From: Alphaproteobacteria bacterium
GTDB lineage: Bacteria > Pseudomonadota > Alphaproteobacteria > Rhizobiales > JAKIUO01
Direction of reading: 5' to 3'
Assembly: GCA_024279115.1 (NCBI GenBank)
Contig: JAJRRW010000026.1
Coordinates: 1-33,791 of the forward strand
DNA: 33,791 nt
The notes below the pieces were generated by a model. The model saw only the letters and a program-made list of their open reading frames with translations. It had not been told where the DNA came from and searched no databases. Positions 1-33,791 of the stretch are shown here, piece after piece. Position 1 is the first letter of the stretch, and every line of letters starts with the position of its first letter. Both the position numbers and the translations under genes were made by a program.

Positions 1-141
1 GAGATGGTGATGCCGGGCGATAATATCACGGTTGATGTCGAGCTGATCGTGCCGATTGCCATGGAAGATGGTTTGCGCTTTGCGATCCGCGAAGGCGGCC
101 GTACCGTCGGTGCCGGCGTCGTGGCCAGTATTACTGAATAA
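1..141 (+). CDS. tuf: Elongation factor Tu, C-terminal fragment
   Basis: The window opens inside this gene; 46 codons and a TAA stop are visible. The residues ([20 protein letters not shown], then a segment with [15 protein letters not shown]) are the conserved end of EF-Tu domain 3, which helps bind aminoacyl-tRNA and EF-Ts. EF-Tu is the GTPase that delivers aminoacyl-tRNA to the ribosome in the cytosol. Its position just before rpsJ matches the usual str-S10 arrangement of alphaproteobacteria. Nothing can be said about the missing GTPase domain. Confidence 0.97.
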
Positions 142-159
142 AGACAAAGGAAGAGTTTT

Positions 160-189
160 GGAGGCAGATTGTTCCGCCTCCCTTTTTCT
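160..189 (+). terminator. Terminator or attenuator hairpin between tuf and rpsJ
   Basis: GGAGGC (160-165) pairs with GCCTCC (176-181); two further inner pairs are possible across one mismatch. One C and then five T follow. This has the form of a rho-independent terminator. It lies 19 bases after the EF-Tu stop and about 25 before rpsJ, so it probably ends or attenuates the str operon transcript before the S10 operon. No clear separate promoter was seen between it and rpsJ, so partial read-through is likely. Confidence 0.65.
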
Positions 190-211
190 TCAAAAGAAAG
201 ACTGAAACAAA

Positions 212-520
212 ATGCATAGTCAGAATATCCGTATTCGTCTGAAGGCGTTTGACCATAGAGTTCTTGATGCTTCGGCAAAAGAGATCCTCAATACGGCCAA
301 GCGCACCGGTGCTCAGGTCAGGGGGCCAATCCCTCTGCCGACGCGGATCGAAAAGTTTACGGTAAACCGTTCACCGCATGTGAACAAGAAAAGCCGTGAG
401 CAGTTTGAAATGCGCACCCATAAAAGGTTGCTGGATATTATTGACCCGACCCCGCAAACAGTCGACGCGCTGATGAAGCTCGATCTGGCTGCTGGTGTGG
501 ATGTAGAGATCAAGCTGTAA
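212..520 (+). CDS. rpsJ: 30S ribosomal protein S10 (uS10)
   Basis: The 102-residue product has the S10 sequence pattern throughout: [14 protein letters not shown] near the start, [20 protein letters not shown] in the centre and [18 protein letters not shown] at the end. S10 sits in the 30S head near the tRNA sites and also partners NusB in transcription antitermination. It is the first gene of the S10 operon and has normal length. The ATG at 212 is the only plausible start, although the Shine-Dalgarno before it is weak. Confidence 0.98.
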
Positions 521-562
521 AAGTTTGCCAGAGAATAATTCGAGAACAAGAGGAATGGACCG

Positions 563-1309
563 ATGCGGTCAGGACTTATAACAAAGAAAATCGGCATGAG
601 CCGGGTGTTTACAGATGAGGGCGAACATATTCCCGTCACTGTACTTCAGCTCGATAATTGTCAGGTTGTCGCGCAGTGTACAAAAGGTAGCAATGGCTAT
701 ACGGCCGTGCAGCTGGGTGTCGGTACCGCCAAGGTCAAGAATGTCACCAAGGCGCAACGCGGACATTTTGCCAAGGCCAAAGTCGAGCCAAAGCGTAAAC
801 TCGCAGAATTTCGGGTCAGTGAAGATAATCTGATTGACGTTGGTGCCGAGATCACCGCAGATCATTTTGTCAAAGGGCAATATGTGGATGTGACGGCGAC
901 GTCGATCGGTAAAGGCTTTGCCGGTGCCATGAAGCGTCACGGTTTTGGCGGTTTGCGTGCTTCGCATGGTGTCTCGATTTCGCATAGATCACATGGGTCG
1001 ACCGGTCAGTGTCAAGATCCTGGTAAAGTGTTCAAGGGCAAGAAAATGGCCGGCCATATGGGCGCAACGACCATCACCACCCATAATCTGACCATTGTCG
1101 ATACCGATGTTGATCGCGGCATTATCCTGGTAAAAGGCGCTGTTCCTGGTGCCAAGGGTGGTTGGGTCACGCTTTGTGATGCTGTCAAGAAAGCGCTTCC
1201 TGATAATGTTCCAACGCCTGCCGCACTTCGCGCAGTGAACGGAAAATCTTCTGATGAGCCAGCCAAAGAAGCCGATGCGAGCGTAGAGGGAGCTGGTGAT
1301 GAAAGCTGA
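563..1309 (+). CDS. rplC: 50S ribosomal protein L3 (uL3)
   Basis: The protein begins with the L3 signature [16 protein letters not shown] and contains the conserved loop with [18 protein letters not shown] at about residues 130-150, which reaches the peptidyl-transferase area. L3 is an early 50S assembly protein that binds 23S rRNA. At 248 residues it is longer than the roughly 210 of E. coli, because of an Ala/Glu/Asp-rich C-terminal tail (final ~25 residues), as in many alphaproteobacteria. Its end overlaps the start of rplD by 11 bases, which suggests translational coupling. Confidence 0.98.
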
Positions 1310-1937
1310 TATCACAACACTTGAAAACAAGAAGGCTGGCTCCATTGAGCTATCAGATGCCATCTTCGGCCTCAAGCCACGTCCCGATCTGTTGCACCGC
1401 ATGGTTCGCTATCAGTTGGCCAAGCGCCAGGCTGGGACACATAAAACCAAGGGTCGCTCTGAAATTCAGGGATCGACCAGGAAATTTGTGCGCCAGAAAG
1501 GCTCTGGCGGAGCCCGTCATGGTAACAGAAAAGCCAACCTGTTTCGTGGTGGCGGCAAGGGCTTTGGTCCTGTGCCTCGCTCACATGCAAGCAAGTTGCC
1601 CAAAAAAGTGAGAGCGCTTGCGTTGAGGCATGCGCTGTCGGCGAAAGTCAAATCCAATGAGCTGATCATACTCGACAAGGCATCGGTTAAAGAGCCCAAG
1701 TCAAATGCCTTGCGTGCCCAGCTGGCCGATCTTGGTTTGAATTCAGCATTGATTATTGATGGATCTACGCTGGAAGAGAACTTTTCTCTGGCTGCTCGTA
1801 ATATCCCGCGCGTTGATGTGCTGCCAATTGAAGGCATTAATGTTTACGATATTTTGCGCCGCGAAAAACTGGTGCTCACCACTGATGCGGTCAGTGCACT
1901 GGAAAAACGCTTTAGCAGCGACAAGGACAAGGGTTAA
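1299..1937 (+). CDS. rplD: 50S ribosomal protein L4 (uL4)
   Basis: The 212-residue protein shows the L4 hallmark loop with [19 protein letters not shown] and [20 protein letters not shown] at about residues 60-100, which lines the nascent-peptide exit tunnel. The ATG at 1299 is preferred to the GTG one codon earlier because GAGGGAG lies at suitable spacing upstream. It overlaps the end of rplC and is followed within 5 bases by rplW. In E. coli L4 also represses the S10 operon; no equivalent leader was identified here. Confidence 0.97.
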
Positions 1938-1942
1938 GAGTG

Positions 1943-2239
1943 ATGAGCAACGAAGTCAGGAAATATGATGTTATTCTCTCGCCGGTTGTCAGCGAGAAAT
2001 CAACGCTGTTGTCCGAATATAATCAGGTAATGTTCAAGGTGGCCGGTTGGTCGACAAAACCGCAGATCAAAGAAGCCGTCGAGAAACTGTTCGACGTCAA
2101 GGTTGAGGCCGTTAACACGCTCAACCGAAAAGGTAAAACGAAGGTATTCAAAGGGCGCAAGGGGCGTCAGAATGATACCAAGTTTGCCATTGTTACCCTG
2201 AAAGATGGCGAGCGTATCGACATCACGTCAGGTATTTAG
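1943..2239 (+). CDS. rplW: 50S ribosomal protein L23 (uL23)
   Basis: The 98-residue product fits L23: [20 protein letters not shown] near the N-terminus, [16 protein letters not shown] in the middle, and the [19 protein letters not shown] segment. L23 lies at the polypeptide exit and is the docking site for trigger factor and SRP. The ATG at 1943 is chosen over the overlapping GTG at 1940. The gene follows rplD by 5 bases and belongs to the same transcript. Confidence 0.97.
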
Positions 2240-2310
2240 TTTTTGCGCGATTGACCTGCCTTATCTGTATGGGACAGAGGATCGCATAATCGATTGAGGA
2301 GTGCATTTAG

Positions 2311-3150
2311 ATGGCACTGAAGACATTCAATCCAACAACACCGGGCCGTCGTGGGCTGGTACTTGTTGACCGCAGTGGACTGTGGAAGGGCAAGCCCGTC
2401 AAGAAATTGACTGAAGGCTTGACCGGTAGTGGTGGGCGCAACAATCACGGTCGTGTCACCGCCAGGCGTCGCGGTGGTGGTCACAAGCGCACCTATCGGA
2501 TGGTGGATTTCAAGCGCCGCAAAATGGATATGGCAGCTGTCGTTGAGCGCATCGAATATGATCCTAACCGTACGGCCTTCATCGCACTCATCCGTTATGA
2601 AGATGGCGAATTGTCCTATATACTTGCTCCACAGCGCGTCAGTGTTGGTGATCAGGTTGTGTCGGGTGAAAAAGTTGATGTGAAACCAGGCAATGCCATG
2701 CCAATTCGCTCAATACCGATTGGCACGCTTATTCACAATGTGGAAATGAAGGCAGGCAAGGGTGGGCAATTGGCCAGGGCCGCTGGTAGTTTCGTGCAAC
2801 TGGTTGGCCGCGATGCCGGTTATGCCATTTTGCGTCTCAAGTCAGGGGAGCAGCGCCGGGTCCGTCATGAATGCATGGCAACCATTGGCGCCGTTTCAAA
2901 CCCTGATCATGGTAATATCAAGCTAGGCAAGGCGGGTCGTAATCGCTGGGCTGGCAAAAGACCTTCCGTTCGCGGTGTTGCCATGAACCCGGTAGATCAT
3001 CCTCATGGTGGTGGTGAAGGTCGGACCTCTGGCGGTCGCCATCCGGTGTCTCCCTGGGTCAAGCCAACCAAGGGCAAGCGCACGCGTTCAAATCGTGCCA
3101 CTGATAAATATATAGTTCGCTCACGGCATCTAAAGAAGAAACGCCGCTAG
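2311..3150 (+). CDS. rplB: 50S ribosomal protein L2 (uL2)
   Basis: The 279-residue product has the full L2 pattern: [15 protein letters not shown], an N-terminal [15 protein letters not shown], and the C-terminal [20 protein letters not shown], which contains the histidine region near the peptidyl-transferase centre. L2 is needed for subunit association and peptidyl transfer. An AGGAG-type ribosome site precedes the ATG. The 71-base spacer after rplW has no recognised gene. Confidence 0.98.
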
Positions 3151-3161
3151 CGCTGTTGGGG

Positions 3162-3178
3162 CAGGATTATCTATCCTG
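3162..3178 (+). other. Hairpin in the rplB-rpsS spacer
   Basis: CAGGAT (3162-3167) and ATCCTG (3173-3178) form a perfect six-pair stem with a five-base loop, just after the rplB stop. There is no T-run, so it is unlikely to terminate transcription; an RNA-processing or stability role is only a guess. Confidence 0.4.
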
Positions 3179-3263
3179 GTTCAAATACAAGAATTTGCAA
3201 GGGACCGGAGTGGTCAAAATGGCACTCAAAATGGTCTCGTGATTTGGTAAGGAGAAAGAGCTA

Positions 3264-3542
3264 GTGACCCGTTCAATCTGGAAAGGTCCATTCGTTGATG
3301 GCTATATGCTGAAAAAAGCAGCAGTCGCCCGCGAAAGTGGGTCCAACGCAATTATTAAAGTATGGAGCCGTCGCTCGACGATCCTGCCGCAATTTGTTGG
3401 ACTGACATTCGGCGTTCACAACGGTCATAAGCATATCCCGGTCAATGTCACTGAAGACATGATTGGTCATAAATTTGGTGAGTTTGCGCCAACCCGAACG
3501 TTTTTCGGGCATGAAGCAGACAAGAAGGCAAAGAGGAAATAA
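3264..3542 (+). CDS. rpsS: 30S ribosomal protein S19 (uS19)
   Basis: The 92-residue product matches S19: [18 protein letters not shown] at the N-terminus, [19 protein letters not shown], then the [20 protein letters not shown] segment and FAPTRTF. S19 forms a complex with S13 in the 30S head near the A site. Initiation is at GTG 3264, since no in-frame ATG lies near and AAGGAG is upstream. rplV follows after one base. Confidence 0.97.
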
Positions 3543-3543
3543 G

Positions 3544-3936
3544 ATGGGGAAGCGCAAACGCGAGAGACAGCTTGGCGACTATGAGGCGAAAGCGGTAACG
3601 CGTAATATTCGTACCAGCCTGCAAAAACTCAATCTGGTTGCCCAAATGATTCGGGGAAAGAAGGTCAGTGTCGCCATTAACGAGCTGTCTTTTTCTCGCA
3701 AGCGGATTGCCAAGGATGTTTTGAAAACGCTCAATTCGGCCATTGCCAATGCTGAAAATAATCACGGCCACGATATCGATAATCTGATCGTGTCAGAGGC
3801 CTTTTGCGGAAAAAATCTGGTCATGAAGCGCTGGAAACCACGCGCACGTGGTCGGGTCGCTAGAATTTTGAAGCCGTTTTCAATGCTGACCATCATCGTT
3901 AAGGATGAGGAAATGGCGAAAGAGGAGAATGCCTGA
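3544..3936 (+). CDS. rplV: 50S ribosomal protein L22 (uL22)
   Basis: The 130-residue product carries L22 features: [34 protein letters not shown], and the beta-hairpin residues [18 protein letters not shown] that reach into the exit tunnel and influence macrolide binding. The reading frame is open further upstream, but only the ATG at 3544 avoids running deep into rpsS and matches family length. The N-terminus is rich in Lys/Arg ([11 protein letters not shown]). Its TGA overlaps the rpsC ATG by one base. Confidence 0.96.
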
Positions 3937-4700
3937 TGGGACAAAAAGTAAATCCAATCGGTATGCGCCTTGGCATTAACCGTACTTGGGACAGTCGCTG
4001 GTTTGCTGATGGAGAAGAATATAGCAAATTGCTACATGAGGATTTGAAAATCCGTGATTTCGTCATGGAAGATCGTCGCCGTGCTGGCATCTCTAAAGTC
4101 ATTATTGAACGGCCCCATAAAAAGTGCCGCGTGACGATCCATACAGCGCGCCCTGGCGTGTTGATTGGTAAAGCTGGCGCGGATATTGCGAAGCTCAATC
4201 AGAAGCTGTCGAGATTCACAGATAGTGATGTTCATGTCAATATCGCCGAAATTCGCAAGCCAGAAATTGATGCAACATTGGTTGCTGAAGGAATTGCCCA
4301 ACAGCTTGAACGCCGCGTGGCGTTCAGGCGGGCCATGAAACGGGCCATGCAGTCGGCGCAACGTTTGGGTGCTCTGGGTATCAGAATTAACAGCTCGGGT
4401 CGTTTGGCCGGTGCCGAAATCGCCCGCATGGAATGGTATCGCGAAGGTCAGGTACCTTTGCATACGCTGCGCGCCGATATTGATTATGGGACGGCTTTGT
4501 CGAAAACCGCATATGGTATTATCGGCCTGAAAGTCTGGATCTATAAGGGCGAAATTCTCGAGCATGATCCCATGGCTCAGGAAAATCGCGCCAAGAAAAT
4601 GCAAGAAGGTGGCGGCGGTGGCCGTGGTCGCCCTGGTGGCGGTGGTCGTGGTCGCCCAGGTGGCGGACCTCGTGGACCGGGCGGGGCACCAAGACGTTAA
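3936..4700 (+). CDS. rpsC: 30S ribosomal protein S3 (uS3)
   Basis: The product starts with the S3 motif [20 protein letters not shown], has a KH domain with [11 protein letters not shown] at about residues 70-85, and a C-terminal domain with [21 protein letters not shown]3 lies at the mRNA entry channel of the 30S head. Its 254 residues exceed the usual 230 or so because of a tail of about 30 residues made almost only of Gly, Arg and Pro (GGGRGRPGG-like repeats). The start overlaps the rplV stop, suggesting coupled translation. Confidence 0.98.
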
Positions 4701-4750
4701 AATACAAGATAGGACATTCAAATAGATTGTCCGCAAATTGATTGAGTGAA

Positions 4751-4774
4751 ACGATCGCCGTTTATCGGTGTCGT
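4751..4774 (+). other. Hairpin in the rpsC-rplP spacer
   Basis: ACGA (4751-4754) pairs with TCGT (4771-4774), and CGCCG (4756-4760) with CGGTG (4766-4770, one G-T pair), giving a nine-pair stem with one bulged T and a TTTAT loop. It lies about 17 bases before the rplP start, with no T-run after it. A role in translation control or mRNA processing is possible but not shown. Confidence 0.4.
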
Positions 4775-4791
4775 GATTTGAGGAAAGCAAG

Positions 4792-5205
4792 ATGCTACAG
4801 CCAAAACGGACCAAGTTCCGTAAGATGTTCAAGGGACGGATCAAGGGTAATGCCAAAGGCGGCACGAGCCTGAACTTTGGTGCCTATGGCCTGAAAGCCC
4901 TTGAACCAGAACGGGTTACCTCTCGTCAAATCGAGGCAACACGTCGTGCCATCACTCGTCATATGAAAAGACAAGGACGGGTGTGGATCCGTATTTTTCC
5001 AGATGTGCCCGTTACCAAGAAACCAACCGAAGTACGCATGGGTAAAGGCAAGGGATCTGTAGAGTTTTGGGCAGCCAAGGTGAAGCCAGGCCGCATCATG
5101 TTCGAGATTGATGGTGTTTCGGATGCCGTGGCACGTCAGGCTCTGGCTCTTGGGGCCGCAAAGCTACCTATCAAGACACGTATTGTTCGCCGTCTTGGAG
5201 CGTAA
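4792..5205 (+). CDS. rplP: 50S ribosomal protein L16 (uL16)
   Basis: The 137-residue product has the L16 signature: [19 protein letters not shown] at the start, [17 protein letters not shown], and the [18 protein letters not shown] segment that contacts A-site tRNA. L16 is a late 50S assembly protein. Length is typical. The ATG follows a GAGGAAAG ribosome site. It precedes rpmC in standard S10 operon order. Confidence 0.98.
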
Positions 5206-5262
5206 GACACAGCGGATTGATTTAAGCTGGAGCGCTTTAAAGGCGTTTTGAGGAGACGAGTT

Positions 5263-5475
5263 ATGAAAAACTCAGAAATATTGCAAGAGCTGAAAGACAT
5301 GACGGTCGATCAACTCGGTGATGAAATGATCAAATTGAAGAAAGAGCAGTTTAATCTGCGCTTTCAGCAAGCGACGGGGCAGCTTGAGAATACAGCCAGG
5401 GTGCGTCAGATAAGACGCACTGTGGCGCGTATTCAGACGCTCAAGAAACAGAAACAGTCATCTGTAGAGGCCTGA
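5263..5475 (+). CDS. rpmC: 50S ribosomal protein L29 (uL29)
   Basis: The 70-residue helical protein shows the L29 pattern, with [20 protein letters not shown] at residues 10-29 followed by [20 protein letters not shown] and an Arg/Lys-rich second helix. L29 sits next to L23 at the tunnel exit. The ATG at 5263 follows TGAGGAGACGAG, a strong ribosome site, so a longer upstream start is rejected. Confidence 0.95.
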
Positions 5476-5515
5476 ACCTTATAGATAAAGGCCTTTTAGG
5501 AATTGGAATTAGATT

Positions 5516-5746
5516 ATGCCGAAACGAATTTTGCAAGGTGTTGTAGTATCAGACAAGAGCGACAAGACCATTGTCGTGAAAGTTGAGCGCCGCTTCACCC
5601 ATCCCTTGTTCAAGAAAACCGTTCGTCGCTCCAAGAATTACAAGGCGCATGACGAAAAGAATGCTCACAAGCAAGGGGATATGGTGAAAATTGAAGAATG
5701 TGCGCCCATATCAAAGCACAAAAGATGGACGGTTCTTGACGGGTAG
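5516..5746 (+). CDS. rpsQ: 30S ribosomal protein S17 (uS17)
   Basis: This 76-residue OB-fold protein has the S17 motifs: [32 protein letters not shown], then a segment ending in SKNYKAHDE, and [16 protein letters not shown]17 binds 16S rRNA early in 30S assembly. It is the last gene of the S10 operon and is followed by a 184-base spacer before rplN. Confidence 0.97.
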
Positions 5747-5772
5747 GCCGTCAAAAACCTGAATTGAGTGAT

Positions 5773-5810
5773 CCAGATATATCAAGAGCCCTGGTTCTTG
5801 GCAGATCTGG
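5773..5810 (+). other. Two-stem hairpin in the rpsQ-rplN spacer
   Basis: CCAGAT (5773-5778) pairs with ATCTGG (5805-5810); inside it CAAGA (5783-5787) pairs with TCTTG (5796-5800), separated by a small internal loop. This marks the S10-spc boundary. No T-run follows, so it is not a standard terminator. The rest of the 184-base spacer shows no gene. Confidence 0.4.
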
Positions 5811-5930
5811 TTCGAACCTGAATAAGAAACAACCGGCTGGATTAGAGGATCGTTTGAATTGCTGCGGGAATGAACCCAGGCGCTCAGATGATCAGGTACT
5901 AAAAGCCCGCAAGAAATTACGAGAATTGTC

Positions 5931-6299
5931 ATGATACAGATGCAAACCAATCTTGATGTTGCCGACAATTCGGGTGCAAGGCGTGTTCAGTGCATTAAGG
6001 TACTGGGTGGATCAAAACGCAAATATGCATCCGTCGGCGATATTATTGTTGTTACTGTGAAGGAAGCTATTCCGCGCGGTAAGGTCAAAAAAGGCCAGGT
6101 CATGAAGGCCGTGGTTGTGCGTACAGCTCATCCAGTGCGGCGCACAGACGGTAGTTCGATCCGGTTTGATCGCAACGCAGCCGTAATGATCAATGCTCAG
6201 GGCGAACCTGTCGGAACTCGTATTTTTGGTCCAGTGACCCGCGAGCTTCGTGGTCGCAATCATATGAAAATCGTTTCATTGGCGCCGGAGGTGATCTAA
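5931..6299 (+). CDS. rplN: 50S ribosomal protein L14 (uL14)
   Basis: The 122-residue product is L14 throughout: [39 protein letters not shown], the motif [18 protein letters not shown], and the [13 protein letters not shown] ending. L14 forms part of the subunit interface and contacts 16S helix 14. It is the first gene of the spc operon, and its TAA overlaps the rplX ATG by one base. Confidence 0.98.
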
Positions 6300-6616
6300 T
6301 GGCTATGAAATTTAAAAACGGCGACAAGGTCGTCGTTGTTACGGGACGTGACAAGGGGCAGGATGGATCGATCTTGAAGATGCTGCGCGATGAAGATCGT
6401 GCCATCGTGCAAGGCGTGAACATGGTCAAGCGTCATCAAAAGCAGACACAAACCGATGAAGGTGGCATTATTTCCAAAGAAGCCTCCATTCATTTGTCGA
6501 ATTTGATGCATGTAGATCCCACAGATGGGAAGCCCACAAGAGTAGGCTTCAAGATATTGAAAGACGGACGCAAAGTGCGTTTCGCCAAGCGTTCAGGAGA
6601 AGTAATTGATGGCTGA
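6299..6616 (+). CDS. rplX: 50S ribosomal protein L24 (uL24)
   Basis: The 105-residue protein has a KOW motif ([20 protein letters not shown], residues 6-25) and the [11 protein letters not shown] segment typical of bacterial L24, one of the two 50S assembly initiators. The ATG at 6299 overlaps the rplN stop, indicating coupled translation. The end overlaps rplE by 8 bases. Confidence 0.97.
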
Positions 6617-7163
6617 GACATATGTTCCTCGTATGAAGCAGCATTATAATGCTGTCGTGCGGGATGAGCTGATTAAAGAATTCAGCCTCAAAAACGTCAT
6701 GCAGGTCCCAAAACTTGAGAAGATCATTCTCAATATGGGGGTCGGTGCTGGTGTCGATGACAAGAAAAAGGTGACCGTTGCCGCCGATGCGCTGTCATTG
6801 ATTGCGGGTCAAAAGTCGATTATCACGCGGTCTCGCAAATCAATTGCCGGGTTCAAGCTGCGTGAAGGTATGGCGGTTGGCACCAAGGTCACGCTGCGCA
6901 AGAACCGCATGTATGAGTTTATAGATCGTCTGGTGCATATTGCGATGCCACGCATTCGGGACTTCCGGGGATTGAACCCCAAGAGTTTTGATGGTCGTGG
7001 AAATTTTGCCATGGGTATCAAAGAACATATTGTTTTTCCTGAAATCGATTATGACAAGGTCGATCAAATATTGGGAATGGACATCATTGTTTGTACAACG
7101 AGCGATAATGATGATGAGGCCAGGGCCTTGTTGAAGGGATTTGACTTTCCGTTCAAGGACTAA
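6609..7163 (+). CDS. rplE: 50S ribosomal protein L5 (uL5)
   Basis: The 184-residue protein includes the L5 signature: [20 protein letters not shown] at about residues 33-52, [15 protein letters not shown], and [21 protein letters not shown]5 binds 5S rRNA and forms the central protuberance with L18. The ATG at 6609 is used rather than the overlapping TTG at 6606. Its start lies inside the end of rplX. Confidence 0.98.
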
Positions 7164-7214
7164 CATGGGGTCATTGTTGATCTTTACGTTAGATGGAACG
7201 GGTTTAAGAGTGAA

Positions 7215-7232
7215 AAAGAGCCAAGGCTCTTT
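7215..7232 (+). other. Hairpin directly before the rpsN ribosome site
   Basis: AAAGAGCC (7215-7222) and GGCTCTTT (7225-7232) form a perfect eight-pair inverted repeat around two A; the real loop would open one or two pairs. The AAGGAGG ribosome site begins two bases later. It could modulate rpsN translation or mark an mRNA processing site; there is no T-run for termination. Confidence 0.45.
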
Positions 7233-7245
7233 CAAGGAGGAATGA

Positions 7246-7551
7246 ATGGCGAAACAAAGCGCTATTGAGGATAACCGCAAAAGACAAAGACTGGTGGTTT
7301 CTTATGCCGCTCGTCGTGCGAGCCTGAAAGCGATTGTAATGGATCGCAGCAAACCGGCGGAAGAGCGCTTCAAGGCGCAGCTCAAACTGGCGACATTACC
7401 ACGCAATTCTTCGAAATCGCGTGTTCGCAATCGTTGTGAATTGACCGGGAGGCCCCGAGGCTTCTATCGGAAAATGAAAATTTCTCGTATCGCCCTGCGG
7501 GACCTGGCCTCAAATGGTCAGCTTCCTGGCATGGTCAAATCTAGCTGGTAG
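7246..7551 (+). CDS. rpsN: 30S ribosomal protein S14 (uS14, zinc-free type)
   Basis: The 101-residue product has the long bS14-type sequence: [17 protein letters not shown] at the start, [20 protein letters not shown], and [17 protein letters not shown] at the end. It lacks the CxxC-CxxC zinc ribbon of the short form (only one Cys, in RNRCELTG). S14 is a late-assembling 30S head protein. A textbook AAGGAGG lies 5 bases before the ATG at 7246. Confidence 0.97.
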
Positions 7552-7565
7552 AAGGGAGACAGGTA

Positions 7566-7964
7566 ATGACGATGACTGATCCCTTGGGAGATATGTTGAC
7601 ACGTATCCGGAACGCCCAGATGAGGAAAAAAGGCAAGGTGAAATCACCAGCCTCGAAGCTTCGCGGCAATGTTCTTGATGTGCTGCAAAAAGAAGGTTTT
7701 ATCCGCGGCTATTCGCAAACCGAATTTGAAGGCGGAAAATCAGAGTTTGAAATCGAGTTGAAATATTATGATGGTGAGCCCGTCATTCGCTCGATAACAC
7801 GGATCTCGAAACCAGGACGCCGCGTCTATTCTTCGGTGAAGAATATTCCAACGGTTGCCAATGGTCTTGGTGTATCCATTCTTTCAACTCCGCGTGGCGT
7901 GATGTCCGATCATGATGCGCGCGAGAATAATGTTGGTGGCGAGGTGCTTTGCAGCATTTTCTAG
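7566..7964 (+). CDS. rpsH: 30S ribosomal protein S8 (uS8)
   Basis: The 132-residue product matches S8: [32 protein letters not shown], and the C-terminal segment with [17 protein letters not shown] and [14 protein letters not shown]8 binds the central domain of 16S rRNA, and in E. coli also represses the spc operon at the rplE leader; no such site was identified here. The ATG follows GAAGGGAGAC. Confidence 0.98.
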
Positions 7965-8039
7965 TCTTATTTTTTTGGCCGCTATTGGATTGCAATGGCG
8001 AGCAAGAGCTTAGGCGTCTATCTTAGAGGTTTTTTTATT

Positions 8040-8573
8040 ATGTCTCGTATCGGAAAAAAAGCAGTACCGATCCCCGACGCAGCAACGGCGACGGTTGATG
8101 GTCGTACGGTAACAGTCAAAGGCCCCAAAGGGGAACTTTCGGCTGTTCTGGTAAGGGAAGTACTCGCCAAAATGACGGATAATGGTGTGCTTGTAGAGCC
8201 GATCAACAGCTCGAAGCGGGCCCGCTCCATGTGGGGCATGTCCCGTACCATCATTGCCAATCTGGTCGCTGGCGTGACGGATGGTTACACAAAGCATCTG
8301 GAGATCAAGGGTGTTGGTTATCGTGCGATTTTGAAGGGCAAGAACCTGCAATTGGCGCTTGGCCTGTCCCATGATGTTCTGTATCCCATTCCTGATGGCA
8401 TCGAAATCAAGTGCGCCAGTCAGACGGATATTGAAATTAGCGGTATTGACAAGCAAAGAGTTGGTCAAGTGGCAGCTGAAATCCGTAGATACCGCCCGCC
8501 AGAGCCCTATAAAGGCAAAGGCATCAGATATAAAGACGAATATGTATTCCGTAAGGAAGGCAAGAAGAAATAG
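8040..8573 (+). CDS. rplF: 50S ribosomal protein L6 (uL6)
   Basis: The 177-residue product starts [15 protein letters not shown] and contains two L6 repeats, ending with the conserved [17 protein letters not shown] at about residues 150-166. L6 lies near the sarcin-ricin loop and factor-binding site. The ATG at 8040 is chosen because it follows AGAGGT and matches the family N-terminus; the frame is open 45 bases further upstream. Confidence 0.97.
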
Positions 8574-8575
8574 CG

Positions 8576-8598
8576 CCTTTTCGTCTCAGGACGAAAGG
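8576..8598 (+). other. Hairpin in the rplF-rplR spacer
   Basis: CCTTTTCGTC (8576-8585) pairs with GACGAAAGG (8590-8598) around a TCAG loop with one bulged T, a strong nine-pair stem. No T-run follows, and rplR begins 25 bases later. It may stabilise or punctuate the long mRNA. Confidence 0.45.
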
Positions 8599-8622
8599 TT
8601 ACCTAGATAGGGAATGTGACAG

Positions 8623-8985
8623 ATGTCGACGAATAAAAAGACTTTGCAGAAACGCCGCCATAGAGTGCGCAAGGCTCTGCGGCGCAACGAAAATACCCGT
8701 GCCAGACTGTCGGTTCACCGGTCAGGCAAGAATATTTATGCTCAGATCATTGATGACACCAAGAATGTGACAATCGCTTCTGCCTCCTCAATGGACAAGG
8801 ACATGAAAGAAAAACTCAAAAGCGGCAGTGATACCAAGGCTGCTGGCGAAATTGGCAAATTGATTGCCGAAAAAGCCATTGCTGCCGGGATCAAGGAAGT
8901 TGTTTTTGATCGTGGTGCCTTTGTTTATCACGGGCGTATCAAGGCTCTGGCTGAAGCTGCCCGGGCTGGTGGATTGAAATTTTAG
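8623..8985 (+). CDS. rplR: 50S ribosomal protein L18 (uL18)
   Basis: The 120-residue protein has an Arg/Lys-rich N-terminus (residues 5-27) and the L18 core: [37 protein letters not shown], and [21 protein letters not shown]18 binds 5S rRNA beside L5. Length and order are standard. Confidence 0.98.
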
Positions 8986-9086
8986 ATAGCTCGCCCGCAT
9001 AAAGCTGTAGAGCAGCAGGGCGAACAAATGACCCTTGAAGAGCTAGTTGGCTACGGGGTGATGTATGAACTTGAAAGGATGAGAAG

Positions 9087-9677
9087 TTGGCACGAGGTGA
9101 CGGCAGAGATAGAGGTGGCAGAGACCAAGGTCGCGGCCGCGATGAGCGCGAACCAGAATTCCTTGACAAGCTGGTACACATCAATCGTGTTGCCAAGGTT
9201 GTAAAGGGCGGCAAGCGTTTTGGTTTTGCAGCCCTGGTTGTCGTTGGCGATCAAAAAGGCCGCGTTGGTTTTGGACATGGCAAGGCGCGTGAAGTACCTG
9301 AAGCCATTCGCAAGGCCACCGAAGAAGCGCGCAAAACCCTCATCCGGGTTCCGTTGCGCGAGGGTCGTACCCTGCATCATGATGTCTCTGGGCATCACGG
9401 AGCCGGCAAGGTTATCATGAGGGCCGCACCTCCAGGTACCGGTATTATTGCTGGTGGTCCAATGCGTGCTGTGTTCGAAATGGTCGGTATTCAGGATGTG
9501 GTTGCCAAATCGATTGGCACCTCGAACGCCTATAACATGATCCGGGCAACTTTTGATGCGCTCCAGCGCGAAGACAGCCCTCGCTCTGTTGCGGCACGTC
9601 GTGGCCTCAAGGTCAGCGATATTGTTGGGCGACGCCGGGATGGCGTGAGCGAAGTAGCGGTTCCGCAAGAAGGCTAG
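9087..9677 (+). CDS. rpsE: 30S ribosomal protein S5 (uS5), TTG start
   Basis: The 196-residue product has the S5 N-terminal dsRNA-binding fold with [20 protein letters not shown] at about residues 30-49 and [20 protein letters not shown] at about residues 110-129. S5 lies at the mRNA entry and helps decoding accuracy. It is read from TTG at 9087: a stop lies in frame at 9072, and no in-frame ATG or GTG fits the family N-terminus [24 protein letters not shown] upstream supplies the ribosome site. The first 23 residues are rich in Arg, Gly and Asp. Confidence 0.96.
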
Positions 9678-9708
9678 GCCTTTTTGGGTAATGAGAAAGA
9701 TTTGAATG

Positions 9709-9909
9709 ATGGCGAAAGATAACAAAACGGGCAAAACGGTCACCGTGATGCAGACCGGCAGCTCGATCCGGCGTCCCAAGGATCAAAGAGATACCTTGAC
9801 CGGGCTGGGTCTTAACAAGATCAGTCGTAAAAGCACTCTGCAAGATACGCCAGCAGTGCGCGGCATGATCAGTAAAGTCTCGCACATGGTGCGAGTTGTC
9901 GATGAATAA
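9709..9909 (+). CDS. rpmD: 50S ribosomal protein L30 (uL30)
   Basis: The 66-residue product matches L30: [20 protein letters not shown] followed by [20 protein letters not shown], then [16 protein letters not shown]30 is a small 50S surface protein. Two adjacent ATG codons (9706 and 9709) could start it; MAKDNK from 9709 looks like the family N-terminus. Confidence 0.95.
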
Positions 9910-9959
9910 ACCGGGTTGTTTTAGCACCCGTCAGAAATGAATTTAAGGAATGTTGGACC

Positions 9960-10496
9960 ATGCGGCTCAATGAATTGAGAGATAATCCAGGCTCCACCAA
10001 ACAACGCAAACGCGTTGGTCGTGGTATTGGTTCTGGAACTGGCAAAACAGCTGGACGCGGCCATAAAGGTCAAAAATCACGCTCGGGTGTGGCCATCAAG
10101 GGATTTGAGGGCGGCCAGATGCCGATCCACAGACGCTTGCCAAAGCGTGGGTTTAACAGTCCAAACCGCAAGAATTTCAATGCCGTCAATCTGGATCGTA
10201 TCCAGATCGCTATTGACGCCAAGCGAATTGATGCCACGAAAACCGTGACGGTTGATGTGCTGTTGCACGCGGGGGTCATTCGGCGCGCCAATGATGGCGT
10301 CAGGCTGCTCGGTAATGGTGAGTTGAAGGCGGGTGTTGCATTTGAAGTCACCGGGGCTTCAAAAGGCGCTATCGCTGCTGTGGAAAAAGCCGGCGGTTCC
10401 GTGAAGCTGGTCGAAATGCCCAAAATTGAGGCTAAAGAAACAGAAAAAGCCGACTGGCGTCTTGAAAAGCGCAAGAAAAACGCCCAAAAAGATTAG
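9960..10496 (+). CDS. rplO: 50S ribosomal protein L15 (uL15)
   Basis: The 178-residue product begins [20 protein letters not shown] and carries the Gly-rich rRNA-binding stretch [20 protein letters not shown] at residues 20-39, with the globular C-terminal domain after about residue 70. L15 is an early-middle 50S assembly protein. The last ~30 residues are Lys/Glu-rich. It precedes secY after 113 bases with no gene. Confidence 0.98.
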
Positions 10497-10579
10497 TACG
10501 AAGGGTGATCCGGTGGGGACGCCTTTTTTCACCTTGTCTTTTTTAATTTTGGCCAGGGCTTACCCTTATGGCTTGTGGG

Positions 10580-10591
10580 GCTCAATTGAGC
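10580..10591. other. Perfect 12-base palindrome before secY
   Basis: GCTCAATTGAGC is its own reverse complement and lies 18 bases before the secY ATG. It could be a small RNA stem or a protein site. A single occurrence is weak evidence and no match elsewhere in the window was noticed. Confidence 0.25.
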
Positions 10592-10609
10592 TAGTCAGGA
10601 AACCAACGG

Positions 10610-11943
10610 ATGTCATCGGCAGCAGAACAACTTGCCTCCAATCTCAATCTGTCGGCGTTTAGCAAGGCGACCGAGCTCAAGAAACGCATCTGGTTCACGC
10701 TGGGAGCGCTTCTTGTCTATCGGCTTGGCACCTATATTCCTCTGCCAGGCATCAATATCCAGGCACTAGAGCAACTATTCCAGCAGAACCAGTCCGGCAT
10801 CCTTGGCATGATGAACATGTTCGCTGGTGGTGCTGTCGGTCGCATGGCCATTTTTGCCCTCAATATCATGCCCTATATTTCGGCATCGATTATAATTCAG
10901 CTGATGACCACTGTCTCTCCTCATCTTGCACAGCTCAAGAAAGAAGGCGAGCAGGGACGTCAGCAGATCAACCAGTATACGCGCTATGGAACCGTGGTTC
11001 TGGCCGCTTTGCAGGCCTATGGCATTGCCGTGGGGCTCGAAGGAGCTGGCAATATTGTGACCGATCCGGGCTGGTTTTTCCGAATGACAGCCGTCATCAC
11101 CCTGGTTGGTGGCACTATTTTCTTGATGTGGCTGGGTGAACAGATCACCGCCCGGGGGATTGGTAACGGTATTTCACTGATTATCTTTGCGGGCATTGTT
11201 GCCGAGCTGCCCTCGGCACTTGTGGGCACGCTTGAGCTATCGCGGCGCGGTTCTTTGTCCGCTGGTCTGCTGATTGCTCTTATCCTCATGGTGTTTGTGG
11301 TCATCGCTTTCATCGTCTTATGGAACGGGCGCAAAGACGGCTGCTGATCCAGTATCCCAAACGTCAAGTCGGTAAAAAGATGTTCCAGGGGGACAGCTCG
11401 CATCTGCCACTGAAACTCAATACGGCCGGTGTTATTCCTCCGATTTTTGCTTCTTCTTTGCTGTTATTACCCATTACGGTGGCCAATTTCTCGGCCGGGG
11501 GACCCGAGTGGTTGACCAATATTACGGCATTGCTGGGACGCGGCCAGCCGCTTTATTTGTTGACCTATGTGCTGTTGATCCTGTTTTTTGCGTTCTTTTA
11601 TACGGCCATTGTTTTCAATCCGGATGAGACGGCTGACAATTTGAAGAAATATGGCGGGTTTGTTCCTGGCATCAGGCCTGGCAAACGTACTGCCGAATAT
11701 ATCGATTATGTTTTAACCAGAGTCACGGTCGCGGGGGCAGCATATCTGGCACTTGTCTGTATCTTGCCGGAGTTTTTGATTTCCTATGCGGCAGTTCCAT
11801 TTTACTTCGGCGGCACCTCTTTGCTGATCGTTGTCAGCGTTACAATGGATACGGTCGCGCAGATTCAAAGCCATCTCCTTGCGCATCAGTATGAAGGTTT
11901 AATCAAGAAATCTAAACTGAGAAAAGGATCACGTAGACGATGA
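10610..11943 (+). CDS. secY: Protein translocase subunit SecY, reading frame broken by an apparent 1-base deletion
   Basis: SecY forms the inner-membrane protein-conducting channel with SecE and SecG. The first 236 or so residues (frame of 10610) include the N-terminal motif [11 protein letters not shown] and the [20 protein letters not shown] segment. At 11318 the frame runs into unrelated residues and a TGA at 11345; the true continuation [17 protein letters not shown] starts one base earlier, in the frame of the ATG at 11320, and runs to TGA 11941. The family residue before it is usually Phe (IVF), so a TTT reduced to TT at 11318-11319 explains it. Joined, the protein is about 444 residues and complete. 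Because SecY is essential, a sequencing or assembly error is the likeliest cause. The stop overlaps adk by 4 bases. Confidence 0.95.
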
Positions 11944-12584
11944 ATATTATTTTGTTGGGCCCTCCAGGGGCAGGCAAGGGCACACAGGCCAAACGCATTG
12001 AAGAAGCCAAAGGCCTTGTGCAACTTTCCACCGGAGACATGTTGCGCGCCGCCGTAGCCGCTGGTACCGAAGTTGGCATGAAGGCTAAGGAAGTCATGGC
12101 CGCAGGCGGGCTGGTTTCTGATGAGCTGGTGATTGGCATTATTTCTGACCGCATTGATGAAGATGATGTGCAGGACGGGTTCATTCTGGATGGTTTTCCA
12201 CGCACAGTTGCCCAGACTGAAGCGCTTGATGTTCTGCTCAAGGAAAAGTCCAAAAATCTGGATGTCGTCATTGAGATGCAGGTAGAAGATGATCCGCTGA
12301 TCAAGCGTATCACGGGCCGTTCCACCTGCGGGAGCTGTGGCGAAGGATATCACGACGAATTCAAAAAGCCTGCCGTTGAAGGAAAGTGCGATAAATGTGG
12401 CGCCAATGATTTCCAAAGACGTGCCGATGATAACGAAGAAACCGTGAGATCCAGGCTGGTTGCCTATCATGAGCAAACGGCGCCACTTGTCGATTATTAT
12501 GGTAAAACGGGCAAGCTCAAATCGATCGATGGCATGGTGGCAATTGATGATGTGACCAAGTCCATGTTAGACATTCTCTCTTAA
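11940..12584 (+). CDS. adk: Adenylate kinase, zinc-ribbon type
   Basis: Adenylate kinase interconverts ATP plus AMP and two ADP in the cytosol. The 214-residue protein has the P-loop GPPGAGKGT at residues 7-15, STGDMLR at 30-36 in the AMP site and LDGFPRT at 83-89. The long LID domain has four cysteines (130, 133, 150, 153) in a CxxC-x16-CxxC arrangement, the zinc-binding form found in several alphaproteobacteria and Gram-positives. It overlaps the secY stop (ATGA), as in the usual spc operon extension. Confidence 0.98.
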
Positions 12585-12629
12585 ACGTCGAGCGGTGCAA
12601 ACCGTTTACAGTTTGATTGAGCAAAAGAG

Positions 12630-12658
12630 TTGACGTCTTATGGCTATTTCGGCTAAAT
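12630..12658 (+). promoter_or_regulatory. Candidate sigma70 promoter of the alpha operon
   Basis: TTGACG (12630-12635) is followed after exactly 17 bases by CTAAAT (12653-12658). It lies in the 272-base gap between adk and rpsM, the longest gap in the ribosomal cluster, and faces rpsM. Transcription would begin near 12665, leaving a leader of about 190 bases. The -10 match is imperfect. Confidence 0.5.
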
Positions 12659-12856
12659 AGGCGCTTAATTCTCGACAATGACTACACATCCGGCCAACGG
12701 TAAGATGATACCGATGGTCGGTCGTGTGTTTTATATATTGTCGAATGCTCAAATAACGACTTTGAAGCTGTGATAATATGCGAATGCAGAAGATATTTGA
12801 CCGTTCCATCAGGGATCTCGTTCTAGAGACTCTGGAGAACATGACAGGAGAACAGG

Positions 12857-13225
12857 GTGGCTCGTATAGCTGGGGTTAATATCCCGACCAATAAGCGGGT
12901 GCTAATTGCACTGCAATATATCCACGGGATTGGCGACAGATTTGCAAAAGAGATCTGCACGAAAGTCAAAATTCCGGCCGAACGGCGCGTCAATGAACTG
13001 ACGGACGCAGAAGTCATTCAGATCCGCGAAGTGATTGATGCTGACTATATGGTGGAAGGCGATCTTCGACGCTCAGTCGCCATGAACATCAAGCGCCTGA
13101 TGGATCTTGGTTGCTATAGTGGTATTCGCCATCGTCGCGGCCTGCCGGTTAACGGTCAACGGACCCATACCAATGCGCGCACCCGCAAAGGCCCGGCCAA
13201 AGCGATTGCTGGCAAGAAGAAATAG
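12857..13225 (+). CDS. rpsM: 30S ribosomal protein S13 (uS13)
   Basis: The 122-residue protein has the S13 pattern: [34 protein letters not shown], then the [20 protein letters not shown] segment, and a Lys-rich tail that reaches the P-site tRNA. It starts at GTG 12857 after GACAGGAGAACAG. It is the first gene of the alpha operon. Confidence 0.98.
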
Positions 13226-13292
13226 ATCTTTTTATCTTTGGCTCGCCTGGCACTTCAGCCAGCGGCGGGCATAATTTGGACGGAAGTAGAAT

Positions 13293-13682
13293 ATGGCCAA
13301 GGAAAAGACCCGCGTTAAAAAGCGCGAGCGAAAAAATATCAGCACCGGAGTTGCGCATGTAAGTGCCACCTTCAATAACACCATGATCACCATCACGGAT
13401 GCTCAGGGCAACACGATTGCCTGGTCAACCGCCGGTACAATGGGCTTCAAGGGATCACGAAAATCGACCCCTTATGCAGCGCAGATGGCTGCTGAAGATG
13501 CTGGTAAAAAAGCCCAGGAACACGGTGTGCGGAACCTGGAAGTCGAAGTCAAAGGCCCGGGATCTGGTCGCGAGTCGGCGCTGCGTGCGCTGCAGGCGAT
13601 TGGTTTTCAGATTACCTCTATCCGTGATGTTACACCCATTCCCCATAATGGATGTCGCCCACGCAAGAGACGGCGCGTCTAG
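13293..13682 (+). CDS. rpsK: 30S ribosomal protein S11 (uS11)
   Basis: The 129-residue product matches S11: [40 protein letters not shown], and the C-terminal [19 protein letters not shown]11 lies in the 30S platform near the E site and contacts mRNA. Length is typical. Confidence 0.98.
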
Positions 13683-13782
13683 CAGGCGGCCCTTGCGCTG
13701 CTAACAGACCATCCAGCCCCCCGAACCCTGGATTGATCTGTGACTTATTTTGGCGGGACTATTGAATTAGAAGGTGATGCAG

Positions 13783-14799
13783 GTGATTCAGAATAACTGG
13801 CAGGAACTGATCAAGCCTACCAAGCTTGACGTTATCTCAAAAGGCGATATCAACCGGTTGGCAACGATAGTCGCCGAACCCTTGGAACGTGGATTTGGCA
13901 CGACGCTTGGCAATGCCTTGCGCCGCGTGCTGCTGTCATCCTTGCAAGGTTCAGCCATCACGTCCGTTCATATTGATGGTGTGCTGCACGAGATCTCGTC
14001 CATTTCGGGCGTTCGTGAGGATGTTACCAATATCGTGCTCAACATCAAAGGCATTGCCTTGCGTATCCATTCAGAGGGCACCAAGCGCATGATTCTTCAT
14101 AAAGAAGGTCAAGGCGTTGTCACGGCGGGCGATATTGAAACCGGGTCCGACGTTGAAGTGCTGAACCCCGAACAGGTTATCTGCACGCTCGACGAAGATA
14201 CCGTTCTGCACATGGAGTTCACGGCCGATACCGGCAAAGGCTATCAAACGGCTGAACAAAACCGGCCCGAGGATGCACCGATTGGTCTGATCCCGGTCGA
14301 TAGCTTGTACAGCCCGGTCAAGCAGGTGTCCTATCAGGTTGAAAATACCCGCGAAGGACAGGTGCTGGACTATGACAAGCTGACCATGCATGTGGAAACA
14401 GATGGGTCCATCACGCCTGAAAACGCCATCGCCTTTGCTGCTCGGATTTTGCAAGATCAACTAACGATTTTTGTGAACTTCGAAGAGCCAGAAGTGATTG
14501 CCGAGGAAACAAAAGAACCAGAATTGGCGTTTAATGCCGCTTTGCTGAAGAAAGTTGACGAGCTGGAACTTTCCGTTCGCTCTGCCAACTGTCTGAAAAA
14601 TGATAATATCGTCTATATCGGTGATCTTATCCAGAAAAGCGAAACGGCCATGTTGCGCACCCCTAATTTTGGGCGCAAATCATTGAATGAAATCAAGCAG
14701 GTGCTTGCCACTATGGGTCTGCATCTTGGCATGGAAGTACCGAACTGGCCGCCAGACAATATCGAAGAGCTGGCTAAACGGTACGAAGATCAATATTGA
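13783..14799 (+). CDS. rpoA: DNA-directed RNA polymerase subunit alpha
   Basis: RpoA dimerises to nucleate core RNA polymerase and binds promoter UP elements and activators. The N-terminal domain shows [20 protein letters not shown] and [13 protein letters not shown]; the C-terminal domain after about residue 250 has [20 protein letters not shown] and [21 protein letters not shown] 13783 is preferred because AGAAGG lies 8 bases upstream and the protein then starts (M)IQNNWQEL at 338 residues, as in related bacteria. ATG 13777 is in frame but only two bases from that ribosome site, so the start is uncertain by two codons. Confidence 0.97.
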
Positions 14800-14861
14800 A
14801 CGAAATAACGCGCTGATGCGAGAATAACAAATTTTCGCATCCGATTTAAAGGAGAGACGTT

Positions 14862-15296
14862 GTGCGTCATCGCAAAAAAGGGCGTAAGCTCAACAGAACG
14901 GCAAGTCATCGAAAGGCGATGTTTGCCAATATGGCTGCAGCACTGATCAAACATGAGCAGATCATGACGACCTTGCCCAAGGCCAAAGAGATGAAGAGGA
15001 TCATTGACCGTCTCATCACCCTTGGCAAACGTGGCGATATGCATGCGCGACGTCAGGCGTTTGCCCGCCTTCGTGATGATGCCATGGTCACAAAGCTGTT
15101 TGACGTACTTGGCGAGCGGTATAAAGATCGTCCTGGTGGATATGCACGGGTCATGCGCGCTGGATATCGTTTCGGGGATAATGCTCCTCGCGCCGTCATC
15201 GAGCTTGTGGACCGTGATCTGTCGGCCAAGGGACAAGATAGTGGGCCAGATCACAGCCAGCCGGCTGAAGAAAGCAGTGAAGCAGCTGCCGCTTAA
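14862..15296 (+). CDS. rplQ: 50S ribosomal protein L17 (bL17)
   Basis: The 144-residue product has the L17 signature [20 protein letters not shown], then [19 protein letters not shown] at about residues 28-46 and [21 protein letters not shown]17 is a 50S exit-side protein. It starts at GTG 14862 after AAAGGAGAGACGT. The last 20 residues are Ser/Glu/Ala-rich and variable in the family. It ends the alpha operon. Confidence 0.98.
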
Positions 15297-15338
15297 CGAA
15301 TAGCGGTCAGCTCCGATCTGTTCTGCAAATATGCAAGA

Positions 15339-15374
15339 TAAAAAAAGCGGCTCATCGGGTCGCTTTTTTATTTG
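15339..15374 (+). terminator. Rho-independent terminator after rplQ
   Basis: An A-rich arm with AGCGGC pairs with GGTCGCT across a TCATCG loop (one G-T pair, one unpaired base). The stem is extended by an A-run on the left and a T-run on the right (15364-15371). This is a clear terminator 43 bases after the rplQ stop, closing the alpha operon. The A/T symmetry could also work on the other strand. Confidence 0.85.
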
Positions 15375-15517
15375 TTTGATGGCGTGGTTCCAGAGGTTTA
15401 TGTTTGACCCTTCATGCCCATCACGACCTTATGATGTGGTGTATCATGAAATCGCCTTGGAAAAATGGGACTTGAAATAGGTATTTTGTGTCAGAAGAGA
15501 AATAGTCAAGGGAAGCA

Positions 15518-16972
15518 ATGACAAAAACTGTGTCCATCAAAAAAGTTTTTAGCGGCGGCCTGGTGATTGTAGCTGTTGGCGTGCTGGTCGTGGCGACCCA
15601 TGCTATGAGACCCGACCAGAGCAATGCCAAAGGCTGGGGCCTGCCGAGTAGCCAGGCAGCCATAAAATATTCATTTGCCCCCGTGGTCAAGCAGGCTTTG
15701 CCCGCTGTCGTCAATGTCTATGTCCGCACTCGTACAAGGCGCACCAAGAGGCGGAACCGTTTATCCCGTGATCCGTTTTTTCGGCGTTTTTTTGGTGATA
15801 GTTTCGGGGTGCCTAAGGAGCGAATTGAAAGCTCGCTTGGTTCTGGAGTAATCATTGATGCACGTGGTATAGTCGTCACCAATTTTCATGTCATCGAGGG
15901 AGCAACCGGCGACCAGATCAAGATTGCCATGGCCAATCGCAAAGAGTATCAGGCCGATATTATCCTGAAGGACAAAAAAACCGACCTCGCCGTTGTCAAA
16001 ATCCGGTCAGATGGAGAGACATTTCCGTTTTTGAAAATCGCCAATTCAGATAATCTGGAGGTGGGAGATCTGGTATTGGCCATGGGCAATCCGTTCGGGG
16101 TTGGCCAGACCGTGACCAGCGGCATCGTTTCAGCGCTGGCTCGCACCGGCATTGGCGGCGGCGATGCGCAATATTTTATTCAGACCGATGCCGCTATTAA
16201 TCCTGGTAATTCGGGTGGTGCCCTGATTGATATGAATGGCGATTTGGTCGGGATCAATACGGCGATTTTTTCAAAATCGGGCGGGTCCTTGGGAATTGGT
16301 TTTGCCATCCCCTCCAATATGGTCAGCCTGGTGGTCAATTCTGCCAGGAACGGACGCAGTGTGCAAAGGCCGTGGTTTGGTGGCAATGTCAAGAAAGTAA
16401 CGCCAGCGATCAGTGAGGGGCTGCAACTTCCAAAACCAACGGGCGTTTATATTAATAGCCTTGGCGACGAAAGTCCGGCCAGAGATGCCGGGTTGCGGGT
16501 GGGGGATGTTATTTTGTCCGTCAACAGCCATGCGATAACCGACGCCAAATCGTTTCGCTATCAGTTTTCCATTAAGGGAACGGGAGGCCGTGCCAAGCTG
16601 AAAATCTGGCGCAATGGACGTAAGCTGACAAAGGCGGTGTCGCTTATTATCGCCCCGGAGGTGCCCGCTAGAAATGAAATGAGGGTGCGGGGCAATAATC
16701 CCTTTTCGGGGGCTCTGGTTGCCAATCTGTCGCCGGCTCTTGCCGAAGAAATATCCATGAGCGATCAATCTGGTGTGGTGATTGTCGGGCTGGGGCGACG
16801 TTCATTCGCCAAGCGCATTGGGCTGGCACGAAAAGATATTTTGTTACAGATTAACGGGACAGAAATCGAAAGTGTTGCTGATCTGGCTGATACTTTGCGC
16901 GAGCGACAACGATCGTGGCGCTTTACGATTAAACGGGGCGATAATGTTCTGTCCATGAGTCTGGGACGCTAG
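15518..16972 (+). CDS. HtrA/DegP-type periplasmic serine protease
   Basis: The 484-residue protein is a DegP/HtrA-family protease that degrades or refolds damaged envelope proteins. A hydrophobic segment at residues 12-28 acts as signal peptide or anchor. The trypsin-like domain has the triad His124 (TNFHVIEG), Asp156 (KTDLAVVKI) and Ser232 (NPGNSGGAL). Two PDZ domains follow, at about 285-375 (GDESPARDAGLRVGDVILSV) and 395-484. A basic stretch at 70-83 precedes the protease domain. It stands alone after the rplQ terminator. In Rhizobiales a DegP-like gene often sits here. Whether it is degP, degQ or mucD in function cannot be told. Confidence 0.93.
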   Translation: MTKTVSIKKVFSGGLVIVAVGVLVVATHAMRPDQSNAKGWGLPSSQAAIKYSFAPVVKQALPAVVNVYVRTRTRRTKRRNRLSRDPFFRRFFGDSFGVPKERIESSLGSGVIIDARGIVVTNFHVIEGATGDQIKIAMANRKEYQADIILKDKKTDLAVVKIRSDGETFPFLKIANSDNLEVGDLVLAMGNPFGVGQTVTSGIVSALARTGIGGGDAQYFIQTDAAINPGNSGGALIDMNGDLVGINTAIFSKSGGSLGIGFAIPSNMVSLVVNSARNGRSVQRPWFGGNVKKVTPAISEGLQLPKPTGVYINSLGDESPARDAGLRVGDVILSVNSHAITDAKSFRYQFSIKGTGGRAKLKIWRNGRKLTKAVSLIIAPEVPARNEMRVRGNNPFSGALVANLSPALAEEISMSDQSGVVIVGLGRRSFAKRIGLARKDILLQINGTEIESVADLADTLRERQRSWRFTIKRGDNVLSMSLGR

Positions 16973-17024
16973 AAACATGAAATCGCGGATTTTGTGACCT
17001 GTTCAAGAGGGCGTTCAATTTGAC

Positions 17025-18332
17025 ATGAGTGATCTTTTTGAAAATGCGGGTCTGGAAAGTGAGGCACCGCGTCCGCTTGCCGATCGCTTACGCCCGCAAT
17101 CACTCATGGATGTTGTCGGGCAGGATCATTTACTTGGCGAAGCGGGCTTTCTGGGAGCCATGGTGCGCGCCAGAAAACCTGGTTCGACGATTTTCTGGGG
17201 GCCTCCAGGGTCTGGTAAAACAACTGTAGCCAGGCTGCTTGCCCATGAGACGGATCTGCATTTTGTGCAAATATCCGCTATTTTTTCGGGCGTTAAAGAC
17301 TTGCGGGCTGTCTTTGAGGAGGCCATGGGGCGGCGCAAGGCCGGGTTGGGCACACTGCTGTTCATTGATGAAATTCATCGTTTCAACAAATCGCAGCAGG
17401 ACAGTTTTTTGCCCCATCTGGAAGATGGTACCATTGTGCTGGTCGGGGCGACGACTGAAAACCCTTCTTTTGAGCTTAATCCAGCTTTGTTGTCGCGCAC
17501 CAGTGTTTTGACCTTCAAGCGGATTGATGATGACTGCCTTGAAGTATTGTTGCAAAAAGCGGAAAGCCATCTTGGCTGTGCTTTGCCACTGGATAAACAG
17601 GCGCGCACCGCACTGATTAATATGGCGGATGGGGACGGGCGCTCGATCTATAATCTGGTCGAGGATGTATTGCGCGGCGTTGGGGATGAGGGCGAAGTCA
17701 TTGATACCAACAAGCTGGTGTCGCTTGTGCAGCGACGAGCACCGCTCTATGACAAAAACAGCGATGGGCACTATAATCTGGTCAGCGCTCTTCACAAGAG
17801 TATCCGAGGCTCTGATCCGCAAGCCGCTCTTTACTGGTTTGCCCGCATGCTGGCGGGGGGCGAGGACCCGTTGTTTCTGGCCCGCCGGTTGGTTCGTATG
17901 GCTGTCGAAGATATTGGCCTTGCCGACCCTCAGGCCTTGATACAGGCGAACGGGGCCAAAGAGGCCTATCAGTTTTTAGGCTCTCCCGAAGGCGAACTGG
18001 CGCTGGCTCAAAGCGTTGTCTATCTGGCCACAGCGCCTAAATCCAACGCCGTTTACAACGCCTATAAGGCGGCGATGGTCTGCGCAAAAAGCTCAGGCTC
18101 TTTGTCGCCGCCCAAAATCATACTCAATGCGCCAACCAAGCTTATGAAGGCTGAGGGGTATGGGGAGGGCTACGAATATGATCACACGTGTGAAAATGGT
18201 TTTTCAGGGCAGGATTATTTTCCCGACGATTATGCTCGCCAAACATATTATCAGCCTGTCGAGCGCGGTTATGAGCGGGAAATACAAAAAAGACTTGACT
18301 ACTGGGATGGTCTTCGCAAAAAGCGCGGGTAA
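17025..18332 (+). CDS. rarA: Replication-associated recombination protein A (AAA+ ATPase)
   Basis: RarA (MgsA) acts at stalled replication forks and resembles clamp-loader and Holliday-junction ATPases. The 435-residue protein starts with RPLADRLRPQSLMDVVGQDH, has Walker A GPPGSGKTT (59-67), Walker B LLFIDEIHRF (111-120), a sensor 1 region VGATTENPSFELN and a C-terminal tetramerisation domain with ALYWFARMLAGGEDP and NAPTKLMK. Length is normal. It follows the protease gene by 52 bases. Confidence 0.96.
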   Translation: MSDLFENAGLESEAPRPLADRLRPQSLMDVVGQDHLLGEAGFLGAMVRARKPGSTIFWGPPGSGKTTVARLLAHETDLHFVQISAIFSGVKDLRAVFEEAMGRRKAGLGTLLFIDEIHRFNKSQQDSFLPHLEDGTIVLVGATTENPSFELNPALLSRTSVLTFKRIDDDCLEVLLQKAESHLGCALPLDKQARTALINMADGDGRSIYNLVEDVLRGVGDEGEVIDTNKLVSLVQRRAPLYDKNSDGHYNLVSALHKSIRGSDPQAALYWFARMLAGGEDPLFLARRLVRMAVEDIGLADPQALIQANGAKEAYQFLGSPEGELALAQSVVYLATAPKSNAVYNAYKAAMVCAKSSGSLSPPKIILNAPTKLMKAEGYGEGYEYDHTCENGFSGQDYFPDDYARQTYYQPVERGYEREIQKRLDYWDGLRKKRG

Positions 18333-18359
18333 CAGATATTTTACAATAAGGATAAATTC

Positions 18360-18584
18360 ATGCAGTGGATGAACGCCATACCATTACCGCTTCTCATCAT
18401 TTTGGCTCTGACGCTGGGGTTGGCGCCCTTTGTGCCCGAGCCGCATCTGTTCGAAAAACTGCGCATGCTGTTTGCCGGCAATCTGACCAAGCCAGTGGAT
18501 ATTTTTGACTTTTTGATGCATGGCACGCCATGGGTTCTGCTAGGTCTCAAGCTGGTCGCCATCGGAATGGCCAAGTCGGGTTAG
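18360..18584 (+). CDS. Small membrane protein of unknown function between rarA and crcB
   Basis: This 74-residue product is not assigned to a named family. It has a hydrophobic helix at about residues 6-24 (IPLPLLIILALTLGLAPFVP), a short amphipathic segment with HLFEKLRMLFAGN, then FDFLMHGTPWVLLGLKLVAI, probably a second helix. AAGGAT lies 8 bases before the ATG, and codon use resembles its neighbours, so it is likely a real gene. It sits 14 bases before crcB and 28 after rarA, suggesting one transcript. Confidence 0.8.
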   Translation: MQWMNAIPLPLLIILALTLGLAPFVPEPHLFEKLRMLFAGNLTKPVDIFDFLMHGTPWVLLGLKLVAIGMAKSG

Positions 18585-18597
18585 GAACATCCTCAAG

Positions 18598-18979
18598 ATG
18601 AAGATGATATTGATGGTGGCGATGGGGGGGGGCGATTGGCTCTTCGTTTCGTTATTTGGTTGGTGTTGCGGCGACGCGCCTGTTTGGCATCGGTTTTCCG
18701 TGGGGCACCTTGATCGTCAATATTGTCGGCTCGTTTTTGATGGGCATGTTGATTGTGGCGCTGGCACTGCGGTTTTCGGTAAGTAATGAGGTGCGGGCGT
18801 TTTTGGCGATAGGTGTGTTGGGCGGTTTTACCACTTTTTCAAGCTTTGCGCTCGATGTGGTGGCGCTCTATGAAAAGAAGCAGTATTTTGCCTCCATGGG
18901 TTATATGAGCGTTTCGGTCATATGCACTATACTTGCCCTGTTTTTGGGAATGGCGGTTGTTCGCTCCTTGATGGGTTGA
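18598..18979 (+). CDS. crcB: Fluoride channel CrcB/Fluc, frame broken by one extra G in a G9 run
   Basis: CrcB exports fluoride across the inner membrane as a dual-topology dimer. From ATG 18598 the frame reads MKMILMVAMGG and then leaves the family sequence at a run of nine G (18624-18632). Removing one G gives AIGSSFRYLVGVAATRLFG, joining exactly to the open frame that continues at 18656 with GIGFPWGTLIVNIVGSFLMG and the pore motif GGFTTFSSF. The joined protein is about 126 residues with four helices, the normal size. This is either a homopolymer sequencing error or real slippage. Confidence 0.9.
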
Positions 18980-19000
18980 ACCAGTTAGCGAGAAACCAAT

Positions 19001-20002
19001 ATGAGCGGCGTGACACAAAAAAACATTGCTGAAAATGAGGATGGTATGCGGCTTGACCGCTGGTTCCGTTCGCATTTTCCCCAGATCTCGCAAGGTCAGT
19101 TGCAAAAATATTTGCGCAAGGGGGAAGTGCGCGTCGATGGCGGACGCTCGAAATCGTCACGGCGTCTGGTCACGGGACAAGAAGTGCGTATTCCGCCCCT
19201 GCCAGATGAACCAACCGACAAAAAGCCGCGCCCCAAGCGCTTAACACAAAGCGATATTGATTTCATTCAATCGCTGGTGATCTATCGCGACAAGCATTTC
19301 ATTGCCATCAACCAGCCACCAGGCCTGTCGGTGCAGGGCGGTACCAATCAAGAGCGCCATGTCGATGGATTGCTGGAGGGTCTGAAATATGACCTGGAAG
19401 AGCGCCCCAAGCTGGTTCACCGGCTTGATCGTGATACGTCTGGCGTTTTGATGCTGGCGCGCTCAAGGGCTTCGGCGACGCTGATGGGCAAGCTGTTCAA
19501 ACAGCGCGATACATCAAAACTCTATTGGGCCGCTGTGATGGGGACGCCGCGTCCTGCAGTCGGTGAAATCCAGCTGGCGCTGGCCAAGAAAAAAGGCCGC
19601 TCCGGGGAGAAAATGCAAGTTTGTTACGAGGGGGAGGAAGAAGGGCAATATGCGGTTTCCAAATATGCCGTTCTGGCAAATGCCGGGCAACGATTTTCGT
19701 TTGTTGCCTTAACACCGATCACCGGGCGCACGCATCAGCTGCGCGTGCATATGAATGCCATTGACTTTCCCATTGTCGGGGATGGGAAATATGGCGGCAA
19801 GGACGCCCATCCTGGCGGCGAGGTGCCTCGCCAATTACATCTTCACGCCCGCGCTTTCCGTTTTGCTCATCCAGATAGCAAGCGCATGATAACGGTGCGG
19901 GCGCCTTTGCCAGATCATATGATGACCACCTGGGAATTGATGGGGTTTGACCCCCATAGCCAAGATAATCCGTTCGATGTCCCGCTCGGCAAGGGGGCCT
20001 AG
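19001..20002 (+). CDS. rluC: RluA-family 23S rRNA pseudouridine synthase (RluC-like)
   Basis: The 333-residue enzyme converts specific uridines of 23S rRNA to pseudouridine. An S4 RNA-binding domain spans about residues 14-65 (MRLDRWFRSHFPQ, YLRKGEVRVDG), and the catalytic domain carries HRLDRDTSGVL with Asp143 as nucleophile, and later PITGRTHQLRVHM. RluC is favoured over RluD because alphaproteobacterial genes in this position are usually so named; specificity is not proven. Its TAG is directly followed by the ATG of the next gene. Confidence 0.9.
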   Translation: MSGVTQKNIAENEDGMRLDRWFRSHFPQISQGQLQKYLRKGEVRVDGGRSKSSRRLVTGQEVRIPPLPDEPTDKKPRPKRLTQSDIDFIQSLVIYRDKHFIAINQPPGLSVQGGTNQERHVDGLLEGLKYDLEERPKLVHRLDRDTSGVLMLARSRASATLMGKLFKQRDTSKLYWAAVMGTPRPAVGEIQLALAKKKGRSGEKMQVCYEGEEEGQYAVSKYAVLANAGQRFSFVALTPITGRTHQLRVHMNAIDFPIVGDGKYGGKDAHPGGEVPRQLHLHARAFRFAHPDSKRMITVRAPLPDHMMTTWELMGFDPHSQDNPFDVPLGKGA

Positions 20003-20698
20003 ATGACAGCCGATAGCGCAGAGCCAAAGCTGGTTATTTTTGATTGCGATGGCACATTGGTTGATAGTCAGCATATTATCATCAAGGCGATGAAAACGGC
20101 TTTTGAAGCGCTTGATATTGTCCCGCCGCCTGATAACGAAATTAAGAACATTATTGGCTTGTCGCTTGAAACAGCCGTCGAGGCGTTGACCCCAAAAGCC
20201 GAGCTGGCGAAACTGGGGCGGCTTTGTGAGGTGTTTAAAGCGTCTTTTATTGCTCAACGGGAATTGCCTGATTTCCATGAGCCGTTATTTTATGGTGCTC
20301 GCGAAATTTTGCAAGAATTGGCAGGCCGGGATGATATTTTGCTCGGAGTGGCAACGGGCAAATCGCGGCGCGGCGTCGACAAATTGTTCGAGCGAGAAAA
20401 TCTGGCACAGTTTTTTTTTAATATCCAGACGGCCGATGACGCCCCCTCCAAACCTCACCCTGGGATGATCTTGCAAGCCATCGAGCAAACCGGCATTCTT
20501 AGCGAGAATGTTTTGATGATTGGTGACACTACTTTTGATATGGAAATGGCCGTTAATGCGAAGGTGGCAGCGATTGGGGTGCGTTGGGGCTATCATGACG
20601 AGCAGATGTTAAGGGGAGCAGGAGCTCATCGCTTGATCGACCAATTCAGCGAGATCGGCAATCTGCTGGCGGCTCTTGATCAAACGGCTTGCCAATGA
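20003..20698 (+). CDS. HAD-family phosphatase (phosphoglycolate phosphatase-like)
   Basis: The 231-residue protein has the HAD motif I FDCDGTLVD (Asp14 nucleophile, Asp16 acid/base), motif II near GVATGKSRRG, a lysine region KPHPGM, and motif IV IGDTTFDMEMA. The helical cap between motifs I and II places it with the Gph/PGMB subfamily. The substrate is not known. It abuts rluC and overlaps the next gene by 4 bases, so all three are probably co-translated. This trio recurs in alphaproteobacteria. Confidence 0.88.
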   Translation: MTADSAEPKLVIFDCDGTLVDSQHIIIKAMKTAFEALDIVPPPDNEIKNIIGLSLETAVEALTPKAELAKLGRLCEVFKASFIAQRELPDFHEPLFYGAREILQELAGRDDILLGVATGKSRRGVDKLFERENLAQFFFNIQTADDAPSKPHPGMILQAIEQTGILSENVLMIGDTTFDMEMAVNAKVAAIGVRWGYHDEQMLRGAGAHRLIDQFSEIGNLLAALDQTACQ

Positions 20699-21393
20699 AT
20701 AATAAAATCAAACGCTTCTATGCAAAAGTTGCAACCAGTTCTGACAAGAGCGGCGTGCGGGTTGAGCTTGACGGGCGCCCGGTGAAGTCAGCAGGGCAAC
20801 GAATATTGCAGCTTCCGCATCAAAATATGGCGGAGCAGTTGGCCCTGGAATGGAGCCAGCAGGAAGAGTTTATAGATTTCGCCAATATGCCCATTATGCG
20901 CTTTGCAAGCGCTGTTACCGACAATATCATGCCGCGCCCGCAAGAGGCTCGCGCTGAAATTGTCAAATATGCTCACTCTGATCTGCTATGTTACCGGGTC
21001 AGCAAGCCAGACAGCCTGATCGAGCGGCAAAGCCAGTTTTGGGATCCGGTTTTGCATCAATTCAAGGACGAATTGAAAATTGAATTGCTCACCTCAAACG
21101 GTATTCAATATGTGGAGCAGCACAAAGATAGCATGACGCGCTTCGAGGCGCTGACCACGCCTCTTGAGGGTTATCAATTAGGGGCTGTTCATCTGTTCAC
21201 CGTGATGACCGGGTCAGCCGTTCTGGCCATGGCCCATTGTCAAAAATGGCTGACCTGTCAGACGGTTTGGGAGCTTGCCCATCTTGATGAAGAATTTCAG
21301 GCCGAGCAATGGGGGCAAGATGAAGAAGCCACCTTGCGCCGCGCGCGCCGCTATGTCGAGTTAAGCGCCGCCGCTCTGGTTTTCGATGAGTAA
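20695..21393 (+). CDS. ATP12 family chaperone protein
   Basis: The 232-residue product matches the ATP12 family, known in mitochondria for assembly of F1-ATPase alpha subunit and conserved in alphaproteobacteria. Visible features are the N-terminal RFYAKVATSS and VELDGRPVKSAG, the acidic LALEWSQQEEFIDFANMPIM, and SDLLCYRVSKPDSLIERQS. ATG 20695 overlaps the HAD stop (ATGA) and is preferred to the upstream TTG. It ends one base before the convergent hydrolase gene. Confidence 0.92.
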   Translation: MNNKIKRFYAKVATSSDKSGVRVELDGRPVKSAGQRILQLPHQNMAEQLALEWSQQEEFIDFANMPIMRFASAVTDNIMPRPQEARAEIVKYAHSDLLCYRVSKPDSLIERQSQFWDPVLHQFKDELKIELLTSNGIQYVEQHKDSMTRFEALTTPLEGYQLGAVHLFTVMTGSAVLAMAHCQKWLTCQTVWELAHLDEEFQAEQWGQDEEATLRRARRYVELSAAALVFDE

Positions 21394-21394
21394 T

Positions 21395-22048
21395 CTACGA
21401 CTTCGAGTTGTCCTCGAGGTTTTTATTGAGATAACCGTCAATCACCGCCATCAGATCTTCGATCCGGTTCTCGAAAAAATGATTGGCATTGGGGACGACG
21501 ACATGGCCGATGTCGATGCCTTTTTGGGTTTTCAGTTTTTCAACAAGCGTCTGGATATCTGCGGCAGGCACCACCCGGTCAATCTCGCCATTGACGATGA
21601 GACCAGAAGACGGGCAGGGGGCCAGGAATGAAAAATCATAAAGATTGGCCGGCGGCGCAACGGAGATAAACCCTTGCAATTCAGGTCGTCTCATCAATAG
21701 CTGCATACTGATCCAGGCACCAAAAGAAACACCAGCAATCCAGCAATTGGTTGCTTCCTTGTTGATGGCCTGCATCCAGTCAAGAGCTGCGGCGGCATCG
21801 AGCATTTCTCCCGCCCCATTGTCGAACAAACCCTTAGAGCGTCCAACGCCGCGAAAATTAAAACGCAGGACAGAAAAACCGCGTTGCACGAAGCTGTAAT
21901 AAAGGTGATAAACAATCTGGTTATTGATCGTTCCCCCGAACTGGGGATGAGGATGCAGAATTAAGGCGACCGGTGACTCTGGATCAGTGTTATGGTGATA
22001 GCGGCCTTCAAGGCGGCCAGCAGGTCCGTTAAAGACGACCTCGGGCAT
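21395..22048 (-). CDS. Alpha/beta hydrolase
   Basis: The 217-residue protein has an alpha/beta-hydrolase fold: the HPHPQFGGTINNQIVYHLYY region near the oxyanion hole, the nucleophile elbow GVSFG with Ser108, Asp157 in NGEIDRVVP and His190 in PNANHFF. This short form with HPHPQFGGTM-like start is common in alphaproteobacteria and has no defined substrate. There is no signal peptide, so it is probably cytosolic. It is the only minus-strand gene supported in the window and diverges from the suf operon. Confidence 0.88.
   Translation of the reverse strand: MPEVVFNGPAGRLEGRYHHNTDPESPVALILHPHPQFGGTINNQIVYHLYYSFVQRGFSVLRFNFRGVGRSKGLFDNGAGEMLDAAAALDWMQAINKEATNCWIAGVSFGAWISMQLLMRRPELQGFISVAPPANLYDFSFLAPCPSSGLIVNGEIDRVVPAADIQTLVEKLKTQKGIDIGHVVVPNANHFFENRIEDLMAVIDGYLNKNLEDNSKS
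21401..21424 (+). terminator. Terminator for the rluC-HAD-ATP12 genes, inside the antisense hydrolase 3' end
   Basis: CTTCGAG (21401-21407) pairs with CTCGAGG (21413-21419; one T-G pair) around TTGTC, followed by five T (21420-21424). It reads as a rho-independent terminator on the plus strand, eight bases after the ATP12 stop. It overlaps the last codons of the minus-strand hydrolase, so the hydrolase C-terminal sequence is shaped by it. Confidence 0.65.
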
Positions 22049-22162
22049 GAGTGTGATGCTCCTGCATTGTTTTCAGATTGAACTGAATGGTTTTGGTTCG
22101 CTACTTGAACCTGGAAATCCGGAAACCAAGAAACCACCCCTGTGACAAAAGAGGCGGGTTAA

Positions 22163-22187
22163 ATACTTGACTGCTGTAGTCAGGAAT
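22163..22187 (+). promoter_or_regulatory. IscR-type (type 1) binding site at the suf promoter
   Basis: The 25-base site starts ATACTTGACT (22163-22172) and ends TAGTCAGGAAT (22177-22187), with a CTG centre after a G. It fits the E. coli IscR type-1 consensus (ATASYYGACTR-www-YAGTCRRSTAT) at nearly all fixed positions, except the three centre bases and one or two in the right end. It overlaps the -35 element, so a bound regulator would block RNA polymerase. It lies about 210 bases before an IscR-like gene. Confidence 0.75.
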
Positions 22188-22195
22188 TATATATC
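22167..22195 (+). promoter_or_regulatory. Probable sigma70 promoter of the suf operon
   Basis: TTGACT (22167-22172) and TATATC (22190-22195) are separated by 17 bases. Transcription would start near 22202, giving a leader of about 200 bases before the regulator gene. The IscR-like site covers the -35 box. The remainder of the 352-base gap 22049-22400 holds no convincing gene. Confidence 0.65.
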
Positions 22196-22232
22196 ATAAC
22201 TATGGAATGTGAATGACCTGTTCGGTTTGCGC

Positions 22233-22345
22233 ACTCGTCTATTTTAAAACGAGTGATGAATTTAGACATTTTTGTCTACACGAATATGCAGACCCAAGGC
22301 AAGTGAATTACATTCAAAACAACGAAATTCAGGGCAAAATCCCTG
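22233..22345 (+). other. Structured leader of the suf mRNA with three hairpins
   Basis: Three small stems follow the promoter: ACTCGT/ACGAGT (22233-22254), TAGACA/TGTCTA (22263-22278) and CAGGG/CCCTG (22330-22345). None has a T-run. A 60-codon frame in the same stretch (from 22213) looks unlike a protein. The leader may affect mRNA stability or translation, but no known riboswitch was recognised. Confidence 0.35.
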
Positions 22346-22400
22346 TTTGCTGCGAGAAATGGGTTTTAACCTGCTCCATAGCGATTATTGGATGAATTGA

Positions 22401-22907
22401 ATGAAGCTCAATACCAAAGGCAGATATGCAGTGATGGCGATGGCGGATATCGCCAAATGTGGCCTGGGAGGTGCCCCGAGCAAGGCTGTGCCCATGGCGC
22501 AGATTGCCGAGCGTCAGCACATATCTTTGCCTTATCTTGAACAGCTTTTTTCTAAGCTTCGCCGAGAAGGTCTGGTGTCAAGTATGCGTGGTCCCGGCGG
22601 CGGCTATACTCTGGCGCGACCAGCATCGCAAATTTATATCGGCGAAATTATGCAAGCTGTTGGTGAACCTGTAAAAATGACCCGCTGCAACCGTGAAAAA
22701 AATGAGTCTACCGGTTGCATTGGCGGGGGGGATTGCAATACGCACGAGCTGTGGAGCGCCTTGAGCGATCACATCTATAATTTTCTTGGCAGCATCAGTC
22801 TGCAGGACGTCATCGACAAGAATGTCGGATCATTTGGGTCGTTGACCTCAAATTTGCGCGCCGTCAATGAGAAAACCGGGCCCGAGGCGATCGAGGAGGC
22901 GATATGA
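22401..22907 (+). CDS. iscR: Rrf2-family Fe-S regulator, IscR-like
   Basis: The 168-residue protein has the Rrf2 winged-helix domain: MKLNTKGRYAVMAMADIA, the recognition region HISLPYLEQLFSKLRREGLV (40-59) and GPGGGYTLAR. IscR binds a [2Fe-2S] cluster and represses Fe-S assembly genes when it is loaded. Cluster ligands here would be Cys96, Cys106, Cys112 and His115; the last three match the CxxxxxCxxH spacing of E. coli, but the first gap is nine residues rather than five. It leads the suf operon and overlaps the next gene by 4 bases. An IscR-type site upstream supports autoregulation. RirA is another Rrf2 regulator in these bacteria and cannot be fully excluded. Confidence 0.88.
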   Translation: MKLNTKGRYAVMAMADIAKCGLGGAPSKAVPMAQIAERQHISLPYLEQLFSKLRREGLVSSMRGPGGGYTLARPASQIYIGEIMQAVGEPVKMTRCNREKNESTGCIGGGDCNTHELWSALSDHIYNFLGSISLQDVIDKNVGSFGSLTSNLRAVNEKTGPEAIEEAI

Positions 22908-24115
22908 CCGTAAACGCGCTGCCGCTTGACCGGGTATATCTTGACCACAATGCCACATCTCCGTTGCGCCCAAGAGTGCGCGAGGCGATGCTTGAGGCCA
23001 TGAATTTTGCTGGCAACCCTTCTTCTGTGCACGCCGAAGGGCGAAAAGCGCACGCCTTTATCGAGCGGTCCCGGGAGAAAATCGCCGCGTTGATCGGCGC
23101 CGATGCCAATGATGTTTTGTTCACCTCAGGGGGGACCGAGGCGAATATTACCGCCCTGTCCCCGGGGTTGGTGGCGAACACGCAAGAAGATCGCGCCAGA
23201 GCCTTGTGTTTTGTGTCGGCAATTGAACATCCATCGGTATTCAAAGGGGGGCGGTTTGCTCCCTCACAGATCAGGATCATTCCCGTTACATCATCGGGCG
23301 TCGTCGATCTGGATGCGTTTATCGACCTGCTTGATGACCATGAGCTGGCCCCTTTGAAAGGGGAGAACAGCAAACATCCGTTCATCGTCTCTGTGATGCT
23401 TGCCAACAATGAGACCGGAGCCATTCAGCCTGTCACCGAGATCGCTGGCATTGTGCTGGAACGCGGCGGTTTAATGCATTGTGACGGGGTGCAGGCCCTG
23501 GGACGGATGCCCTTTGACCTGGCCTCGATCGGTGTTGATCTGGTGACCATTGCCGCCCATAAAATTGGCGGACCAAAAGGCGTTGGTGCTCTGGTCGGGC
23601 CGGCGATCGACAATATATTAAGTGATCCCTTGATGAGAGGGGGCGGGCAGGAGTTAAGGCGCCGGGCCGGAACCGAAGATATTGTTTCTATTGCCGGGTT
23701 TGCCATTGCTGCCGAAATATCGTGTGAAGAACTTGCCGACCGCGAGATGGTCAGGTTTTTGCGTGATCGCACCGAGCGACGTTTAAGCAAACAGCATGCC
23801 GATTTGGTCATTTTTGGCAAGGAAACTGACAGGCTGGATAATACGACCTTCATGGCCATTCCAGGAATTTTGGCCCAGAATATGGTGATCGCACTTGATC
23901 TGGACGGGATCGCCATTAGCGCGGGGACGGCCTGTTCCTCTGGAAAAACCAAACAATCTGGCGCGCTTGAAGCCATGGGGGTGAGCCCCGATATTGCGCA
24001 ATGTGCGTTTCGTGTCAGCTTTGGCCCACAGAACTGGCTGGACGATGTGGACCGTTTGGTGGAGGCGATCGCCAAAACAGTAAAACAGCATAAAAAAGCA
24101 CGAGCGAACGGGTGA
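22904..24115 (+). CDS. Class V cysteine desulfurase, IscS/NifS-like
   Basis: This PLP enzyme takes sulfur from cysteine, leaving alanine, and passes it as persulfide to the scaffold. The 403-residue protein has YLDHNATSPLRP (12-23), SGGTEANITAL, the PLP lysine Lys220 in AAHKIGGPKG, and the mobile active-site loop with Cys344 in SAGTACSSGKTK. The RxGTE motif (RAGTED, 254-259) marks group I (IscS/NifS). ATG 22904 overlaps the regulator stop. A second, group II desulfurase (sufS) lies later in the same operon, so roles may be split or redundant. Confidence 0.93.
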   Translation: MTVNALPLDRVYLDHNATSPLRPRVREAMLEAMNFAGNPSSVHAEGRKAHAFIERSREKIAALIGADANDVLFTSGGTEANITALSPGLVANTQEDRARALCFVSAIEHPSVFKGGRFAPSQIRIIPVTSSGVVDLDAFIDLLDDHELAPLKGENSKHPFIVSVMLANNETGAIQPVTEIAGIVLERGGLMHCDGVQALGRMPFDLASIGVDLVTIAAHKIGGPKGVGALVGPAIDNILSDPLMRGGGQELRRRAGTEDIVSIAGFAIAAEISCEELADREMVRFLRDRTERRLSKQHADLVIFGKETDRLDNTTFMAIPGILAQNMVIALDLDGIAISAGTACSSGKTKQSGALEAMGVSPDIAQCAFRVSFGPQNWLDDVDRLVEAIAKTVKQHKKARANG

Positions 24116-24168
24116 TCGCTTACCTGCTTTTTGACGAAAATTTTGAGAAGTAACAAGGAACCGAGCCA

Positions 24169-25647
24169 ATGGCTGGCATACAAGACGAAACAATCGATCA
24201 AGTTAAAGATCTCGACGTCGACAAATATAAATATGGTTTTACCACCGATATCGAAATGGATATGGCACCCAAAGGCCTGTCCGAGGATATTGTGCGCTTT
24301 ATCTCGGCCAAAAAGAATGAGCCTGAATGGATGCTCGACTATCGCCTTGATGCCTATCGGCGCTGGTTGACCATGGAGGAGCCAAGCTGGGCGATTCTCA
24401 ACTATCCAAAGATCGATTTTAATGATCTGTACTATTATGCCGCGCCAAAGAAAAAGATCGAGCTGGACAGCCTTGATGATCTTGATCCTGAAATTCTGGC
24501 GACCTACGAAAAGCTCGGTATTCCCTTGAAAGAGCAAGAAATTCTGGCTGGCGTCAAAGGCACGAGAAACAAGGTTGCCGTGGATGCTGTATTTGACAGC
24601 GTGTCGGTGGCAACAACATTTAAAAAAGAGCTGGCCAAGGCCGGGGTGATCTTTTGTCCCATATCAGAGGCACTGCAAACCCATCCCGAACTGGTGCGCA
24701 AATATCTGGGCTCGGTTGTTCCCGCCACCGATAATTTTTACGCCACCCTCAATCAGGCGGTGTTCTCGGATGGCAGTTTTGTCTATATCCCCGAGGGCGT
24801 GCGCTGTCCCATGGAGCTGTCTACCTATTTTCGCATCAATGCCGAAAATACCGGACAGTTCGAGCGTACCTTGATCATTGCCGACAAGGGGTCTTATGTC
24901 TCCTATCTGGAAGGTTGCACGGCTCCCCAGCGCGATGAAAACCAGCTGCATGCGGCGGTTGTCGAGCTGATCATCATGGATGATGCGGAGATTAAATATT
25001 CCACTGTTCAAAACTGGTACCCCGGTGACAAGGACGGCAAGGGCGGCATTTATAATTTTGTGACCAAGCGCGCTGATTGCCGTGGTCGCAACTCGAAAGT
25101 GTCGTGGACACAGGTGGAAACCGGTTCGGCTATCACCTGGAAATATCCCAGCTGCATCCTGCGCGGTGATAATTCGCAAGGCGAGTTTTATTCCATTGCC
25201 GTCTCAAACGGGGCGCAGCAGGTGGACAGTGGCACCAAGATGATCCATCTGGGTAAAAACACCTCCAGCCGTATCATCTCCAAGGGCATATCGGCAGGCA
25301 AAAGCTCCAACTGCTATCGCGGTCTGGTCTCCGCGCACAGACGCGCAACCGGGTCGCGCAATTATACCCAGTGCGACAGCTTGCTCATTGGCGATAAATG
25401 TTCGGCTCATACGGTACCCTATCTGGAAGCCAAAACGCCGAGCGCGCAGTTTGAACATGAGGCCACAACCTCAAAAATTTCGGAAGACCAGCTATTTTAC
25501 TGCATGCAACGCGGCATGAGCGAAGAAGAGGCAGTGGCGCTCATCGTCAACGGCTTTGTGCGCGATGTGTTGCAGCATCTGCCTATGGAATTCATGGCCG
25601 AAAGCCAGAAACTCATCGGCATAAGTCTTGAGGGCAGCGTGGGGTGA
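24169..25647 (+). CDS. sufB: Fe-S cluster scaffold protein SufB
   Basis: SufB forms the SufBC2D scaffold on which clusters are built. The 492-residue protein has [20 protein letters not shown] near residue 60-80, [20 protein letters not shown], and the beta-helix core with [20 protein letters not shown]. Cys402 in [11 protein letters not shown] and Glu431 in FEHEATTS align with E. coli Cys405 and Glu434, which are needed for sulfur transfer and cluster formation. The stop TGA overlaps the next reading frame by one base. Confidence 0.97.
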
Positions 25648-26006
25648 TGGGAATTGATGACTTGTCATATGACCCAGTATTGATGCTGGTAATTGTTTTG
25701 ATCCTGAGTGTCTATCTGGTCAAAAGAATCAGAAAGCACACACACCTAACGTCATCCCGGCTCAGGCCGGGATCCAGACAGGGTAAGTGGAATATGATCG
25801 GTGAGGTTGATAAAGACGAGGCAGGTGCCAGACAGGCAAGTTGGAATGAAAAGATACGCGACTGGATACCGTCCTTCGACGGGATGACGGTCGAGAGAGT
25901 GAGACGGTTTGCAAGTTTTGAAATGGGTCAATTGGGTCGTGCTGGCGGTATTGGCCTTTGTGCTTATGTTCACCCGTCAGGTGGTGGAGGCTCTTGGTAT
26001 GGATAA
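25647..26006 (+). CDS. Hypothetical protein reading through an inserted repeat element
   Basis: The frame opens at ATG 25647, one base into the sufB stop, and has [20 protein letters not shown] followed by SVYLVKRIRKH: a single membrane helix with a basic end. From about residue 35 the sequence comes from a 140-bp inverted-repeat element and reads as low-complexity, non-protein-like residues up to 26006. The first 33 residues look like the N-terminus of a real, translationally coupled gene. The rest is probably accidental, so this may be a truncated or dead gene. Confidence 0.4.
   Translation: MGIDDLSYDPVLMLVIVLILSVYLVKRIRKHTHLTSSRLRPGSRQGKWNMIGEVDKDEAGARQASWNEKIRDWIPSFDGMTVERVRRFASFEMGQLGRAGGIGLCAYVHPSGGGGSWYG
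25750..25889. repeat. 140-bp element with imperfect terminal inverted repeats (MITE-like)
   Basis: The left end (25750-25777) and right end (25862-25889) form inverted repeats of 28 bases: both outer parts read CGTCATCCCG inward and inner parts end in ATCCAG, with mismatches between. Similar CGTCATCCCG-ended palindromic repeats are common between genes in many alphaproteobacteria. No clear target-site duplication is seen. It lies between sufB and sufC and interrupts a small membrane-protein frame. It has no transposase and would need one in trans. Confidence 0.65.
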
Positions 26007-26094
26007 TACGCTGGAAAATGTCCTGCGCGTTATCGCCCCGTTGATCGTACTGGTTGTTGGAATAGAATGGATAAGCCGTTTACCCAAAAAATAG
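25909..26094 (+). CDS. Small hydrophobic protein before sufC, possible remnant
   Basis: The 61-residue frame reads LKWVNWVVLAVLAFVLMFTR, a short linker with ALGMDNTLENVLRV, then IAPLIVLVVGIEWISRLPKK: two membrane helices with a basic tail, credible as protein. But it is bounded upstream by TGA at 25900 and has only TTG codons (25909, 25918) as starts and no clear ribosome site. It may be the C-terminal part of a gene split by the inverted-repeat element just upstream. Function unknown; it sits inside the suf operon, 28 bases before sufC. Confidence 0.45.
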   Translation: MQVLKWVNWVVLAVLAFVLMFTRQVVEALGMDNTLENVLRVIAPLIVLVVGIEWISRLPKK

Positions 26095-26122
26095 GGTCGC
26101 GGCGAATGTAAGGAAGTCAAGA

Positions 26123-26875
26123 ATGTTGAAAATCGAAAATTTGCACGCAACGGTTGGAGGGTCGCAGATCCTTCGCGGCATTTCGCTGGAAATTCCAAAC
26201 GGAGAAGTGCATGCCATTATGGGGCCAAATGGCTCTGGAAAATCAACGCTGTCCTATGTCCTTTCTGGCCGTGATGGCTATGAGGTGACACAAGGAACAG
26301 CAACGCTGAACGGCATTAATCTGCTCGATCTGGAAGTGGATGAACGGGCCGCTGCGGGTGTTTTTCTGGCCTTTCAATATCCCCATGAAATCCCCGGTGT
26401 TGCGACCTTTATCTTTTTGCGCCACGCCCTTAATTCCGTGCGCAAGGCGCGCGGAGATGAAGAGCTGTCGACACCAGATTTCATGCGCCTCGTCAAAGGC
26501 AAGGCAGCCGAGCTGGGGGTCAAGGACGAGATACTCAAGCGGCCCTTGAATGTGGGATTTTCTGGCGGCGAGAAAAAACGCATGGAAATTTTGCAAATGG
26601 CTATTCTTGAGCCATCGCTTTGTATTCTCGATGAAACAGATAGCGGACTTGATATTGACGCGTTGAAAACGGTGTCCCAAGGCGTCAATGCGCTTCGTTC
26701 TCCAGATCGCTCGATGCTGGTCATTACCCATTATCAGCGCCTGCTGGATTATATCGTTCCCGACAAGGTGCATGTGCTTTCCAAAGGCAAGATCCGCCAT
26801 TCCGGTGGCAAAGAACTGGCCCTGGAGCTGGAAAAATCCGGCTATGCAGAATTTGTTGATGAAGATGCCGCGTAA
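26123..26875 (+). CDS. sufC: Fe-S cluster assembly ATPase SufC
   Basis: SufC is the ABC-type ATPase that drives the SufBC2D scaffold. The 250-residue protein has Walker A GPNGSGKST (34-42), Q-loop Gln85 in AFQYPHEIPG, signature FSGGEKKR (146-153) and Walker B CILDETDSGLD (167-177). It is soluble, lacking membrane helices. AAGGAAG precedes its ATG. It follows the disrupted frame and precedes sufD by 21 bases. Confidence 0.97.
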   Translation: MLKIENLHATVGGSQILRGISLEIPNGEVHAIMGPNGSGKSTLSYVLSGRDGYEVTQGTATLNGINLLDLEVDERAAAGVFLAFQYPHEIPGVATFIFLRHALNSVRKARGDEELSTPDFMRLVKGKAAELGVKDEILKRPLNVGFSGGEKKRMEILQMAILEPSLCILDETDSGLDIDALKTVSQGVNALRSPDRSMLVITHYQRLLDYIVPDKVHVLSKGKIRHSGGKELALELEKSGYAEFVDEDAA

Positions 26876-26896
26876 TAAAAATTTGAGATCAAAAAT

Positions 26897-28246
26897 ATGA
26901 CTGCAGGAACAACTATTCAAAAAACGGATGCTGAACTGGGGCTGGCCCGCCAGTTCGACGAGACACGCGCTAATCTGCCCGGCAATGACTGGGTGAGGGA
27001 ACAGCGCGAGGAGGCGATCCGAACCTTTGCCAGGCTTGGTTTGCCGCATCGGCGTGTCGAGGCGTGGAAATATACCGATCTGCGCTCCATGCTCAAAGAC
27101 GCCAAGACCCCGGCAGACGCCGATCTCAATAGCGTTACGGACGCCGAGCTTTATCAAGCGCTTGGAGCCGATCTGCATGGCCTTGGCGCTCATCATATTG
27201 TGTTTGTCGATGGCGTCTATGATGAGGAAAATTCCTTCATCATCGGCGATGAGGCGGGGCTTGTTCACATGACCTCGCTGGCTGAAACGCTGAACAATCC
27301 GCCAGAATGGTTCAAGAGCAATTTTAACAAGGTCAATCCGCGCCAAGATGATCATGTGGGGACGCTCAATACCGCCTTTATGCGTGATGGTGCGGTCATT
27401 GAAATCGTCAAGGATGCCAGGCTGAAACGCCCGGTGCATTTGATTTTTATCTCCAGCTCAAAAAGCGCCGAGGCAATCACCGAGCGTCATTTCATCCATG
27501 TGGCGCAAGGGGCGAGCGCCACCATATTGGAGAGCTATGTGCATTTGCGGGCTCCAGATACACAGCGCAACAGTGTCACGGAGCTGAAACTGGAAACGGG
27601 TGCCAAGGTCAATCACATCAAGTTCCAGCATGAGGGTGCCAAGGCGTCTCATCTGTCCAACTGGATGGTGTCGATCGGCGAAAACGCCAATTATCGCGGC
27701 TTTCAACTGACCATCGGCGCAAAAGTGTCGCGCAATACGATCAATGTGAATTTTCATGGCAGTCACTCGCAAGCAGATATTTCAGGTGTCGCCCTTTTAT
27801 GGGACGAACAGCATAGCGACACCACGATGGATATTGTGCATGGCGTGCCAAACACGCTGAGCCGTGAGCTGTTTAAGACGGTGCTGGATGATCGCGGCCG
27901 CGCGGGGTTTCAAGGCAAGCTGGTTGTTAAGCCTGACGCGCAAAAAACCGATGCCAAGCAGATGGCACATGGCATGCTATTGTCGGAGACTGCCGAATTT
28001 GACGCCAAGCCCGAGCTGGAGATTTACGCAGATGATGTGGTCTGCGGTCATGGGGCCACGTCGGGTCAGCTGGATGAAGACATGATGTTTTATATGCGCC
28101 AGCGCGGCATGAGCATGGATACCGTACAAACCCTGCTCATTCTGGCCTTTGTCGGGGAAGCTTTTGAGCTGATCGAAGACGAAGACATCCGCGCAGCGTT
28201 CACCAAAATGGCGGAAGCCTGGCTGGGAGGTAAAAGCGATGAATAG
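26897..28246 (+). CDS. sufD: Fe-S cluster assembly protein SufD
   Basis: SufD pairs with SufB in the scaffold and helps iron entry. The 449-residue product has the N-terminal LGLPHRRVEAWKYTDLRSML (49-68), the beta-helix core with HFIHVAQGASATILESYVHL, and the C-terminal motif DVVCGHGATSGQLDED, whose Cys/His segment corresponds to the SufD region facing SufB. The C-terminal ~80 residues resemble SufB, as the family predicts. Its end overlaps sufS by 8 bases. Confidence 0.95.
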   Translation: MTAGTTIQKTDAELGLARQFDETRANLPGNDWVREQREEAIRTFARLGLPHRRVEAWKYTDLRSMLKDAKTPADADLNSVTDAELYQALGADLHGLGAHHIVFVDGVYDEENSFIIGDEAGLVHMTSLAETLNNPPEWFKSNFNKVNPRQDDHVGTLNTAFMRDGAVIEIVKDARLKRPVHLIFISSSKSAEAITERHFIHVAQGASATILESYVHLRAPDTQRNSVTELKLETGAKVNHIKFQHEGAKASHLSNWMVSIGENANYRGFQLTIGAKVSRNTINVNFHGSHSQADISGVALLWDEQHSDTTMDIVHGVPNTLSRELFKTVLDDRGRAGFQGKLVVKPDAQKTDAKQMAHGMLLSETAEFDAKPELEIYADDVVCGHGATSGQLDEDMMFYMRQRGMSMDTVQTLLILAFVGEAFELIEDEDIRAAFTKMAEAWLGGKSDE

Positions 28247-29510
28247 CATGACCCCATCCACCGACAAGCTCCAGGGAGCGAGCGTGCAAAAACATTTTGA
28301 TGTGCAGGCGATACGAGCGCAGTTTCCCATTTTGTCACGAGAAGTGCATGGCAAGCCGCTGGTATATCTCGATAATGGTGCCTCCGCGCAAAAGCCGCAA
28401 GTAGTTCTGGACGCCATTCAGCAGGCCTATTCGCAAGAATATGCCAATGTGCATCGCGGGTTGCATTTCTTGTCAAACACGGCCACCGATCATTTTGAAC
28501 AGGCCCGCAAGTCTGTCGCCAAATTCCTCAATGTCCCTGATGTCAATGAGATCATTTTCACCAGCAATGCAACGGCGGCGATCAATCTGGTTGCCTCGTC
28601 CTATGGCGGAGTAGCCTTTGCAGCGGGTGACGAGATTGTGCTTTCGGTGATGGAGCATCATTCCAATATTGTGCCTTGGCATTTCCACCGCGAACGCAAT
28701 GGCGTGGTGTTGAAATGGTCACCCGTTTCAGACGATGGCGACTTTTTGATTGATGAGTTTGAAAAACTGCTAAGCGAGCGCACCAAGCTGGTGGCCATTA
28801 CCCATATGTCCAACGTGCTTGGCACTATCGTGCCCATCAAGCAGGTGATCGAACTGGCTCATGCCAGAGGTATTCCGGTGCTGGTAGATGGCTCACAGGC
28901 GGCCGTTCACATGAGCGTTGATGTAACGGAGCTTGATGCTGATTTTTATGTCATGACAGGGCACAAGCTTTATGGTCCCTCGGGCATTGGCGTGCTGTAT
29001 GCCAAGACCCAATTGCAAGAACGTATGCAGCCCTATATGGGCGGCGGTGAGATGATTGAACATGTGACGATGGATGAGGTCAGCTACGGCAAGCCACCCC
29101 ATAAATTTGAAGCGGGGACGCCGCCGATTGTTCAAGCGATCGGCCTTGGCGTGGCGCTCGACTTTATGATGGACATCGGTTCAAAAGCCATTGCGGCTCA
29201 TGAAGAGGATCTCAAAAACTATGCCCGCGAAAAACTTTGTTCGCTGAATGCACTGCGCATCATTGGCGATGCGAAAGACAAGGGGGCGATTTTCTCCCTT
29301 GAGATCGACGGGGTTCACGCTCATGATATAGCCACCTTGCTGGATCGCTCCGGCATTGCTGTGCGGGCCGGCACCCATTGCGCCGAGCCCTTGATGGCGC
29401 GCTTTAACGTTACATCGACCTGTCGTGCCTCGTTTGCCCTTTATAATACGCGCGATGATGTCGATGCCCTGTGCGATGGTTTGCGCCGCGCCAGTGAGTT
29501 TTTTACCTGA
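28239..29510 (+). CDS. sufS: Cysteine desulfurase SufS
   Basis: SufS is a group II class V desulfurase feeding SufBCD. The 423-residue protein has YLDNGASAQKP (43-53), ITHMSNVLGTIVPIK, PLP lysine Lys243 in MTGHKLYGPSG, and the active Cys381 in RAGTHCAEPLM, in the RAGxHC context of SufS rather than the longer IscS loop. It starts within the end of sufD. No sufE is present in the window; SufE may be elsewhere or SufS may transfer by another route. Confidence 0.96.
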   Translation: MNSMTPSTDKLQGASVQKHFDVQAIRAQFPILSREVHGKPLVYLDNGASAQKPQVVLDAIQQAYSQEYANVHRGLHFLSNTATDHFEQARKSVAKFLNVPDVNEIIFTSNATAAINLVASSYGGVAFAAGDEIVLSVMEHHSNIVPWHFHRERNGVVLKWSPVSDDGDFLIDEFEKLLSERTKLVAITHMSNVLGTIVPIKQVIELAHARGIPVLVDGSQAAVHMSVDVTELDADFYVMTGHKLYGPSGIGVLYAKTQLQERMQPYMGGGEMIEHVTMDEVSYGKPPHKFEAGTPPIVQAIGLGVALDFMMDIGSKAIAAHEEDLKNYAREKLCSLNALRIIGDAKDKGAIFSLEIDGVHAHDIATLLDRSGIAVRAGTHCAEPLMARFNVTSTCRASFALYNTRDDVDALCDGLRRASEFFT

Positions 29511-29584
29511 TCACCCAATGACACCTGATCGTCGAATGAAACGTGCCTAAAAGAACCGATAACATCAAAAGTAAAGCTGATGCC

Positions 29585-29998
29585 ATGAATGACCAAACAA
29601 CGAAACTGAAAGAAGCCAACGACAGCCCCAAGCCCTTGACAATTGCCGAGGGCGGTACGCCCGTCACTGGTTCCAGCCTGTCAAAAGAAGAGCTCAACGA
29701 TTTGCGCCGCAAAATTGTGGCCGCAATCAAAACGGTACAGGACCCGGAAATCCCGGTTGATATTTATGAACTCGGGCTTATCTATGTAATTGATGTGAGC
29801 GATGAAAAAAAAGTACGCATCGATATGACCTTGACGGCCCCTGGTTGTCCGGTCGCTGGAGAAATGCCGGGCTGGGTGCATGATGCGGTAAGCGCCATAC
29901 CAGAGGTTGCCAGCGTAGGCGTCAATATGGTGTTTGATCCCCCCTGGGACCCAAATCAGATGTCTGACGAGGCCCGCCTTGAGCTGGGTATGTTCTAG
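29585..29998 (+). CDS. sufT: SufT, MIP18/DUF59-family Fe-S maturation factor
   Basis: The 137-residue product has the MIP18 family signature: VQDPEIPVDIYELGLIYVID at about residues 51-70, then MTLTAPGCPVAGEMP with the conserved Cys88 and the VFDPPWDPNQMSDEAR segment. SufT proteins help deliver clusters to apo-proteins. The ATG at 29585 gives a family-like start; a GTG at 29543 would add 14 residues. It is followed by the A-type carrier, the usual order. Confidence 0.92.
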   Translation: MNDQTTKLKEANDSPKPLTIAEGGTPVTGSSLSKEELNDLRRKIVAAIKTVQDPEIPVDIYELGLIYVIDVSDEKKVRIDMTLTAPGCPVAGEMPGWVHDAVSAIPEVASVGVNMVFDPPWDPNQMSDEARLELGMF

Positions 29999-30015
29999 AA
30001 AAAAAGGTAGTGAAT

Positions 30016-30402
30016 ATGATTGCGACCCCAAAACTGATGACTGTGAGCGATGCGGCGGCTGAGCGTATCAAGGCGATCATGGCGAAATCGGACGAGTCTT
30101 TGGCCGGCCTTCGTATCGGTATCGAAAACTCGGGCTGCGCCGGCGTTGCCTATACCATGGAATATGCGCAAGAGGCGTCTGCGGGCGATGATACCGTCAA
30201 TGATAATGGTGTCACATTGTTTGTTGACGCGAAAGCCGTGATGTTTTTGCTTGGTACCAAGATGGATTATAAGACTGATCAAATGACCTCCGGGTTTGTT
30301 TTTGACAATCCCAATCAAACAAGTGCGTGTGGTTGCGGTGAAAGTGTTGAATTGACGGCCGTTTCAACGGATGCTCTTGATAACTTCATGGCCGGTGAGT
30401 AG
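30016..30402 (+). CDS. sufA: A-type Fe-S carrier protein (SufA/IscA-like)
   Basis: The 128-residue protein has the A-type carrier features: IENSGCAGVAYTMEY with Cys41 and TSACGCGES with Cys105 and Cys107, the three cluster ligands. The carrier passes [2Fe-2S] or [4Fe-4S] clusters from SufBCD to targets. AAAAAGG lies 8 bases before ATG 30016, which is chosen over the GTG two codons earlier. It is called SufA by position in a SUF operon. Confidence 0.93.
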   Translation: MIATPKLMTVSDAAAERIKAIMAKSDESLAGLRIGIENSGCAGVAYTMEYAQEASAGDDTVNDNGVTLFVDAKAVMFLLGTKMDYKTDQMTSGFVFDNPNQTSACGCGESVELTAVSTDALDNFMAGE

Positions 30403-30404
30403 GT

Positions 30405-31172
30405 ATGGCCGGTGTTTGCGATACGTCAATTGAAGCGAATTGGCGTGAGGCATCCAATTTCGAAGCGCGGCGTAACGAGTTAATACCCGATCTGTTGATT
30501 ATGCACTATACGGGCATGCAGAGCGCTCAGGCCGCCCTTGATATTTTGTGCCGTCCAGAGAGCAAAGTTTCGTGCCATTATCTTGTTGATGAACAAGGCA
30601 GCATCACCCAGATGGTCGCCGAAAAGCACCGCGCCTGGCACGCAGGCCGCGCCCATTGGGCGGGCGAGAATGACATCAATTCATGTTCCATTGGTATTGA
30701 GATTGTCAATCAAGGCCATATTCTGGAGTTGCAGCCGTTCCCCGATCGCCAGATCGAGGCGGTCATGGCGCTATCTCTCGACATTTTCAAGCGCCATGCC
30801 ATTTTACCTCGAAATGTCATCGGACACTCTGATATTGCGCCCGGGCGCAAGAAAGATCCTGGAGAAAAATTCCCATGGGATACGCTCTACGAAAACGGTA
30901 TCGGCCATTTCGTCGAGCCAGAGCAGATTGGTGATGATCCAGGTTTTGGGATCGGTGATCGCCATGATGACATCGCCAAGGCGCAACGCTTGCTGGCGCA
31001 ATATGGCTATCTGATCAGTGATGATGGCCATTTTGACGAGAACACAGATTTTGTTGTGCGGGCCTTTCAGCGCCATTTTCGGCCTTTAAAAATTGATGGA
31101 CGCCTTGACTATTCAACCCTCACCACGCTTATGAGACTAAGCAAGGCTTTACCACGGATCGCAACAAGCTAA
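30405..31172 (+). CDS. N-acetylmuramoyl-L-alanine amidase (AmiD-like)
   Basis: The enzyme cleaves the amide between muramic acid and L-alanine. The 255-residue protein has an Amidase_2 domain: Zn ligands His34 in IMHYTGM, His141 in GHSDIAPGRKKDPG and Asp151, with catalytic Glu99 in IGIEIVNQG. A peptidoglycan-binding helix bundle covers about residues 190-245 (KAQRLLAQYGYLISDDGHFD). No signal peptide is visible, so it may act in the cytosol on recycled muropeptides (AmpD-like) or be exported otherwise. It begins 2 bases after the carrier gene and belongs to the suf transcript by spacing, without clear functional link. Confidence 0.9.
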   Translation: MAGVCDTSIEANWREASNFEARRNELIPDLLIMHYTGMQSAQAALDILCRPESKVSCHYLVDEQGSITQMVAEKHRAWHAGRAHWAGENDINSCSIGIEIVNQGHILELQPFPDRQIEAVMALSLDIFKRHAILPRNVIGHSDIAPGRKKDPGEKFPWDTLYENGIGHFVEPEQIGDDPGFGIGDRHDDIAKAQRLLAQYGYLISDDGHFDENTDFVVRAFQRHFRPLKIDGRLDYSTLTTLMRLSKALPRIATS

Positions 31173-31191
31173 TTGAGAGCAGGGGCCGACA

Positions 31192-31614
31192 ATGAAAGCG
31201 GAAATCAACTGGAAACAAAATGTGCGGTTTGATGCGCTGAGCGAGACCGGTCACAAAATCATCATGGATGGCGCGCCCAAGCATGGCGGCAATAATGAGG
31301 GCGCACGCCCCATGGAGTTGTTGCTGATCGGTATGGGCGGCTGCACCGCATTTGATGTTGTGGGTATTTTGAACAAAGCCCGCACGGAACTGACAAGCCT
31401 GAAAATCGAGCTTGAGGCGGAGCGCGCAACTGACGTGCCAGCGGTGTTTACAAAAATTCATGTGCATTTTATTTTGACAGGCAGCGGACTGAAAGAAAAG
31501 CTGGTGCAACGGGCCATCGACCTGTCGGCCAAAAAATATTGTTCGGCGTCCATAATGCTGGGCCAAACTGCGGATATTACCCATAGTTTCGAAATTATCG
31601 AGCCAACCGCCTAG
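31192..31614 (+). CDS. OsmC-family protein (YhfA-like)
   Basis: The 140-residue product has the OsmC/Ohr fold with two conserved cysteines, Cys51 in GMGGCTAFDVVGIL and Cys117 in AKKYCSASIML. These motifs match the YhfA subgroup of OsmC-like proteins, which have possible peroxidase-like thiol chemistry; the real substrate is unknown. It follows the amidase by 19 bases and ends the suf transcript. A CGCCAA/TTGGCG hairpin (31615-31640) lies at its stop but lacks a T-run. Confidence 0.9.
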   Translation: MKAEINWKQNVRFDALSETGHKIIMDGAPKHGGNNEGARPMELLLIGMGGCTAFDVVGILNKARTELTSLKIELEAERATDVPAVFTKIHVHFILTGSGLKEKLVQRAIDLSAKKYCSASIMLGQTADITHSFEIIEPTA

Positions 31615-31680
31615 CGCCAAAAATCAATTGCAAATTGGCGGTAATAGCCCCATAAGGTCTCACAACATTGAGCAAATTTC

Positions 31681-31767
31681 GCGGGCGTGGTGGAATTGGT
31701 AGACACACAGGACTTAAAATCCTGAGGCCTTTGTGCCGTGCGGGTTCGAGTCCCGCCGCCCGCACCA
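31681..31767 (+). tRNA. tRNA-Leu (UAA)
   Basis: The 87-base gene folds as a class II tRNA: acceptor GCGGGCG pairs with CGCCCGC, followed by A and an encoded CCA (to 31767). The anticodon stem CAGGA/TCCTG (31708-31712 and 31720-31724) encloses CTTAAAA, giving anticodon TAA (31715-31717), and a long variable arm and GGGTTCGAGTCCC T-arm follow. It reads leucine UUA/UUG codons. Confidence 0.97.
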
Positions 31768-32037
31768 ATTTTTTATTTCACGGCTAATCTTTGCTTCGCA
31801 AAGGCCTTCAATGGAGCGGCCAACTGGCCGTCGCCCGGTCGGGCTCTGTGGTGCAGTGTTTGAGTTTGTTGGCTCAAGGTGCGCCATTATTTTATCTCGC
31901 GGCCATTCCACGCTTCGCAAAGGCCTTCAATGGAGCGGCCAACTGGCCGTCGCCCGGTCGGGCTCTGTGGTGCAGTGTTTGAGTTTGTCGGCTCAAGGTG
32001 CACCAATTTTTTATTTCACGGCCATTCCTCGCTTCGC
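31762..32037. repeat. 119-bp tandem repeat starting within the tRNA-Leu 3' end
   Basis: Unit A (31762-31880) and unit B (31881-31999) are each 119 bases; bases 31793-31880 match 31912-31999 with one mismatch. A truncated third copy (32000-32037) begins with 23 bases identical to 31762-31784, starting at the tRNA GCACCA. Each full unit holds CGGCCA/TGGCCG, GCCC/GGGC and TTGAG/CTCAA stems. Frames cross the array, but they are explained by repetition rather than a protein. It may be a remnant of tRNA-targeted integration or a selfish palindromic repeat. Confidence 0.8.
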
Positions 32038-32135
32038 GTGGGCCTGCGCCCATTTTCGTTTATTTTGGCTCACCATTTCTGTCCTTTAGAGGGGGGGCAA
32101 TTTGGGGGTTGCCAATCGGTTCGAATTATAGTAAA

Positions 32136-32151
32136 TTCTGTAATTACAGAA
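32136..32151. promoter_or_regulatory. Perfect 16-base operator-like palindrome before the GbsR/MarR-like gene
   Basis: TTCTGTAATTACAGAA equals its own reverse complement. It lies 22 bases upstream of the regulator ATG at 32174, in the promoter zone, and a closely related site occurs at 32710-32725 before the next gene. That fits an autoregulator operator. Confidence 0.65.
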
Positions 32152-32173
32152 ATAAGTGTATGGAGCTGGACTT

Positions 32174-32692
32174 ATGACACCGATCGTCGAAAAATTTGTG
32201 TTGCATTGGGGGGAGATGGGCGGTCGCTGGGGTGTTAATCGCTCCGTGTCGCAGATCCATGGTTTGCTATATGTGACCCGTAAGCCGATGACCGCCGAGC
32301 AGATCTGCAAAGAGCTCAATATTGCCCGTTCCAATGTCTCCAACAGCTTGAAGGAATTGCAAGCTCTGGGGCTTGTGCACAAGGCGCATGTGATTGGCGA
32401 CCGGCGCGACCATTTCAGCGCTCTTGAAGACGTGCAAGAGACATTCAATGTTATTGTCGAAAGTCGCAAACAGCGTGAAATCGATCCCACCTTGTCCGTC
32501 TTGCGCGATCTTGCTGACGAGGCTGATCGGGAAAAGCACACTGACCCGCATGTCAAACAGCAGATCAACAATATGCTTGGTTTCGTCGACCAGATGTCGG
32601 ACTGGTATGAGGATGTGAAGAAAGTTCCCAATGAGACTTTGATGAAAATGGTCAAGATGGGCAGTAAAATCATCAAGCTGATTGGTCGGTGA
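32174..32692 (+). CDS. GbsR/MarR-family transcriptional regulator
   Basis: The 172-residue protein starts TPIVEKFVLHWGEMGGRWGV and NRSVSQIHGLLYVTRKPMTA, the pattern of GbsR-type winged-helix regulators, followed by a helix-turn-helix with AEQICKELNIARSNVSNSLK and the wing GDRRDHF. A helical C-terminal region (about 100-172) would dimerise or sense a ligand. ATG 32174 with GGAG 9 bases upstream is preferred to GTG 32156. It probably represses itself and the genes that follow, through the shared palindrome. The effector is unknown; choline, as for GbsR of Bacillus, should not be assumed. Confidence 0.88.
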   Translation: MTPIVEKFVLHWGEMGGRWGVNRSVSQIHGLLYVTRKPMTAEQICKELNIARSNVSNSLKELQALGLVHKAHVIGDRRDHFSALEDVQETFNVIVESRKQREIDPTLSVLRDLADEADREKHTDPHVKQQINNMLGFVDQMSDWYEDVKKVPNETLMKMVKMGSKIIKLIGR

Positions 32693-32706
32693 TTTTTTTG
32701 AAGTGC

Positions 32707-32728
32707 TATTTCTGTCATTACAGAAATA
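32707..32728. promoter_or_regulatory. Second copy of the palindromic operator, before the membrane-protein gene
   Basis: Bases 32707-32728 form a 22-base inverted repeat with one mismatched pair; the core TTCTGTCATTACAGAA (32710-32725) differs from the upstream site by one base. It lies 29 bases before ATG 32755, in the short gap after the regulator gene, so the membrane-protein and SDR genes may have their own regulated promoter. Confidence 0.65.
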
Positions 32729-32754
32729 AATAACATTACGAAAGGTGATTTGAT

Positions 32755-33126
32755 ATGATGACGGTTCTTCTTATGAGCGGTGTTGCGGCCTGTGGCACGG
32801 GTGCCCTGTTTGCGCTTTTGTTGGCGAAACCTTTGCATGGCACCTTGGGGGATGCTTGCCGCACGGGGCGTAGCGCCACCTTCTGGACCGCCTATTCTAC
32901 AGCCATGATGATATTGGCACCTGCCATTGGCGTACTGTTCATGGCCGCCTATCCAAGTCGTGATCTGCCGATGGAAGTGGTGTTTTCGCGATCTTTATTG
33001 TTCGGGCTGGTGTGTCTGGTGATGGCGCTTTTGGTGATTGGGCGCGTCATGGGGCGTACAGCTTTCAAGCAGCTTGATGCCGAATTAAAGGCGGCTCCGC
33101 CCACCGCTTTGCCCAAGGAGGTGTAA
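32755..33126 (+). CDS. Small membrane protein of unknown function
   Basis: The 123-residue product was not recognised as a named family. Three hydrophobic segments are visible: about 3-24 (VLLMSGVAACGTGALFALLL), 42-66 (FWTAYSTAMMILAPAIGVLF) and 78-99 (LLFGLVCLVMALLVIG), with a charged C-terminal tail. Two ATG codons (32755, 32758) can start it after AAAGGTGA. It sits between a GbsR-like regulator and an SDR protein, and its last codons contain the AAGGAGGTG ribosome site of the SDR gene, indicating one transcript. Confidence 0.8.
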   Translation: MMTVLLMSGVAACGTGALFALLLAKPLHGTLGDACRTGRSATFWTAYSTAMMILAPAIGVLFMAAYPSRDLPMEVVFSRSLLFGLVCLVMALLVIGRVMGRTAFKQLDAELKAAPPTALPKEV

Positions 33127-33127
33127 C

Positions 33128-33791
33128 ATGCGGATATTGGTGACAGGGGCAACAGGTTTTATTGGCCGTTCTCTCGTAAGGGCACTTGCCAACCAGCATC
33201 ATGATCTGGTGCTGACGTCCAGATCACCCCCCGGGCGAGCAGATGGGCATGACTGGCGGAGCATTGATTTTGCGACGGCTCACAGCGTGGGGGATTGGCG
33301 CGAACTGGTTGCCAATGTTGATCTGGTCGTCAATGCTGTGGGGATCTTCAAGCCAACCCACCAGCAAAGCTTTGAGGCATTGCATTGCAAGGCTCCAAAA
33401 GCCTTGTTTGAGGCGGCGAGACAAGCGGGCGTCAAGCGTATAATCCAGATTTCGGCGCTGGGCACAGATGAGCACGCGGTCAGTTCCTATCATTTGTCGA
33501 AGTTGCAGGCCGATGAGGCGCTGGCCAAAATGGATGTGGATTGGGTGGTGCTGCGCCCCTCGCTGATTATCGGCGGGGTTGGCGATAGCTGGCGCTTTTT
33601 CAAGGCGTTGGCAGCGCTGCCGGTGACGCCGGTGATCGGCGATGGCATGCAACCCTTGCAACCCGTACCGATTGAGGATGTGATCCGGGCCGTTTTGGCC
33701 TCGATTGATCGTCCCGAGGTGATCAAAAGCCGTATCAATATCGTTGGAGACGAGTGTGTGACGCTGGAGGGCTATTTGCGGGCCCTGTCGA
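33128..33791 (+). CDS. NAD(P)-binding SDR-family protein, 3' end beyond window
   Basis: The visible 221 codons start MRILVTGATGFIGRSLVRAL with the Gly-rich nucleotide loop (Gly7, Gly10, Gly13) of extended SDR enzymes, then VDLVVNAVGIF, ISALGTDE and YxxxK at Tyr121/Lys125 (SSYHLSKLQADEAL), followed by WVVLRPSLIIGGVGDS. The pattern resembles SDR proteins that in other bacteria carry a C-terminal DoxX-like membrane domain; whether this one does cannot be seen. The ATG follows AAGGAGGTG. It is the third gene of the regulator-led group and is cut by the window edge. Confidence 0.88.
   Translation, partial: MRILVTGATGFIGRSLVRALANQHHDLVLTSRSPPGRADGHDWRSIDFATAHSVGDWRELVANVDLVVNAVGIFKPTHQQSFEALHCKAPKALFEAARQAGVKRIIQISALGTDEHAVSSYHLSKLQADEALAKMDVDWVVLRPSLIIGGVGDSWRFFKALAALPVTPVIGDGMQPLQPVPIEDVIRAVLASIDRPEVIKSRINIVGDECVTLEGYLRALS

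Follow-up and report, generated by a model that had tools for sequence, protein, structure and literature searches.

Background

Many bacteria are known to carry short palindromic repeats. In E. coli, the 178-bp repeats of tyrT are reportedly tandem units located directly behind the tRNA gene, each opening with the duplicated 3' end of that tRNA. They belong to one locus in enterobacteria, and rtT RNA is set free from the tRNA transcript as a stable RNA. According to the relevant parts of PMC8250186 and PMC7657543, rtT RNA is a structured RNA of the tyrT operon. Rhizobial genomes contain RIME, Sm-repeats and A/B/C motifs, repeats that lie between genes, keep a conserved secondary structure and have no known function; the sections of PMC2573895 that describe them give no tRNA link and list small-RNA candidates in tRNA-flanking regions. 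For the REP elements, the corresponding parts of PMC6006769 give GT[AG]G as the foot tetranucleotide of the hairpin, and none or few tnpAY1 genes in each alphaproteobacterial genome.

The locus studied here lies in a contig of 33,791 bases (the window, i.e., the whole stretch of DNA analysed) from a 2.83 Mb draft genome in 145 contigs, 98% complete. It is probably an array built from a mobile repeat that is short, palindromic and non-coding, prefers tRNA 3' ends and has grown in tandem at this site.

Results and discussion

The tandem array behind tRNA-Leu(TAA)

The tRNA-Leu(TAA) gene, the presumed insertion target, was located by ARAGORN in the positive strand at 31681-31767, with its CCA encoded at 31765-31767. 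It is preceded by an OsmC-like gene (31192-31614), and a MarR-type gene (32156-32692) lies downstream of the tRNA gene and the array. Two units of 119 bases each, measured from CCA to CCA, occupy positions 31768-31886 and 31887-32005, and a broken third unit extends over 32006-32075, its right border being our own reading; all have the same orientation as the tRNA. The perfect 23-base direct repeat of the initial annotation (31762-31784 and 32000-32022) was exact, the bases flanking its two copies being different (C/T before, T/C after), and the two 119-bp units that it was said to bound were recovered by TRF, which reported 31762-32037 with a period of 119 and 2.3 copies. This repeat comprises the tRNA end plus the leader common to units 1 and 3, whereas the leader of unit 2 differs.

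Unit 1 presented hairpin A at 31782-31806 (GGC/GCC; inside, TTTGC-TTC-GCAAA), a small hairpin B at 31807-31816 (TTC-AATG-GAG), hairpin C at 31817-31830 (CGGCC/GGCCG), hairpin D at 31833-31844 (GCCC/GGGC) and, from its sequence and predicted fold, a tRNA-like tail at 31849-31886 (TGGTGC...TTTGAG...CTCAA...TGCGCCA). The tail of unit 2 ends in GCACCA, as in the tRNA itself. Units 1 and 2 differ at 11 of 119 positions (91% identical), nine of the differences falling in the first 25, and are identical at positions 26-102. In the third unit the leader and hairpin A are retained, hairpins C and D are unrecognisable and a possible tail (...GGCTCACCA) is present; it gave a weak match to the second family model, R2 (see below), at 32007-32103 (19.6 bits, E 1.5e-4), with non-standard pairs. 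Both complete units match the family model, with no non-standard pair among its 16, and the predicted fold of the 276-base stretch reached -106.6 kcal/mol as compared with -90.8 +/- 5.4 for shuffled sequences (2 of 200 as good), which agrees with the several hairpins per unit proposed at first. The window has 62 directly repeated 20-mers, every one of them in the array stretch.

The array is not a simple assembly duplication, because the copies differ and unique sequence is found on both sides. The identity of units 1 and 2 at positions 26-102, together with the identity of the unit 1 and unit 3 leaders, suggests that the units recombined with each other once the array existed. Rfam scans of the whole window at the gathering score, and of 31600-32200 at E<=10, found the tRNA alone above its cut-off. 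Another contig of the same genome ends (right end of C87; L327 and L006) in the GCACCA-leader motif of the window with a longer unit variant, and this end may adjoin the window array or belong to another site. Elsewhere in the window, a 24-base G-rich tandem repeat of about 2.4 copies, probably coding, was found by TRF at 4610-4675.

A structured repeat family in Alphaproteobacteria

The window unit is a member of a structured, apparently undescribed repeat family distributed across Alphaproteobacteria. A search with the window unit found nine places in its own genome and matches in 8 of 61 genomes (its own and 60 relatives), at least one of which (G060) matched just the tRNA end included in the query. 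A covariance model, R1, built on an alignment of 27 of 30 short cores plus one core from G027, matched four of the five genomes of the genus, with 44 matches in the window's own genome, 76 in G002, 59 in G003 and 8 in G001, and 62 of 397 genomes of the order at E<=0.001. R2 matched 18 of 398 genomes of the phylum at E<=1e-4; 16 of them belong to the same class, and the other two gave one weak match each (E 1.7e-5 and 4.0e-5). Note that R2 was trained wholly, and R1 mostly, on tRNA-linked units, so that the tRNA-linked fraction among their top matches is inflated; the sense-only placement described below is not.

The pattern 'tRNA T-arm ... CCA, 4-12 bases, ATCTCRCGGCNNTTC' retrieved 74 loci from named genomes, in 69 of which ARAGORN placed the end of a tRNA at the expected position. 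Carriers named to genus included Mesorhizobium, Aliihoeflea, Hoeflea, Rhodobium orientis, Maricaulis, Marinicaulis, Hyphobacterium, Minwuia, Erythrobacter, Alteriqipengyuania and Roseovarius, all presumably Alphaproteobacteria, plus one record labelled only Pseudomonadota. The open-access literature on tRNA-linked repeats, RIME, REPIN and rtT yielded no description of this family.

The unit begins with a T-rich leader (about 10 bases), followed by a four-hairpin core (about 75 bases) and, in the subfamily of the window, a tRNA-like tail ending in CCA. A long variant (L016, L027, L034 and L036) has its hairpin B region extended by a conserved hairpin (like GTCCTACCGCTTCGCTGTTTGAGGAC). The core was analysed in an alignment, A2, of 55 tRNA-linked units out of the 74 pattern loci, three being left out as too short, five for lack of the core motif, nine as degenerate or odd (by hand) and two others. 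In the 16 pairs of hairpins A-D, 96.8% of 866 cells were standard pairs, against 84.4% in shuffled alignments, and 88 cells were changed on both sides, against 25.4 (0 of 500 shuffles for either). The covariation score was 0.296, compared with 0.092 for shuffled alignments (0/500) and at most 0.047 when the structure was slid along the alignment. The A2 structure was drawn by hand after viewing the sequences, which favours it, and the slid controls fail to reproduce the signal. Softer measures gave smaller differences: 8 pairs with a double change as compared with 5.6 shuffled (17/500 as high), and 19 further pair types as compared with 15.6 (9/500 as high). Hairpin C occurs in A2 as GGCC/GGCC, GGGC/GCCC and GCGC/GCGC, and hairpin D as GCGC/GCGC and GCCC/GGGC. 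A first RNAalifold consensus, in which the B region paired with D and covariation was seen in 1 of 14 pairs, was dropped for the hand-drawn structure on the wider set. The covariation shows conserved pairing, in RNA or in single-stranded DNA alike.

Link to tRNA 3' ends

The window's own genome and its congener G002 contain 76 tRNAs and gave 160 R2 matches, 150 of which were listed. Nine of the 150 follow a tRNA by no more than 15 bases; all nine are in sense orientation and begin 5-7 bases past the end of the tRNA model, while none of the listed matches is antisense behind a tRNA or just before a tRNA 5' end. The chance expectation for such placement was 0.014 (P about 5e-23) under uniform placement, an assumption that is too generous since the repeats avoid genes; a tenfold correction leaves the conclusion unchanged. 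The link with tRNA 3' ends that had been suspected from the window is real and class-wide, and units were found behind other tRNA genes.

Among 99 R1 matches fetched from the genus and order lists (one of them, L138, earlier a seed), 27 were the first unit behind a tRNA with an intact 3' end, 12 were later units of such arrays, 8 stood behind a T-loop..CCA sequence, which may belong to a tRNA remnant or to another unit's tail, 2 were cut by a contig end and 50 had no sign of a tRNA. The hosts of 99 non-redundant first units span 27 anticodons, and the spacing from CCA to TCTC measured 7-10 bases in 96 of these; two others had 12 and one had 15. Tandem arrays of 3-4 units were found behind Ala, Leu and Arg tRNAs. 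Two units of the other subclass stand behind tRNA-Gly(CCC) in the window's own genome (L322, C87:17450-18100), so both subclasses use tRNA ends. Several draft contigs end inside units, which may account for assembly breaks at tRNA genes.

Copies away from tRNAs

Most of the listed R2 matches in the two congeners are scattered away from tRNAs; 54 of the 150 form close inverted pairs, always plus then minus, and 60, overlapping with the former, stand in close same-strand rows. The initial annotation had counted units scattered with no tRNA link against its proposal: the scattering was indeed found, yet the tRNA link is real. The more numerous subclass in these genomes forms inverted pairs around a short spacer (e.g., L108, L324 and L325). 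Of 34 scattered intergenic copies, 21 have their upstream neighbour in sense and 9 in antisense orientation, only a hint in view of the crude ORF caller, which put 86 of the 120 non-tRNA copies within ORFs, many of which must be spurious. Four non-tRNA units in two genomes of one genus (L126 and L131; L128 and L130) lie just upstream, and antisense, of two genes identified by eye as adenosine deaminase-like and thiL-like.

The wider family in the genus of the window is REPIN-like, and the units could be ordinary REP/REPIN elements moved by a RAYT (Y1 transposase), for which tRNA ends are a merely tolerated landing site. The inverted pairs in one fixed order and the tens of palindromic copies per genome agree with this. 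A tolerated site, however, would not be one-sided. The Y1_Tnp profile (PF01797) had no match in the window's own genome, a 98%-complete draft in which absence is no proof, none in G004, one in G002 (E 1.5e-5) and two in G003, whereas G001, with the most Y1_Tnp matches (25), had only 8 R1 matches. Moreover, the GT[AG]G foot, the REP criterion in the part of PMC6006769 cited above, was not found in A2, the foot of whose 55 tRNA-linked units is TCTC(A/G)C-GGC. We regard this origin as unlikely. Because two features that define REP/RAYT systems were not found, in the tRNA-linked consensus and in the window's draft genome respectively, the family was classed as a variant among the short palindromic interspersed repeats.

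Mobility and occupancy of tRNA sites

Sequence identity was compared among 96 of the 99 units. Copies behind different tRNAs of one genome were 89-95% alike in the closest cases, with pairs 93-95% identical behind Leu/Thr, Ser/Glu, Met/Ala and Ser/Ser tRNAs. Mean identity was 0.637 for units of the same genome at different tRNAs (66 pairs), 0.557 for different genomes at the same tRNA (199 pairs) and 0.514 for different genomes and tRNAs (4295 pairs). Of the 96 units, 24 had their nearest neighbour in their own genome (1.4 expected) and 17 had it on the same tRNA of a different genome (4.1 expected), neither being reached in 2000 shuffles; the latter excess implies that some copies are old and were inherited in place. 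Both signals thus exist, and they suggest that copies move within genomes while others have long stayed where they are; part of the likeness between copies could come from gene conversion. Within the genus of the window, the same tRNA in two species gave 0.58, 0.45 and 0.65, against 0.59 at different tRNAs (35 pairs), three pairs being too few to lean on.

The tRNA-Leu(CAA) region of Mesorhizobium, searched in 99 genomes, offered filled and empty sites within one genus: in 20 loci picked by hand, and hence non-random, all had the tRNA, 5 the unit and 15 no unit. The carriers were L308 (two units) and L319, plus the partly decayed L309, L310 and L311. Between the tRNA and the next shared gene lies anything from tens of bases to several kb, which means that other DNA is inserted there as well, and the DNA behind tRNAs without a unit is too diverged to reveal the exact insertion point or a target duplication. 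In some loci without a unit (L302, L312, L313 and L320), the tRNA is followed by another, partly tandem repeat (about GAGCTTCGGGTGGCAGGCCACC).

These observations also bear on the possibility that the units are functional tRNA trailers, whose hairpins would be kept because they act as a terminator, direct 3' processing or yield a small RNA like rtT RNA or the tRNA external-spacer sponges. Their constant sense orientation at a near-fixed distance after the CCA, the strong covariation of the hairpins, the terminator-like look of a tail hairpin followed by T-rich sequence and the lean of scattered intergenic copies towards gene 3' ends, according to crude ORF calls, would all be consistent with such a role. 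On the other hand, the distribution is patchy (9 of 76 tRNAs in the two congeners, 5 of the 20 fetched Mesorhizobium loci), most copies lie away from tRNAs, and DNA palindromes also yield covariation, which makes a trailer function doubtful.

The tRNA-like tail

A second CCA was found 85-165 bases downstream in 76 of the 99 units, the other 23 being outside the tail test. The seven bases before the tail CCA matched the last seven of the host tRNA with a best-match mean of 3.59, as compared with 2.95 when hosts were shuffled (highest of 2000 shuffles, 3.38) and 2.84 in the region further downstream (69 units), a modest match among units that are not independent. The tail equals the host tRNA end at 7/7 positions in L020 (Thr) and in L176 and L197 (Ser). 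Foreign tails were also seen in some recently moved copies: L248, behind tRNA-Glu of genome JANQIJ, ends in ATCTCCGCCA, which is like its host at 2/7 positions and, by eye, at 5/7 like the tRNA-Ser(GGA) of that genome, the host of its sister unit L176; L224, behind tRNA-Ala of JAJRQF, ends in ATACCCACCA, like its host at 3/7 and, by eye, at 6/7 like the tRNA-Met hosting its sister L179, whose own tail is decayed. The host tRNA ends of L248 and L224 are unchanged, and their foreign tails show that the tail moves along with its unit. In G064, L097 and L098, which follow Leu and Thr tRNAs, have one tail in common, with host matches of 4 and 5 of 7. By eye, the likeness of sister units begins at the CCA and ends at or near the second CCA, and in L097/L098 it continues into a next unit. 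The moving piece therefore looks like the stretch from CCA to CCA, with a crossover at or after the CCA, outside the acceptor stem.

Two further features of the tail were weaker. A T-loop-like motif precedes the tail CCA in 30 of 60 units, against 5 of 36 in a control region, and part of this excess may come from a GAAC/GTTC hairpin of other subfamilies. Host-specific complementarity of the left arm was 4.45, compared with 4.24 shuffled (15/1000 as high) and 4.25 in the control region, in a weak test that placed the CCA of tRNAs ending in CCACCA three bases early. A more far-reaching proposal, which we consider quite unlikely, is that of a mobile element living on tRNA genes, a bacterial counterpart of tRNA-linked SINEs: the tail would mimic the T-loop, the acceptor end and the CCA, tRNA maturation enzymes would release the unit RNAs, and the tail would mark CCA ends as targets.

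The initial annotation had compared the direct repeats with attL and attR and considered an integration scar. The tRNA 3' end is indeed present on both sides, and the units appear to be inserted at, and bounded by, such ends; the remainder of that idea, a larger phage or ICE shrunk to the ends left by its integrase, fared less well. The duplication of the tRNA end around the units, a host match above chance, the variable spacing behind tRNA-Leu(CAA) and the copies behind T-loop..CCA remnants (L021, L022 and L024), which would suggest that elements use these tRNAs, are compatible with it. Conversely, one core stands behind 27 anticodons, and in L248 and L224 the right tail resembles another tRNA while the left host end is intact, the reverse of an integration that restores the tRNA. 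No integrase gene is located between the 23-base repeats of the window, the 238 bases there being hairpin units. Blastn with the consensus and the window unit against 50,697 phage and 72,556 plasmid records, and two exact-pattern scans of viral contigs, gave no match; these searches, with no positive control and open to escape by divergent copies, limit rather than exclude a role of phages, plasmids or viruses as carriers. Taken together, such an integrase scar seems very improbable. By eye, units also stand behind apparent ends of integrated elements (T-loop..CCA or a similar remnant) in L021, L022, L024, L028 and L030, four of the remnants being preceded by GGGGGC-rich motifs.

Proposed mode of spread and comparison with known systems

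A tandemly grown palindromic element was, of the three options proposed for the window at first, the one best supported by these results. For the tRNA-preferring mobile repeat that we favour, we envisage that an enzyme would place a copy of the unit, from CCA to CCA, right after the CCA that ends another tRNA gene, and that the tRNA-like CCA end of the unit would make the new right end a target again. Repeated insertion or unequal recombination could then generate tandem arrays such as that of the window. Transcription would presumably make the units part of the tRNA's 3' trailer, and they would do little harm, because they would be trimmed off during maturation of the tRNA. Scattered copies and inverted pairs would be the same repeat away from tRNAs. 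If so, tRNA trailers would join the known sites of mobile cargo, and the family could serve as a simple model for studying how very small elements locate tRNA genes.

With RIME, the Sm-repeats and the A/B/C motifs, compared by description only, the family shares the character of rhizobial intergenic repeats with conserved secondary structure, and it is possible that it corresponds to RIME or the Sm-repeats under another name. It resembles the tyrT/rtT repeats in having tandem units right behind a tRNA gene, but differs from them in standing behind many tRNAs and in being dispersed and mobile-looking, and at the gathering score the window matches no Rfam family other than tRNA. Like the elements that integrate into tRNA genes by means of tyrosine integrases, it is bounded on both sides by the tRNA 3' end; unlike them, it measures about 115 bases, has no genes and carries a tail that travels with the unit. 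It shares with REP/REPIN the short palindromes, present as singlets and inverted doublets in many copies per genome, and is set apart from these by its subset linked to tRNA 3' ends with a tRNA-like tail. What appears new is this subset, which follows the CCA of many different tRNA genes, keeps to one orientation and nearly the same distance, and is provided with a tRNA-like end of its own.
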